Assembly: GCF_018128245.1 (NCBI RefSeq)
Contig: NZ_CP072378.1
Coordinates: forward strand, 434,001-498,000
Direction of reading: 5' to 3'
From: Leptotrichia sp. oral taxon 221
Lineage (GTDB): Bacteria > Fusobacteriota > Fusobacteriia > Fusobacteriales > Leptotrichiaceae
Length of the DNA: 64,000 nucleotides
The notes beneath the pieces are model-generated. The model had not been told where the DNA came from and made no database searches. It was given only the letters and a program-made list of their open reading frames with translations. Positions 1-64,000 of this stretch are shown here, piece after piece. The translations under genes and the position numbers were made by a program. How positions within the stretch are numbered: position 1 is the stretch's first letter; each line of letters opens with the position of its first letter.

Positions 1-1185
<1,185 letters not shown>

Positions 1186-1300
1186 AAGGAGTATATAAAT
1201 ACTAAATCTGTTTGGATTATGTTTCTTCTAGCATAAGGACAATGGGAAATGAATAGTAGGTAAAAAGATTACAATGAAAACAGGAAACTGTTAGAGTTAG
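1186..1300 (+). other. 16S-23S internal transcribed spacer without tRNA
   Basis: This is a short spacer of about 115 bases. I see no tRNA cloverleaf in it, so this copy lacks the tRNA-Ile/tRNA-Ala genes found in many bacterial spacers. It presumably contains the processing stems that flank 16S and 23S. Confidence 0.75.
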
Positions 1301-4213
<2,913 letters not shown>

Positions 4214-4261
4214 TTCTTTTTACCGTACTATTTATTTCTCATTGTCTTTATTAAATTTTAA

Positions 4262-4376
4262 GTTTGGTGACAATAGCGACAGGGATACACCTGGTTACAT
4301 TTCGAACCCAGTAGTTAAGTCTGTTTACGCCGAAGATACTTAGAGTTATCTAGGGAAAATAGGAAATTGCCAAACT
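4262..4376 (+). rRNA. rrf: 5S ribosomal RNA
   Basis: This is a 115-base 5S rRNA. The terminal helix pairs GTTTGG at the 5' end with CCAAAC at the 3' end. The conserved CGAACCCAGTAGTTAAG core lies in the middle. It follows 23S by about 50 bases, as in a standard 16S-23S-5S operon. Confidence 0.93.
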
Positions 4377-4406
4377 TTTTAATATATATTCTTATTAAAA
4401 AAGAGT

Positions 4407-4483
4407 GTCTCCGTAGCTCAGCTGGTTAGAGCATCTGACTGTTAATCAGAGGGTCGTTGGTTCGAGTCCAACCGGGGACGCCA
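4407..4483 (+). tRNA. tRNA-Asn (GTT)
   Basis: A full cloverleaf of 77 bases. The acceptor GTCTCCG pairs with CGGGGAC, the CCA is encoded, the anticodon stem TCTGA/TCAGA encloses CTGTTAA, and the anticodon GTT is at 4441-4443. The T-loop TTCGAGTC is present. It sits directly behind the 5S gene and is probably cotranscribed with the rRNA operon. A short T run follows. Confidence 0.96.
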
Positions 4484-4521
4484 TTTTTTTATTTTACAAA
4501 AAAATATTGTAAAAAACGGAG

Positions 4522-4550
4522 TTGATAAATATTATATTTTGTGGTAAAAT
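4522..4550 (+). promoter_or_regulatory. Promoter of recJ
   Basis: TTGATA at 4522-4527 and TAAAAT at 4545-4550 are separated by 17 bases, about 55 bases before the recJ start. Confidence 0.6.
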
Positions 4551-4606
4551 TTTTATATTTTGAAGATTAGAACTTTTTGGGGGTTATAGAATTGGGAGGA
4601 GTTGTT

Positions 4607-7528
4607 ATGAGAAATACTAAGTGGAATGTGAAAAGTATACCTAGTAATAGAGAAATTGTAGGGGGAAATTTAAATGTTGATTATGACATTTTGAAAATTC
4701 TTTATTCGCGTGGGATAAGAGAAAAAGAAGATGTTCAAAAATTTTTAAATCCTAAGCTTGAAAATATACAAGATCCATATGGGTTATTTGATATGGAGAA
4801 GACAGTTTTAGAGATTGAGAATGCGATTAGAGAGAATAAAAATATTTGGATTTATGGTGATTATGATGTTGATGGGATAACTTCGACGTCAGTTCTTTAT
4901 TTGGCTTTGAAGGAATTAGGAGCTAAAAATGTGAATTATTATATTCCGATTAGAGATGAAGGATACGGATTAAATAATGAGGCATTAAAGAAAATTAAAG
5001 AATCGGGAGCAGATTTAGTTATAACAGTGGATTGTGGGATAACGTCATTTCCAGAAATAGAGTTTGCAAATTCTATTGGGTTGCCAATTATTATTACGGA
5101 TCATCATAATTTACATGGAAATAAAGTTCCTGATGCAGTTGCAGTTGTGAATCCTAAAAGAAAAGAAAACAAATTTACGTTTCCATCTTTAGCAGGAGTT
5201 GGGACGATTTTTATGGTCGTTTTGTGTTTATTTGAAAGGGCTGGAGAAAAAGAAAAGGCTTATGAATACATAGATTTAGTGGCAATAGGGACAGTAGCGG
5301 ATATTGTTCCATTATTAGAGGAAAATAGAATTTTAACTAAATTTGGATTGGAAAAATTGTTACATTCTAAAAATAAAGGTTTGAACTATTTGTTGTATAA
5401 ATTATTTTTTAGTGGGAATAAGGATCAGAAGGAGAGTAAAACAGAGTATACTACATATGATGTAGGATTTATTATTGCACCAGTTTTTAATGCAGCTGGG
5501 AGATTAAAAGATGCAAAAATGGTTGTAAAATTGCTGATTTCTGATAATAGTCGTGAGATTGAAGTTATTGTACAAGAATTGATTGATAAAAATTTTGAGA
5601 GAAAAGATTTGCAAAATAATATAGTTGAAATGGTTGAAAAGAATATTGAAGATAAGAATTTAAAAGAAGATTATATTATTGTGGATGGGGATCCAGGATA
5701 TCATCATGGTGTAATTGGAATTGCTGCTTCAAAGATTGTCGATAAATATAACAAGCCGACAATAATTATGGAAATTAAGGAGGATCAAGGGTTAGCTGTA
5801 GGGTCATGTAGAAGTATTGGGAATTTTAACATTTTGGAGGCGTTACAGTCAATGCCAGAATTGTTTTTGAAATTTGGTGGGCATTCAGGTGCAGCGGGAT
5901 TTACGTTACCTATAAAGAATATTGAATTATTACGAAAAAAAATTAATAGTTATGCAAAGAATATTTTGAAGGAAGAGGATTTTGTTAAGATAATAGAAAT
6001 TGATAAGCAAATTCCTGTTCAAAAAATATCATATGAGTTTTTTCAGTTGATAGATTTATTGAAACCATTTGGTTTTGGAAATCCAACGCCAACATTTTTG
6101 ACAAAGAGTGTTTTTTTTGAGAATATTAAATTTATTGGTGAGAATAAAAATCATATTATGTTTGATGTTCAACAAAAGGGTTATACGAGTAGAAATGCTG
6201 TTTGGTTTAATTCAGGAGAATTTTTTAAAGAGTTGAATGAAGGGTTAATTTATGATATTGTTTATAAAATGAAAAATGAATTGTATCAAGATAGATATTA
6301 TACGAAAGTTTATATTGAGGATGTGAAACACTCAAAATTAATAGATGATAGACTTATTTATTATTATTCGCTTTTTACGACGTCTTTTCCGATAAAATCA
6401 GTATTTTATACAAATATTGATGTTAGTGATGAAAGTAAAAGTGAAATTAGTATGAAAACAGAAGTTGATCAAATTTCGTTGTTTCAAGGGAAAAAATTTA
6501 TAGGACGTTTAGATTATAATGTCTCAAAATTATTGATGCAGTTGAAAGAATACTACAATTGGAATTTTTCTGTGGAAATTGAAAAAATAAAGCGTACAAC
6601 AACTCATAATATTATTTTTATTACAATAAAAAGGGACTATTCGTTTAAGTGTTATGAAGTTAAGGATGTTGGAATTTTTAATAAGATTAAATCATTTTTA
6701 TTGGGAAAATTGGAATATAATTCTTTTACAAAAAAAATGTTAGCAGAATTTTTTAGGAATGATAAAAATTTGATAATTGAAAATGATTTTACAGATTCTA
6801 ATTCAGTAAAATTAAATAGAAAAAACAAAAATTTATTTTCTGTAATAAAATATATTTTGACAGTAGGGATGTTTTATAAAACAAAGTTGGATAAAAAAAG
6901 TCAAATTGTTGTTACAGAAGAAAATGAGAAAATATTTGCAACTCCATTGTTTAAAGATTATTTTGATATTAATAATAATGTTGAAGATGTGAGAGAATAT
7001 CCATTTACTGTATTTTATGAATTTGATGAAAATGAAGTTTTAGATTTGTTTTCTGATGAATTAAAAAACGAAAATGAAGTTGAAGATAAAGAAAATACAA
7101 ATTTAGAAGGAAAGAATTTGGAAATAAAAAATGCAAGTTCTGGAGTTGTTAGTGAAGACGTAGGATTGAAAGTTGCTGAAGATGGGGGAGCTACAGAAAA
7201 TTTTGTAGGAACTCGTGATAATAGGGAAAAAGAAAACTTAGAAGACTTTAAAAATGAATGGAAAAATAAATTTTGTATAATTACAAATAAAAAAACAGAT
7301 TTGGATGAAAAGGTTATTGAAAAGTATCGTTTGAAAATTTTAGATTTCAAAAGTAAAAAGTCTGAAAGAATTGTTTATTTATCAGATTTGACTAATGAAG
7401 AACGAAAAGGATTGAAAAATATTTATGTTAAATATTTGCCAATTGAGGAAAAAATTAGGTTGAAAAAAGTTTTGGAGGAAACGTCTGAAACTATTTATTG
7501 TGATAATTCTATTGAGGAAATATTGTAA
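4607..7528 (+). CDS. recJ: Single-stranded-DNA-specific exonuclease RecJ with long C-terminal extension
   Basis: RecJ is a 5'-3' exonuclease on single-stranded DNA used in recombination and mismatch or base-excision repair. The DHH phosphoesterase motifs are visible: GDYDVDG at about residues 84-90, VDCGIT near 151, ITDHHN with the DHH at about 165-167, and the DHHA1 motif GGHSGAAGF near 430. I chose ATG 4607, which has GGGAGGA six bases upstream, over the in-frame TTG at 4577 (10 residues longer). The protein is 973 residues, far longer than the roughly 570-residue E. coli enzyme. The extra C-terminal 400 residues include a Glu/Asn-rich low-complexity stretch around 830-890 and have no function I can name. 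The core assignment is firm. Confidence 0.93.
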   Translation: MRNTKWNVKSIPSNREIVGGNLNVDYDILKILYSRGIREKEDVQKFLNPKLENIQDPYGLFDMEKTVLEIENAIRENKNIWIYGDYDVDGITSTSVLYLALKELGAKNVNYYIPIRDEGYGLNNEALKKIKESGADLVITVDCGITSFPEIEFANSIGLPIIITDHHNLHGNKVPDAVAVVNPKRKENKFTFPSLAGVGTIFMVVLCLFERAGEKEKAYEYIDLVAIGTVADIVPLLEENRILTKFGLEKLLHSKNKGLNYLLYKLFFSGNKDQKESKTEYTTYDVGFIIAPVFNAAGRLKDAKMVVKLLISDNSREIEVIVQELIDKNFERKDLQNNIVEMVEKNIEDKNLKEDYIIVDGDPGYHHGVIGIAASKIVDKYNKPTIIMEIKEDQGLAVGSCRSIGNFNILEALQSMPELFLKFGGHSGAAGFTLPIKNIELLRKKINSYAKNILKEEDFVKIIEIDKQIPVQKISYEFFQLIDLLKPFGFGNPTPTFLTKSVFFENIKFIGENKNHIMFDVQQKGYTSRNAVWFNSGEFFKELNEGLIYDIVYKMKNELYQDRYYTKVYIEDVKHSKLIDDRLIYYYSLFTTSFPIKSVFYTNIDVSDESKSEISMKTEVDQISLFQGKKFIGRLDYNVSKLLMQLKEYYNWNFSVEIEKIKRTTTHNIIFITIKRDYSFKCYEVKDVGIFNKIKSFLLGKLEYNSFTKKMLAEFFRNDKNLIIENDFTDSNSVKLNRKNKNLFSVIKYILTVGMFYKTKLDKKSQIVVTEENEKIFATPLFKDYFDINNNVEDVREYPFTVFYEFDENEVLDLFSDELKNENEVEDKENTNLEGKNLEIKNASSGVVSEDVGLKVAEDGGATENFVGTRDNREKENLEDFKNEWKNKFCIITNKKTDLDEKVIEKYRLKILDFKSKKSERIVYLSDLTNEERKGLKNIYVKYLPIEEKIRLKKVLEETSETIYCDNSIEEIL

Positions 7529-7699
7529 TTTTTAAGGGAAAATTATTTTATAAAAATGTTGTAAATACGTCATAAGTTTTTTGTTGATAAAATGTAAAAA
7601 TGGTGGCGTATTTTTATTTGTACAGTAAAATTTCTTTGAAATCAAATGTAAAAGTTATGGTTATTCACTATTTTGCTCTGTCCTAGAAAAAATAAATGT

Positions 7700-7728
7700 T
7701 TGACAAAAAAAGAAAAAAGGTATACAAT
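7700..7728 (+). promoter_or_regulatory. Promoter of the riboflavin operon
   Basis: TTGACA at 7700-7705 and TACAAT at 7723-7728 are 17 bases apart. Transcription would begin near 7735, just ahead of the FMN aptamer, which supports both calls. Confidence 0.8.
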
Positions 7729-7745
7729 AAGATTGTAAATACAAA

Positions 7746-7867
7746 AACTTCAGGGCAGGGTGAAATTCCCGACCGGTGGTATAGTCCACGAGCGCAAATA
7801 TGATTATTTTGCAAGCACGAACTGGTGGGATTCCAGTACCGATAGTAGAGTCTAGATGAAAGAAGTT
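7746..7867 (+). promoter_or_regulatory. FMN riboswitch (RFN element)
   Basis: The aptamer has the conserved RFN blocks: the closing helix AACTTC/GAAGTT, the core GGGCAGGGTGAAATTCCCGA, then CCGGTGGTATAGTCCACGAG, a variable stem, then ACTGGTGGGATTCCAGTACC and the 3' GATAGTAGAGTCTAGATG. FMN binding in this family lowers expression of riboflavin genes, and here ribH-D-E-BA follow directly. The expression platform is in the next 270 bases and includes a strong intrinsic terminator at 8031-8059. Confidence 0.96.
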
Positions 7868-8030
7868 AATATAAAAATATTTTGATCTAAATTTAATTTT
7901 AATTTATTGATTTTGAGAATAAGTTTGTAAAAGTTATTTTAGAAATTTTGAGTTATACTACAGAAAATTAAAATATTTAGATTTTTGTAAATGGTATTAA
8001 GAAAAATATTTTTTATTAATAGTGAATGTT

Positions 8031-8059
8031 CTGGGTTTTAGAAATCCAGTTTTTTTTTT
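8031..8059 (+). terminator. Intrinsic terminator in the FMN riboswitch expression platform
   Basis: A perfect 8-bp stem (CTGGGTTT/AAATCCAG, one G-T pair) with a three-base loop at 8031-8049 is followed by ten T residues. It lies between the FMN aptamer and ribH, so it is the likely attenuator for the operon. It is about 160 bases past the aptamer, farther than in many FMN riboswitches. Confidence 0.8.
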
Positions 8060-8141
8060 GAATTTAACAACTTTTGATAAGTGAAAAATTTTGATGGGAA
8101 ATAAGAAAAATGAATATTAAAATAATTTAGGAGGAATAAAA

Positions 8142-8606
8142 ATGAGAACGTTAGAAGGAAAATTTAATGGAAAAGGTTTAAGAATAGGAATTGTTGCAGG
8201 GAGATTTAATGAGTTTATTACTTCAAAATTAGTAGGTGGAGCAGTAGATGTATTGAAAAGAAATGATGTAAATGATGAAGATATCGATATTGCTTGGGTT
8301 CCAGGAGCTTTTGAAATACCTTTAATTACTAAAAAAATGGCTGAATCAAAAAAATATGATGCGATTTTGACTTTAGGAGCTGTTATAAAAGGCGCAACAC
8401 CTCATTTTGATTATGTTTGTGCAGAAGTTTCTAAAGGAGTGGCTCAAATTTCATTGCAAACAGGATTGCCTGTGATGTTTGGTGTGTTGACTACGAATAA
8501 TATTGAAGAAGCAATTGAAAGAGCAGGAACAAAAGCAGGAAATAAAGGTGCTGACGTTGCATTTGGTGCGTTGGAAATGATTGATTTGATAAAAAATATT
8601 GGATAA
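8142..8606 (+). CDS. ribH: 6,7-dimethyl-8-ribityllumazine synthase
   Basis: RibH condenses 5-amino-6-ribitylaminouracil with 3,4-dihydroxy-2-butanone 4-phosphate to give the lumazine precursor of riboflavin. The 154-residue length is standard. Family motifs are visible: [16 protein letters not shown], the [15 protein letters not shown] block with the catalytic His, and [17 protein letters not shown]. The ribosome binding site AGGAGG lies before the ATG. It is the first gene of the operon here, whereas in the B. subtilis order ribH is last. Confidence 0.96.
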
Positions 8607-8685
8607 TTTCAGAATAAATATTTGATATTTTCTAAGATTAAGTTTTAAAAGTTTAGAAAGATTAATAAAATAAAGGGAAAATAAA

Positions 8686-9837
8686 ATGGAAGAAAATATT
8701 GATGAAAAATATATGCGAATGGCAATTGAACTTGCGAAAAAAGGTGCGGGTGCGGTAAATCCTAATCCAATGGTTGGAGCTGTTGTGGTAAAAAACGGAG
8801 AAGTGATTGGGAAAGGATATCATAAGTTTTTTGGTGGACCTCATGCTGAAGTTTATGTGTTGGAAGAGGCTGGAGAAGATGCTCATGGAGCTACGATTTA
8901 TGTGACTTTAGAGCCGTGTTCGCATTATGGGAAAACACCGCCTTGTGCGAAAAAAATAATAGATATGGGAATAAAAAAATGTTTTATTGGATCTAGTGAT
9001 CCGAATCCAAAAGTAGCTGGAAAAGGTGTGGCGATGCTAAAGGAAGCAGGAATTGAAGTCGTGGAAAATGTATTAAAAGAAGAATGTGATGAGGTGAATC
9101 AAGTTTTCTTTAAATATATAAAAACAAAAATTCCTTATTTGTTTGTGAAATGTGGGATAACATTAGATGGGAAAATAGCTTTGTCAAATGGGATTTCAAA
9201 ATGGATAACAAATAGTATCGCTAGAGAGAAAGTTCAGTATTATCGAAATAAATTTATGGGAATAATGGTTGGGATAAATACGGTTCTCGTGGATGATCCA
9301 AGTTTAACAGCGAGAATTGAAAATGGTGTAGATCCTTTTAGAATCATTGTTGATCCACATTTAAAGATTAATGAAAATTTTAAGGTTGTGAAAAATAATG
9401 AGGACGAAAAAACAGTGATTATTACTTCACAAAAAAATCAATTTATTGAAAATATTGAAAAATCTAAAAATACTGAGATTCAAATAAAACAGAAAAGATT
9501 ATGTGATGAAAACAAAATAAAATTTATTTTTATTGAAGGTGAAAAATTTTCTTTTGAAAAAATGCTTGAAGAGATTGGGAAAATAGGAATTGACAGTGTT
9601 TTGCTAGAAGGTGGAGAAAGCCTTATTTCACTTGCATTTAAAGAAAATGTGATTGATGGTGGAGAAATTTTCATTGCAAATAAAATTTTAGGTGATAGTA
9701 GTGCAAAACCTTTTATTTCTGGATTTGTGAGAGAAAAAATGGACGAGGCTATTCAATTGACAAATGTGAAAAATAATATTTATGGCGAAAATGTAGGAAT
9801 GGAGTTTTATTTCAAGAAATATAATGAAATGGGATAA
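8686..9837 (+). CDS. ribD: Bifunctional diaminohydroxyphosphoribosylaminopyrimidine deaminase / reductase
   Basis: RibD carries out the second and third steps of the GTP branch of riboflavin synthesis. The N-terminal cytidine-deaminase-like domain (about residues 6-145) has the zinc motif GGPHAEVYVLEE with TLEPCSHYGKTPPC. The C-terminal reductase domain (about 150-380) has CGITLDGKIAL, VGINTVLVDDPSLT and the LLEGGESL nucleotide-binding motif. The length of 383 residues is slightly above the family's usual 360 or so. It lies 79 bases after ribH and 14 before ribE in one operon. Confidence 0.95.
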   Translation: MEENIDEKYMRMAIELAKKGAGAVNPNPMVGAVVVKNGEVIGKGYHKFFGGPHAEVYVLEEAGEDAHGATIYVTLEPCSHYGKTPPCAKKIIDMGIKKCFIGSSDPNPKVAGKGVAMLKEAGIEVVENVLKEECDEVNQVFFKYIKTKIPYLFVKCGITLDGKIALSNGISKWITNSIAREKVQYYRNKFMGIMVGINTVLVDDPSLTARIENGVDPFRIIVDPHLKINENFKVVKNNEDEKTVIITSQKNQFIENIEKSKNTEIQIKQKRLCDENKIKFIFIEGEKFSFEKMLEEIGKIGIDSVLLEGGESLISLAFKENVIDGGEIFIANKILGDSSAKPFISGFVREKMDEAIQLTNVKNNIYGENVGMEFYFKKYNEMG

Positions 9838-9851
9838 GATTAGGAGAAAAT

Positions 9852-10526
9852 ATGTTTACAGGTTTAGTCGAAGAAATGGGAAAAGTCGTGAATATTTCTA
9901 AGAAGGCTACGGGTTTAGGAATAACGATAAAAGGTGACAAGGTTGTTGAAAAGGCAAAAATTGGAGATAGTATAGCGGTAAATGGAGTTTGTTTGACGGT
10001 TACGGAAATTAGTGGAAATACTTTTACGGCAGATGTGATGTATGAAACAATTGAAAGAAGTGGATTGAAGAGAATAACTGTTGGAGAAGCGGTAAATCTT
10101 GAAAAATCATTGACTTTGATGACGTTTCTAGGTGGACATTTAGTAATGGGAGATGTCGATAGTGAAGCAAAGATTATTTCAATTGTTCCGAAAGGGATCG
10201 CTAAATTATATAAGTTTCAGTTGGAGGAAAAGCATAGACAGAATATTAAATATGTGGTTGAAAAAGGGCGAGTTACGATAGATGGAGCTAGTCTTACTAT
10301 AATTGATGTGGACGATGATTTGGGAGCTTTTTCGGTTTCGTTGATTCCGCATACTTTGGAAAATATTACGCTTGGGAAGAAAAAAATAGGAGATTTCGTT
10401 AATATTGAAACTGATTTGTTTGGAAAATATGTGGAAAAAATCTTGAAGTTTAATAATTTTGAAAATAATGATAATGAGAAAAAATCAAAATTGACAATGG
10501 AATTTTTGCAAAAGAATGGATTTTAG
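9852..10526 (+). CDS. ribE: Riboflavin synthase, alpha chain
   Basis: This enzyme dismutates two 6,7-dimethyl-8-ribityllumazine molecules to riboflavin. It begins with the diagnostic MFTGLVEE and consists of two lumazine-binding repeats, one with IAVNGVCLTV near residue 45 and the other with VTIDGASLTI near 140. The length of 224 residues is normal, with a slightly charged tail. It lies between ribD and ribBA. Some nomenclatures call this gene ribC or ribB. Confidence 0.95.
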   Translation: MFTGLVEEMGKVVNISKKATGLGITIKGDKVVEKAKIGDSIAVNGVCLTVTEISGNTFTADVMYETIERSGLKRITVGEAVNLEKSLTLMTFLGGHLVMGDVDSEAKIISIVPKGIAKLYKFQLEEKHRQNIKYVVEKGRVTIDGASLTIIDVDDDLGAFSVSLIPHTLENITLGKKKIGDFVNIETDLFGKYVEKILKFNNFENNDNEKKSKLTMEFLQKNGF

Positions 10527-10553
10527 TGAATATTAATTAGAAAGGAGAAGAAA

Positions 10554-11765
10554 ATGGAGAGAAAATTTAATACAGTAGAAGAAGCATTGGAAGATTTGAA
10601 GATTGGGAAACCGGTTGTTGTTGTGGATGATGAAGATAGAGAAAATGAGGGAGATTTAGTATTGCCAGCACAAGTTGCTACTTATGAATGGTTAAATTTT
10701 ATTATAAATCAAGCAAGAGGTTTGATGTGTGTGCCTGTTTCAGTGGAGGTTGCACAAAGATTACAATTGGATCCGATGACTGCTAGAAATACTGATCATC
10801 ATGGAACAGCATTTACGATTTCTGTAGATGCGGCAGAAGGTACGACAACTGGGATTTCGACAGGTGATAGATTGAAAACAGTTTTGGATTTGGCAGATCC
10901 GACTAAAAAGGCTGAGGATTTTTTGAGACCAGGTCATATGTTTCCGTTGATAGCGAAAAAAGGTGGAGTGCTTGAAAGAAGAGGACATACTGAAGCAGCA
11001 GTTGATTTGGCGAAACTTTGTGGATTTGAACCAGTTGGAGTTATTATGGAAATCTTGAATCAAGATGGGACAATGGCTAGAAGAGATGATTTATTTGAAT
11101 TTTGTGAAGAACATGATTTGAAAATAATTACAGTTGATGAATTGATTTTGTACAGAAAAAAAAACGAAAAGTTAGTTAAAAATGAGGCGGATGTTAGAAT
11201 TCCTACGAAATTTGGGGAATTTGAGTTCGTTGGTTACAGTGATCAAATTGAGAATAAAGAATATTTAGCAATTATAAAAGGGGATGTTAGAGGTAAGGAA
11301 AATGTGACTGTGAGACTTCATTCAGAATGTTTGACGGGGGATGTTTTCGGTTCTAAAAGATGTGATTGTCAAGATCAGTTACATAAATCGTTGCATGAAA
11401 TTGAAAACAAAGGAGAAGGCTTGGTAATTTATTTGAGACAAGAAGGTAGAGGAATTGGGATTTTGAATAAATTGAAAGCATACAAACTTCAAGATCAAGG
11501 TTATGATACTGTGGAAGCTAATCACAAATTAGGATTTGAAGATGATTTGAGAGATTATGCTGTGGCAGCTCAGATTATAAAAGATCTAAATATTAAATCA
11601 ATTTCTTTAATGACAAATAATCCATCTAAAATCAAGGGATTGGAAACTTATGGAATCAAAGTTGTAGATAGAGAAGAAATTGAAATTCCAGCAAATGATG
11701 TTGATGAGAAATATTTGAAGACAAAAAAAGAGAAAATGGGACATTTGTTGAAACAGAAGTTGTAA
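10554..11765 (+). CDS. ribBA: Bifunctional 3,4-dihydroxy-2-butanone-4-phosphate synthase / GTP cyclohydrolase II
   Basis: This fusion starts both branches of riboflavin synthesis. Residues 1-200 or so form the DHBP synthase domain, with DDEDRENEGDLV and the HTEAAVDLAKL block. Residues 205-400 or so form GTP cyclohydrolase II, with the zinc cysteines in GSKRCDCQDQL plus an upstream Cys in HSECLTGD, and the RQEGRGIGI loop. An AAAGGAG site precedes the ATG. As the last gene it completes the riboflavin pathway except for the phosphatase step. Confidence 0.96.
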   Translation: MERKFNTVEEALEDLKIGKPVVVVDDEDRENEGDLVLPAQVATYEWLNFIINQARGLMCVPVSVEVAQRLQLDPMTARNTDHHGTAFTISVDAAEGTTTGISTGDRLKTVLDLADPTKKAEDFLRPGHMFPLIAKKGGVLERRGHTEAAVDLAKLCGFEPVGVIMEILNQDGTMARRDDLFEFCEEHDLKIITVDELILYRKKNEKLVKNEADVRIPTKFGEFEFVGYSDQIENKEYLAIIKGDVRGKENVTVRLHSECLTGDVFGSKRCDCQDQLHKSLHEIENKGEGLVIYLRQEGRGIGILNKLKAYKLQDQGYDTVEANHKLGFEDDLRDYAVAAQIIKDLNIKSISLMTNNPSKIKGLETYGIKVVDREEIEIPANDVDEKYLKTKKEKMGHLLKQKL

Positions 11766-11771
11766 AAATGT

Positions 11772-11813
11772 AAAAGAACTGATTTTTATTGAAATAAAAG
11801 TTAGTTCTTTTTA
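11772..11813 (+). terminator. Terminator of the riboflavin operon
   Basis: An imperfect hairpin with outer arms AAAAGAACT and AGTTCTTTTT lies just after the ribBA stop and runs into a T-rich tract. Confidence 0.7.
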
Positions 11814-11905
11814 TTTTCAGTAGGATGTGTTAATTCAATAAAATAATTAGTAGTTTGAAAAATTCAAATGAAATTTTTCTGTTTTTTGAAATGAAGTAAA
11901 TGTGA

Positions 11906-11911
11906 TATAAT
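11906..11911 (+). promoter_or_regulatory. -10 box upstream of pepT
   Basis: A perfect TATAAT lies 58 bases before the pepT start. The -35 region is not clear, so this is a tentative promoter. Confidence 0.4.
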
Positions 11912-11969
11912 GAAAATATAAATAGAAATTTGATGAAGAAAATTTTAAAAGGAAAAGAGGAATGAGAAA

Positions 11970-13199
11970 ATGTATGATACATTAAAAGATAGATTTTTGC
12001 GATATGTAAAATTTGAAACTAGATCGGATGAGAAAAGTGAGACTATTCCATCGACACCGACACAACTTGAGTTTGCGAAGATTCTTGCGAAGGAATTGGA
12101 AAAAATTGGGATGGAAAATGTGTATGTGAATGATGCTTGTTTTGTAAATGCGACATTGCCTGGAAATGTTGATAAAGATGTGCCTGTGATTGGATTTATT
12201 GCGCATATGGATACTGCAGATTTTAATGCGACTAATGTTAATCCGAAAATTGTGGAAAATTATGATGGGAAAGATATCGTGTTGAATGAGGCGAAAGATA
12301 TTGTGTTGTCAGTTGAGGAGTTTCCTAATTTGAAAAATTATGTGGGAAAAACGGTGATTACTACTGACGGGACTACGCTTTTGGGAGCTGACGATAAAGC
12401 TGGAATTGTGGAAATTGTTGAAGCGATGAAGTATTTGATTGAGCATCCAGAAATTAAGCATGGGACTGTAAAAGTGGCGTTTGGGCCTGATGAGGAAATT
12501 GGTCGTGGTGCAGATAATTTTAATGTGGAAGAATTTGGTGCTGATTTTGCGTATACGATGGATGGAGGACCTGTTGGAGAGCTTGAATACGAGAGCTTTA
12601 ATGCAGCAGGAGCGGTTTTCAAGATAAAAGGTAAGAGCGTACATCCTGGAACAGCAAAGGGAAAATTAATAAATGCAAGTTTGATTGCAGCAGAGATTGT
12701 GAATAGTTTTCCAGCTGATGAAGTGCCTGAAAAAACAGAAGGATATGAAGGTTTCTATTTCCTTGATAAAATTAATTCAAATTGTGAAGAAGCAGAATTG
12801 TCGTATATTTTGAGAGATCATGATAGAGAAAAATTTGAAGCAAAGAAAAAATTTGCAGCAAATGTTGCGAAAAAAATTAATGAAAAATATGGAAAAGAAT
12901 TGGTAAGTGTTGAGATAAAAGACCAATATTACAACATGGGTGAAATAATTAAAGACCATATGAATGTAGTGGAAATTGCTAAAAAAGCAATGGAAAATTT
13001 GGGAATAAAACCAGTAATTGAGCCAATTCGTGGTGGAACAGACGGTTCTAAAATTTCATTTATGGGACTTCCTACACCAAATATTTTTGCAGGTGGAGAA
13101 AATTTTCATGGAAAATATGAATTTGTTGCACTTGAAAGCATGATTTTGGCAACTGATGTGATTGTGGAAATTGTGAAATTGAATGGAGAAGAAAAATAA
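11970..13199 (+). CDS. pepT: Peptidase T (tripeptide aminopeptidase)
   Basis: This is a cytoplasmic M20-family zinc aminopeptidase that removes the N-terminal residue of tripeptides. Motifs are visible: HMDTAD near residue 80 (first metal His/Asp), TTDGTTLLGADDKAG near 131 (bridging Asp), GPDEEIGRG near 173 (catalytic and metal Glu), and the C-terminal PIRGGTDGSKISFMGLPTPN. The length of 409 residues is typical. The next gene begins 3 bases after its stop. Confidence 0.95.
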   Translation: MYDTLKDRFLRYVKFETRSDEKSETIPSTPTQLEFAKILAKELEKIGMENVYVNDACFVNATLPGNVDKDVPVIGFIAHMDTADFNATNVNPKIVENYDGKDIVLNEAKDIVLSVEEFPNLKNYVGKTVITTDGTTLLGADDKAGIVEIVEAMKYLIEHPEIKHGTVKVAFGPDEEIGRGADNFNVEEFGADFAYTMDGGPVGELEYESFNAAGAVFKIKGKSVHPGTAKGKLINASLIAAEIVNSFPADEVPEKTEGYEGFYFLDKINSNCEEAELSYILRDHDREKFEAKKKFAANVAKKINEKYGKELVSVEIKDQYYNMGEIIKDHMNVVEIAKKAMENLGIKPVIEPIRGGTDGSKISFMGLPTPNIFAGGENFHGKYEFVALESMILATDVIVEIVKLNGEEK

Positions 13200-13202
13200 T
13201 AA

Positions 13203-13955
13203 ATGAGGAAAGCGCTAGTAAAAACGTATATATATGAATTAATTTTTTTGTGTATTTATTTAACAGTTATGAATAAACTTTTGGAAATTTTTGAAGAAAA
13301 ATTTATTTTAGGAGTTTTTATAATTTTAATAATAAATATTGTGGTGTTTTTTTATTTGATAATTTATTTGATAATTTTATTGAGATCGCAATATTATGTG
13401 TATAAATTGAATCTTTCAAAAAGTATTATGATGGAGAAAAAACTATATAAGATTAAAAAAATTAATATTATGAAAGATATTCATAGAATTAATTTGTCAG
13501 CTTATTATAGGTTATTAAATAAAGAGGAAGAAGCATTGAGATATTTGAATGAAGTGAGAATAAGCAGGTTTACATTGCCAATAGTGAGATATTGTTATTA
13601 TATGAATTTAGCAGAATATAAATATTACAATGGAAAAAAAGAAGAAGCTAGAAAAATACTTGATGAGAATATTAAGAAAGAATCTAACAAAAACTTATTA
13701 GAAATTTTTTTAGATTATGGAGATAATCCCGAACAAAAGGTTGTTGAACTTGAAAAAATATTACCAAAACAGAAAAATAGATTGTATAAACTGCAAGTGG
13801 AGAATGCTTTAGCAATAACATATGAAGAAATTGGAAATTTTGAAAAAACAATGGAATTTTATAAGGAAGTGGCTGAAAAAGAAAGTGAAATTTATTTTAT
13901 TAAAGTTGCGAAAGAAAAGGTTTTGGAGTTAAGTTTAAAGGATAAAAAAATATGA
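13203..13955 (+). CDS. Membrane-anchored hypothetical protein with helical, TPR-like cytoplasmic part
   Basis: I do not recognise this 250-residue protein. It has two hydrophobic segments, at about residues 9-30 and 35-62, and a charged, helix-rich remainder. The remainder includes repeated patterns such as AEYKYYNGKKEEARKILDE and ALAITYEEIGNFEKTMEFY that resemble tetratricopeptide repeats. It starts 3 bases after pepT, so it is almost certainly in the same transcript. A role as a membrane scaffold is inference only. Confidence 0.75.
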   Translation: MRKALVKTYIYELIFLCIYLTVMNKLLEIFEEKFILGVFIILIINIVVFFYLIIYLIILLRSQYYVYKLNLSKSIMMEKKLYKIKKINIMKDIHRINLSAYYRLLNKEEEALRYLNEVRISRFTLPIVRYCYYMNLAEYKYYNGKKEEARKILDENIKKESNKNLLEIFLDYGDNPEQKVVELEKILPKQKNRLYKLQVENALAITYEEIGNFEKTMEFYKEVAEKESEIYFIKVAKEKVLELSLKDKKI

Positions 13956-13976
13956 TGGGAAAGGATATGAGATGAA

Positions 13977-14726
13977 ATGTTTGATTTAGCAGGTGAAGTT
14001 GCTCTTGTTACAGGAGGAGCAAAAGGAATTGGAAAAGGAATTGCGAAAGCGTTGAAACAGGCTAGGGCAAAGGTTATTATTGGAGATATTGATAAGGAAA
14101 ATGGGAAGATGACAGCAAATGAGCTGGATGGAGATTTTTATTATCTTGATGTTACAAATAAAGAGCAAGTGCAAGAAGTTGTTCAGAATATTTGTGAAAA
14201 ATATGGAAAATTGAGTATTCTTTGTTCAAATGCAGGGATTTTTCCACAAGTGGCTATTGAAGATATGACAGAAGAAGATTGGGATAAGGTTCAGAATATA
14301 AATGTAAAAGGAGCTTTTTTGGTAATACAAGCGACATTGAAACATATGAAAAAACAAAATTATGGACGTATAGTATTAACATCTTCAATTACAGGTGATA
14401 TTACTGGATATCCAGGATGGGCACATTATGGAGCGAGTAAAGCGGCTCAATTAGGATTTATGCGAACTGCAGCTTTAGAATATGCAAAATATGGAATTAC
14501 AATTAATGCTATTCAACCAGGTAATATTTTGACAGATGGATTAATAGAAGCTGGGGAAGAATATATGAATAAGATGAAGAGTGTAATTCCAGTTAATGCT
14601 CTAGGAAAACCTGAAGATATTGGGTACACAGCTGTTTTTTTGGCAAGTCATGAAGCTGGATTTATTACTGGACAAAGAATAGTTGTAGATGGCGGACAGA
14701 TATTGCCAGAAACTCCAGATTTTTAA
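13977..14726 (+). CDS. Short-chain dehydrogenase/reductase (SDR), FabG-like
   Basis: A classical SDR of 249 residues. It has the Rossmann motif TGGAKGIGKG near residue 12, the NAG motif near 85, a catalytic Ser in LTSSIT, and the YGASK catalytic Tyr/Lys pair near 153-157. The C-terminal QRIVVDGGQ is also typical. The substrate cannot be read from the sequence: it could be a 3-oxoacyl-ACP reductase or a sugar/polyol dehydrogenase. It stands alone between the pepT pair and guaB, so no fatty-acid gene context supports a fabG name. Confidence 0.88.
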   Translation: MFDLAGEVALVTGGAKGIGKGIAKALKQARAKVIIGDIDKENGKMTANELDGDFYYLDVTNKEQVQEVVQNICEKYGKLSILCSNAGIFPQVAIEDMTEEDWDKVQNINVKGAFLVIQATLKHMKKQNYGRIVLTSSITGDITGYPGWAHYGASKAAQLGFMRTAALEYAKYGITINAIQPGNILTDGLIEAGEEYMNKMKSVIPVNALGKPEDIGYTAVFLASHEAGFITGQRIVVDGGQILPETPDF

Positions 14727-14762
14727 TAAATAAAATAATTTTATTTTCTTTTGAAAAAAGTG

Positions 14763-14792
14763 TTGAAATTATAGCGTATTTTGTGATAAAAT
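14763..14792 (+). promoter_or_regulatory. Promoter of guaB
   Basis: TTGAAA at 14763-14768 and TAAAAT at 14787-14792 are 18 bases apart, with an upstream TG. This leaves a 5' leader of about 115 bases before guaB. I see no known riboswitch in that leader. Confidence 0.5.
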
Positions 14793-14916
14793 AGTTTAAT
14801 TTAAAAAATAGTGATAGTAATACAGAAGAGTAAAAAATCTCTCTTAATTTACTGATTACACTCATGTACAAAACTGTTCGTAACACATAAATTCGAAATA
14901 AGGAGGAGATTTGAAA

Positions 14917-16389
14917 ATGAATCAAAGTTCAAAAATTGTAATGGAAGGGTTAACATTTGATGATGTATTGTTGATTCCACAAGCGTCTGAGGTGATACCT
15001 AGTGAGGTTGTCTTAAAAACAAAATTAACTAAAAAATTAGAGTTAAATGTACCTATTTTAAGTGCGGCAATGGATACAGTAACAGAATCTCAATTAGCAA
15101 TTGCGATTGCAAGAGAAGGTGGAATTGGGTTTATTCATAAGAATATGACAATTGAAAGACAGGCTGATGAAGTTGCGAAAGTAAAAAGATCTGAAAGTGG
15201 AATGATTACAAATCCTATAACTTTAAGAGAACATGCAATTCTAAAAGAAGCAAATGAATTAATGAAAATGTATAAAATATCTGGATTACCAGTAGTTGAT
15301 GAAGAAAATAATTTAAAAGGAATTATTACAAATAGAGACTTGAAATATAGAGAAGATTTATCGGTAAAAGTTGTAGATATTATGACAAAACAACCGTTAA
15401 TCACTGCTCCAGTGGGGACTACATTGGATGAAGCAAAACAAATTTTGTTGGAACATAGAATCGAAAAATTGCCAATAGTCGAAGGCGATAAATTAAAAGG
15501 ATTAATCACAATAAAAGATATTGATAATGTTATTAACTATCCTAACGCTGCGAAAGATGCTCAAGGAAGATTGAGAGTAGGTGCAGGAGTTGGAGTTGGA
15601 GCTGATTCAGTAAGAAGAGTAAAAGCATTAGTTGAAGCTGGAGTTGATATTATTGCAGTTGATTCGGCACATGGACATTCTAAAGGTGTAATCGAAAGAA
15701 TTAAAGAAATTAGAGAAGCATTTCCTGATTTAGATATTATTGGAGGAAATATTGTAACGCCAGAAGCAGCTCTTGATTTGATCGAAGCTGGAGTAAATGC
15801 GGTAAAAGTAGGAGTTGGACCTGGTTCAATTTGTACGACAAGGGTAGTTGCAGGAGTTGGAGTTCCTCAAATTTCAGCAGTAATGCAAGTTGCAGAAGTT
15901 TGTCATGAAAGAGGAATTGGTGTAATTGCTGATGGTGGAATTAAATTATCTGGAGATGTTGTAAAAGCGATTGCAGCTGGAGCAGATTGCGTTATGTTAG
16001 GTGGAATGTTAGCTGGAACTGAGGAAGCACCAGGAGAAGAAATCTTGTATAACGGAAGAAAATTCAAAACTTATGCTGGAATGGGATCACTTGCAGCGAT
16101 GAAGAGAGGAAGTTCAGACAGATATTTCCAATTAGAATCTGCAACAGATAAATTGGTTCCAGAAGGAATTGAATCAATGGTTCCATATAAAGGAAGATTG
16201 AAAGACACTGTTTATCAAATTTGTGGAGGACTTCGTTCAGGAATGGGATATTGTGGAGCACCTACAATTAAAGATTTAAAAGAAAATGGAAAATTTGTTA
16301 AAATAACAGGAGCTGGATTGGCAGAAAGTCACCCTCATGATGTAATTATAACAAAAGAAGCACCAAACTATAACAATACTAGCAAATAG
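14917..16389 (+). CDS. guaB: Inosine-5'-monophosphate dehydrogenase
   Basis: IMPDH oxidises IMP to XMP with NAD, the rate-limiting step towards guanine nucleotides. The TIM barrel is interrupted by two CBS domains (about residues 95-210). The catalytic Cys loop reads GPGSICTTR, and the flap has the expected SSDRYFQ and [19 protein letters not shown] blocks. I chose ATG 14917, which has AGGAGG ten bases upstream, over the TTG at 14911. The resulting length of 490 residues fits the family. Confidence 0.96.
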
Positions 16390-16604
16390 TTTTTAGAATA
16401 AAAAATAAGATATTGAAAATAATTTTTAGAAAAATTTAAAAAAACTATTTTTGAAATAAAAAGTTATTAGAAAAAATAAAAATGTTAGAAAGATGTGTTT
16501 GAAAACGAGTTACAGTAAGGAATTTCTAGTTTAAAAATGATTGAAAAATTAGGGATTTTGTGTTTTTGGACACATCTAATAAATTTAAGTGAAAAGGAGA
16601 ATTT

Positions 16605-17174
16605 ATGAAGAAATTATTGTTTTTGGCATTGATGCTTGGATTGAGTGGTATTTCATTTTCGTATGAAGATTATTACGAGAAGGTTTATGTTGTAAAAGTT
16701 TCAAAAAATGATATTTACAAGGAGATAAATGCGACTCCAAGACAACAAAAAAGATTGAATAAAATATTGGAAAAATATCAAAAAGAAGCAGATAAAGTAG
16801 ATGGAAGAACTGTTAAATTTGATGAAAAGAAAGCAAAAATTGGGAAAATTGAAGAGGAAAGATATTTAGAAATTTCTAAAATTTTGTCGCCTGAACAGTT
16901 ACAAAAATTTAGTAATTATGTGAATGGACAAAAGACTGAATTTAATGAAAAAAATGATAAGATAAAAAAATTAGTGGATTCGTTAGACTTGACAAATGAA
17001 CAAAAAAATGAAGTTTTGAAGGCTAAAAGAGAATTTGAAAGAAATATAAATAAATTGAAAAATCAAAATTTATCAGACAGTGAATTTTCGGAAAAATATT
17101 ATGAATTGAGAAAAATTAGAAATGAAGAAATTGATAAAGTTTTGACGCCTGAACAAAGGGAAATGTTGAAGTAA
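16605..17174 (+). CDS. Secreted helical protein, Spy/CpxP-like
   Basis: This 189-residue protein has a signal peptide (MKKLLFLALMLGLSGISFS, cleavage near residue 19). The mature part is almost wholly alpha-helical and charged, with three repeats of an LTPEQ-type motif: ILSPEQLQKF, LTNEQKNEVL and LTPEQREML. That pattern is typical of LTxxQ periplasmic proteins such as Spy and CpxP, which act as envelope chaperones. The family link rests on motif resemblance, and the function here is inferred. It is a single gene between guaB and the butanediol dehydrogenase gene. Confidence 0.75.
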   Translation: MKKLLFLALMLGLSGISFSYEDYYEKVYVVKVSKNDIYKEINATPRQQKRLNKILEKYQKEADKVDGRTVKFDEKKAKIGKIEEERYLEISKILSPEQLQKFSNYVNGQKTEFNEKNDKIKKLVDSLDLTNEQKNEVLKAKREFERNINKLKNQNLSDSEFSEKYYELRKIRNEEIDKVLTPEQREMLK

Positions 17175-17232
17175 TTTTGTATGACAATAAAGATAAAAAT
17201 TTACTGATGTAATAAAAAAATGTAAATTGCTA

Positions 17233-17260
17233 TTGCCAAAATTTATTTTTGTGGTATACT
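17233..17260 (+). promoter_or_regulatory. Promoter of the butanediol dehydrogenase gene
   Basis: TTGCCA at 17233-17238 and the extended -10 TGGTATACT ending at 17260 are separated by 16 bases. The gene starts 50 bases downstream with a strong GGAGG site. Confidence 0.6.
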
Positions 17261-17309
17261 TCTAAAGTAAAAACATTTTAAAATCAAAATATTTTTGGAG
17301 GAAATTGAA

Positions 17310-18356
17310 ATGGCAAAAATGAAGGCAGCAAGATGGTACGGAAGAAAAGATATTAGAGTAGAAGAAATTGATGTGCCAGTAACAGGAGAAAAACAAATCA
17401 AAATAGCAGTAAAATATACTGGTATTTGTGGAAGCGATTTGCATGAATATTTGGGAGGGCCAATTTTTATTCCTGTTGAAAATCCTCATCCATATACTGG
17501 AGAAAAAGCTCCGATAACAATGGGACACGAATTTTGTGGAGAAGTTATTGAAGTGGGAAATAAAATTACAAAATTTAAAGTTGGAGATAGAGTAACTGTA
17601 GAACCAATTTTAGCAAAACATGGATTGAAAGGTAAATACAATTTAGATCCGAATCTTAATTTTGTTGGATTAGCTGGTGGAGGAGGAGGTTTTTCTGAAT
17701 TTGTAGTTGTTAATGAAGATCAAGCACATAAGTTGCCTGATGAAATTGACTATGAGCAAGGGGCCTTGACAGAACCAGCAGCAGTTGCATTGTATGCGAT
17801 AAGACAAAGTAAAATAAAATCAGGAGATACAGCAGCAATTTTTGGTTGCGGACCAATTGGATTATTGATGATTGATGCATTAAAAGCAGCAGGAGCTTCG
17901 ACAATTTATGCAGTGGAATTATCGCCTGAAAGACAAGAAAAAGCAAAAGAATTGGGTGCTATAGTTGTAGATCCATCGAAAGTAAATGCGGTAGAATATA
18001 TAAAAGAGCAAACTGATGGCGGAGTTAACGTTTCTTATGAAGTAACAGGAGTTCCAGCAGTGTTAGAACAAGCATTGGAAGTAGCTGAAAAAGATGGAGA
18101 ATTAATGATTGTAAGTATATGGGAAAAACCAGCAGAAATTGATCCAAATCAAGTAGTAATTCAAGAAAGAACAATAAGAGGAGTTATCGCTTATCGTGAT
18201 GTGTTCCCTAAAACATTAGAATTAATGAAAAAAGGATATTTCTCAAAAGATTTATTAGTTACAAAAAAAATAAAATTAGACGATATTATTGAAGAAGGAT
18301 TTGAGACTTTAGTAAAAGAAAAAAGCCAAGTAAAAATCTTGGTATCTCCTAAATAA
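17310..18356 (+). CDS. bdhA: Zinc-dependent 2,3-butanediol dehydrogenase
   Basis: A medium-chain dehydrogenase that interconverts acetoin and 2,3-butanediol with NAD(H). The catalytic zinc site is present (GICGSDLHEY and GHEFCGEV), as are the Rossmann motif GCGPIGLL and the subfamily block VEPILAKHGLKGKYNL followed by LAGGGGGFSEF. The four-Cys structural zinc cluster of other alcohol dehydrogenases is absent, as in the B. subtilis BdhA type. I start at ATG 17310 rather than the upstream TTG because GGAGG lies just before it. Its 348 residues match the family. Confidence 0.9.
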   Translation: MAKMKAARWYGRKDIRVEEIDVPVTGEKQIKIAVKYTGICGSDLHEYLGGPIFIPVENPHPYTGEKAPITMGHEFCGEVIEVGNKITKFKVGDRVTVEPILAKHGLKGKYNLDPNLNFVGLAGGGGGFSEFVVVNEDQAHKLPDEIDYEQGALTEPAAVALYAIRQSKIKSGDTAAIFGCGPIGLLMIDALKAAGASTIYAVELSPERQEKAKELGAIVVDPSKVNAVEYIKEQTDGGVNVSYEVTGVPAVLEQALEVAEKDGELMIVSIWEKPAEIDPNQVVIQERTIRGVIAYRDVFPKTLELMKKGYFSKDLLVTKKIKLDDIIEEGFETLVKEKSQVKILVSPK

Positions 18357-18412
18357 TATAGGTTGAAGGAATTTTATAATTAGAAGTTAAATATAATATT
18401 TTTAAAAACATG

Positions 18413-18469
18413 AAAAAAGGCAGAAAACTTTTGGATCATTTTTAGTTTGAAAGTTTTTTGTCTTTTTTT
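18413..18469 (+). terminator. Terminator after the butanediol dehydrogenase gene
   Basis: A hairpin with arms AAAAAAGGCAGAAAACTTT and AAGTTTTTTGTCTTTTTT (a few mismatches) is followed by a T tract. Confidence 0.65.
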
Positions 18470-18643
18470 ATTTTCTTTATCAGTATAATAGATGTATTAT
18501 AAGAATAAAATTAAATAAGTGATGAGAATAAGTACAACGATAATAAATAATAATGAGGAGTTAATTCTATTACTAACAAATACAAAAACTCACAGTAATT
18601 TATCTTAAATCTTGAATTTTTGATAAAAATTTCTTTACATTAT

Positions 18644-18672
18644 TTGTCTTTTCTATTTTTATGTGTTATACT
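18644..18672 (+). promoter_or_regulatory. Promoter-like sequence, possibly the former autotransporter promoter
   Basis: TTGTCT and TATACT are spaced by 17 bases with a TGT just before the -10. No gene follows until tnpB at 19013. The position suggests the original promoter of the autotransporter, now 1.6 kb away because of the inserted element. This is inference. Confidence 0.4.
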
Positions 18673-18695
18673 AAGATTGAGCTAATTAAAAGTAT

Positions 18696-18749
18696 ATATT
18701 TTTATTGTAATAATTAATGATTAATCAAAATTCACTACAATAAAAATAT
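18696..18749. repeat. 14-bp perfect inverted repeat
   Basis: The arms at 18696-18709 and 18736-18749 are exact reverse complements (ATATTTTTATTGTA), with 26 bases between them that hold a smaller palindrome, ATTAATGATTAAT. There is no T tract, so it is not an obvious terminator. Confidence 0.7.
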
Positions 18750-18889
18750 GCCTTAAAGTAGAATTTTAGTAGATTTCTATAAAAATGACGAATTGAAAAA
18801 AATTTATTGACTGTCTTTTTAACAAAAAGATAGCAAGAAGTCTCCGACTTCTATAAGTGGGAGATGAATTGCTTTTTTTGTAAAAAAAA

Positions 18890-18918
18890 TTGAAAAAAGG
18901 ATACTCTTATGATACAAT
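18890..18918 (+). promoter_or_regulatory. Promoter of tnpB
   Basis: TTGAAA at 18890-18895 and TACAAT at 18913-18918, 17 bases apart, lie inside the element 95 bases before tnpB. Confidence 0.55.
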
Positions 18919-19012
18919 TTTTATATAAAATATCGAAGAGAAATCATTAATGATAAAATCTCTAAAGAAATAATTAAAAATAATATTCAAAATCAAAAGG
19001 AGGTGTAATTTC

Positions 19013-20110
19013 ATGAAATATAATTTAGCATTCAAATATAGAATTTATCCGAATAAAGATCAAGAATTGTTGATAAACAAGACTTTTGGATGTGTTCGTT
19101 TTGTTTACAATACGATTTTGTATACTGCGAATAAAATTTATGAAGAAACTGGAAAAAATAAAATAATTACACCTGCTAGTTTGAAAAGTGAAAATCAATT
19201 TCTAAAAGAAGTAGACAGTCTAGCACTTTCAAATGCTCAATTGAATGTGAGACGATCATTTACGAACTTTTTTCAGAAGAGAGCAAAGTTTCCAAGGTTC
19301 AAATCTAAAAAGAATAATGTTAAAAGTTACACGACAAATTGTGTGAATAATTCAATACGAATTGAGGAAAATAAATATTTGATTTTGCCAAAATTGAAAA
19401 GAATAAAATTGAAATATCATAGAGAAATACCAGAAGATTACAAGATAAAGTCGGTAACACTAACAAACAGTAATGGAAATTACTATGTTTCTGTTTTGAC
19501 AGAATTTGAAAAAGAAATTCAAAAAATGCCAAGTAAAGATAAAGTGATTGGACTTGATTTTTCAATGTCTGAATTATTTGTCAGTTCTGAAAACCAAAGA
19601 GCTGATTATCCAAAATATTTTAGGATGCTAGAAGAAGAATTGAAGAAATTACAGAAATCATTATCAAGAAAAGTGAGATTTTCTAAAAATTGGTATAAAC
19701 AAAAAATGAAAATATCAAAATTACATGAGTATATCAAAAATTGTCGAAGGGATTTTTTGCATAAATTGTCGAAAAAATTGTCTGAAGCGTATAATACTGT
19801 GGTTGTTGAGGATTTGAATATGAAAGGGATGAGCCAGGCATTAAATTTTGGTAAAAGTGTAGGAGATAATGGGTGGGGAATGTTTTTGAGAATGCTTGAG
19901 TATAAACTGATGTTTTTAGGGAAACAATTTTTGAAGATAGATAAGTGGTTTCCATCGTCAAAAACTTGTAGTAAATGTGGAAACGTTAAAGAGGAACTGA
20001 AATTATCAGAAAGAAACTACAAATGTGAGTGCTGTGGGATTGAAATTGATAGAGATTACAATGCTGCAGTGAATATAAAAAACATTGGAAAATTGATGTT
20101 GGAATATTAG
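19013..20110 (+). CDS. tnpB: RNA-guided endonuclease TnpB (IS605 OrfB)
   Basis: TnpB proteins are RuvC-type, RNA-guided DNA nucleases and likely ancestors of Cas12. This 365-residue copy looks intact. The three RuvC acidic motifs are visible: Asp182 in GLDFSM, Glu266 in VVVEDLNMKGM and the DRDYNAA motif at 346-352. The zinc-finger cysteines are Cys319, Cys322, Cys338 and Cys341. An AGGAGGTG site lies before the ATG. The family is known to use an RNA from the element's right end as guide, and a matching region follows the gene. Activity is inferred from motif integrity. Confidence 0.93.
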   Translation: MKYNLAFKYRIYPNKDQELLINKTFGCVRFVYNTILYTANKIYEETGKNKIITPASLKSENQFLKEVDSLALSNAQLNVRRSFTNFFQKRAKFPRFKSKKNNVKSYTTNCVNNSIRIEENKYLILPKLKRIKLKYHREIPEDYKIKSVTLTNSNGNYYVSVLTEFEKEIQKMPSKDKVIGLDFSMSELFVSSENQRADYPKYFRMLEEELKKLQKSLSRKVRFSKNWYKQKMKISKLHEYIKNCRRDFLHKLSKKLSEAYNTVVVEDLNMKGMSQALNFGKSVGDNGWGMFLRMLEYKLMFLGKQFLKIDKWFPSSKTCSKCGNVKEELKLSERNYKCECCGIEIDRDYNAAVNIKNIGKLMLEY

Positions 20111-20229
20111 AGAAATAAAAAAACAGGGCAGGGACTGTCCGAAGAGCTTGGTAAATATATTTGGCTAGCAAAAGCAGGTACTTCCCAAGAAGCTCCCACT
20201 TCTAAAAGCGGGAGTAGTTCACCTTTTTT
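20111..20229 (+). ncRNA. Putative TnpB guide RNA (reRNA/omega RNA) scaffold
   Basis: The stretch between the tnpB stop and the right end has strong folding potential: GGACTGTCC, AGCTTGG pairing with CCAAGAAGCT, and the terminal hairpin 20193-20214 before GTAGTTCAC. In known IS605 elements the guide RNA covers the tnpB 3' end and the right end, and the guide is read from the sequence next to the element (here from about 20230, T-rich). Position and folding fit; I have no expression evidence. Confidence 0.55.
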
Positions 20230-20308
20230 GTTTTTGATTTGGTTGTTTTGTGGAAGTGAATGAAGGAAGTTTTAGGGGGATTAAGTAGCAAAAAATAAAT
20301 TTATCGGG

Positions 20309-23300
20309 GTGAGATACTATGACGATAGTTTAAGAAAATTGGCTAAAGATTTGAAGGCTTTTGCAAAAAGATGTAAAGACTTTAAATATACAGAAAAAGC
20401 TTTGTTTGTATTCTTGTTATGTGGAATAGCTGGTTTTGCAGATGTGGCGACTACGACGGATCAAGCAATTCAAAATAAAAGACAAGAAATATCGACTTCA
20501 ATAGGCGATATACGACAAGAATTTAAAAAAGTAAAAACAGAAAATAATAAATTAGTAAAAAATTACAACTTAGAATTAATTCAGTTAATGGAACAAGGAG
20601 ATCATGTAGTAAAATCGCCTTGGAGCAGCTGGCAATACGGAATGAACTATTTCTATAACGACTGGACTGGAACATACAAAGGTCGTGGAGACAAAACACC
20701 TAACGTAAAATACAAAAGAAATTCAGAAGATAAATTCGGAACTTACACAGGTGGAAAATATGGAAGTACAACTTTAAATAAAAAGGTTATTGAACCAATT
20801 TCAGCGGTACCAGTGGATGCTGCGGTTAAACCTAAAATACCTACAATAAAAACTGTGGATTCTGCGGAAGCTCCAACTATTGTGACGCCTACTTTGAATA
20901 TACAGGTGTCGGCTGTGAATCCATCAGAGACAACAGTGCCTTCTATAACTCCGCCGAGTGTAACTATACCGATTGTTAGTATGGATAGTGTTAAAGGATT
21001 TACTTTGGTATTTCCTAGTTCAGGAGATAATGGAACTCATGGTACACGTAAATATTATACAGATGGTAGTGATGGAACATCAGTGAATTTATCTACAAAT
21101 ACAAATTCAAACGCTCCATTTATTCATCCAGGAACTCCCAATTATATTTCATATTATCAATTTGCTGGAAATCAAGATGGAACAGGTGTTCCTATAAGGA
21201 GTACCTCAGATGTAACAATAACTTTAAATGGAAATGCAACGGCAAATAATACATATGGTTCTAATCAATTTTATGGTGGTGGAAGTAGATTTGCTTATGT
21301 TGATGATGTAAGAAGAGCTCTTTCAGTGACTAATGTAAAGTTTACCTTAGAAAATAAAGGTAATATTAAATTGATTGGACCTGCGATAGCTGGTATAGTA
21401 AATGAAGAAACTTCATATACAGATGGTAATATAACTACGAATATTAAAAATTTAGGAAGTATTAGTGACGAGAGTGAAAATTTAAGTGGAGTATTTAATG
21501 GAACAAGAAGATTAAATGTAGATGGTACAAGTACAGAACCTTTACAAGTAACAGCAAGAAACGGAAAAGTAGGTTATAAAGTGGGTATAACACAAACTAC
21601 TGAAGAAACAGTTGACCATCATACAGGAACTTATTACGAATTGCATAATGGACAAACAACAGCTACAAGTTCAAGCTTTTTTAATGATTTTGATGCAAAG
21701 GTGAATGGAGCTATTGCTAATAGAACAACTACTGCTGGTAATGTTTCAATTTCTACTATTGAAAAAGATACATCCATTGGTGGAAATAATTTTTCACAAG
21801 ATGGAGTAATACATTTCAGTGGAGATTATTCAACAGGGATACAGATTGCCTCGGTTCAAAGAAGTGGAACTGGTGAATCATTACTTAGAGCTGATAATAG
21901 ACAAACAGGTTATATGCAATTAGATGGTGCTTATTCTTATGGAATGAAATTATCAGGTCAAAAACTATATGTTGATAACAATGATGATTATGGAGATAGT
22001 TCTGCAGTTTCATATATAGCTAATAATGGACTAATATTAATTTCAGGTTCATACGATACAGATAAAAAAGGATCATCTGCTGGAATGGCAAAATTATCAG
22101 AAGCAAAATGGAATTCAAAGAATACAATATTCAATAATGGTAGAATTTATGTTGCAGGTAACAATAATTCAGGAATTTTATTAGAATCTATCTATAAGGA
22201 TACTGTAACGAATAATGGAGATATAACAATAGATAGAGCGTATAATTTATTTGATAAACGTGATCGTAGTTATGCCAATGCTTATGCTACAAGTAATGCT
22301 GGAATAAGAATTCAAAGTTTTAAAACAGCTGATTTAGCAACAGGAGATCTTGTAGGTATAAATAACAGGACAATAAATCTTAATAATGGAAGCGGAAATG
22401 TAGGAATATATGCTTATGATGTAGCAAACACTAACGATATTGTCGGAATAAATGGATATCAAATTTTAGGGGAAAATGCTAGTGGAGGTACTATTAATGT
22501 TGGCGGGACTAACGTTGGTATGATGGCAGAAGATAAATCTGGAACAGTTACTAATTATAAAACAATTATTAGAAATAATGGAAAAATAAATGTTAATGGA
22601 ACAAACTCGGTAGGTATGTATACAGCAGATAAAGATTCTTATGCAGAACAACTTAATGGTGCAGTTATAACTGCAAAATCTAAAAATGTTGGGGTTGTAA
22701 ATAATGGAAAATTTAATTTTGCTACAGGTGGAATAATAAATGCTGATGGAGAAAGTTCAGTAGGTGTTTATTCTGCAAATGGAACAGATTCAACTACAAC
22801 TTTATCGGGAACTTTAAATGTTTTAAATGGAGGAGTTGGACTTTATGCAAATGAAGGTTCTACACAAAAATTAATAGGATTGACTGCAAATGTATCTGGA
22901 ACTGCTTCAGCAGGATCAATTTTATTTTATAATCTACCAAAAACAGGTACTAATAAAGGATTCTTTGATTTATCAGATACAAACCCAGGTACCGCTACAA
23001 TAGGTGCTAATTCATTTGCTTTCTATACTACAAATAACATTTTTGCATTAGGTTCTAATGCTTTTGCTACATTTTTGAATGATTGGAAAGGCACAACAAC
23101 TGGAACAGGGTTAGATTTAACGATGAAGACTGGTTCAAGCTTATTATTAACTGATGTAAGTACTGCTACGGGTACGGGTAGAACTATAAAATTTACTAAT
23201 ATAACACCACCTATAGCACCAGGTACTTCAACTTTAAAAAATGCTCAATCAACTCCTGAAACAGTAGCAACACTTAATAGTGCTTCTGGAGATTATTTCT

Positions 23301-26300
23301 ATGTAACATTAAAAGGAGCAGATGTAAAAATAGATGAAAATATTGATTTATCAGTTGGAACAAATAAATTAAACAAGGTTTCGATATATGATTCAGATAT
23401 AACAGTAGAAAATGGAAAAACTATCCAAGACGGAGCTACTCCAAGTGTAGTAAATTCAACAAATTTAGTTAGACAAAAATACATCCTAGGTGTAAATAAC
23501 GGAAGAACATTAACAAACAACGGAACTATTACATTAAATTCTACATCACCAGATGAATTAAAAGTATTAGTTGCAATGGGTAAAAATACTGCTGGAACAA
23601 CAGTTTCAAAAGCTATAAACGACGGAACAATCACAAGTAAAATCAAAAAAGGAATTGCAATTTATGCTTCAGATGGTGCAGAAGGAACTAATAAATCTAA
23701 TAAATCTATAACAATGGATGGAGATGGTGCCTTTGGTATGGTTGGTTCAAATGCTAATACAACAAATGAAGGAAATATAACAGTTAATGGAACATCAGCG
23801 ACAGGAATGTATTCTACTGAACCTTCAACTGTGACTAACCCTACTAAAACAGCAATAAATAGAGGAATAATCACAACAACAGGTGATAAAAATATTGGAA
23901 TGGTTGCAAAAAATTCTAAGATAACAAATGACACAAATGGAACAATTAAATTAAATAATTCTACAGAAAATGTTGGAATGTACTCTGAAGAAGGAACAAA
24001 AGGAACTATTACAAATAATGGAAAAATTGAAGGAATAGATAAAACAATTGGAATTTATGGAAATACAAAAACTGTATTAGGAACTGCTTCAAGTATAACA
24101 GTTGGAGATTCAGGAGTTGGTGTATACTCAAGTACAGGAGACATCACAGTTAACTCAGGAGCTAAAATTAAACTTCTGAAAGGTGGAACAGGTACAACTC
24201 CAGCAGATGGTGCAACAGGAGTATTTGTAGAAAATAAAGGTTCAGCAGGAAGTGTAAACGTAGATGTATATAATTTAATTGAAGGTCCACTTGGTAAAAA
24301 ATCTTATGGATACTACTTTAAAAATGTTCACAGCTTAACTTATACAAATACAAATGGAAGTAGTCCAATAACATTAGATGACGGTGCAATCTTTATTTAC
24401 TCTGATGCGACAAGTCCAGTAGGAGTAAATGGAATATATAATAAACAGGATTTAACTTCTATAGGTAACGGAGTAATTGGTATTTATCAAAAAGGTGGAA
24501 CAATTACTAATGATGGAAAACTTTTATTTAATACAGGAACTAAGAACACAGGAATATACACTACAAGTGGTCTGGCAACAAACAATGCAGTTGGAACAAT
24601 TGAAGTAGGAGCTACTAACTTTGGTATGGTTACTAAAACTGGTAAATTAGTTAATGATGGTACGATTAAAATAACTGCAAGTAAAGGTACTGGAATATAT
24701 TCAGAAAATGCAACTGTAGATTCGGTAAAAAATAAGGGACTGATAACAGGAGCAGGTATAACTGATGTAGTAGGTATTTACGGTAAAGGAATATCTAATG
24801 AAGCGAATGGTACTATTGTTATGGGAGATGACAGTATAGGAATCTATTCTAATGAAGGACATGTAGGAAATTATGGAAATCTTACAGTTGGATCGAATAA
24901 ATCAATCGGTATTCTTACAGTTGGAACAGGACAAACTGTATCTTTCGATGGAAATATTACAATTGGTAACGATTCATTTGGACTAGTTAACCAAGGAAGT
25001 GGAAATCAAATTGATTCTAATGCTTCAAATACAACATTAGGAACAGATGCAGTATTCATTTATCAAAATGACAATACTGGAGAAGTAAAAAATTATACAC
25101 CATTAACATCAGCAGGTGACAGAAACTACGGATTATACGGAAATGGTACATTGATTAATGATGGAGTAATTAATTTCTCAACTGGTAACGGAAACGTAGG
25201 TATTTACTCAACTGGTGGAATTGCAAAAAATAATAATTTAATAAAAGTTGGACCTTCTAATACAGCAACTAAAGAATACGGTGTAGGTATGGCAACTGGA
25301 TATTATGATGATAATCCAGCATCACCAACATATGGTCAAACTTCTAACCAAGGAACAATTGAAAATTATGGAACAATTGAAGTAAGTCAACCAAATTCAA
25401 TTGGAATGTATGCTGTTGGAACAGGTTCTAAAGCAGTTAACTATAATACAATTGATCTTTCTGGAGATAACACAATTGGAATGTATATCGATAGAGGAGC
25501 AACAGGAATAAACTGGGGAACTATTAAAACAACAGTAAATGGACTTAAATCAGTAAAAGGTATTTATGTAGCTAATGGAAGTTATGTTAAAAACTATGGT
25601 ACAATAGCGATTTCAGCTACAGATCTTAAGAGTGCAGGAATTTGGACAGATAGTTCATCTTATCCAAACGTTGAAGATACTGCAACAGGATTAAATCCAT
25701 TACCTGGAGGAACAAATCAAACAGGAACTTCAACACCAGCATTAAAAGTGGTAACACCTGATGATATGAAAGAAATGGGAGGAACAACAATTAAAGTTCC
25801 ACCTAGAATGACACCAGCTACAGTAACTGATGCACAAGGAAACGTAATTCCAATAATCAAGGTAGATACAGACATCCCAACTGCAGCACCAACAACTGCA
25901 ATTGTAACAGCACCTTCAGGAATTACTTCAATAAATCTTGCTACAAGTAATTTCTTGAACTTCCCATCAGCTTCAGAAGCTTCAAGTTTAGGAATGTATG
26001 TAGATACTTCAGGAGTTAATTATACTAACCCTATTCAAGGATTAAGTAACTTGACAGGATTGACTGATATTAACTTATTCTTTGGAACAGAAGCGTCTAG
26101 ATATACTACTGCTAGAGCAATCGAAGTTGGAGATAATATCTTGAAACCTTATAACGATGCGTTAAGCGGAGTTGTAACAGCAGGAACTACATTAAATGTA
26201 ACAGCTGCTTCATTAACTTGGATGGCACAACCTACAAAAAATGCGGCAACTGGACTTCTTGATAAAGTTTACTTAGTTAAAATTCCTTACACAATGTTTG

Positions 26301-27412
26301 CAAATAAAAATGATACACAAACATTTAATTTCTTGACTGGACTTGAACAAAAATATGGACAAGAAGGTTTAGGAACTAGAGAAAAAGCGGCATTTGATAA
26401 GATTAGTAATTTAAGTGGTGGAGAAGGACACATTTTAGCACAAGCATTTGATGAAATGAAAGGTCACCAATACTCAAATATCCAACAAAGAACTAAAGAA
26501 ACTGGAGATATCTTGAGTCAAGAATTTAATTACTTACAAGATGAATGGAGAAATCCTACTAAAGATAATAACAAGATTAAAATGTTTGGTCATAGAGGAG
26601 AATATAATACTGATACAGCTGGCGTAGTTGATTATACAGACAATGCTTACGGAGTGGCTTATGTTCATGAAAATGAAACTGTTAAACTTGGACGTAAATC
26701 AGGATGGTATGCAGGAGCTGTAACAAATAGATTTGAATTCAAAGATTTAGGTAAATCGAAAGAAACTCAAACTATGATAAAAGCTGGATTATTCAAGACA
26801 GTATCGCCTTACAATGATCACAATGGTTCATTGACTTGGACAATTGCAGGAGAAGCATTTGCAGGTGTTAATAATATGACACGTAGATACTGGATCGTAG
26901 ATGATACATTTGAAGCGAAATCAGATTATACAACATATGGAGTTGCTTTGAAAAATGAAATTGGAAAAGACTTTAGAACTAGTGAAAGAACAAGCATAAG
27001 ACCATATGGAGCATTGAACTTGGAATATGGAAGATATTCTAATATTAAAGAAGATGGGCCTATGGCATTGGAAGTAAAAGGAAACGATTACTTCTCAGTA
27101 CAACCAGAATTAGGAGTAGCATTCAACTATAGCCAACCTGTGGGAGTTAAGAGTCACTTTAAAGCTAGTTTGACAGCAGCGTATACAAACGAATTAGGAG
27201 AAGTAAACGATGTTAGAAACAAAGCTAGATTGAAAGGAACAACAGCAGATTACTACGAATTGAGAGGAGATAAAGAAGATAGAAAAGGAAATGGTAAATT
27301 TGACTTAAATATCGGATTTGACAACACAAGATTTGGAGTAACAGTAAACGCAGGATATGACACTAAAGGTGAAAACATCAGAGGTGGAATCGGATTTAGA
27401 GCGATTTACTAA
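20309..27412 (+). CDS. Giant fusobacterial-type autotransporter (type V secreted surface protein)
   Basis: This 2367-residue surface protein begins with an extended signal region (KDLKAFAKRCKDFKYTEKAL, then a hydrophobic core ending near GFADV). A coiled-coil stretch (about residues 50-95) and the block SPWSSWQYGMNYFYNDW follow; I recall this block from Fusobacterium and Leptotrichia autotransporters. The passenger is a beta-helix of about 25 repeats centred on a V/I-G-M/I-Y motif (for example NSVGMYTAD, SIGIYSNEG, TIGMYIDRG). The last 270 or so residues form a beta-barrel with a C-terminal Tyr (GFRAIY). The only in-frame start is GTG 20309, because an in-frame stop lies just upstream. Its role, probably adhesion, is inferred. 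Confidence 0.93.
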   Translation: MRYYDDSLRKLAKDLKAFAKRCKDFKYTEKALFVFLLCGIAGFADVATTTDQAIQNKRQEISTSIGDIRQEFKKVKTENNKLVKNYNLELIQLMEQGDHVVKSPWSSWQYGMNYFYNDWTGTYKGRGDKTPNVKYKRNSEDKFGTYTGGKYGSTTLNKKVIEPISAVPVDAAVKPKIPTIKTVDSAEAPTIVTPTLNIQVSAVNPSETTVPSITPPSVTIPIVSMDSVKGFTLVFPSSGDNGTHGTRKYYTDGSDGTSVNLSTNTNSNAPFIHPGTPNYISYYQFAGNQDGTGVPIRSTSDVTITLNGNATANNTYGSNQFYGGGSRFAYVDDVRRALSVTNVKFTLENKGNIKLIGPAIAGIVNEETSYTDGNITTNIKNLGSISDESENLSGVFNGTRRLNVDGTSTEPLQVTARNGKVGYKVGITQTTEETVDHHTGTYYELHNGQTTATSSSFFNDFDAKVNGAIANRTTTAGNVSISTIEKDTSIGGNNFSQDGVIHFSGDYSTGIQIASVQRSGTGESLLRADNRQTGYMQLDGAYSYGMKLSGQKLYVDNNDDYGDSSAVSYIANNGLILISGSYDTDKKGSSAGMAKLSEAKWNSKNTIFNNGRIYVAGNNNSGILLESIYKDTVTNNGDITIDRAYNLFDKRDRSYANAYATSNAGIRIQSFKTADLATGDLVGINNRTINLNNGSGNVGIYAYDVANTNDIVGINGYQILGENASGGTINVGGTNVGMMAEDKSGTVTNYKTIIRNNGKINVNGTNSVGMYTADKDSYAEQLNGAVITAKSKNVGVVNNGKFNFATGGIINADGESSVGVYSANGTDSTTTLSGTLNVLNGGVGLYANEGSTQKLIGLTANVSGTASAGSILFYNLPKTGTNKGFFDLSDTNPGTATIGANSFAFYTTNNIFALGSNAFATFLNDWKGTTTGTGLDLTMKTGSSLLLTDVSTATGTGRTIKFTNITPPIAPGTSTLKNAQSTPETVATLNSASGDYFYVTLKGADVKIDENIDLSVGTNKLNKVSIYDSDITVENGKTIQDGATPSVVNSTNLVRQKYILGVNNGRTLTNNGTITLNSTSPDELKVLVAMGKNTAGTTVSKAINDGTITSKIKKGIAIYASDGAEGTNKSNKSITMDGDGAFGMVGSNANTTNEGNITVNGTSATGMYSTEPSTVTNPTKTAINRGIITTTGDKNIGMVAKNSKITNDTNGTIKLNNSTENVGMYSEEGTKGTITNNGKIEGIDKTIGIYGNTKTVLGTASSITVGDSGVGVYSSTGDITVNSGAKIKLLKGGTGTTPADGATGVFVENKGSAGSVNVDVYNLIEGPLGKKSYGYYFKNVHSLTYTNTNGSSPITLDDGAIFIYSDATSPVGVNGIYNKQDLTSIGNGVIGIYQKGGTITNDGKLLFNTGTKNTGIYTTSGLATNNAVGTIEVGATNFGMVTKTGKLVNDGTIKITASKGTGIYSENATVDSVKNKGLITGAGITDVVGIYGKGISNEANGTIVMGDDSIGIYSNEGHVGNYGNLTVGSNKSIGILTVGTGQTVSFDGNITIGNDSFGLVNQGSGNQIDSNASNTTLGTDAVFIYQNDNTGEVKNYTPLTSAGDRNYGLYGNGTLINDGVINFSTGNGNVGIYSTGGIAKNNNLIKVGPSNTATKEYGVGMATGYYDDNPASPTYGQTSNQGTIENYGTIEVSQPNSIGMYAVGTGSKAVNYNTIDLSGDNTIGMYIDRGATGINWGTIKTTVNGLKSVKGIYVANGSYVKNYGTIAISATDLKSAGIWTDSSSYPNVEDTATGLNPLPGGTNQTGTSTPALKVVTPDDMKEMGGTTIKVPPRMTPATVTDAQGNVIPIIKVDTDIPTAAPTTAIVTAPSGITSINLATSNFLNFPSASEASSLGMYVDTSGVNYTNPIQGLSNLTGLTDINLFFGTEASRYTTARAIEVGDNILKPYNDALSGVVTAGTTLNVTAASLTWMAQPTKNAATGLLDKVYLVKIPYTMFANKNDTQTFNFLTGLEQKYGQEGLGTREKAAFDKISNLSGGEGHILAQAFDEMKGHQYSNIQQRTKETGDILSQEFNYLQDEWRNPTKDNNKIKMFGHRGEYNTDTAGVVDYTDNAYGVAYVHENETVKLGRKSGWYAGAVTNRFEFKDLGKSKETQTMIKAGLFKTVSPYNDHNGSLTWTIAGEAFAGVNNMTRRYWIVDDTFEAKSDYTTYGVALKNEIGKDFRTSERTSIRPYGALNLEYGRYSNIKEDGPMALEVKGNDYFSVQPELGVAFNYSQPVGVKSHFKASLTAAYTNELGEVNDVRNKARLKGTTADYYELRGDKEDRKGNGKFDLNIGFDNTRFGVTVNAGYDTKGENIRGGIGFRAIY

Positions 27413-27463
27413 TTCTAGAATGAATATGGTTTAATTATTTAATCATAATTATATAAATAAAAG

Positions 27464-27495
27464 AACAGTCTCTATTTAGTAGGGACTGTTTTTTT
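27464..27495 (+). terminator. Terminator between the autotransporter and dus genes
   Basis: The stem AACAGTC...GGACTGTT ends in seven T residues. It lies between two convergent genes and is strongest for the plus strand. Confidence 0.85.
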
Positions 27496-27588
27496 GTAAT
27501 AAGAACTTATAATTGAAATATTGTAATTTTGATTTTGGATTTTAGGAAAAAGTCGATTTTATGAAATAGATTTTTTTAAAGTATTAGA

Positions 27589-28524
27589 TTACAATTCTTT
27601 AATTTTTTGAATTTTTGAAGAAAGATTTTTTTCAGTGATGATTTTAGTATATTTTTCCTTTTGAGAATCTGTTTGATAATCTTTAAAATAAGGTCTAATA
27701 AATTTATTTATTTCTAATGAAGCCTTGATTTCGCCTTTATTTTCGTGAATTAATTCAAGATGTTCTAAAAGTGTATTTTTTATGTCTTCGAAGGAAGGTG
27801 TTGTTGAGATTTTCCCAGTTTGTAGAATTTCTCGTACTTGAGGAATAAGCCAAGGATTTCCAATTACACCACGAGAGAGCATTATTCCATCAAGATTGCA
27901 GTTTTTGATTTTCTTTACAATATCATGAGCTTCAAATAAATCTCCATTTCCAAAAAAGTTAATGTTTCTATTGAGATTACTCAATTTTTTGACAATTTTC
28001 CAGTCAGCCTTTCCACCGTAAATCTGCTGTTGAGTACGACCATGAACACAAATAAAATCGAGATTGAATTTATTTGCTAATTGAAGATAAAGTTCAGGAT
28101 TATTAAAATTTTTGTAGCCAGTACGAATTTTTATTGATAATTGAGTAGTTTTTTTTATTTTGCTCATCAATTCTTCGAATAAATTTTCGATAAATTTGTA
28201 ATTTTCTAAAAGAGCAGAACCGGCACCATTTTTGATAATTTTTGGTTGAGGACATCCCATATTTAAATTTATTTTTTTAAAGCCTAAACTTTCTAATTTT
28301 AAAAATCCATTTATCAATTCTTGTTTATCACTCCCAAAAATTTGAGTTCCAGTGATGTTAGTATTATCGACTTTTAAAAGTTCAGTTCTAGTGGTTTCAT
28401 CGTCATTTTTTAGTAAGTGGGCATTAACCATTTCGGTAAACATAAAATCGGGATAAAATTTTTCAGTAATTTTTCTAAAGGAATAATCAGTTATTCCAGC
28501 CATTGGTGCTATATATATTTTCAT
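27589..28524 (-). CDS. dus: tRNA-dihydrouridine synthase
   Basis: An FMN enzyme that reduces uridine to dihydrouridine in tRNA D-loops. Family motifs are clear: IYIAPMAGITD at the start, the NLNMGCPQPKI block with the catalytic Cys near residue 93, VHGRTQQQIYGGKADW, and the phosphate-binding FGNGDLF and DGIMLSRGVIGNPW. I start at the ATG at 28524, whose GGAG site sits five bases upstream; the upstream GTG at 28530 would overlap that site. The 311-residue length is typical. The subtype (DusA/B/C) cannot be assigned by eye. Confidence 0.93.
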   Translation of the reverse strand: MKIYIAPMAGITDYSFRKITEKFYPDFMFTEMVNAHLLKNDDETTRTELLKVDNTNITGTQIFGSDKQELINGFLKLESLGFKKINLNMGCPQPKIIKNGAGSALLENYKFIENLFEELMSKIKKTTQLSIKIRTGYKNFNNPELYLQLANKFNLDFICVHGRTQQQIYGGKADWKIVKKLSNLNRNINFFGNGDLFEAHDIVKKIKNCNLDGIMLSRGVIGNPWLIPQVREILQTGKISTTPSFEDIKNTLLEHLELIHENKGEIKASLEINKFIRPYFKDYQTDSQKEKYTKIITEKNLSSKIQKIKEL

Positions 28525-28611
28525 AATCACTCCATTTATATATTTTTTGGATTCAAATTTATTCGTGTTAATTTTTAAGTGTTTCTTCTTTACTAAAAAT
28601 TGAATCTTTTT

Positions 28612-28620
28612 ATTATATCA
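28612..28620 (-). promoter_or_regulatory. Extended -10 promoter of dus
   Basis: Read on the minus strand the sequence is TGATATAAT, an extended -10 box, with the gene start about 90 bases downstream. No clear -35 is seen. Confidence 0.45.
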
Positions 28621-28703
28621 TAAAAAATAGAATCAGAAAATATAAGCCAAGAAAACACATGATAAACAAAGTAAAAAAACACAGAAAAAACAATAAGATA
28701 AGA

Positions 28704-28709
28704 TATAAT
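28704..28709 (+). promoter_or_regulatory. -10 box of the OmpA-like lipoprotein gene
   Basis: A TATAAT lies 33 bases before the start, followed by a good AGGAGG site. The -35 is weak. Confidence 0.45.
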
Positions 28710-28741
28710 TATTAAAAGGATAACTTTAGGAGGAATTTAAT

Positions 28742-29386
28742 ATGGGAAAAAAAGTATTCGCGTCAGTGATGTTATTAATGTTAGCAGCTGTTTCATGTAC
28801 AACAGCAGCAGATGGAACAAGAAAAGCAAGTAAAACTGGAATTGGAGCAGGAATTGGAGCCGCAGCAGGTGCCGCAATTGGACAAATAATTGGAAAAGAT
28901 ACAAAAGGTACAGTTATTGGTACAGCAGCAGGTACAGCAGTTGGAGCCGCAATTGGAAATATTTTTGATAGACAAGAAAAAGCATTGAAAGAAAAATTAG
29001 CAGGAACTGGAGTAGAAGTTAAGAGAACAGGTGAAGGTGAAATTAAATTGACAGCACCTGAAAATATTACATTTGACACTAATAGCTATGTAGTAAAACC
29101 TCAATTTAGAAAAACTTTAGATTCAGTAGCAGCTGTATTAAAAGAATATTCAGATACACACATTGTTATTTCTGGTCACACAGATAATACAGGAAACGAT
29201 GCAATCAACAATCCATTATCTGAAAACAGAGCAGCAGCAGTAGAAAGCTATTTAGCAGGTAAAGGAATTTCTAGCTCAAGAATGACTTCAGCAGGATACG
29301 GAAGTACTCAACCAATCGCTTCAAATAGTACTGCAGGAGGAAGAGCTCAAAACAGAAGAGTAGAAATTAGAATTGAAGCTAATTAA
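28742..29386 (+). CDS. OmpA-family outer-membrane lipoprotein with glycine zipper
   Basis: This 214-residue envelope protein has a lipoprotein signal ending in LAAVSC, with the lipid-carrying Cys at about residue 19. A glycine-zipper segment rich in GAGIGAAAGAAIG-type repeats spans about residues 35-78. A C-terminal OmpA domain, with GHTDNTGND near 144 and GRAQNRRVEI at the end, binds peptidoglycan in this family. The layout matches YiaD-type lipoproteins. It is a single gene with its own terminator, and probably tethers the outer membrane to the wall. Confidence 0.9.
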   Translation: MGKKVFASVMLLMLAAVSCTTAADGTRKASKTGIGAGIGAAAGAAIGQIIGKDTKGTVIGTAAGTAVGAAIGNIFDRQEKALKEKLAGTGVEVKRTGEGEIKLTAPENITFDTNSYVVKPQFRKTLDSVAAVLKEYSDTHIVISGHTDNTGNDAINNPLSENRAAAVESYLAGKGISSSRMTSAGYGSTQPIASNSTAGGRAQNRRVEIRIEAN

Positions 29387-29461
29387 TAATTAGGAATTTA
29401 AAATAAATTTTGAGATTTTAATTGTGAAAATTGTGAAAAATTAAATAAAATTGAATAAAAG

Positions 29462-29497
29462 AAAAACAGTTCTATAAATTTTAGAGCTGTTTTTTTA
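29462..29497 (+). terminator. Terminator after the OmpA-like lipoprotein gene
   Basis: The hairpin AAAAACAGTTCT/AGAGCTGTTTTT (one mismatch or wobble) ends in a T tract. The rest of 29387-29715 holds only this and a -10 box. Confidence 0.8.
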
Positions 29498-29671
29498 TAG
29501 AAAAAATTTTATTTTAAAAACGAAGTTCTATAATCTTATACTCAAAATTATTAAAAATTGTGTAAATTTAAGAGTTGAATAAAATAGTCATAGTTTTTGA
29601 GTTTAGTTTTAAAGAAGTTTTACTATAAATAATTTTTTAGGAAAAATGAGTTAGGATAAATTTAAAAATTA

Positions 29672-29680
29672 TGATATAAT
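29672..29680 (+). promoter_or_regulatory. Extended -10 promoter of the Gfo/Idh/MocA gene
   Basis: TGATATAAT lies 36 bases before the GTG start. The -35 is weak, as is common for extended -10 promoters. Confidence 0.5.
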
Positions 29681-29715
29681 TTTATCAATCTGTAAAAATA
29701 AGGTAGGGAAAAATT

Positions 29716-30687
29716 GTGAAAATAGGAATAGTTGGAGCTGGAAATATAGTTCCAGATTTTTTGGAAGCGAGTAAAAATATAGAAGATTTTGAAATCGTAA
29801 GTATTTCGGCTACAGAAAATGGTAGAGAAAGAATGAAAAAACTTTCGGAAAAATATGGAATAAAAAATATTTATACAAATTATGAAGATTTGTTGAATGA
29901 TGATATTGATGTTGTGTATATTGCGATTCCAAATAGTTTGCATTATGAATTTGCGAAAAAGGCGATTGAGAGAAATAAGCATATTATTTTGGAGAAACCG
30001 TTTACGACGACTTATAGGGAAGCTGAAGAATTGGTTGAATTGGCTCAGGAATATGGAATAATGTTGTTTGAAGCTATATCTAATCAGTATTTGCCGAATT
30101 ATAAAAAGACAAAAGAGTTAATTTCTGAATTAGGAGATATCAAAATTGTGCAGTTGAATTATTCTCAATATTCGAGTAGATATGACAGATTTAAAAATGG
30201 TGATATTGCACCAGCTTTTGATCCAAAAAAATCAGGTGGAGCTTTGATGGATTTGAATGTATATAATATTTACTATATAGTAGGATTGTTTGGAAGTCCA
30301 CAAAAAATACTTTATACAGCGAATATTGAAAGAAATATTGATACTTCAGGAGTTTTAGTGTTAGATTATGGTTCGTTTAAATGTGTGGCAGTTGGAGCGA
30401 AGGATTGTAAAGCGCCGTTGTCGATGAATATTCAAGGTGATAAAGGTTATATCAATAGTAGCGATGCAGCTAATATGTATAATAAATTTACTTTTGCTAA
30501 AAATGATGGGACAGAAAAAGTATTTGAATTAAATGGTGGAAAAGAGAGACTTTATCATGAATTAGTAAAATTTGCTGAATATTACAAAAATGAAGATTTT
30601 GATAAGTTTTATGAAGCGAATGAAAAAAGTTTGATTGTGATGAAAATATTGGAAGAGGCTAGAAAACAAGCAGGATTGGAATTTTAG
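29716..30687 (+). CDS. Gfo/Idh/MocA-family NAD(P)-dependent oxidoreductase
   Basis: A 323-residue sugar-dehydrogenase-like protein. The N-terminal Rossmann fold has GIVGAGNIVPDF, and the conserved EKPFTTT motif lies near residue 95. A C-terminal substrate domain has GGALMDLNVYNIYYIVGLFG. The start is GTG with a GGTAGGG site upstream. The substrate is unknown; relatives act on sugars, inositols or dihydrodiols. miaB follows 32 bases later and may be cotranscribed, but the functions are unrelated. Confidence 0.88.
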   Translation: MKIGIVGAGNIVPDFLEASKNIEDFEIVSISATENGRERMKKLSEKYGIKNIYTNYEDLLNDDIDVVYIAIPNSLHYEFAKKAIERNKHIILEKPFTTTYREAEELVELAQEYGIMLFEAISNQYLPNYKKTKELISELGDIKIVQLNYSQYSSRYDRFKNGDIAPAFDPKKSGGALMDLNVYNIYYIVGLFGSPQKILYTANIERNIDTSGVLVLDYGSFKCVAVGAKDCKAPLSMNIQGDKGYINSSDAANMYNKFTFAKNDGTEKVFELNGGKERLYHELVKFAEYYKNEDFDKFYEANEKSLIVMKILEEARKQAGLEF

Positions 30688-30719
30688 TAAGATAAGAGAA
30701 ATTAGGAGGGAAAAATTTT

Positions 30720-32033
30720 ATGAAAAAAGCAGCTATAATAACATATGGTTGTCAAATGAATGTTAATGAAAGCGCGAAAATAAAAAAAATATTTCAAAAT
30801 ATGGGATATGAAGTTCAAGATGAACTTGATGGATGTGACATTGTATTTTTGAATACTTGTACAGTTAGAGAAGGTGCAGCTACTCAAATTTTTGGAAAAT
30901 TGGGTGAGTTGATGGAATTGAAAAAGGAAAGAGGGACATTGATTGGAATTGTTGGATGTTTTGCTCAGGAGCAAGGAGCTGCTCTGATTAAGAAATTCCC
31001 AGTAGTTGATATCGTTATGGGGAACCAAAATATTGGAAGAATTCCTGATGCAGTGGATAAAATTTTAAATAATGAAAGTAAACATGAAGTTTATATAGAT
31101 AATGAAGATGAATTGCCACCTAGATTAGATGCCGATTTTGGAAGTGATAAAACTGCGTCTATTTCAATAAGTTATGGTTGTGATAAACAGTGTAGTTTCT
31201 GTATTGTTCCGTATGTTCGTGGAAAAGAGAGATCAGTTCCAATGGAAGATATCTTGAATGATGTTAGATTTTACTTGAAAAAAGGTGCAAAAGAAATTGT
31301 ATTATTGGGACAAAATGTAAATGCATACGGTAAGAAATTTAGAAATGGCGACACTTTTGCAAAACTTTTAGATGAAATTTGTAAGATTGATGGAGACTTT
31401 ATTTTAAGATTTACTTCGCCTCATCCGAGAGATTTTACTGATGATGTAATTGATGTTATTGCGAAAAATGATAAAATTGCGAGATGTATTCATATGCCGC
31501 TTCAATCAGGATCGACAGAAATTTTGAAAAAAATGTTGAGAGGATACACAAAAGAAAAATTTTTAGAATTGGCTGAAAAGATTAAAACTAGAATACCAAA
31601 TGCTGTATTGACAACAGATATTATTGTGGGATTCCCAGGAGAAACAGAGGAAGATTTCCAAGATACAATGGATGTTGTCGAAAAAGTTGGGTTTGAGAAT
31701 GCGTACATGTTCATGTATTCTATAAGAACAGGAACTATTGCAGAAAAAATGGCGAATCAAGTGCCTGAAGATGTGAAAAAAGAAAGATTATTAAGATTGA
31801 ATAGATTACAAGATAAATGTGCACTTCACGAAAGTGAAAAATATTTAGGTCGAATTGAAAGAGTTTTAGTAGAAGGACCGAGCAAAAAGAATAAAGATGT
31901 TTTAATGGGAAGAACTTCGAGCAATAAAGTCGTGTTGTTTGAAGGTGATGAAAGATTATTGCGTGGAAACTTTGTGAATGTTAAGATTAAAGAGTGTAAG
32001 ACTTGGACATTGTATGGAGATGTAGTAGAGTAG
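30720..32033 (+). CDS. miaB: tRNA-2-methylthio-N6-dimethylallyladenosine synthase MiaB
   Basis: A radical-SAM methylthiotransferase that adds a methylthio group to i6A37 of tRNA. The N-terminal cluster-binding domain has TYGCQMNVNES, NTCTVR and GCFAQ with its three Cys. The radical-SAM domain has GCDKQCSFCIVPYVRG, and a TRAM domain ends the protein. The length of 437 residues is typical. An AGGAGGG site precedes the ATG. The substrate needs dimethylallyl diphosphate, which the mevalonate genes at 57-61 kb help make. Confidence 0.95.
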   Translation: MKKAAIITYGCQMNVNESAKIKKIFQNMGYEVQDELDGCDIVFLNTCTVREGAATQIFGKLGELMELKKERGTLIGIVGCFAQEQGAALIKKFPVVDIVMGNQNIGRIPDAVDKILNNESKHEVYIDNEDELPPRLDADFGSDKTASISISYGCDKQCSFCIVPYVRGKERSVPMEDILNDVRFYLKKGAKEIVLLGQNVNAYGKKFRNGDTFAKLLDEICKIDGDFILRFTSPHPRDFTDDVIDVIAKNDKIARCIHMPLQSGSTEILKKMLRGYTKEKFLELAEKIKTRIPNAVLTTDIIVGFPGETEEDFQDTMDVVEKVGFENAYMFMYSIRTGTIAEKMANQVPEDVKKERLLRLNRLQDKCALHESEKYLGRIERVLVEGPSKKNKDVLMGRTSSNKVVLFEGDERLLRGNFVNVKIKECKTWTLYGDVVE

Positions 32034-32176
32034 ACGGACATTGTTAATAAATGAGAGTGTCCATATTTCAATTAAAATAAGAGAAAAAAAGACATTGTTT
32101 ATTTGTTAGTTTTCTGCTATTTTATATACAGAATAACAAAATAACGTGTTTTTGAGTATTTTTACCTCTACTCCTC

Positions 32177-32197
32177 AACCCTTCGGGGTTATTTTTT
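32177..32197 (+). terminator. Small terminator with UUCG tetraloop
   Basis: AACCC/GGGTT encloses TTCG and is followed by ATTTTTT. It is 144 bases after the miaB stop. Confidence 0.7.
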
Positions 32198-32301
32198 ATT
32201 TTGTAAAATTCAAATTATAAGTCGCAATGATGAATATAAATTTGATAACGCATATTGTATAGACATTTTCTTGTGATTACTTTAATTAAAAAATAAAATA
32301 A

Positions 32302-32330
32302 TTGAAAATAAAAAAAAGATGTAGTAAAAT
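32302..32330 (+). promoter_or_regulatory. Promoter of the YitT-family gene
   Basis: TTGAAA at 32302-32307 and TAAAAT at 32325-32330 are 17 bases apart. Confidence 0.55.
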
Positions 32331-32361
32331 TAATACGCAAATATAATTTAAGGAGTGTTTT

Positions 32362-33219
32362 ATGAATAAGAAAAAAATTTTTACATTAATTAAAGAATAT
32401 TTTATGGTTGGTTTAGGAACTTTTATTTTGGCAATCGGACTTCAATTTTTCTTTTTTCCTAATAAAATTGCCAGTGGGGGAGTTACTGGATTGGCACTTG
32501 TTGTAAATTATATGTTTGGTATTCCTACCGGACTTTTTGTAGCTGTTGGCAATTTGATTTTATTTGTTTTGGCTTTTGTTGTTATAGGCAGCCAATTTGG
32601 AATAAAAAGTATTTATGCAACTATACTGTTGTCTGTTTTTCTTTCGTTTCTTGAAAAATTTTATCCGAATTATGCACTTACGCACGATTTAATTTTGGCA
32701 ACGATTTTTGGAAGTGTAATATGTGCTTTGGGAATTACTATAATATATTTTTATGAAGCGTCTACCGGCGGAACTTCTATCGTTGGAAAGATGATTAATG
32801 AATATTTTCATATCGGATACGGAATGTCGTGTTTTATTGCTGATGCGATTGTTACTATTTTGGCAATTTTTGCTTTTGGAGTTGAACTTGGTCTTGTGGG
32901 ATTGTTAAGTGTTTATGTAACAGGATTTATTACGGATAAGTTTATTGACGGATTTAATTCACGTAAACAAATTTTAATTATCACGTCCAAAAAAGATGTT
33001 GTACTTAATTACATTTTGAAAGATTTTGACAGAGGATGTACAGTTTTTAAGGCGACAGGAGGATATTCCGGAAGTGAAAGAGATGTGCTGATGACGGTTA
33101 TCGAAAGAAGACAATTCATTCGTTTGAGAAAATTTTTAAAAGCTAATGACCCGACTGCTTTTGTAACGGTTACCGATACGACAAAAGTTTTTGGAGAAGG
33201 ATTTGATGAATTACATTAA
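32362..33219 (+). CDS. YitT-family integral membrane protein
   Basis: This 285-residue protein has about five or six hydrophobic segments in its first 200 residues, including the conserved FPNKIASGGVTGLA and EASTGGTSIVGKM blocks of the YitT family. A soluble C-terminal domain of the DUF2179 type follows (TVFKATGGYSGSERDVLM near residue 224). The biochemical role of the family is poorly known. Codons ending in C (ACC, GGC, TAC) are more frequent here than in the preceding genes, which fits recent acquisition from another strain or species. It is the first gene of the accessory island. Confidence 0.88.
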   Translation: MNKKKIFTLIKEYFMVGLGTFILAIGLQFFFFPNKIASGGVTGLALVVNYMFGIPTGLFVAVGNLILFVLAFVVIGSQFGIKSIYATILLSVFLSFLEKFYPNYALTHDLILATIFGSVICALGITIIYFYEASTGGTSIVGKMINEYFHIGYGMSCFIADAIVTILAIFAFGVELGLVGLLSVYVTGFITDKFIDGFNSRKQILIITSKKDVVLNYILKDFDRGCTVFKATGGYSGSERDVLMTVIERRQFIRLRKFLKANDPTAFVTVTDTTKVFGEGFDELH

Positions 33220-33393
33220 AAAATTAGGAATTTTATCTTTAATATTATATTTTTGTTTATAATTGTTTGAGTTGTAACAAAAAAGAAAATAACAGCAAGC
33301 CAAGTTTTTATAGTGAATTTTTTTTTTGAAATATAAAAATTGTGGCTTTTTTATTTTAATTTTAAAAAAAGAACAAAAACAAACAAAAATATG

Positions 33394-33422
33394 TTGAAAA
33401 ATTATTTTTTTGTAGTATGTTA
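33394..33422 (+). promoter_or_regulatory. Promoter-like sequence upstream of deoC
   Basis: TTGAAA at 33394-33399 and TATGTT at 33417-33422 are 17 bases apart. An AGGAGG at 33429-33434 follows but has no start codon at the right distance. Confidence 0.4.
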
Positions 33423-33485
33423 TATTCAGGAGGAAAGATAACACACAAAAAGAAACAAAATTGAGCAGTGTTATCGGATAGAATT

Positions 33486-34199
33486 ATGAAAAAATTGATT
33501 AAAAAAGCAAATGAAATGACAACAAAAGAATTAGCTGCATATATTGATTATTCAGTATTGAAACCTGAATTTACTCAAGAAGAAATTATCGCTTTGACAA
33601 AAGACGGTGTAAAATTGGAATGTGCGACTATTTGTATCAATCCGGGATATATCGAATTATGTGAACCCTATGTAAAAGGAAGCAAAACAACTTTATGTCC
33701 GGTAACGGATTTTCCTTTTGGAACAAGCTCTACAAAATCGAGAGTTGAACAAATTGAAGATGTTGCAAAATATGACTCGGTGAGAGAAATAGACATTGTC
33801 GCTAATTTCGGATTAATTATAAGCGGAAAATATGATGAAGTAACAAAAGATATAAAAGCTTGCGTTGAAGCAGCACACAAAAACGGAAAAGAAATAAAAA
33901 TTATTTTTGAAACAGATGCTTTGAATGAAGAACAAATTAGAAAAACTTGTAAATGCTGTATTGAAGCGGGAGCAGATTTCGTAAAAACAAGTACAGGATT
34001 TTTGACAGGATATAATACAGTCGGAGCGACACCTGAAATTGTGAAAATAATGTTGGAAGAAGTCGGAGATAAATGTAAAGTAAAAGGAAGCGGAGGAATC
34101 CGTACAAGAGAACATTTTCTTAAATTAATCGATATGGGAATTGACAGAATGGGTGTAGGTTATAAATCAGTTCCGGTTGTATTGAATTTGGATAAATAA
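33486..34199 (+). CDS. deoC: Deoxyribose-phosphate aldolase
   Basis: DeoC cleaves 2-deoxyribose 5-phosphate to glyceraldehyde 3-phosphate and acetaldehyde. The catalytic Schiff-base Lys lies in DFVKTSTGF, and the second Lys in KVKGSGGIRT. The first-strand block YIDYSVLKPEFT is also typical. I prefer ATG 33486, giving 237 residues; the GTG at 33468 would add six. Neither has a good ribosome binding site. The gene looks intact, but its neighbours in the pentose-phosphate set (transaldolase, transketolase) are broken. Confidence 0.9.
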   Translation: MKKLIKKANEMTTKELAAYIDYSVLKPEFTQEEIIALTKDGVKLECATICINPGYIELCEPYVKGSKTTLCPVTDFPFGTSSTKSRVEQIEDVAKYDSVREIDIVANFGLIISGKYDEVTKDIKACVEAAHKNGKEIKIIFETDALNEEQIRKTCKCCIEAGADFVKTSTGFLTGYNTVGATPEIVKIMLEEVGDKCKVKGSGGIRTREHFLKLIDMGIDRMGVGYKSVPVVLNLDK

Positions 34200-34320
34200 T
34201 TTATTTAAATCAGATATTTGAAATTTAATGAATTAATTTTTCAAAAATCTAAAATTTTAAGTAAAATTATTCAAGTTATTAGTTTGATTTTAAAGTAATT
34301 TAAAAAATGGAGGAAAAATT

Positions 34321-34719
34321 ATGAAATTTTTTGTTGATACAGCGAATGTTGAAGATATTAAAAAAGCGAATGAAATGGGAGTAATATTCGGAGTAACTAC
34401 AAATCCGTCTTTAATTGCAAAAGAAGGACGAAATTTTGAAGAAGTTATAAAAGAAATTACAGGTATTGTTGACGGACCAATTAGCGGAGAAGTAAAAGCG
34501 ACAACTGTTGATGCACAGGGAATGATTAAAGAAGGAAGAGAAATTGCAGCTATTCATCCGAATTATGTGCAAGTGTTCGTACACCGATTCATATAATTGA
34601 TTGTGCCGGATATAGCGACAGTTCCGTACAAAGTTTTGGAACAAATGACAAAACATCCGTTGACCGATGTAGGTATAAAAAAATTCCAAGAAGATTATCA
34701 CAAAGTTTTCGGAAAATAA
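34321..34719 (+). pseudogene. tal: Broken transaldolase (TalC/MipB type) with internal deletions
   Basis: The first 88 or so residues read as a normal small transaldolase ([30 protein letters not shown]). After NYVQV the sequence jumps to a piece coding [11 protein letters not shown] in another frame, and then to [20 protein letters not shown] in a third. The central barrel with the catalytic Lys is missing: about 110 of 215 residues were lost. A second loss of a few bases lies near 34605. The first frame stops at 34594-34596. A functional enzyme is not possible. Confidence 0.85.
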
Positions 34720-34882
34720 ACAGCATTTAAAATATTAAAATATAAATTATAGAGTGCAGCTTTGATTTTGTACAAAAAAAACTTTTTTCTCTTTCTATTT
34801 TGATAAAAATAAAATTTCGTCAAATATGTTTTTACTGTACAATTTTCAAAGTTGTTACACTTTTAATAAAGGAAGGTTCAAA

Positions 34883-35698
34883 ATGGATTTATTAAAATTA
34901 AAATATTATGCAAATGAAGTACGCAAAAATATCATTAAAAGTACACATTCAGCAAAATCCGGACATCCTGGAGGTTCATTATCTGCAACAGAAATTTTAA
35001 CTTATTTATATTTTTCAAAAATGAACGTAAATTCTAAAAATCCTAAAATGGAAGAAAGAGATAGATTTGTATTATCTAAAGGACACGCAACCCCTGCATA
35101 TTATTCAGTTTTGGCACAAAAAGGCTTTTTTCCGATAGAAGATTTGTTGACATTTCGGCACACAGGCTCTTATTTGCAAGGTCATCTCAATTGGAAAAAA
35201 ATTCCGGGTGTGGATATGTCAAGCAGTTCTTTGGGACAAGGATGTTCTGCGGCGGTAGGAATAGCACTTTCTGCAAAATTGAGAAAAAAAGAATATAAAA
35301 CATATTGTCTTTTGGGTGATGGAGAAATTCAGGAAGGACAAGTTTGGGAAGCGGCAATGTTTGCAGGTTCAAGAAAGTTGGATAATCTTACATTTATAAT
35401 AGATAATAATGGACTGCAAATTGACGGAAAAATTGATGATATATGTTCTCCTTATCCAATAGACAAAAAATTTGAAGCATTTAATTTTTATGTAATAAAT
35501 GTTACCGACGGAAATGATTTTGAACAAATAGAAAAAGCATTTAAAGAAGCTGAAAACATAAAAGAAAAACCGATTGCGATTATTTTAAAAACTTTAATTT
35601 CTGTTCTTTTTTGTTTGTTTTTTTTTCAAAGTTGTGATAATATAATAATGAAAAATAAAAAACGGAGAGGTATTTATGATTGCAAGTCAAAGATTTGA
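34883..35698 (+). pseudogene. 3'-truncated transketolase N-terminal subunit
   Basis: This begins as a normal split transketolase N subunit with the thiamine-diphosphate site: KSGHPGGSLSATEIL, DRFVLSKGHATPAYY, and GDGEIQEGQVWEAAMFAG followed by DNNGLQIDG. After AIILKT (about 35592), where the family has a KGKG-type motif and about 40 more residues, it runs into unrelated low-complexity codons over the deoR promoter region and stops at 35698. The C-subunit gene that should follow is absent. I start at ATG 34883 with AAGGAAGG upstream; the upstream ATG at 34826 lacks such a site. Confidence 0.85.
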
Positions 35699-36440
35699 GA
35701 AAATTATTGAAATGGTAAATAAACGAGGGATTGTGAATGTAAAGGAATTAGCTGAAACTCTGGGAGTAACGCAGACTACCATTCGGAGAGATGCAGAAGA
35801 ACTGGAACGACAAGGGAAAATAATAAAAGTTCACGGCGGAGTAAAAAGTGTGGACCAAAAAGCGATTATGTCCAACCTTGATGAAAAAGAGATGAAAGAA
35901 AGAGTGGAAAATTACGAAAAAAAAGATGAAGTATGTAAAAAAGCGGCATCTTTTATAAAAAAAGGCGATTGTATATTTTTGGACGGTGGCACGACGATTG
36001 CTCCCATTGTTAAATATTTGAAAGACAAAAGTGTAAAAATTGTTACAAACAGTATGCTTGTTGCGAATGCTTTTCACGATAATAGCTCAGAATTATTTTT
36101 GGTCGGCGGAAAATACATCGCTGAATATGATATGTCGGTAGGTCCTATTGCGGTAAGCAATCTGGAAAATTTTAATTTTGATTACGCTTTTTTTAGTTGT
36201 GCAGGATTGGATTTGGAGCGTAAACTTGTTTATACAACGGAAATGGAAACAATGTTAATAAAACAAAAAGCAATGGAACTAGCTGTAAAAAAATATTTAT
36301 TAATAGACGATTCCAAATTATCCGTAAGAGGTTTTTACACATTTGTGGAAAGTTCAAGATTTGATGCGGTAATTTGTAACGATTCGGAAAATTTGAAAAA
36401 GGAAGAATTGCCGGAAAATTTTATTGCGATTAATAAATAG
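35676..36440 (+). CDS. DeoR-family transcriptional regulator
   Basis: This 254-residue regulator has the DeoR-type helix-turn-helix at the N-terminus (VNVKELAETLGVTQTTIRRDAEELERQGKI split over residues 20-50) and a sugar-phosphate-sensing domain (FLDGGTTI near 103, TNSMLVANA, FFSCAGLD). GGAGAGG lies before the ATG. A TATAAT at 35641-35646 is a possible -10. It overlaps the end of the truncated transketolase frame by 23 bases. It probably once controlled the deoC-tal-tkt genes. Confidence 0.9.
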   Translation: MIASQRFEKIIEMVNKRGIVNVKELAETLGVTQTTIRRDAEELERQGKIIKVHGGVKSVDQKAIMSNLDEKEMKERVENYEKKDEVCKKAASFIKKGDCIFLDGGTTIAPIVKYLKDKSVKIVTNSMLVANAFHDNSSELFLVGGKYIAEYDMSVGPIAVSNLENFNFDYAFFSCAGLDLERKLVYTTEMETMLIKQKAMELAVKKYLLIDDSKLSVRGFYTFVESSRFDAVICNDSENLKKEELPENFIAINK

Positions 36441-36550
36441 AATTTAATTTAAAAGTATACAAAACTTGGAGTGTACCCAAAATCTTGGACAAATAATTTG
36501 AAAACTAGTTTCCTATTTGTTAAAATATAGTTAAGGAGAGAAATTTGATT

Positions 36551-36697
36551 ATGAACAAGAGAAGTAAAAGGTACACAGATGAATTTAAAATGTTAATTTT
36601 AGAATTGCTGGAAGAAGGAAGAACAAAAAAATCATTAGAAACTGAATATGGGGTAGCAACGGCAACAATCAGAAAATGGGAAAAAGAATTTAAATGA
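36551..36697 (+). pseudogene. IS3-family OrfA, N-terminal fragment
   Basis: This encodes 48 residues, including the helix-turn-helix of IS3 OrfA (RYTDEFKMLILELLEEGR, then VATATIRKWEKEF). It stops early at a TGA. The deletion joint with orfB is right at this stop (about 36693). Confidence 0.8.
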
Positions 36698-37196
36698 AAA
36701 ATGGGTAAGTGATATAACATATATTTGGACAAGAAAGGACGGGTGGTGCTACTTATCAAGTATAATGGATTTGCACAGCAGAAGAATAATATCACATAAG
36801 GTTGGAAAATTTATGGATATAAAATTAGTTATCGATACCTTAAAAATGGCGATATATAAAAGAGGGGATATAACTGATCTGATAATACATACAGATAGAG
36901 GAAGCCAGTATATGAGTAAAGAATATCGTAAATTTTGTGCAAAAAAAGGCATAAGCGTATCTTACAGCAGAAAAGGAAATCCTTATGATAATGCATGTAT
37001 AGAATCATTCCATGCAACATTGAAAAAAGAATATGTACATAATGAAAACTTTGAAAATCTAGAAAGTTTAAGAACTGGAATGTACGAGTATATAGAAATA
37101 TGGTATAATAATAGCAGAATACACAGTAAAATAGGATTTACAAGTCCGAATGAATACGAAGAAAGCATGAAGAAAGGAAACAAAGAAATTGCTTAA
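36693..37196 (+). pseudogene. IS3-family OrfB (DDE transposase), 5'-truncated
   Basis: The frame reads from KWVSDITYIWT through HTDRGSQYMS to GNPYDNACIESFHATLKKEY, so the DDE catalytic core is present. The N-terminal 130 or so residues, including the helix-turn-helix and the start, are gone. It is not expected to be active. Confidence 0.85.
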
Positions 37197-37225
37197 AAAT
37201 AGTCTAAATTTTGGGGGACACTCCA

Positions 37226-37464
37226 ATAATAGTCTCTATCCGTTTTATTATAATTATTCAAGAGGTAAGTTGTCTACGCAAACAGAATTAAATGAATATA
37301 ATAAAGTTAAACATAGTAATTATAGTATGCAACAGATAAAAACTAGATTATGGAAGTTATTTAATTATCAAAAAACCGGAAATCCAGATTATTATGTTAA
37401 ACCAAGAAGAGTTGAATTATTACCTGAAATGAAAAATTTATGGGAAAGTGGTAAAAAAAAATGA
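37226..37464 (+). pseudogene. Orphan C-terminal fragment, possibly of a polymorphic toxin
   Basis: This is an open stretch of about 79 residues starting exactly at the IS3 right repeat, so its natural N-terminus is lost. It is Lys/Asn/Tyr-rich (SRGKLSTQTELNEYNKVKHS, LWKLFNYQKTGNPDYYVKPR). I do not recognise the fold. A small membrane-protein gene overlaps its end by four bases (ATGA), the layout of a toxin tip with its immunity gene. The toxin idea is inference from this and from the next gene pair. Confidence 0.5.
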
Positions 37465-37739
37465 CAAAGGATGATAAAAATGGCATTAAAAGTGTAGTTT
37501 GGCTATTTATTTTATATAATATTTCAGAAATTTTTCGAGTAGATTATCTCGTTACTAAAAATAAAAATTATTTAATTTTATCTATTTTTTTCTTACTATT
37601 AATTGAAATATATTTTATAAGAAAAATTATTTATTATTTAAGAAAAAAACAATTAAAAACCGGATGGAGTTATTATTATATTATTGTTGTTTTTATAATA
37701 ACTAAAATTATATTTTATAGATTATTTTTCATTTTTTAA
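37461..37739 (+). CDS. Small three-helix membrane protein, possible immunity protein
   Basis: A 92-residue protein with three hydrophobic stretches (about residues 10-24, 38-58 and 70-92). Its ATG overlaps the stop of the preceding orphan fragment. Small membrane proteins directly behind toxin C-termini often give immunity against membrane- or periplasm-active toxins. No family motif is recognised. Confidence 0.55.
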   Translation: MTKDDKNGIKSVVWLFILYNISEIFRVDYLVTKNKNYLILSIFFLLLIEIYFIRKIIYYLRKKQLKTGWSYYYIIVVFIITKIIFYRLFFIF

Positions 37740-37774
37740 TGATCCTATAAAATACTTAAATTATGTAATTTTAA

Positions 37775-37810
37775 AATAATCGTTGTTATAAAAAACAGCG
37801 GTTATTTTTT
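37775..37810 (+). terminator. Terminator after the first putative toxin/immunity pair
   Basis: Arms AATAATCGTTGTT and AACAGCGGTTATT (two wobble or mismatch positions) are followed by a T run. Confidence 0.7.
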
Positions 37811-38030
37811 CCTCATTTTTATACCTTTCAAATAATTAATATAAAAAAATTTTAATTATACCAGATTCGCCCATATATTCCCTACAAGCCAAAATTTTCG
37901 TTTAAGACATAGTTTTATTACCAAAAATTGATTTTTTGATAAGTATAAGACTCCTTATATTGGAACTGGAAATAAAAGGAAAGAACTCATATCTTCTAGT
38001 TCATCTAGATTATACAGTGTTGTTCCTGAA

Positions 38031-38480
38031 ATGCATGAATTAGACATAAAAAGAGAAACATTTAAGTCATTTGAAAATGGATATGTGAAGAATCCAACCG
38101 CACAAAATATAACAAATTATATAAACAATACAAATTATTTAGGAACATGTGGAAAGAAAGGAGCCTTGAATGGACAATATATGTATGTTGTGGATATTAA
38201 TGATAATATTATAATTGGGAATAGAGCTACGGGACAAATTATTAATGGTGGATTACCGCATCCAACACTAATAGGGGGGATTGATCCTAAGGTACAAGGT
38301 GCAGGAATAATTAATATACGAGGAGGTAAAATAATTAAAATTGATAATGCTAGTGGACACTTTAGACCAGATCCAAGTTCATTAAAAAAAGTTGAAAAAT
38401 TATTTCTAGAAAAAATACCAGATAAATATTATGACAGAAGATTTGAAGGATTTAAATTATACAATGAGGAAGGTCAATAA
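38031..38480 (+). CDS. Orphan polymorphic-toxin-like C-terminal domain
   Basis: This frame encodes 149 residues from ATG 38031, but it is open from 37932 without a start. This suggests it is the detached C-terminal tip of a larger secreted toxin. The segment with GGLPHPTLIGGIDPKVQGAG followed by GKIIKIDNASGHFRPDPSSL resembles, to my recollection, a module seen at the C-terminus of bacterial polymorphic toxins. I cannot name its activity. No ribosome binding site is evident before 38031. The next gene overlaps its stop by one base, as in a toxin-immunity pair. Confidence 0.6.
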   Translation: MHELDIKRETFKSFENGYVKNPTAQNITNYINNTNYLGTCGKKGALNGQYMYVVDINDNIIIGNRATGQIINGGLPHPTLIGGIDPKVQGAGIINIRGGKIIKIDNASGHFRPDPSSLKKVEKLFLEKIPDKYYDRRFEGFKLYNEEGQ

Positions 38481-38917
38481 TGAATAAAAGTTATATAGGA
38501 ACATGTGGAGTATTAAAAAATAACTCTCCCTCTCCAGACAAGATTATACATTCTGATGATATTTTTAAATATGAAAATTTTAATAAAAATTTTGGTTATC
38601 CAATGTCAGTTTTATGGGGAACGATATTAGAATGTAAAACTGAAGAAATAGATTATGTAGGTATAAAAATGCTTGGAAGTAAAAATCAAGAAGTAATTAG
38701 AATAAGAAAGGAATTTTATGAAATAATAAAATGTCCACGATTTAATATAGGTGACAAAGTTAAATTAATTAAATATCCTGAAAAAAAAGCAACTGTTAAA
38801 AAAATTTGTTGGCATGATAAGGATAAAAGAATTTACTATTTTCTTAATGTTGAAAATGATAAAAGAAAAAGTACAAGTAGATATTATGAAGATGAAAATA
38901 AGTTTGAAAAAATATAA
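38480..38917 (+). CDS. Probable immunity protein of the orphan toxin domain
   Basis: A 145-residue soluble protein whose ATG overlaps the stop of the toxin-like frame (TAATG). The C-terminal half, from FNIGDKVKLIKYPEKKATVK, looks like a small beta-barrel (KOW/SH3-like) domain. The N-terminus SYIGTCG echoes NYLGTCG in the toxin frame. The function is inferred from position only. An IS256-family remnant begins nine bases after the gene. Confidence 0.6.
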   Translation: MNKSYIGTCGVLKNNSPSPDKIIHSDDIFKYENFNKNFGYPMSVLWGTILECKTEEIDYVGIKMLGSKNQEVIRIRKEFYEIIKCPRFNIGDKVKLIKYPEKKATVKKICWHDKDKRIYYFLNVENDKRKSTSRYYEDENKFEKI

Positions 38918-38925
38918 GTAAAATA

Positions 38926-39437
38926 AGGGATAGTCCAGAATTTTGTGTAAACTCAAAATATAATATATGGTACAGGATGGTAGTTTTATCATCCTGTTTT
39001 TAAATTCTTCCTTCAAAATAAATACTTAACTGAGAATATATTTCTCCCCAGCCTGGTATCCTTCCAGTCCATTTCTTTGTTGCTTCCTTTAAGCTTAGGT
39101 ATACCGATTTCATTAATGCTTCATCTGTAGGATAAAGTGATTTTGTCTTTGTATACTTTCTTAATTGTCTGTTTAAGCTTTCTATCGGGTTTGTCGTATA
39201 TATCAGCTTTCTTATCTTTGTATCATATTTAAAGTATGTTGTCAACTCTTTCCACACCTTACTTAAAACCTCTATTTATAAGCAACTCTCACTTTTTCTG
39301 TTCAGATTATTAAATATTTCTATAACTATATTTTAAACAGACAGATTTCTTTTTTACCGTACAAAAACCTCCAAATATTATATAGTTATTTTACCATATA
39401 TTATTTAGAGGTTTACACAAAAATTTTTACACACCCT
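38926..39437 (-). mobile_element. IS256-family remnant with internal deletion
   Basis: Imperfect inverted repeats lie at 38926-38952 and 39411-39437; they share AATTTTGTGTAAAC-type sequence, and a matching ATATATTATTT-rich stretch lies inside both. The 512-base size is far below the usual 1.3 kb or so. Only the last part of the transposase gene is left. The element sits between the toxin/immunity remnants and the gltD stop. Confidence 0.8.
39000..39257 (-). pseudogene. IS256-family (mutator-type) transposase, C-terminal fragment
   Basis: 85 residues remain. The block KLIYTTNPIESLNRQLRKYT holds the last catalytic Glu of the family, and the tail is WGEIYSQLSIYFEGRI. Upstream of the fragment the frame is closed by stops, and the catalytic Asp region is missing, so it cannot be active. 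Confidence 0.88.
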
Positions 39438-39447
39438 AGCTTTTCTT

Positions 39448-40899
39448 TTAAACAGTTTGTTTTCTTAAATATTCATGAATAGCTTTAGCAGCATTTCTAC
39501 CTTCACTAATAGCCCAAACTACTAATGATTGCCCTCGTCTTACATCTCCTGCAGCGAAATATTTTTCTTGAGAAGTATGGTGGTCGATTACATTTGCACT
39601 AACATTTCCTCTTCCATCAATTTGAACTTTTGAATTTTCAATTAATCCTTCAAAGTAAGGATGCAAGAATCCGATTGCTAAAAATACAAAATCAACTTTT
39701 ATAATTTCTTCAGAACCTTCGATTTCTTTAAATCCTAATCTACCATTTTCATCTTTAAAACTTTCAACTTTAGCAATTTTTACACCTGTTAATTTACCAT
39801 TTTCATCTTTAATAAATTCTTTTGTAGTAATATTCCATTCTCTTGGGTCTTCACCATAAATGCTAGTTGCTTCCTTGTGAGAAGTAGAAGTTTTTAAAAT
39901 AAATGGATATTGCGGCCAAGGATTCTTTTTTGTTCTTATTTCAGATGGTCTGTCCATAATTTCAATTTGCTTAACACTCGCAGCACCTTGTCTTACAGAA
40001 GTCCCAACACAGTCAGAACCAGTATCTCCACCACCAATTACAAGCACATGTTTACCTTTTACATTGATTTCTTCGTCATATAAAGGAACATTGCTAACTT
40101 TTCTATTTTGTTGAGTTAAGAATTCCATAGCCAAATGAACACCTTTAGCTTCTCTTCCTTTTATTTTTAAATCTCTACCTTGTTTAGAACCACAAGCCAT
40201 AACAATAATATCATATTTGCTTTCTAATTCTTCAGTAGAAATATCTTTTCCAGCTTCAACATTGTAAATAAATTTAACACCTTCATCTTCCATTAATTTA
40301 ACTCTTCTATCGATGATTTTTTTATCCAATTTGAAATCAGGAATTCCTAAAGCAAGAAGTCCACCTGGTTTTTCATCTCTTTCATAAACTGTTACATTAT
40401 AACCGTATCTATTTAAAGTTTGAGCAGCAGCAAGTCCAGATGGTCCACTTCCAATTACTGCAATTTTTTTATCAAATCTTTTTTTAGGAGTTTTTGGTTT
40501 TACCCATCCATTTTCCCAACCTTTTTCAATAAGAGCAAGTTCAATATTTTTAGTAGTTACAGGTTTATCATTTTTTCCTAAAGTACAGCTTCCTTCACAA
40601 AGTGCTGGACAAATTCGCCCAGTAAATTCAGGAAATGGATTTGTTGACAAAAGCAAGTCCAAAGCCTTTTTCCATTCACCGTTATAAACTAAATCTTGCC
40701 ATTCAGGACAGTGGTTGTCGACAGGACAGGCCCAGTGGCAAAAAGGTACTCCGCAGTCCATACATCTAGCCGCTTGTGTTTTTATATATTCATCGTTTAA
40801 AGGGACATCAATTTCATTAAAATCTTTAATTCTGTCAGAAATTTCCCTAATTTTTTTTTCTTCTCTTTCAATTTCTAAAAATCCACCTAGTTTTCCCAT
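39448..40899 (-). CDS. gltD: Glutamate synthase (NADPH), small subunit
   Basis: The small subunit of GOGAT passes electrons from NADPH to the large subunit. The N-terminal Cys-rich cluster region (CMDCGVPFCHWACP, CPALCEGSCTLG) binds iron-sulfur centres. Two nucleotide-binding folds follow: GSGPSGLAAAQTL near residue 150 for FAD and GGGDTGSDCVG near 290 for NADPH. The length of 483 residues is typical. It starts two bases after the gltB stop, with its GAGGTGAGG site inside gltB. Confidence 0.95.
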   Translation of the reverse strand: MGKLGGFLEIEREEKKIREISDRIKDFNEIDVPLNDEYIKTQAARCMDCGVPFCHWACPVDNHCPEWQDLVYNGEWKKALDLLLSTNPFPEFTGRICPALCEGSCTLGKNDKPVTTKNIELALIEKGWENGWVKPKTPKKRFDKKIAVIGSGPSGLAAAQTLNRYGYNVTVYERDEKPGGLLALGIPDFKLDKKIIDRRVKLMEDEGVKFIYNVEAGKDISTEELESKYDIIVMACGSKQGRDLKIKGREAKGVHLAMEFLTQQNRKVSNVPLYDEEINVKGKHVLVIGGGDTGSDCVGTSVRQGAASVKQIEIMDRPSEIRTKKNPWPQYPFILKTSTSHKEATSIYGEDPREWNITTKEFIKDENGKLTGVKIAKVESFKDENGRLGFKEIEGSEEIIKVDFVFLAIGFLHPYFEGLIENSKVQIDGRGNVSANVIDHHTSQEKYFAAGDVRRGQSLVVWAISEGRNAAKAIHEYLRKQTV

Positions 40900-40901
40900 T
40901 T

Positions 40902-43900
40902 CTAAGCCTCACCTCTTTCGAATAATTTTTTAAATTCAGGTGCAATAATAACTTTAAAGTTTTGTTTTTCAGTTTCCCAATTGTTTAAAATTTCTTTTGC
41001 AACAACACTTCCTGTATAATTAAAGTGTTTTTCCACATAAGTTTTTATTTCATTTTCATAAACTTCGTTAAGTTCATCAAATTCAACCATTTCTTTATTC
41101 AAGTTTTGCTCAAAAGTATTGTTTTTATCATAAACATAAGCAATTCCACCACTCATACCAGCAGCAAAGTTTTTACCAGTTTCTCCTAAAATAACAGCAC
41201 GTCCACCAGTCATGTATTCACACCCGTGATCTCCAACACCTTCTACAACAGCAACCGCTCCAGAGTTTCTAACACAGAATCTTTCTCCAACAACTCCGTT
41301 TAAATAAGCTTCTCCTCTGATTGCACCGTATAAAATGGCATTTCCTCCAATTATATTTTCATCTGCTTCGTATTTAGAAACTTCAGGTTTTTTAATAATA
41401 ATTTTTGCACCGAATAATCCTTTTCCAATATAATCGTTTGATTGTCCAGTCAAATTATATGTAATTCCTTTTGCTCCAAACACACCAAAACTTTGTCCAC
41501 CGATTCCTTCCAAGTTTAGTGTAATTGTATCATCTTCAAGTTTATATCCACCAAATGTTCTAGCAACTTCTCCACTTAACATCGCTCCAAAACTTCTATC
41601 AAAGTTTTCAATTTTTTCATTAATTACAGTTTTTTGAACATTATTTTTATCGCTTTCAAAAGTAGCTTTAGCAAGTTTAATTAATTTTCTATCGATGATA
41701 TTTTCCATTTTGAAGTCTTGATTTTGAGTTTTTACATTTGGACTGTCGATATTCTTGTTAGTGTAAAGAATTTTTCCTAAGTCTACATTTTTAACTTTTT
41801 CTAATTTTGAAGTTTTAGAAACTTCCAAGAATTCATCAGCTTTTCCAATTAATTCATCAAGTTTTGTAACTCCAAGTTCAGCCATAATTTCTCTTGCTTC
41901 TTGTGAGATAAATCTAAAGTATCTAATAATATTTTCATATTGTCCAGTAAATTTCTTACGAAGTTCTTCAGATTGAGTTGCAACTCCAACTGGACACATA
42001 TTTGTATGACATTTTCTCATCATAATACATCCTAAAATTACAAGCGGCATTGTTGCAAATCCAAATTCTTCAGCTCCTAAAATCGCTCCAATTACTAAAT
42101 CTCTACCTGTTTTTAATTTTCCATCAACTTGAAGAGTAACTCTACTTCTCAATTTATGTTCCTTTAAAATTTGGTGAGCTTCAGAAAGTCCTAATTCCCA
42201 AGGTAATCCAGCATGTTTAATTGAAGATAGTGGTGATGCTCCAGTTCCTCCGTCATGTCCAGAAATTAAGATCATTTCAGATTTTGCTTTAGCAACTCCA
42301 GAAGCAACGACTCCAACTCCAGCTTCAGACACCAATTTAACACTAATTCTAGCTTTTTCATTTACATTTTTCAAGTCAAAAATTAATTGTGCCAAATCTT
42401 CGATTGAATAAATATCGTGGTGTGGTGGTGGTGAAATCAAGCTAATTCCAGGTGTTGTATGACGAGTAGCACCAATTTCTTTATTTACTTTAAATCCAGG
42501 TAATTGTCCACCTTCTCCAGGTTTTGCCCCTTGAGCCATCTTAATTTGTAACTCATCGGCATTTACCAAGTAATCGGTTGTAACTCCAAATCTTCCAGAT
42601 GCAATTTGTTTTGTAGCACTTCTTCTGTTGTCTAAAAATCTTTCAGGATTTTCTCCTCCTTCTCCAGAATTAGAACGACCACCAATCGTATTTAATGCTC
42701 TTGCAATCGCTTCGTGAGCTTCTTTTGAAATTGAACCAAATGACATAGCTCCAGTAACAAATCTTTTCATAATTGCTTCAACAGGTTCAACTTCATCAAT
42801 TGAAATAGGTTTTCTGTCAGAATGGAATTTTAGCATTCCTCTTATTGTAAGCAAATGCTGACTTTGGTCGTTTACAATTTTTGCAAATTCCTTATAAGTG
42901 TTATAATCATCTCTATTTGCTGCATCTTGAATTTTTGCAATCGCATCAGGAGTCAAGATTCTATTTGTTCCCTCCTTCATCCAAGAATATTCTCCATCCA
43001 CATAAAGTGTTTCAGCACCAAGATTAATTGAATCAATTGCATCATCAAAGTTATTTAGAACTTCATCTTCCAATGTTTTAATTGTAAGTCCTTCGATTCT
43101 AGAAACAGTTCCTGTGAAATATTTTTTAACTAATTCAGTTGATAATCCAACAGCTTCAAAAATTTGTGCTCCTCTATAACTGTCAACAGTTGAAATTCCC
43201 ATTTTTGACATAGTTTTCAAAATTGATTTTTTCTGAGCTTTCAAATAGTTGTATTGCAAATCTTTTATTTCAGATTCATCAGCATTCAAGTAAAGTTTAT
43301 TTTTTACCATATATTCAATTGAATCAAGTGCCAAATAAGGGTTTATTGCAGTTGCACCGTATCCGATCAGCAATGCAAAATGCATAATTTCTCTAGCTTC
43401 CCCAGTTTCCACTAAAATATCAATTTCATTTCTTTTTTTATTTCTAATTAAGTAGTGATGAAGTCCAGCAACAGCAAGTAAAGCTGGAATTGCCACATTT
43501 TCAGTATCAGCATTTCTATCAGATAAAATAATAGATTTTACTCCATTATCAATTGCATCTTCAGCAAGTTTAAATATTTTATCCAGTCTTTCTTCTAAGT
43601 TTTCAGTTGGTTTGAAAGTTATATCTAAAATAGCAGGTTTTTTCCCATTTCTTTCATAATTTTTCAAAAATTCCATAGTTTTGTTGTCCATAATTGGAGA
43701 ATCCAAAACTACAGTTTCTCCAGCTTCAGGAATTTCTTCTAAAATATTTGCTTTTCTGTAAAGCTGTGTTCTAAGCGACATAACAAAATTTTCTCTAATT
43801 GGGTCAATTGGAGGATTTGTTACTTGCGCAAACAATTGTTTAAAGTAGCTGTAAAGCAATTTTGGCTTTTCGGCAAAAATAGCAAGTGCTGCGTCATTTC

Positions 43901-45410
43901 CCATTGAACCAAGTGGTTCTTGTCCAGTTATAGCCATTCTTGAAATCAAGATGTGCAAATCTTCCCTTGAATAGCTAAATAATTTTAATTTGTTGTAAAT
44001 GTCATCTAAATCGCTAGTTCTATTGTAATCAAAATTAGCTTCTTTCATTAAATCATTTACATTTTTCTTATCTTTAATTAATTTTTTGAAGTCTGTTCCG
44101 TTCAAGACTTTTTCAGTAACTTCATCATCGCTATACAATTTTTTCTTTTCTAGATCAATTACAAAAACTTTTCCAGGTTTAACTCTTCCACTTTGAACAA
44201 TATTTTCAGGTTTTATTGGTAAAGTTCCAACTTCAGAACCGACAAGCATTTGATTGTCATCAGTCAAAATATATCTAAGCGGTCTAAGCCCGTTTCTATC
44301 AAGTTTTGCAACCAAATATCTGGAATCAGTCATAATCATAGCCGCAGGTCCATCCCAAGCTTCCATTAATCCTGAATAATAGTCATAAAATGCTTTTAGA
44401 TCTTCAGATTTAGTATGATCCTTCTCCCAAGCCGCAGGAACTAAAATTGAAATCGCTTCCATCAAAGTTTTTCCAGAAAATACAAGCAATTCAATCACTG
44501 CATCAAGATTAGCTGAATCTGACCAATCTTCATCATTTATTGGGAATAATTCTTTAATATCTTCGTAATTCGGAGACGCTAATGCAATTTCTCTAGCTTT
44601 CATCCAGTTTACATTCCCTTTAACAGTATTAATTTCACCATTATGTGCTAAAAATCTGAAAGGATGTGCCAATTTCCAAGCAGGAAAAGTGTTAGTACTG
44701 AATCTTTGGTGTACTAAACAATACGAACTTACTAATTTATCAGATTGTAAATCAATATAGAATTTTTCTATTTGATCAGGTTTTACAAGTCCTTTGTAAA
44801 CGATTGATTTAGAAGATAATTTTGTAATATAAAATTTATCTTGGCTATCAGTGTTTGCTGCAGCAACAGCTTTTTCAATTTTTCTTCTTAAAATGTAAAG
44901 ATTTTTTTCAAAGTCTTCTTTACTAGAATTTACTCTTTTTACAAAAAATTGAAAAATATTTGGAAGAGTAGATTGTGCTTGAACTCCTACCGCATCAGCT
45001 TTAATAGGAACTTCTCTCCAAGTTAAAAACTCATCTTTAGAATTTTTAACAGTATTTTCAACAATAGATTTTATTTCGTTTAACTCACTTTCAATAGTTG
45101 GCAAGAAAACATTTGCAACACCATAATCTCCAGCTTCAGGTAAGTCAGAAATTATATCTTTAAAGAATGCATGAGGAATTTCAAATAATAATCCAGCACC
45201 ATCACCTGTTTCTGAGTCATAACCTTCGGCTCCTCTGTGTTCTAATCCGGCTAAAATTTTAATTCCATCTTTTATAATTTTGTTTGATTTTTTATTTTCA
45301 ATGTTTGCAATGAATCCCATACCACAGTTATCTTTTTCAAAGTAGGGTTCATACAGTGAATTTTGGTTTAATTCACGTTTTGCGTCTTTAACATTATGAA
45401 GTTTTTCCAC
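40902..45410 (-). CDS. gltB: Glutamate synthase, large subunit
   Basis: The large subunit converts glutamine and 2-oxoglutarate to two glutamates. The start is GTG at 45410 with GGAGG seven bases upstream. A propeptide of 28 residues is expected, and the N-terminal nucleophile is then Cys29 in DNCGMGFIANIE. The amidotransferase domain is followed by the FMN/synthase domain (SGHDGGTGASPLSSIKHAGL), the 3Fe-4S cysteines in CIMMRKCHTNMCPVGVATQ, and a beta-helix tail. The length of 1502 residues is normal. With gltD and the divergent glnN it forms the GS/GOGAT route. Confidence 0.96.
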   Translation of the reverse strand: MEKLHNVKDAKRELNQNSLYEPYFEKDNCGMGFIANIENKKSNKIIKDGIKILAGLEHRGAEGYDSETGDGAGLLFEIPHAFFKDIISDLPEAGDYGVANVFLPTIESELNEIKSIVENTVKNSKDEFLTWREVPIKADAVGVQAQSTLPNIFQFFVKRVNSSKEDFEKNLYILRRKIEKAVAAANTDSQDKFYITKLSSKSIVYKGLVKPDQIEKFYIDLQSDKLVSSYCLVHQRFSTNTFPAWKLAHPFRFLAHNGEINTVKGNVNWMKAREIALASPNYEDIKELFPINDEDWSDSANLDAVIELLVFSGKTLMEAISILVPAAWEKDHTKSEDLKAFYDYYSGLMEAWDGPAAMIMTDSRYLVAKLDRNGLRPLRYILTDDNQMLVGSEVGTLPIKPENIVQSGRVKPGKVFVIDLEKKKLYSDDEVTEKVLNGTDFKKLIKDKKNVNDLMKEANFDYNRTSDLDDIYNKLKLFSYSREDLHILISRMAITGQEPLGSMGNDAALAIFAEKPKLLYSYFKQLFAQVTNPPIDPIRENFVMSLRTQLYRKANILEEIPEAGETVVLDSPIMDNKTMEFLKNYERNGKKPAILDITFKPTENLEERLDKIFKLAEDAIDNGVKSIILSDRNADTENVAIPALLAVAGLHHYLIRNKKRNEIDILVETGEAREIMHFALLIGYGATAINPYLALDSIEYMVKNKLYLNADESEIKDLQYNYLKAQKKSILKTMSKMGISTVDSYRGAQIFEAVGLSTELVKKYFTGTVSRIEGLTIKTLEDEVLNNFDDAIDSINLGAETLYVDGEYSWMKEGTNRILTPDAIAKIQDAANRDDYNTYKEFAKIVNDQSQHLLTIRGMLKFHSDRKPISIDEVEPVEAIMKRFVTGAMSFGSISKEAHEAIARALNTIGGRSNSGEGGENPERFLDNRRSATKQIASGRFGVTTDYLVNADELQIKMAQGAKPGEGGQLPGFKVNKEIGATRHTTPGISLISPPPHHDIYSIEDLAQLIFDLKNVNEKARISVKLVSEAGVGVVASGVAKAKSEMILISGHDGGTGASPLSSIKHAGLPWELGLSEAHQILKEHKLRSRVTLQVDGKLKTGRDLVIGAILGAEEFGFATMPLVILGCIMMRKCHTNMCPVGVATQSEELRKKFTGQYENIIRYFRFISQEAREIMAELGVTKLDELIGKADEFLEVSKTSKLEKVKNVDLGKILYTNKNIDSPNVKTQNQDFKMENIIDRKLIKLAKATFESDKNNVQKTVINEKIENFDRSFGAMLSGEVARTFGGYKLEDDTITLNLEGIGGQSFGVFGAKGITYNLTGQSNDYIGKGLFGAKIIIKKPEVSKYEADENIIGGNAILYGAIRGEAYLNGVVGERFCVRNSGAVAVVEGVGDHGCEYMTGGRAVILGETGKNFAAGMSGGIAYVYDKNNTFEQNLNKEMVEFDELNEVYENEIKTYVEKHFNYTGSVVAKEILNNWETEKQNFKVIIAPEFKKLFERGEA

Positions 45411-45453
45411 GTTTTTACCTCCAATTTCTTATTTCGATACTTATATACCTAGC

Positions 45454-45482
45454 ATTATACATATATGTAAAAAAATTTGCAA
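45454..45482 (-). promoter_or_regulatory. Promoter of gltBD
   Basis: On the minus strand, TTGCAA (45477-45482) and TATAAT (45454-45459) are 17 bases apart, 44 bases before the GTG start. Confidence 0.65.
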
Positions 45483-45592
45483 ATAAAAATTAATTTTGTT
45501 TATCAAAGTATTTTTTTAGATATATAAAACTAATCCTTTAAAAATCGACGTTTTGGGAATTTTACATAAGACAAGTCATAATAAAAATAAAT

Positions 45593-45621
45593 TTGACATT
45601 GAATTTACTTCATTATATAAT
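45593..45621 (+). promoter_or_regulatory. Consensus promoter of glnN
   Basis: TTGACA at 45593-45598 and TATAAT at 45616-45621 are exactly 17 bases apart, a perfect sigma-70-type promoter. The leader to the ATG is about 75 bases. Confidence 0.85.
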
Positions 45622-45701
45622 AAGTCATTGGTAGAAATTTTGATTTGAAAATAAAAAACAAATCTAAAATTAGAATTTAAAAATAAGAAAGAGGTATTTT
45701 T

Positions 45702-47801
45702 ATGGAAAACGCGATGAAAGTTTTTGGAGAAAACGTATTCACGGAAAGTAACTTAAAAAAAAGAGTTCCAAAAGAGGTTTTTAAAGAATTTCAAGCATCT
45801 CAATTAGGACAAACTGAATTATCAAAAGCATCAGCTGAAGTTATTGCAAATGCAATAAAAGACTGGGCAACAAAAAGAGGAGCAACTCACTACTGTCACT
45901 GGTTTCAACCGTTAACAGACCTAACAGCTGAAAAACATGATTCATTCTTGGAACCAACAGGAGATAAAGATATTATTTACAAATTTTCTGGAAGTAGCTT
46001 AATTAAAGGTGAACCAGATGCATCATCATTCCCAAATGGTGGAGTTAGAAGTACATTTGAAGCAAGAGGTTACACAATTTGGGATACAAGTTCATATCCT
46101 TTTATAAGAGAAAATAAAAATGGAGTAACATTATATATTCCAACAGCATTTATTTCGTTCACTGGATTAGCTTTAGATAAAAAAGTACCTTTGTTAAGAA
46201 CGATGAAATATGTACATCAACAAGCATTAAGAGTGTTAAAAGGTTTAGGAAATACAACTTCTAAACACGTTTTCAATACTTTAGGAGTAGAACAAGAATA
46301 CTTCTTAGTAAGCAAAGAAATGTTTGAAAAAAGAGACGACTTATTATTAACAGGAAGAACATTAGTAGGAGCACCTGCACCAAAAGGTCAAGAATTAAGC
46401 GATCACTATTTTGGTAAAATTAAAGATAAAGTAATTAACTTTATGAGTGATGTAGATGTAGAATTATGGAAATTAGGAATTCCTTCAAAAACAAGACATA
46501 ATGAAGTAGCACCTAACCAATTTGAAGTAGCTCCATTATTCTCAATTGCAAACTTGGCATCAGATCAAAACCAAATTATAATGGAAACAATCGAAAAAAT
46601 TGCTTTAAAACATGGTTTAGTAGCATTATTACATGAAAAACCATTTGCAGGAGTAAACGGATCAGGAAAACATAACAACTGGTCATTAGGAACAGATGAT
46701 GGAATAAACTTATTTAGTCCAGGAAAAGATCCTAAAACAAACACACAATTTTTAGTTTTCGTTTCAGCAGTAATCGAAGCAGTAGACAGATATTATCCAA
46801 TGTTAAGAACAGCTACAGCTACAGCTACAAACGATCACAGATTAGGTGGACACGAAGCACCTCCAGCAATAATTTCAATCTTCTTAGGAGATGAATTGAC
46901 TACAATCTTAGAAAATATTGCATTAGGTAAAAATTCTCCAGTTGCTGAAGCATCACAATTGAATTTATCAGTTGACGTTTTACCAACATTAAGCATGGAT
47001 GCAGGAGATAGAAACAGAACATCACCATTTGCATTTACTGGAAATAAATTTGAATTCAGAATGCCTGGATCAAGTTCAACACCAGCAAGTTCAGCAGCAG
47101 CAATTAACGCAATGGTTGGAAAAGTATTATCTGAATATGCAGATAAATTAGAAAATTCAACAAATATAGATGAAACTGTACAAGAAATCATTACAAATGC
47201 TTATAAAAATCACTCAAGAATTATTTTCAATGGTAATGGATACAGTGAAGAATGGATTGAAGAAGCTAAAAGAAGAGGATTATCAAACGATACTTCATCA
47301 AATATTGCATTGAGAAAAATGTTAGATCCAGAAATTTTAGAATTAGCTGAAGAAATTGGAATGTATTCTAAAATAGAATTAGCAGCTCGTTACAATGCTT
47401 ACGCTGAAAGATACATAACTCAATTGTCAATCGAAGCAAAAACTTTAATTGACATGGTAAACAAATTAATTTTACCAGCAGGAATTAAATATGCAGACTT
47501 ATTAGCTACTCATATTGAAAAAAATGCTAAATATGGTGAAGAATTCGTAAAAGAACAAGAAGAATTATTAAAAGATGTATTATCTAATATTTCTGAAATT
47601 AGAAAAGAAACAAAATCATTAGCTGAAAAAGTTGAACTTGTAAAAAATGAAGAAGATGTTACAAAACAAACTGATTTAGCTCGAGAAGAATTAAATACAG
47701 GACTTGAAAAATTAAGAGTTCCTTGTGATAATTTAGAAAAAGTAGTGGACTCATCAATTTGGCCATTACCAACATATAAAGATTTATTATTTAAATTATA
47801 A
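45702..47801 (+). CDS. glnN: Glutamine synthetase, type III
   Basis: This enzyme makes glutamine from glutamate and ammonia with ATP. At 699 residues it is the large type III form common in Bacteroides, Butyrivibrio and Fusobacteria, not the roughly 450-residue type I. Signature stretches include THYCHWFQPLTD near residue 61, NEVAPNQFEVAP, GVNGSGKHNNWSLGTD and the NDHRLGGHEAPP block. It is divergent from gltBD, which uses its product. A hairpin terminator and a tRNA cluster follow. Confidence 0.95.
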   Translation: MENAMKVFGENVFTESNLKKRVPKEVFKEFQASQLGQTELSKASAEVIANAIKDWATKRGATHYCHWFQPLTDLTAEKHDSFLEPTGDKDIIYKFSGSSLIKGEPDASSFPNGGVRSTFEARGYTIWDTSSYPFIRENKNGVTLYIPTAFISFTGLALDKKVPLLRTMKYVHQQALRVLKGLGNTTSKHVFNTLGVEQEYFLVSKEMFEKRDDLLLTGRTLVGAPAPKGQELSDHYFGKIKDKVINFMSDVDVELWKLGIPSKTRHNEVAPNQFEVAPLFSIANLASDQNQIIMETIEKIALKHGLVALLHEKPFAGVNGSGKHNNWSLGTDDGINLFSPGKDPKTNTQFLVFVSAVIEAVDRYYPMLRTATATATNDHRLGGHEAPPAIISIFLGDELTTILENIALGKNSPVAEASQLNLSVDVLPTLSMDAGDRNRTSPFAFTGNKFEFRMPGSSSTPASSAAAINAMVGKVLSEYADKLENSTNIDETVQEIITNAYKNHSRIIFNGNGYSEEWIEEAKRRGLSNDTSSNIALRKMLDPEILELAEEIGMYSKIELAARYNAYAERYITQLSIEAKTLIDMVNKLILPAGIKYADLLATHIEKNAKYGEEFVKEQEELLKDVLSNISEIRKETKSLAEKVELVKNEEDVTKQTDLAREELNTGLEKLRVPCDNLEKVVDSSIWPLPTYKDLLFKL

Positions 47802-47853
47802 TTAATTGAAATAAGTTCAAGATTTTAAAAATTTTTGAATAAAAAACATAATA

Positions 47854-47902
47854 AAAGACTATTAAACCCGCTCTTTATCAATATTAGAGTGGGTTTGTCT
47901 TT
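47854..47902 (+). terminator. Terminator after glnN
   Basis: A two-part stem, AAAGAC...GTCTTT outside and AAACCCGCTCT/AGAGTGGGTTT inside, lies 50 bases past the stop. Confidence 0.75.
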
Positions 47903-47952
47903 AAATAAATTTAAAAATATTCAAAATATAGTAAAATTATTTAAAAAAAATC

Positions 47953-47981
47953 TTGACAGATATAAAAAAAAATAGTATAAT
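47953..47981 (+). promoter_or_regulatory. Consensus promoter of the tRNA cluster
   Basis: TTGACA at 47953-47958 and TATAAT at 47976-47981 are 17 bases apart, just before tRNA-Ser. Confidence 0.85.
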
Positions 47982-47992
47982 AATCAAGTGAT

Positions 47993-48079
47993 GGGTGGAT
48001 GTCCGAACGGCTAAGGGACCGGTCTTGAAAACCGGCGAAATCGCAAGATGTCTGGGTTCGAATCCCAGTTCACCCGCCA
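47993..48079 (+). tRNA. tRNA-Ser (TGA)
   Basis: An 87-base class II tRNA with a long variable arm. The acceptor GGGTGGA pairs with TTCACCC, the loop CTTGAAA carries anticodon TGA, and the CCA is encoded. Confidence 0.95.
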
Positions 48080-48098
48080 TTGAAAATTGATATATTTT

Positions 48099-48192
48099 GG
48101 AGAAGTGGCAGAGAGGCCGAATGCGCTCCCCTGCTAAGGGAGTATCCGAGCTAAAACTTGGATCGAGGGTTCAAATCCCTCCTTCTCCGCCA
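48099..48192 (+). tRNA. tRNA-Ser (GCT)
   Basis: A 94-base class II tRNA. The acceptor GGAGAAG pairs with CTTCTCC, the loop CTGCTAA carries anticodon GCT, the variable arm is long, and the CCA is encoded. Confidence 0.95.
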
Positions 48193-48246
48193 TTTTTTTT
48201 TACAAGTAAGTTTTTTTAATTTAATAAAGAAGTAAATAATTTGTGT

Positions 48247-48323
<77 letters not shown>

Positions 48324-48366
48324 TTTTTTTATAATAAAATATTTTTGGTTTTTTTATTTTATGATA

Positions 48367-48395
48367 TTGACTATTTAAAAGAATAACGTTATAAT
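48367..48395 (+). promoter_or_regulatory. Promoter of the secreted 145-residue protein
   Basis: TTGACT at 48367-48372 and TATAAT at 48390-48395 are 17 bases apart. The leader to the ATG is about 130 bases and shows no structure I can name. Confidence 0.75.
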
Positions 48396-48531
48396 TCATG
48401 TGAGTTAAGAGAAGGAAATAAATATACCTGTTTCTAAATTAACTTAATATAAATAAATCACAATAAATTTTGAAATTTCATTATTGCAAAAGATGTAATT
48501 TAGAATGGGTATTGTGAAGTAAGGAGTAAGT

Positions 48532-48969
48532 ATGAAAAAAATTGTTTTATTAGTTGTGTTGATGTTATCTACATTAAGCATGGCTATGGCTTCTAAAGAC
48601 TCGAGAGGAGTTTTACTTATGAGTGAAGAGGAGTGGATGAATTTTTACAATCAGCCTGGAAATGATATTCCGTTATGTGCTATAATTGGTTCGTTAAAAA
48701 TGGAAGAAGGTTATATAAAAGATGGTAAAAAAATGGGAGAAACATTGGCTGAAAATAAAAAGAGACAAAGAGACATAAGTTTAGCTCTTGCAGGTCAAGG
48801 TTTAAAAGATGTGAATCAAGGGAATACAAAAGTTCATGAATTATATTATGCAGCTGTTTGTAAGAGATTTACTGATAAAGAATATAACATGGTAGGGTCA
48901 CCATCATTTAAAAATGAAATGGAAAGAATCTTTTCTGAACATCAATTTGAATATGATGTAACAGAATAA
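48532..48969 (+). CDS. Secreted hypothetical protein
   Basis: I do not recognise this 145-residue protein. It has a clear signal peptide (MKKIVLLVVLMLSTLSMAMA, cleavage near residue 20-21). The mature part is mixed and charged, with two Cys residues (in IPLCAIIG and AAVCKRFT) that could form a disulfide in the periplasm. It has its own promoter and terminator and stands alone next to the tRNA cluster. Confidence 0.8.
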   Translation: MKKIVLLVVLMLSTLSMAMASKDSRGVLLMSEEEWMNFYNQPGNDIPLCAIIGSLKMEEGYIKDGKKMGETLAENKKRQRDISLALAGQGLKDVNQGNTKVHELYYAAVCKRFTDKEYNMVGSPSFKNEMERIFSEHQFEYDVTE

Positions 48970-48986
48970 AAATATACGTATTTTAT

Positions 48987-49025
48987 AAAAAAGTCTTCTT
49001 AGATAAAATTCAAAGAAGACTTTTT
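48987..49025. terminator. Bidirectional terminator between the secreted-protein gene and nadR
   Basis: Arms AAAAAGTCTTCTT and AAGAAGACTTTTT flank a short loop, with A runs on one side and T runs on the other. It therefore serves both convergent genes. Confidence 0.88.
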
Positions 49026-49045
49026 ATTTTTATAAATGAAATAAT

Positions 49046-50140
49046 TTAGTTAAAACTGTCTGAAATTTTTTGTAATTCAGAATTGTCAGCACCATCCAAA
49101 TATGCTTTGATAATAGCTTTACATGCTAAATATCGTTTTTCATAGTTATTTGATGCGACAGTTATGTATGGAATATTGTATTCAGCATATAATTTTTTTA
49201 ATAAATTCTGGAAATTCATACGTCTTTCTTCTTGTCCAATAGATCTTAGTCCATCACTTACCCATTTTACATTATTTTCTAGGAGAATTGTTAAGTCAAA
49301 ACGATAATTGTTTACAAATTCTCTAACGATTGGGTTGTCACGTTTTTCGTATGTTAAGCAAAATGCTAGTGTGGCAATATAGTCTGTGTCGATTAATGCA
49401 AATTTATTCGCATTTCTAGCGGCGTAAAGTACGTTTGTTTGATGTCCGAAAACAATTTTTTCATAATCAGAATATTGTAGAGAATCTTCGTCGCCTCCTA
49501 ATTTTTCAAAAACGTATTCACGACCGTATTCCCAAGCAGATGATGTATTAAATACATTAGCCAGTTTATCGACCATAACACTTTTTCCGCTACTTTCTCC
49601 ACCACAAATTGTGATTAGTGGGATTAAATGCTCTCTCACTTCACGTGGTAAAAAATTCCAGTATTTACTTGGATTCTTACGGATTTCAATTGAATTAACA
49701 TTGTATTCAAGATATTCTGGGTCAATTGATTTTGTCTGTGAACCAAAATATTTTAAGTTATAGTCTTTATCTTCGTGTCTGTTACTAATAAAAAGTATTT
49801 CATCCTCCCAAATTACATCAGGTTCTCTCACTTCAATTTCTTTTTTTAAAAGAGAAGACCATTGTTCCCAACCTTCTGGGAATGGAGGGCAACTACTTTC
49901 ATCAAATAAAAATGAATGAATATTTTTTTGATTTTTAAAAGTTTGCTTTATAAATCTAAGTCTATCTTTTGGTGTGATTTCTTTGATAAAACGAGAATTT
50001 GAAAAAGTCTCCAAATCTTTATCGTCTGAATAAGATACTACAACATAAAGTTTATCAACAATTCCGCTCGCTCTCTGAATTAAATTAACGTGTCCCAAAT
50101 GCAAAGGCAAAAAACGCCCAACTACAATTCCGATTTTCAT
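49046..50140 (-). CDS. nadR: NadR-like nicotinamide-nucleotide adenylyltransferase / ribosylnicotinamide kinase
   Basis: The N-terminal nucleotidyltransferase domain has GRFLPLHLGHVNLI (the HxGH motif) at residues 8-21 and the ISNRHEDK region near 118. The C-terminal kinase domain has the P-loop GGESSGKSVM near 180. Together they make NAD from nicotinamide riboside or its nucleotide. No helix-turn-helix precedes the first domain, so the repressor part of the enterobacterial protein is absent. I start at ATG 50140, where AAAGGAG lies six bases upstream, giving 364 residues. It complements pncB at 62 kb in NAD salvage. Confidence 0.9.
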   Translation of the reverse strand: MKIGIVVGRFLPLHLGHVNLIQRASGIVDKLYVVVSYSDDKDLETFSNSRFIKEITPKDRLRFIKQTFKNQKNIHSFLFDESSCPPFPEGWEQWSSLLKKEIEVREPDVIWEDEILFISNRHEDKDYNLKYFGSQTKSIDPEYLEYNVNSIEIRKNPSKYWNFLPREVREHLIPLITICGGESSGKSVMVDKLANVFNTSSAWEYGREYVFEKLGGDEDSLQYSDYEKIVFGHQTNVLYAARNANKFALIDTDYIATLAFCLTYEKRDNPIVREFVNNYRFDLTILLENNVKWVSDGLRSIGQEERRMNFQNLLKKLYAEYNIPYITVASNNYEKRYLACKAIIKAYLDGADNSELQKISDSFN

Positions 50141-50183
50141 AAAAACTCCTTTCAATATTAGTACTAGTCTCATGTATGAACTA

Positions 50184-50211
50184 TATATATGTTATTTTAT
50201 ATAGAATTCAA
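50184..50211 (-). promoter_or_regulatory. Possible promoter of nadR
   Basis: On the minus strand, TTGAAT (50206-50211) and TATATA (50184-50189) are 16 bases apart. The region is very AT-rich, so chance matches are likely. Confidence 0.35.
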
Positions 50212-50580
50212 TAAAAATAATATAAATTCGTTTTAAAAATAAATATTATTAATAGTCTAAAAGAATGAGACATTTTTAGTCAATATAAATTACAGAATAC
50301 TAAGTAAAATGTATCATAAAAAATGAACCTTTTCAACTATTTTTAGAAAAAAATTCTTTTTTATAATACAAAATGAGATTTTTAGATTAGTGAAAAATAG
50401 ATAAAACAAAAACATATATTTAGTAATTTTATTTTTATAAAGATAAAAACTTATAGAAAAATTTTGTAAAAGAACATTAGTTTTATTGGTTTCTTAAAAG
50501 TAATTATTTTAAAAATGTAAAGATTATAAATTGAAATTTTGAAAATAATTTAAAAAAATAAAAAAAATTTTAAAAAAGAC
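50212..50580. other. AT-rich non-coding region between nadR and feoA
   Basis: I see no gene, RNA or repeat here that stands out from the very AT-rich background. Confidence 0.5.
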
Positions 50581-50609
50581 TTGATTTATTTTGAAAATAG
50601 GAGTAAAAT
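50581..50609 (+). promoter_or_regulatory. Promoter of the feo operon
   Basis: TTGATT at 50581-50586 and TAAAAT at 50604-50609 are 17 bases apart. A weak inverted GATA...TATC arrangement at 50615-50636 could be a Fur-type site, but the match is poor. Confidence 0.55.
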
Positions 50610-50693
50610 TGCTTTGATATTAAAACATTATTATCGTTGGGATTAAATATTTTGAGAATGAAATAAAAAATGAAAAAAAAGAAGGTGGAATTT

Positions 50694-50912
50694 ATGAGAT
50701 TGACAGAAGGAAGAAAAGGAAGAAGATTTTTGTTAAAGAGTATAGATGGAAAAACTTTAGCGATTAGATTGTTGAGTTTGGGATTATGTAACGGTGATGA
50801 ATTTATACTTGAAAATGTTGCAAATGGAAATTTTTTGTTGAAAACATTGGAAACTAAAATTGTTCTTAGTCATAATTTAGCACAAAAACTTAATATTGAG
50901 GTGATTGGATAA
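50694..50912 (+). CDS. feoA: Ferrous iron transport protein A
   Basis: A 72-residue SH3-like cytoplasmic partner of FeoB. The family pattern is visible: an initial LTEGRKG, the central IRLLSLGLCNGDEF, and the closing SHNLAQKLNIEV. I start at ATG 50694, which has AAGGTGGA upstream, not at ATG 50670, which has none. Its stop overlaps the feoB ATG by one base. Confidence 0.9.
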   Translation: MRLTEGRKGRRFLLKSIDGKTLAIRLLSLGLCNGDEFILENVANGNFLLKTLETKIVLSHNLAQKLNIEVIG

Positions 50913-53107
50913 TGATAAATATCGCATTTGTTGGAAATCCAAATGTCGGGAAGACAGCTTTGATAAACAAGATTTCTAATGCTAGTTTGAAGATGGGGAA
51001 CTGGCCTGGAGTTACGATTGAGAAAAAAGAAGTTTTTTTTAAGGTTGGCAATGAAGATGTTAAATTAATCGATTTGCCGGGAATATATAATTTGTCTATT
51101 GGAACGCCAGAAGAAAGAATTTCAAGAAATTTCATATTAGAAGAAGATGTAGATGTTATTATAAACGTTGTAGATTCAACTTCTTTAGAAAGAAATTTAT
51201 ATTTAACGGCTTTATTGAAAGAAATGGGAAAACCTATGGTAATGGCGTTGAATTTCGAGGATGAATTTAAAAAATTAGATTATAAATTGAATTTAGAAAC
51301 TCTTGAAAAGCAATTAGGAATGAAAACAATTTTTACGAGTGGTAGAAATGGTGCTGGAATTGATGAATTGATGAAGGAAGCTGTCGAAGCATTTAAAAGA
51401 AATCAGACACAAAAACAAATTTCTTATAAATTAAGTTTTGATAACAATATTGAAAAAGAAATAGATAGTGTGAAAGAAAAATTATCAAAACTTAAAAATA
51501 AAGAAATTTTGAAAAAATATTCTTTGGATTGGTTAGCAATAAAAAGTTTGGAAAATGATATGAATTTATTTGCTAATTTGAAAACAAAATATGGTGTAGA
51601 TATTAGTGATTTAGCGAAAGAAGAGCGAGAAAATCTAAAAAAAAGATACGGGATAGATTCAGCAGATGTGATTTCTCAAGCTAGATATGCGACTGTAAAA
51701 GGTATAACATCAATGAATTTAAAAAGAAGTTCAAAAAATAAATTTGCTTTAACAGATAAAATCGATAAAGTTTTATTGAATAAATTCGGTGGTGGAATTG
51801 TATTTTTATGTATAGTTTATGCGATGTTTGTTATAATATTTGATGGAAGTTCGCCTTATATAGATTGGATTGACGGATTTTTTAGTGATTTTGTAATAAA
51901 ATATGTGGGACATGCGATTGAAGGGGTGCCTGATTGGTTACGTAGTTTCGTGCTTGATGGTGTTTTAGCTGGAGTAGGTTCTGTGTTGACATTCGTTCCA
52001 TTAATGTTTTTTATCTACTTTTTCATGGCAATTTTGGAAGAAAGTGGATATATGGCGAGAGTTGCATTTATTTTGAATAAAATGATGACAAAAGTTGGTC
52101 TTTCTGGAAAAGCATTTATTCCTATGTTAGTTGGATTTGGATGTACAGTTCCTGCGATTTATGCAACAAGAACATTGGAAGATGAAAAAACTAGAAGATT
52201 GACAGGGATTATTGCGACGTTTATGTCTTGTGGAGCTAGATTGCCAGTGTATTCGTTATTAGCGGTAGCGTTTTTTAGTAAAAATGCAGCACTTGTAGTT
52301 GTTTCTATTTATGTAATTGGTGTGTTTATGGCACTATTAATGGCATTTATTTTAAAAAGATTTGATTATTTCAAAGGAAATAATACAGAATTGTTGATAG
52401 AATTGCCGCCTTACAGAATGCCGAGTCTTAAAGTTGTATGGAATAGTATGAAAAATAAAACAATGGCTTATATTAAAAGAGCAACAACAATTGTATTGGG
52501 AATATTGTTAATTATTTGGTTCTTTACATATTTTCCAAATAATAATAATCCTGAAACATCATATTTGGGACAAGCTGCGAAAATTGTTCAGCCTGTATTT
52601 AAACCAACTGGATTTGGAGATAGATGGGAACCTGTAGCTTCAATAGTTCCAAGTATAATTGCAAAAGAAACAGTAGTTGGATTCTTAGGACAAATATTGT
52701 TGACAAAAGCAGATGAAGATGAAAAAGTTGAATACAATATTGGTAGTGATTTAAAAGATCAAGCAGTAGGATTAAAAGATGCTATGGTAAAATCGTTTAA
52801 ATCAGTTGGAAATATTGCGAAATTTAAGATTGATACATTGACAATGTCAGATGAAGAAACATTGGATAGTGATGCAGGTGGAAATATCATTCCATCGATA
52901 AGAGCTTTGTGGAACGATAAATATGGACCAATTAGAGCATATTCATTTATGTTGTATGTGCTTTTAGTAATTCCATGTGCAGTTGCGATGGGAGCTTTGA
53001 AACAAGAATTTGGATGGAAAATGTTAGGAATGCAAGTGGCTATGTTATCAATTTTACCATATGTAGTTTCTACAATATTCTTTAATGTAGCAAGGCTTTT
53101 TATGTAG
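50912..53107 (+). CDS. feoB: Ferrous iron transport protein B
   Basis: This is the inner-membrane Fe(II) transporter with an N-terminal GTPase. G motifs are visible: G1 GNPNVGKT near residue 8, G2 GNWPGVT, G3 DLPGIYNL, and a G4 NFED. A helical domain follows, then the channel with two gate repeats containing GFGCTVPAIYATRTLED and SCGARLPVYSLL. The length of 731 residues is typical. It is cotranscribed with feoA and the small Cys-rich gene behind it. Confidence 0.95.
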   Translation: MINIAFVGNPNVGKTALINKISNASLKMGNWPGVTIEKKEVFFKVGNEDVKLIDLPGIYNLSIGTPEERISRNFILEEDVDVIINVVDSTSLERNLYLTALLKEMGKPMVMALNFEDEFKKLDYKLNLETLEKQLGMKTIFTSGRNGAGIDELMKEAVEAFKRNQTQKQISYKLSFDNNIEKEIDSVKEKLSKLKNKEILKKYSLDWLAIKSLENDMNLFANLKTKYGVDISDLAKEERENLKKRYGIDSADVISQARYATVKGITSMNLKRSSKNKFALTDKIDKVLLNKFGGGIVFLCIVYAMFVIIFDGSSPYIDWIDGFFSDFVIKYVGHAIEGVPDWLRSFVLDGVLAGVGSVLTFVPLMFFIYFFMAILEESGYMARVAFILNKMMTKVGLSGKAFIPMLVGFGCTVPAIYATRTLEDEKTRRLTGIIATFMSCGARLPVYSLLAVAFFSKNAALVVVSIYVIGVFMALLMAFILKRFDYFKGNNTELLIELPPYRMPSLKVVWNSMKNKTMAYIKRATTIVLGILLIIWFFTYFPNNNNPETSYLGQAAKIVQPVFKPTGFGDRWEPVASIVPSIIAKETVVGFLGQILLTKADEDEKVEYNIGSDLKDQAVGLKDAMVKSFKSVGNIAKFKIDTLTMSDEETLDSDAGGNIIPSIRALWNDKYGPIRAYSFMLYVLLVIPCAVAMGALKQEFGWKMLGMQVAMLSILPYVVSTIFFNVARLFM

Positions 53108-53151
53108 ATAAATAAATTGTAAAATAAAAAATGAACTAGAAGGTGATTTAG

Positions 53152-53313
53152 ATGAAAACAATAGTTGTAGGATTGATTGCAGCATTGATTGTGTATTTAG
53201 TTTTCAGAAAAATTTATAAAGATTACAAAAAAAATAAAAATTTTTGTGGAACAGATTGTTGTAGTTGTGGTACAAAAACTACTTGTCATATTCCAAAAGA
53301 TGAAAATAAATAA
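53152..53313 (+). CDS. FeoB-associated Cys-rich small membrane protein
   Basis: A 53-residue protein: one N-terminal transmembrane helix (about residues 3-18), a basic stretch, then a Cys cluster FCGTDCCSCG with one more Cys in TTCH. This layout matches the small proteins often found behind feoB. An AGAAGGTG site precedes the ATG. It probably helps iron uptake, but the mechanism is not known to me. Confidence 0.82.
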   Translation: MKTIVVGLIAALIVYLVFRKIYKDYKKNKNFCGTDCCSCGTKTTCHIPKDENK

Positions 53314-53350
53314 TTGTAAATATTGGTTTTGTTAATTATACTAGAATACC

Positions 53351-53378
53351 CTCGTGACTTTAGTTGTGAGAAATTCAG
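53351..53378 (+). repeat. Relic hairpin resembling an IS605-family right end
   Basis: CTCGTGACT/AGTTGTGAG (nine pairs, three of them G-T) is followed by AAATTCAG. It looks like the right-end hairpin plus GTTCA-type tail of IS605-family elements. No tnpB is present nearby. Confidence 0.4.
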
Positions 53379-53462
53379 TAGGAATAAGAAATCAATAAAT
53401 ATGAAATTTTAAGATTAAAATTGAAATTTTGAAAAATAATTGAATAACAAGAGGCAAAAATT

Positions 53463-53494
53463 CAAGTCATTATGAAAATGAGACTTGTTTTTTT
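53463..53494 (+). terminator. Terminator of the feo operon
   Basis: CAAGTC/GACTTG encloses an A-T-rich loop and is followed by seven T. It lies just before the ribosome binding site of the racemase-like gene. Confidence 0.78.
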
Positions 53495-53516
53495 GTTTTA
53501 TAAGGAGGAAAAAATT

Positions 53517-54164
53517 TTGAAAATAGCAGTGATGGCTGGGACGCCGATAGATACAGAAATGGGAGAAGATATGTTGAAGGAAAATGAATTTTTAGATTTA
53601 ATTTCTTTTCCAATTTCTGAAAATCCGATTGAACAGACAATTTTTCAGACGTCGACAAATGATTTTAAAGAAAAAGTAATTAATGAAAAAATAGATTTTA
53701 TGAAAAAAAATGATTCTGACATTTTGTTTGTTTATTGTAATTCTTTAAGTGGGGTAGTGGATTTTGAGAAAATTTCTCGAGAGAGAGGTGTAAAAATTAT
53801 TACGCCATTGCAAATTTATTTTGAGCTGGCTAAAGAATATAGGAAAATAGCTGTAATTTCAGCAAATGCACAGGGATTATCTGGGATAGAAAATGTATTT
53901 TTTAAAAGTAATCCAGAAATTAATGTTGTGGGATTGACATTTTTAGAGGTTGTGAAGGAGATTGAAAAGGGAATTTTGCCAGAGAAAATATCACAGAAAT
54001 TCAATTTTGATGGATTGGTAAAATATTTGGAAACATTGAATGTAGAGGCGATTGTTTTAGGGTGTACACATTTTCCGTATATCATTGATGAAATTCGAAA
54101 GAGAACAAATATTAAAATAATTAATCCTGCGGATAAAATGGTATCAAAAATACTTGAAAAATAG
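53517..54164 (+). CDS. Aspartate/glutamate racemase family protein
   Basis: This 215-residue protein has the paired-Cys layout of the family: a Cys in VYCNSLSG near residue 75 and a second in LGCTHFP near 180. It could be a glutamate racemase (D-Glu for peptidoglycan) or an aspartate racemase; the motifs alone do not decide. I choose the TTG at 53517, which has AAGGAGG nine bases upstream. The earlier ATG at 53472 lies inside the terminator hairpin of the previous operon. The uppS promoter lies in its last codons. Confidence 0.78.
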   Translation: MKIAVMAGTPIDTEMGEDMLKENEFLDLISFPISENPIEQTIFQTSTNDFKEKVINEKIDFMKKNDSDILFVYCNSLSGVVDFEKISRERGVKIITPLQIYFELAKEYRKIAVISANAQGLSGIENVFFKSNPEINVVGLTFLEVVKEIEKGILPEKISQKFNFDGLVKYLETLNVEAIVLGCTHFPYIIDEIRKRTNIKIINPADKMVSKILEK

Positions 54165-54182
54165 CAATTAGACTGGTATAAT
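54154..54182 (+). promoter_or_regulatory. Promoter of the uppS operon, partly inside the preceding gene
   Basis: TTGAAA at 54154-54159 and the extended -10 TGGTATAAT (TATAAT 54177-54182) are 17 bases apart. The -35 lies within the last codons of the racemase-family gene. Confidence 0.75.
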
Positions 54183-54212
54183 GAACTAAGACTTTTTGTA
54201 AAGGGGAAAAAT

Positions 54213-54968
54213 ATGGAAAATATTGTGATACCAAAACATATTGCAATAATAATGGATGGTAATGGCCGTTGGGCTAAGGAAAAAGGCAAGATTCGATTGG
54301 AAGGGCATAGAGCTGGTGCAAATGCTTTGGAAAATATATTGGAATGTTGTGGGAAAATAGGTGTTAAATATTTGACTGTTTATGCGTTTTCTACTGAAAA
54401 TTGGAAGCGACCAAAAATGGAAGTAGAAGGATTGATGAACTTATTTTCACGATATTTGGATAATAAGAAAAAAGAGTTAAAAAAACAAGGTGTGAAGCTA
54501 CTAGTAACTGGTGCTAAAGAAAATATTTCTGAAAAATTGTTGAAAAAAATAGAAGAAACAGAGAATTATTTGTCGGATTGTGAGAATATAGTGTTTAATA
54601 TAGCGTTTAATTATGGGGGTAGAAGAGAGATAGTAGACGCTGTGAATAAAGTTTTGGAGAAAAAATTTTTGGAGCAAAATCAAGTTGCTGAAAATGGTGG
54701 TTTTGTAGAAGAAAAAGCTGAGAATTTTAAAATTACAGAAGAAGAATTTTCGAAATATATGTATCGACCAGAAATTCCAGATCCAGAGCTTGTAATACGA
54801 ACAAGTGGTGAATTTAGAATTAGTAATTTTTTATTGTGGGAAATTGCGTATTCAGAATTTTATATAACAGATACGTATTGGCCTGATTTTGATGAAAAAG
54901 AACTAGAAAAAGCAATATTATCTTTTAATAAAAGAGATAGAAGATATGGAGGACTGAATGCTAAGTAG
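54213..54968 (+). CDS. uppS: Undecaprenyl diphosphate synthase
   Basis: A cis-prenyltransferase that builds the C55 lipid carrier for cell-wall synthesis from farnesyl diphosphate and IPP. It has the family motifs IIMDGNGRWAK near residue 14, GHRAGA near 35, YAFSTENWKRP near 56 and the C-terminal PDPELVIRTSGEFRISNFLLW split over residues 190-212. The length is 251 residues. It overlaps cdsA by 11 bases. Its IPP substrate comes from the mevalonate genes three loci downstream. Confidence 0.95.
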   Translation: MENIVIPKHIAIIMDGNGRWAKEKGKIRLEGHRAGANALENILECCGKIGVKYLTVYAFSTENWKRPKMEVEGLMNLFSRYLDNKKKELKKQGVKLLVTGAKENISEKLLKKIEETENYLSDCENIVFNIAFNYGGRREIVDAVNKVLEKKFLEQNQVAENGGFVEEKAENFKITEEEFSKYMYRPEIPDPELVIRTSGEFRISNFLLWEIAYSEFYITDTYWPDFDEKELEKAILSFNKRDRRYGGLNAK

Positions 54969-55884
54969 ACTATTTATTATTGTTCTATTTGTCCCTTTTT
55001 TATTGTGGATATTTTTAAAAGGGAATGTGATGTTTTTAGTATTTACTCTTGCGATAATTGGTGTATCATTGCATGAGTTTTATAAAATGCTAAAAGATAA
55101 GGGATTTGAGGTTGCCAGTCGGATAGGACTCGGATTAGGATTATTTCTACCTTTGGCGATATATTTTCAACAAAATTCAAAAAATATATTTTCATATTTT
55201 AAATTTGAATTTTTTAAACAAATAAATTTTGATATGGGTGGATTTATTGTTTTTGCAATAATTTTGCTTTCACTTCGTCAAATATTTAAGGTGAAGATAG
55301 AAAATGCAATGGCAGAAATTTCGTATACGATGTTTGGAATAATATATGTTGCATATTTATTTTCATACATATTATTGTTGAAGTATGAATTTCCTAATGG
55401 AAGAGTGCTTGTAACGATGACATTTATATTAATTTGGACTTGTGATAGTGCGGCGTTTATTGGTGGAAAAACACTTGGAGGTAAAATTTTCAAAAGAAGA
55501 TTGGCTCCAAAAATAAGTCCGAATAAGTCTATAGAAGGTGCGATTTTTGGTGTTTTAGGAGTTTTTGGAGTGATTTTGATTTTTGATAAATTATATTTAG
55601 CAATAGCAAATGTTATATGTAAATTTTCGATAATTTCAAAGGCTTGTAGTCCTGAAACGTATCAATCAATTGGATTAAAGGCGTGGGAAGCATTTTTATT
55701 GGCTTTGGCGATAGGTGTTTTTGCTGAATTGGGAGATTTAGTGGAATCTAAGATAAAAAGAGAATTTGGAATAAAGGATTCAGGAAATTTATTGCTTGGA
55801 CACGGAGGATTTTTAGATAGATTCGATAGTGCATTGTTCGTGTTACCGATAGTTTATTTCTTTATGAAATATGTAGCTCATTAA
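54958..55884 (+). CDS. cdsA: Phosphatidate cytidylyltransferase
   Basis: A polytopic membrane enzyme that makes CDP-diacylglycerol for phospholipid synthesis. About eight hydrophobic segments are visible, along with the signature near the end: GDLVESKIKREFGIKDSGNL followed by LLGHGGFLDRFDS. The length of 308 residues fits. The start overlaps uppS, with GGAGGA as ribosome binding site, so the pair is translationally linked as in many bacteria. Confidence 0.94.
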   Translation: MLSRLFIIVLFVPFLLWIFLKGNVMFLVFTLAIIGVSLHEFYKMLKDKGFEVASRIGLGLGLFLPLAIYFQQNSKNIFSYFKFEFFKQINFDMGGFIVFAIILLSLRQIFKVKIENAMAEISYTMFGIIYVAYLFSYILLLKYEFPNGRVLVTMTFILIWTCDSAAFIGGKTLGGKIFKRRLAPKISPNKSIEGAIFGVLGVFGVILIFDKLYLAIANVICKFSIISKACSPETYQSIGLKAWEAFLLALAIGVFAELGDLVESKIKREFGIKDSGNLLLGHGGFLDRFDSALFVLPIVYFFMKYVAH

Positions 55885-55919
55885 TAAAATAAAAAAGAAG
55901 AAGGAGAAAAAATAAAAAA

Positions 55920-57143
55920 ATGACAGAATTAGAAATTAAACAAGAAGTAGAAAGACAATTTAATATTTTAAGTCGTGGGTGCGATGAAATAATTAATGAA
56001 AATGAATTTAAGAAAAAGTTGGAAAAATCAATTTCAACAAATACTCCATTAAGAGTAAAATTGGGGATTGATCCGACTGGGTCTGATTTGCACTTGGGAC
56101 ATGCGGTACCTTTGAGAAAATTGAAACAGTTTCAAGATTTGGGACATGATGTGTTTTTCTTGATTGGGACTTTCACTGGAAGAATTGGAGATCCAACTGG
56201 AAAATCTGAAACTAGAAAAATGTTGTCAGAAGAACAAGTTATGGAAAATATTAAAACATATTTGGATCAAGTAAAATTAATTTTGGATTTAGATAAAATT
56301 AATGTTGTTTACAATGCTGACTGGCTAGAAAAATTATCGTTATCAGATGCGTTGAATTTGTTGTCACAATTTACAGTTTCACAAATGATTTCGAGAGAAG
56401 ATTTTTCAAAAAGATTATCTGAAAATAAACCAGTTTCATTGATTGAGTTTATGTATCCAATTTTACAAGGTTATGATTCAGTAGAATTACACGCTGATGT
56501 GGAATTAGGTGCGACTGAACAAAAATTCAATTTGTTAAGAGGAAGAGATTTACAGAAAAACTTTGGTCAAGAGCAACAAATTTGTATGATAATGCCGATT
56601 TTGGTTGGACTTGATGGAGTGGAAAAAATGTCGAAATCATTAGGAAACTACATTGGTGTAAAAGATACGCCAAACGATATGTTTGGTAAAGTTATGTCAA
56701 TTTCAGATGAATTGATGGAAAACTATTACACAATGATAACTGATGTTCCTTTTGAAAAAATTGAAGAAATTAAAGCACAAATCGCAGATGGAAGTTTACA
56801 TCCGATGGAAGCTAAAAAACAATTGGGAGCAGAAGTTGTAAAAATTTACTACGGTGAAGAAGCTGCTAAAGAAGCGAGAGATTGGTTTGAAAATGTATTC
56901 AGTAAGAGAAACTTAAATGTTGACTTGCCTGAAGTTGAATTGGAATATAAAGAAGTTGGAATCATTGATTTATTAGTAAAAGAAACAGGATTAATGAAAA
57001 CAACAAGTGAAGCTAGAAGATTAATTCAACAAGGTGGATTCAAAATAAACGATGAGCCAATAAAAGATGTGAAAGCTACAGTTGTTCTTGAAAGTGGAAT
57101 GATTGTGAGAGCTGGGAAGAAAAAAATTGTTAAAGTAAAATAA
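55920..57143 (+). CDS. tyrS: Tyrosyl-tRNA synthetase
   Basis: A class I synthetase. The HIGH-type motif lies in DPTGSDLHLGHAVPL near residue 55, the KMSKS motif near 240, and a C-terminal S4 RNA-binding domain covers about residues 340-407. The length of 407 residues is that of the shorter TyrS type. It is 35 bases after cdsA and probably in the same transcript. I see no T-box leader. Confidence 0.95.
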   Translation: MTELEIKQEVERQFNILSRGCDEIINENEFKKKLEKSISTNTPLRVKLGIDPTGSDLHLGHAVPLRKLKQFQDLGHDVFFLIGTFTGRIGDPTGKSETRKMLSEEQVMENIKTYLDQVKLILDLDKINVVYNADWLEKLSLSDALNLLSQFTVSQMISREDFSKRLSENKPVSLIEFMYPILQGYDSVELHADVELGATEQKFNLLRGRDLQKNFGQEQQICMIMPILVGLDGVEKMSKSLGNYIGVKDTPNDMFGKVMSISDELMENYYTMITDVPFEKIEEIKAQIADGSLHPMEAKKQLGAEVVKIYYGEEAAKEARDWFENVFSKRNLNVDLPEVELEYKEVGIIDLLVKETGLMKTTSEARRLIQQGGFKINDEPIKDVKATVVLESGMIVRAGKKKIVKVK

Positions 57144-57157
57144 ATTTAATATAAAGG

Positions 57158-57222
57158 AGCTGTCTTATAAGTTAAAATTTTGATTTATATAAATTAGATG
57201 TACTTGTAAGGCAGTTTTTTTT
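57158..57222 (+). terminator. Terminator after tyrS
   Basis: A 15-base arm (57158-57172) pairs with 57202-57216 with a few G-T or mismatched positions and is followed by a T run. It separates tyrS from the mevalonate operon. Confidence 0.72.
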
Positions 57223-57244
57223 GAAAATATAAGGTTGTGAAAAA

Positions 57245-58144
57245 ATGAATGAGAAGAAGTTAGTGAGAAAAGGAAAAATAGGAAGCGGAGAGGCTCATAG
57301 TAAGATTATTTTGATAGGAGAGCATTCGGTTGTTTATGGCTATCCAGCTATTGCGATACCTTTGAAAGATATTTTGGTAAAATGTCGGATAATGGAAGCA
57401 AAGAGTAAATATTTCTATAATCCTGAAGATACGCTTTCGACTGCGATTTATACAGCTTTGAAATATTTAAAAAAAGAGAATGCTAAAATAAAATATTTGA
57501 TAGAATCTGAAATTCCAACAAAAAGGGGAATGGGATCTTCGGCAGCTGTTAGTATTGCGGCGATAAGGGCAGTTTTTGATTATTTTGGTAAAAATCTAGA
57601 TGATAAAATTCTGGAAAAAATGGTGCAAGAGGCAGAAACAGTGGCTCATATGAATCCAAGTGGATTAGATGCGAAGACTTGTTTGAGTGATAAAGCCTTG
57701 AAATTTATAAAAAATAAAGGATTTAGCTATATTGATTTGAATTTGGGGGCATATTTGGTTGTAGCAGATACTGGAGTTCATGGAAATACACGAGAAGCTG
57801 TGGAAAATGTAAGAGAAATGGGGGATAAAGCTCAACCAATGTTAAAAAATTTGGGTGAATTGACTGAAAAAATGGAAATTGCTATCCGAGAAAAATCATT
57901 GGAAAAAATTGGAGAAATTATGAATCAGGCTAATTTGGAATTGAAAAAATTAAATTTGACGATAGAAAAATCGGATATTTTAGTGGAGGAAGCTTTAAAA
58001 AATAGTGCTTTGGGTGCTAAAATATCTGGTGGAGGATTAGGCGGTTGTATAATTGCTTTGGTGGAAAATGAGGAAAAAGCAAGAATAATTGGGGAAAAAT
58101 TAAGTTCAAAAGGAGCTGCGAATATATGGATAGAAAGAATTTAG
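57245..58144 (+). CDS. mvk: Mevalonate kinase
   Basis: A GHMP-family kinase that phosphorylates mevalonate. Motifs: GEHSVVYGYPAIAIP near residue 26, the ATP loop PTKRGMGSSAAVSIAA near 91-106, and the third motif KISGGGLGGCIIALV near 262. The length of 299 residues is normal. It is the first of four lower-mevalonate genes in the order seen in streptococci (mvk-mvaD-pmk-fni), and it overlaps mvaD by 19 bases. Confidence 0.93.
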   Translation: MNEKKLVRKGKIGSGEAHSKIILIGEHSVVYGYPAIAIPLKDILVKCRIMEAKSKYFYNPEDTLSTAIYTALKYLKKENAKIKYLIESEIPTKRGMGSSAAVSIAAIRAVFDYFGKNLDDKILEKMVQEAETVAHMNPSGLDAKTCLSDKALKFIKNKGFSYIDLNLGAYLVVADTGVHGNTREAVENVREMGDKAQPMLKNLGELTEKMEIAIREKSLEKIGEIMNQANLELKKLNLTIEKSDILVEEALKNSALGAKISGGGLGGCIIALVENEEKARIIGEKLSSKGAANIWIERI

Positions 58145-59100
58145 AGAAAAATATAAAAAAAGTGAAATCGTATGCGAATATTGCGATTATAAAATATTGG
58201 GGTAAAAAAGATGCAGAGAAGATGATTCCTGCAACAAGTAGTATTTCATTGACTTTGAAAGATATGTATACTGAAACTGAAATTAGTTTTATTTCGGATG
58301 AAGAGGCGATTGAGAAAACTGGCGAAGTGACGGATTTGATTTATATTAATGGAGAGTTGCAAGATAGGGAACAAAGACAGAAAATTGGGAAAGTTATTGA
58401 TTTATTTAGAGGAGATAGAAGTGAGAGAGTGAAAGTTGATACTACGAATAGTATGCCGACTGAAGCGGGATTATCTTCTAGCTCAAGCGGACTTTCTGCA
58501 GCAATAATGGCATGTAATGAACTATTTGAAAAGAATTTAAGTCGAAATGAATTGGCACAAATTTCTAAATTTGCTTCGGGGTCTTCTTGTAGAAGTTTTT
58601 TTGGACCAGTAACTGCGTGGGATAAAGATACTGGAGAAGTTTACAAAGTGAAAACAAACTTGAAATTTGGAATGATAATGCTAGTTTTAAATGATGCAAA
58701 AAAGGTAATTTCAAGCAGAAAAGGGATGGAAATTTGTACAAAAACGTCAAAAACTTTTGAAAATTGGGTAAAACAGTCAGAAATTGATTTTGTTGAGATG
58801 AAAAAATATTTGGCAGAAAATGACTTTGAGAAAGTTGGGAAATTAACAGAAGAGAATGCCTTGAGAATGCATGAAATACCACTTACAGCGACACCTTCAT
58901 TTTCATATTTGTCTGACAAATCGCATGAAGCAATGAATTTTGTGAGAAAATTGCGAAAAAATGGTGAAAAATGTTATTTTACAATGGATGCAGGGCCTAA
59001 TGTGAAAGTTTTGTGTTTGGAAAAGGATTTGGATAGATTGAAGGAAATTTTTGAAAAAAAATATAGAGTGATAGCTTCTAGAGTTGTAGAACTTGGATAA
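58126..59100 (+). CDS. mvaD: Diphosphomevalonate decarboxylase
   Basis: This enzyme decarboxylates mevalonate diphosphate to isopentenyl diphosphate. Diagnostic stretches: YANIAIIKYWGKKD near residue 16, PATSSISLTL, the ATP loop PTEAGLSSSSSGLSAA near 110, ASGSSCRSFFGP, and TMDAGPNVKVLC near the end. The length of 324 residues is typical. It overlaps the mvk 3' end. Confidence 0.95.
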   Translation: MDRKNLEKNIKKVKSYANIAIIKYWGKKDAEKMIPATSSISLTLKDMYTETEISFISDEEAIEKTGEVTDLIYINGELQDREQRQKIGKVIDLFRGDRSERVKVDTTNSMPTEAGLSSSSSGLSAAIMACNELFEKNLSRNELAQISKFASGSSCRSFFGPVTAWDKDTGEVYKVKTNLKFGMIMLVLNDAKKVISSRKGMEICTKTSKTFENWVKQSEIDFVEMKKYLAENDFEKVGKLTEENALRMHEIPLTATPSFSYLSDKSHEAMNFVRKLRKNGEKCYFTMDAGPNVKVLCLEKDLDRLKEIFEKKYRVIASRVVELG

Positions 59101-59216
59101 TTGAGATTTTTTGAAAGTGTAAAAAATTAAGAAAATATTTGATTATGAGAGATTTTTTTTATTTTATAAATTGATTTTTTGAGATAGAAGTTTTGGAAGA
59201 GAAATAGTGAGGAAAA

Positions 59217-60338
59217 ATGCGAGAAAAAATAAATGTAAAAACTGGTGGAAAGCTATATATTGCTGGAGAATATTCGGTTTTGACGCCTGGACAAAGTGCG
59301 ATAATTAAAAATATTGATATTTTTATGAATGCAGAGATAAGTTTTCTTGGAGAAAATGAAGATAGAAATGATGAAAAAATAGAAAAGGCAGATAAAAGTA
59401 AAGAGAAAAATGATTTTAAAAAATATGAAATTTTTTCTGATATGTTTGATTATTCAGTTTCGTTGGAGTATGATAAAAATTATTCGTTGATTCAGGAAAC
59501 GGTGGTTGTTGTAAATGAATATTTGGAGAATAAAGGGATTGATACACAGCCATTTAAATTGAGAATTACTGGGAAAATGGAAAAAAATGGTAAAAAATAC
59601 GGGATTGGTTCGAGTGGAAGCGTGACTGTTTTGGTTGTAAAAGCGATGTTTGAGTTGTATTCTAGAAAATTGGTTTCAGAAGTGGAATTTAAAGGGCAAA
59701 GAAGTGAGTTGCTTGAATATTTATCATCAAAGGATACGATGTTTAAGTTGTCGTCTTATGTTTTACTAAAACGAGGGGATAATGGCTCTATGGGGGATAT
59801 TGCTTGTATTACTTATGGGAATTTGGTTGCGTATAAATCGTTTGATAGGGAGAAAATCCAGAAGGAAATTCGAGAAAAAAATTTGGAGAAGGTTTTGAAG
59901 TTAGATTGGGGATATGAGATTGAAGAGTTAAGATGTTCTGGTAATTATGAATTTTTGGTTGGTTGGACTAAAAAACCGTCTATTTCGAAGGATATGATAA
60001 ATTTAGTGAAAAGTTCAATAACTCAAGATTTTTTAAAAAAAGTAGAAAAAATTGTTCAAAATTTGAAATTGGCTATGAAAAATGGCAATAAAATGGAAAT
60101 AAAGAGAAATATTTTGGAAAATGGGAATGAATTAAAAAAATTAAAGGAAGAAATTTATAGTGAGGAATTAGTTGAATTAGTTGAAGCGACAGAAAATCTT
60201 GATGTTTGTGCAAAAAGTAGTGGCTCTGGTGGAGGCGATTGTGGGATTGCGATTTCTTTTTCAAAGAAAGATAGCGAGATTTTGGTAGAAAGATGGAAAT
60301 CAGTTGGGATAGAATTATTGTATAAAAGTGAGTTATGA
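59217..60338 (+). CDS. Phosphomevalonate kinase
   Basis: A GHMP kinase that makes mevalonate diphosphate. It has KLYIAGEYSVLTPGQSAII near residue 12, the ATP loop KYGIGSSGSVTVLVV near 128, the DIACITYGNLVAYKS block and the C-terminal AKSSGSGGGDCGIAI. A charged stretch near residues 45-65 is longer than usual. In streptococci the gene is called mvaK2. It lies 116 bases after mvaD and is cotranscribed with fni. Confidence 0.92.
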   Translation: MREKINVKTGGKLYIAGEYSVLTPGQSAIIKNIDIFMNAEISFLGENEDRNDEKIEKADKSKEKNDFKKYEIFSDMFDYSVSLEYDKNYSLIQETVVVVNEYLENKGIDTQPFKLRITGKMEKNGKKYGIGSSGSVTVLVVKAMFELYSRKLVSEVEFKGQRSELLEYLSSKDTMFKLSSYVLLKRGDNGSMGDIACITYGNLVAYKSFDREKIQKEIREKNLEKVLKLDWGYEIEELRCSGNYEFLVGWTKKPSISKDMINLVKSSITQDFLKKVEKIVQNLKLAMKNGNKMEIKRNILENGNELKKLKEEIYSEELVELVEATENLDVCAKSSGSGGGDCGIAISFSKKDSEILVERWKSVGIELLYKSEL

Positions 60339-60372
60339 GAAGGTAAATATAGAAGATAAAAGGTGGAAATTT

Positions 60373-61389
60373 ATGATACAGAATAGAAAAGATGACCATA
60401 TAAATTATGCGTTAGAGCAAGAAAAAAGTGAAAATAGTTTTGATGATATGGAGCTAATTCATCAGTCGATACCGAAGTACAATTTAGATGAAATTGATAT
60501 TTCTACAAGTTTTGCGAATAATTATTTTGAAGTTCCATTTTTTATTAATGCGATGACAGGTGGGAGTGAGAGGGCAAAATCAATTAATCAAAAATTGGCA
60601 AAGATAGCTGATAAATGTGGTCTTCTGTTTGTTACAGGTTCGTATAGTGCAGCTTTGAAAAATCCAGATGATAATTCTTACAAAATAATAAAAGAGGAAA
60701 ATGAGCATATTAAATTGGCTACAAATATTGGAATTGATAAAAATTACACGGCTGGTCAGAAGGCAATTGAAGATTTAAATCCATTATTTTTGCAGATACA
60801 TGTGAATTTGATGCAGGAATTGTTGATGCCAGAAGGAAGTCGAAATTTTAATGAGTGGGAAAATAATTTGAAAGAATTTGTAAAAAATATAAAGAACACA
60901 CCACTTGTTTTGAAGGAAGTTGGATTTGGAATGACTTCTGATACAATAAAAAAAGGTATAGAATTAGGGATAAAGACTTTTGATATTAGTGGTCGAGGTG
61001 GCACGAGTTTTGCGTACATTGAAAATCGCCGGAATGGGAATCGTTTTACCTATTTGAACGATTGGGGACAAACGACATTGGCGAGTCTTTTGGATATTCA
61101 AAAGTTTACTGAAAAAGTAGAAATTATCGCAAGTGGCGGTGTTAGGAATCCTTTAGATATCATCAAAGCATTAATTTTAGGAGCAAAAGGAGTAGGAATT
61201 TCTGGAACGATGTTAGAAATTATTGAAAATTATTCGATTGAAGAAGCAATTGAAATTGTAAATAGTTGGAAAATGGAATGCAAAATGATAATGTGTGCTT
61301 TGAATACGAAAAAAATTAGCGAATTAAAGAATGTTAAATATGTTTTGTATGGGAAAACGAAGCAATTTTTAGAAAATATTAGGAATTAA
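60373..61389 (+). CDS. fni: Isopentenyl-diphosphate delta-isomerase, type 2
   Basis: The FMN- and NADPH-dependent isomerase that converts IPP to DMAPP. It has NRKDDHINYAL at the start, the flavin-binding PFFINAMTGGSERAK, DISGRGGTSFAYIE and the phosphate-binding IASGGVRNPLDIIKAL and GAKGVGISGTM. I choose ATG 60373, with AAGGTGG six bases upstream, which gives 338 residues. The ATG at 60328 lies inside the previous gene and has no such site. Confidence 0.94.
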   Translation: MIQNRKDDHINYALEQEKSENSFDDMELIHQSIPKYNLDEIDISTSFANNYFEVPFFINAMTGGSERAKSINQKLAKIADKCGLLFVTGSYSAALKNPDDNSYKIIKEENEHIKLATNIGIDKNYTAGQKAIEDLNPLFLQIHVNLMQELLMPEGSRNFNEWENNLKEFVKNIKNTPLVLKEVGFGMTSDTIKKGIELGIKTFDISGRGGTSFAYIENRRNGNRFTYLNDWGQTTLASLLDIQKFTEKVEIIASGGVRNPLDIIKALILGAKGVGISGTMLEIIENYSIEEAIEIVNSWKMECKMIMCALNTKKISELKNVKYVLYGKTKQFLENIRN

Positions 61390-61401
61390 ATTGATTAAGA
61401 A

Positions 61402-61434
61402 AAAGGCTATCTTATTTTTGATAAGATAGCCTTT
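61402..61434. terminator. Bidirectional terminator between fni and dps
   Basis: A perfect 14-bp stem (AAAGGCTATCTTAT/ATAAGATAGCCTTT) encloses a five-base loop between two convergent genes. Confidence 0.9.
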
Positions 61435-61477
61435 TGCAAACACTATTGTAGCTTTTTTAATATTAAATATTATACAA

Positions 61478-61966
61478 TTATTTAGCTTCTTTTTTAGCTT
61501 TTGCTGAAACTGATTCAGTTGCTAAGAAAGAATTTAACATCCATAAATGTTTTTCGAAACTTGAAATGTATTCATCAGCTAATGCAGAAGTACCGTAGTT
61601 ATCTTCAGAATCTGCAGCTTCTTTGAATGCAACAGCTAAGTCTAACATAGTTTCAAATCCATTTCTTACTTCAGTTAATGCTTCAGTAGAAGTAATATCT
61701 TCATTTTTAGCTTCTTTAATTGAAGCAACATTTAAGTAATCTTTCATAGTTCCTAAAGGTCTTCCACCAATTGCTAAAATGTTTTCAGCAACATCATCGA
61801 TTTGTGTATTAATTTCTGTGTAATATTCTTCTAATTTAACGTGAATTTCAAAGAAATCTTTTCCAATTAAATTCCAGTGGTAGTTTTGAACCTTTCTATA
61901 AAGTACGTTTAAATTTGCTAAATAAAGATTTAATGCTTCAATACTTTTTGTTCTATTTTTACTCAT
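61478..61966 (-). CDS. dps: Dps-family ferritin-like DNA-binding/iron storage protein
   Basis: Dps proteins form 12-mers that oxidise and store iron and protect DNA from peroxide. The ferroxidase motif YHWNLIGKDFFEIHVKLEEY at about residues 29-48, then DDVAENILAIGGRP, is clear. A Lys/Ala-rich tail (AKAKKEAK) could bind DNA. I start at the ATG at 61966 (162 residues), since the one at 61975 overlaps the GAGG site. A perfect promoter and two palindromes lie upstream. Confidence 0.93.
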   Translation of the reverse strand: MSKNRTKSIEALNLYLANLNVLYRKVQNYHWNLIGKDFFEIHVKLEEYYTEINTQIDDVAENILAIGGRPLGTMKDYLNVASIKEAKNEDITSTEALTEVRNGFETMLDLAVAFKEAADSEDNYGTSALADEYISSFEKHLWMLNSFLATESVSAKAKKEAK

Positions 61967-62003
61967 AATTATCATCCTCTTTCAATTTTATATTTATTTT
62001 AAA

Positions 62004-62018
62004 TTGTAACTGTTACAA
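62004..62018. promoter_or_regulatory. Palindromic operator in the dps leader
   Basis: TTGTAACTGTTACAA is a perfect 7-1-7 palindrome. A near copy lies 37 bases away over the predicted transcription start. Confidence 0.65.
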
Positions 62019-62040
62019 AATTATTATAATTATTTTATTT

Positions 62041-62055
62041 TTGTAACCATTACAA
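62041..62055. promoter_or_regulatory. Palindromic operator at the dps transcription start
   Basis: TTGTAACCATTACAA repeats the other site with two central changes. It lies four bases downstream of the -10 box on the dps strand, where a repressor would block transcription. Confidence 0.68.
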
Positions 62056-62059
62056 AATT

Positions 62060-62088
62060 ATTATACTACTTTTTGAAAAAAATGTCAA
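62060..62088 (-). promoter_or_regulatory. Consensus promoter of dps
   Basis: On the minus strand, TTGACA (62083-62088) and TATAAT (62060-62065) are separated by exactly 17 bases. Confidence 0.85.
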
Positions 62089-62236
62089 GGAATAAATAAA
62101 ATTTTTTTTTGAAGAAATTATGAGTTATAATTATAGAGCAGTAAAGATTGTTTAGAGTAAGATTTTGAGATTGATAATTTTAAATAAAGTAATTAAAAAA
62201 GATAGCAAAAATAGGAAAAGGTAGAAAGGGAAGAAT

Positions 62237-63694
62237 ATGAGAAAAGATAAATTTTATAAGTTTTTGAATTCAGATAGATATCAGTATACGGAAGCTGAAA
62301 TTTATTTTGAAAATGGATTTGAAAATCAAGTTGCAACATTTGATGTGTTTGTACGGACTGAGAAAAAAAACGATTATGTTGTGGTTTATGGGATAAAAGA
62401 AGTGTTGGAATTAATTGATATTTTGAATGGAACGGATTATGATACGAAAAAAGGGTATTTGAAAAAGTTGTTAGAGAATGAAGGATTGATAGAATACTTG
62501 GCGAATATGAAATTTACTGGAAGTATAAAAGGATTAAGAGATGGAGAGATTGTTTTTTCAAATGAACCGATTTTAACAATAACAGCTCCAATTATTCAAA
62601 CAAAAATTTTAGAAACGCCAATTTTAAATATATTAAATTATCAGATGCAGATTGCAAGTATTTCTTCACGAGTTGTTCGGGTTGCGAGAGGTCGAGGAGT
62701 TGTATTTTTTGGAACACGGAGAATACAAGGATTTGAGGCGGCAATGTCGGCTGTGAAAGCAACGTATGTTACTGGAAATGTAGTTCATTCAAATTTAATG
62801 GGAGAATATTATTACAATTTAAAAAGCATTGGAACAATGACACATTCGTACATTCAGAGTTTTGGAGTGACTAGAAATTCTGAATACGAGGCATTTGAAT
62901 CGTTTATAAAAGTTCACAAAGAAAAAAAACGATCGTTGATTATGTTAATTGATACGTATGATACGTTGAAAATTGGAATAAAAAATGCGGTGAAAGCGTT
63001 TAAGAATAATGGAATTGATGATAATTATGGTGGAATTTATGGGATAAGAATTGATTCTGGTGATTTAGCGGAAACTTCGAAGGCGTGTAGAAAAATTTTG
63101 AAGGAAAATGGTTTTGAAAAGGCACATATTATTTTGACAAGTGGATTGGATGATAAGAAAATCGAGAAATTGTTTGAAAATGGTGCTGAGGTCGATAGTT
63201 TTGGAGTGGGAGATATTTTTGCAATGCCACCTAAAATGTTAACAACAGTGTATAAAATGTCGAAAATAAATGATGAAAATGTTATGAAAATTTCTGGAGA
63301 TAGGGAGAAAATGTCGTATCCTGGCGATAAGGAAATCTATCGGTTGGAAAAAGTTGAAAAAGAGAAAGATAAAAAAGAATTTGAAGATTTGGTAATTTTG
63401 GAGGAAGAGAGGGAATTGTTTGAAGATACGGAGATTGAGGGAGTTAAGAAAAATAGAATAACAGTAGATTTTATAGAAAAAGGAGTCAAAAATGAGGGAA
63501 ATTACAAGTTGTTAGAGTTGGAAGAGGCGAAAAAATATTATGAAAGCAATTTGAAATATTTGGATATGTTGGAAAATAGAGGAGAATATTTCTCTGAGAA
63601 AATATGTGGAAAAAAGCAGGAAATAGTGAGATTTTCAGAGAAGTTAGAGGATGTTAAAAATAGTATTTTAGAAAAAATTAGAGAGGAGAGCTAA
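62237..63694 (+). CDS. pncB: Nicotinate phosphoribosyltransferase
   Basis: This enzyme makes nicotinate mononucleotide from nicotinic acid and PRPP in NAD salvage. Recognisable stretches are VFVRTEKKNDYVVVYGI near residue 34, FFGTRRIQGFEAAMSAVKAT, the IDTYDTLKIGIKNA region, IRIDSGDLAETS near 276 and the phosphate-binding ILTSGLDDKKI. The length of 485 residues matches the family. Together with nadR it suggests reliance on vitamin B3 precursors. Confidence 0.93.
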   Translation: MRKDKFYKFLNSDRYQYTEAEIYFENGFENQVATFDVFVRTEKKNDYVVVYGIKEVLELIDILNGTDYDTKKGYLKKLLENEGLIEYLANMKFTGSIKGLRDGEIVFSNEPILTITAPIIQTKILETPILNILNYQMQIASISSRVVRVARGRGVVFFGTRRIQGFEAAMSAVKATYVTGNVVHSNLMGEYYYNLKSIGTMTHSYIQSFGVTRNSEYEAFESFIKVHKEKKRSLIMLIDTYDTLKIGIKNAVKAFKNNGIDDNYGGIYGIRIDSGDLAETSKACRKILKENGFEKAHIILTSGLDDKKIEKLFENGAEVDSFGVGDIFAMPPKMLTTVYKMSKINDENVMKISGDREKMSYPGDKEIYRLEKVEKEKDKKEFEDLVILEEERELFEDTEIEGVKKNRITVDFIEKGVKNEGNYKLLELEEAKKYYESNLKYLDMLENRGEYFSEKICGKKQEIVRFSEKLEDVKNSILEKIREES

Positions 63695-63717
63695 TAATTT
63701 TAGATTGTTAGGAAAAT

Positions 63718-64000
63718 ATGTGGAAAATAATAGAACAATTTTTGATTTTAATACAGTTTATGACACGGATACCAGTATTTATAAAGACAGAGTATAGCAA
63801 TAAGAAATTAGGAAAATCAATAAAATTTTTTCCATTGTTAGGATTAATTGTTGGTTTGATATTGTTTGGTGCGAGTATTATTTTTTGTAAGTTAGTCGGT
63901 ATGGAACCGTTACAGCGACAGATAGTGGCTTTGTTAATAATTCTTGTAGAAATTTTTGTTGTTGGGATTATTCATTTGGATGGGTTGGCGGATACTTTTG
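63718..64000 (+). CDS. cobS: Adenosylcobinamide-GDP ribazoletransferase, 3' end outside the window
   Basis: CobS joins adenosylcobinamide-GDP and alpha-ribazole in the last part of cobalamin synthesis and is a membrane protein. The first 94 residues are visible: FLILIQFMTRIPV at the start, GKSIKFFPLLGLIVGLILFG (first membrane helix), and the diagnostic HLDGLADTF at the window edge. The start is ATG 63718, 23 bases after the pncB stop, with a weak AGGA site. Confidence 0.88.
   Translation, partial: MWKIIEQFLILIQFMTRIPVFIKTEYSNKKLGKSIKFFPLLGLIVGLILFGASIIFCKLVGMEPLQRQIVALLIILVEIFVVGIIHLDGLADTF

Follow-up and report, generated by a model that had tools for sequence, protein, structure and literature searches.

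Paired palindromes at the dps promoter of Leptotrichia sp. oral taxon 221 are very probably PerR operators with a family-variant box

The two 15-base palindromes at the dps promoter of Leptotrichia sp. oral taxon 221 are very probably operators of the genome's own PerR, with a box variant of the family Leptotrichiaceae, and not sites of an unknown regulator. This assignment draws on the sites themselves, their conservation and shared targets, a single true Fur-family gene, its PerR residues, and the joint absence of regulator and sites in relatives. The initial annotation of this DNA (a stretch of 64,000 nucleotides, here called the window) had proposed the operator of an undescribed peroxide- or metal-responsive repressor. 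An operator does very probably lie at the dps start point, but its regulator need not be undescribed, because the box is of the 7-1-7 PerR type, the sole true Fur-family protein of the genome is a PerR, and the same site is found at its own promoter. Bacillus subtilis PerR has mrgA/dps, ahpCF and perR among its targets, and it is textbook knowledge that PerR controls dps, ahpC and perR.

Results

The dps promoter and its paired palindromes

NCBIfam Dps models are the top matches for the dps protein of the window (Table 1), with scores under their cut-offs. Its true start is probably the second ATG, at 61966, because many homologues begin with MSK. The TTGACA-17-TATAAT promoter and the two palindromes that had been described upstream of this gene were confirmed on the minus strand. 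The palindromes begin 4 and 41 bases past the -10 element, with a mutual offset of 37 bases; the site at 62004 is a perfect 7-1-7 palindrome, and the site at 62041 pairs at 6/7 positions. The pair arises from one 37-bp tandem repeat, the two units of which agree at 29/37 bases, including 23/25 in the first part.

The initial annotation also pointed to a PerR-box-like stretch between the palindromes. The 12/14 match exists, but it is probably due to chance: the stretch shares bases with the TATAAT copy that the duplication created, and the window has 7 matches at 12/14 and none higher. We have rejected it as a part of the system on these grounds.

Matches of at least 14/15 to TTGTAAYNRTTACAA are confined, within the 64-kb window, to the two dps palindromes. 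The same window contains 13 perfect 7-1-7 palindromes irrespective of sequence and 93 loose matches to the motif (up to 3 mismatches; 61 expected), so that neither palindromy nor a loose match is rare by itself. The weight therefore rests on sequence, position and conservation. Downstream of dps, at 57245-61389, there is a gene run that by eye looks like a mevalonate pathway, with three kinase/decarboxylase-like ORFs and one isopentenyl-diphosphate-isomerase-like ORF.

Table 1. Features of the dps region, in window coordinates.
Feature	Position	Strand	Basis
dps, ferritin-like, 165-aa ORF	61478..61975	-	Pfam Ferritin 77.3 bits
-35 element, TTGACA	62083..62088	-	sequence
-10 element, TATAAT, 17-base spacer	62060..62065	-	sequence
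Putative PerR operator 1, TTGTAATGGTTACAA, 4 bases after -10, over expected start point	62041..62055	-	sequence
Putative PerR operator 2, TTGTAACAGTTACAA, in 5' untranslated region	62004..62018	-	sequence
37-bp tandem repeat, 2.3 copies, doubling TATAAT and operator	61984..62065		repeat analysis, 85% matches
PerR-box-like stretch, 12/14, judged chance	62024..62038	+	sequence

Conservation of the box in Leptotrichiaceae

The dps gene was found in 45/60 relatives, a set with no member of the window's genus, and 32 dps loci of the family Leptotrichiaceae were read. A site was counted when it matched the motif at 13/15 positions or more within 250 nt upstream; dinucleotide shuffles and the reversed motif served as controls. 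Such sites precede dps at 26/32 family loci (shuffle expectation 1.2), perR at 26/31 (0.8; the 5/31 loci with no site of 13/15 are scored as misses, though some may be operon-internal) and ahpC at 24/27 (0.85), with no match to the reversed motif in any of the three sets. The ahpF-like gene has a site at 22/29 loci (shuffle expectation 0.7; reversed motif 7/29), a count that leaves out G020, which has no upstream DNA, as well as G013, G003 and G012. The palindromes thus pass the test that the initial annotation had itself named, conservation upstream of dps in related genomes.

The consensus of the 98 best sites is TTGTAATNATTACAA, a 7-1-7 palindrome. The originally described motif, TTGTAAC with its C at position 7, is an uncommon form, shared by 4/98 family sites. 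Placement is mostly at the -10 element or the start point. At dps, 24/26 sites adjoin a recognisable -10 (the first site of the window included), and at 17 loci, namely the window and 16 others, the site lies exactly 4 bases after it. Named members with a dps site are Leptotrichia hongkongensis (L003) and Streptobacillus notomytis (L013), and G005 has one as well. The best dps sites of G026 and G027 lie upstream of the promoter, and three of the four genomes of genus g10 have weak dps sites (12/15).

Outside the family, within the same order, a dps site of at least 14/15 occurs at 3/13 loci, upstream of -35, and a perR site of at least 13/15 within 130 nt at 11/19 loci. None of ten non-fusobacterial Dps loci has an upstream site of 13/15; the site is therefore not a general feature of dps. 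The ahpC sites of G002, G029 and G031 are visible with 250 nt upstream and lie beyond the reach of 170 nt. In these genomes (L165-L167 for G002, G031 and G029) box and ahpC are separated by about 120 additional bases, the ends of which by eye form inverted repeats; this may be a small mobile element.

The Fur-family regulator

Only one true Fur-family gene is present in the genome of the window (G000:C1:271815-272234). Its product matches PF01475 with 86.5 bits (cut-off 23.1), which assigns it the Fur-family fold, and among PDB entries it matches B. subtilis PerR best (E 1.3e-24). The best NCBIfam model is that of PerR (NF052545), at 103 bits versus a cut-off of 180; these models are seemingly tuned to other lineages, judging by their names. 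PF01475 has one further match in the genome, within a 404-aa ORF; by eye this ORF reads as an ATPase, and we do not count it as a true Fur-family protein.

Residues were compared across 50 PerR-like loci of the order, a part of those matched. The protein of this genome has all five regulatory metal ligands, which are conserved among the 50 loci as follows: H37 in 50, D85 in 48, and H91, H93 and D104 in 49 each. It also has all the structural zinc cysteines, C96, C99, C136 and C139, arranged as two CxxC motifs and present in 49, 49, 45 and 45 of the 50 loci, the rest being gaps in local alignments. N61, the PerR specificity residue at which Fur has R, is found in 50/50 aligned loci, this protein included. 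The perR promoter reads TTGACA-17-TAGAAT, and its -10 element is overlapped by the site TTGTAATAGATACAA. In G001, which has no dps, two PerR-like genes (L118, L091) are present, each with an upstream site of 13-14/15.

The predicted regulon

We used promoter-anchored patterns because bare motif scans are noisy in A+T-rich DNA: with up to two mismatches, a scan of the genome gave 125 matches, versus 85 for the reversed pattern. The combined promoter and box pattern, applied to 33 family genomes, yielded 58 matches in 26 of them and none when reversed. By coordinates, 52/58 precede dps (18), the ahpF-like reductase gene (16), ahpC (16) or sufC (2); the remaining six are five dps boxes on the other strand and one match at G021:C1:1864377. 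A relaxed pattern run on the genome of the window returned perR, dps, ahpC and one unrelated match, preceding a 96-aa ORF (control 0). No site was found upstream of the ahpF-like gene of this genome (best 10/15), and no peroxide gene is suitably placed for either of two perfect promoterless sites (G000:C1:615921 and 737361). AhpC scores above its NCBIfam cut-off; the ahpF-like reductase aligns with the carboxy-terminal portion of AhpF at a score under the cut-off.

It is very improbable that the single Fur-family protein is a general, Fur-like iron repressor that acts on these boxes and senses peroxide only as a secondary role. Being the sole true member of its family in the genome would suit it to such a function, and the targets include dps, for iron storage, and sufC, for iron-sulphur assembly, the latter in a few relatives. 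However, N61 and D104, which PMC8638851 gives as canonical residues setting PerR apart from Fur, are conserved, the targets found are peroxide-defence genes, and the promoter-anchored scan of the genome itself gave no iron-uptake promoter among its matches.

Sites at sufC and genomes without perR

The sufC counts cover 30/33 loci, of which 7/30 have an upstream site of at least 13/15; the sufC gene of the window's genome has none (best 12/15). In G013 (L271, 1958-1972) and G007 (L272, 960-974) a perfect box adjoins the -10 element of the sufC-sufB operon. These two are small genomes, with no site at ahpC in G013, nor at ahpC and the ahpF-like gene in G007. Four genomes of genus g10 have the sufC site at -157, away from the probable promoter, and G021 has it at -175.

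Three genomes, G003, G004 and G012, have neither a FUR-domain match nor a dps site. The dps site thus occurs in 26/29 genomes with perR versus 0/3 without (Fisher p 0.004, to be read against only about two independent losses, one in genus g4 and one in G004 within g5). Within genus g5, G013, where PerR is present, has TTGTAATGATTACAA before sufC. In G004 (L274, no PerR), a single case, the same place is one base short and reads 7-0-7, so that the 7-1-7 spacing is broken; this looks like decay after loss of the regulator.

The joint absence with perR also bears on the idea that the palindrome is bound by an undescribed repressor outside the Fur family, for example of the MarR or TetR type. Many repressors could use a 15-bp palindrome that covers a start point, but the 7-1-7 geometry is that of Fur-family boxes and the site recurs at the perR promoter, and we regard such a repressor as very improbable.

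Comparison with Zur

Twelve of 19 Zur-like matches were examined (L194-L205, in zur-znu operons). They share with PerR the Fur fold and a 7-1-7 palindrome near the promoter, and differ from it in both residues and box: R61 in 12/12 and none of the PerR regulatory ligands, as against N61 and the ligands in PerR, and the palindrome TGCRAAYNATTYGCR in 12/12 loci. This palindrome is found in 0/119 upstream regions of dps, perR, ahpC and the ahpF-like gene and, conversely, a PerR-type site above 12/15 stands at 0/12 zur promoters. A search of the window's genome gave no Zur-like match. A Zur operator would call for a Zur encoded in the genome and for zur promoters with the same site, and neither was found for the dps palindromes. 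Barring an unrecognised Zur, it is extremely improbable that these palindromes serve Zur or some other metal-sensing paralogue of Fur and that dps answers to zinc. What speaks for Zur is that dps immediately follows zur-znuA-znuC-znuB in two genera, g7 and g10 (L197-L200 and L205, where it keeps its own promoter), and that the core GTAATNATTAC is similar to the Zur consensus given for Gram-positive bacteria in PMC545781.

Chance palindromes in A+T-rich DNA, an idea favoured by the 82% A+T of the spacer and the number of perfect palindromes in the window, can be practically dismissed given conservation far above shuffles and no reversed-pattern match in 33 genomes.

Discussion

If the palindromes are PerR operators, a PerR carrying Fe2+ or Mn2+ would occupy the box at the start point together with the second box, which lies 37 bp or about 3.5 helical turns further downstream, and would thereby block RNA polymerase at dps; boxes at this distance may tighten repression. 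Hydrogen peroxide would oxidise the iron site of PerR and release it, allowing transcription of dps, ahpC and perR itself, after which Dps would take up iron and AhpC would remove peroxide.

The Bacillus PerR box has the consensus TTATAATNATTATAA (PMC545781), which the two window sites match at 10/14 and 11/14, short of a canonical box. The family consensus departs from it at two symmetric positions, 3 (G) and 13 (C), and can therefore be described as its G3/C13 variant. The same source documents that PerR boxes drift between lineages. The PerR regulons predicted there for delta-proteobacteria resemble the present one in having a box that drifted from the Bacillus consensus. They differ from it in having other boxes and mainly local regulation of neighbours, whereas the targets here are unlinked.

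The predicted regulator shares with B. subtilis PerR its place among the Fur-family repressors, the metal ligands and N61, a 7-1-7 palindrome, the kinds of target and a site at its own promoter. Apart from the G3 and C13 of its box, it differs in its recognition helix, with T57 and T62 in Leptotrichiaceae versus A57 and N62 in B. subtilis, in the small target set found, and in an ahpF-like protein that is without the amino-terminal part of AhpF. It is possible, though less likely than not, that PerR shifted its DNA specificity in Leptotrichiaceae (T57/T62 together with G3/C13, next to a sister Zur on its own palindrome) and, in G007 and G013, was rewired from ahpC/ahpF to the Suf operon, so that a peroxide sensor would set Fe-S assembly.

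Our literature search, largely of open-access papers, found no PerR box described for Leptotrichia or Fusobacteria. As far as that search reaches, the family box, the accompanying T57/T62 and the suf sites in a few genomes are new. The biology is already textbook, and the variant box is modest news. What it gives an anaerobic family is a concrete predicted operator, along with a predicted core regulon of PerR that comprises perR, dps, ahpC and the ahpF-like gene. Together, the variant box, the altered helix, the joint absence of regulator and operator, and the distinct Zur box would make Leptotrichiaceae a natural series for studying specificity change in the Fur family.
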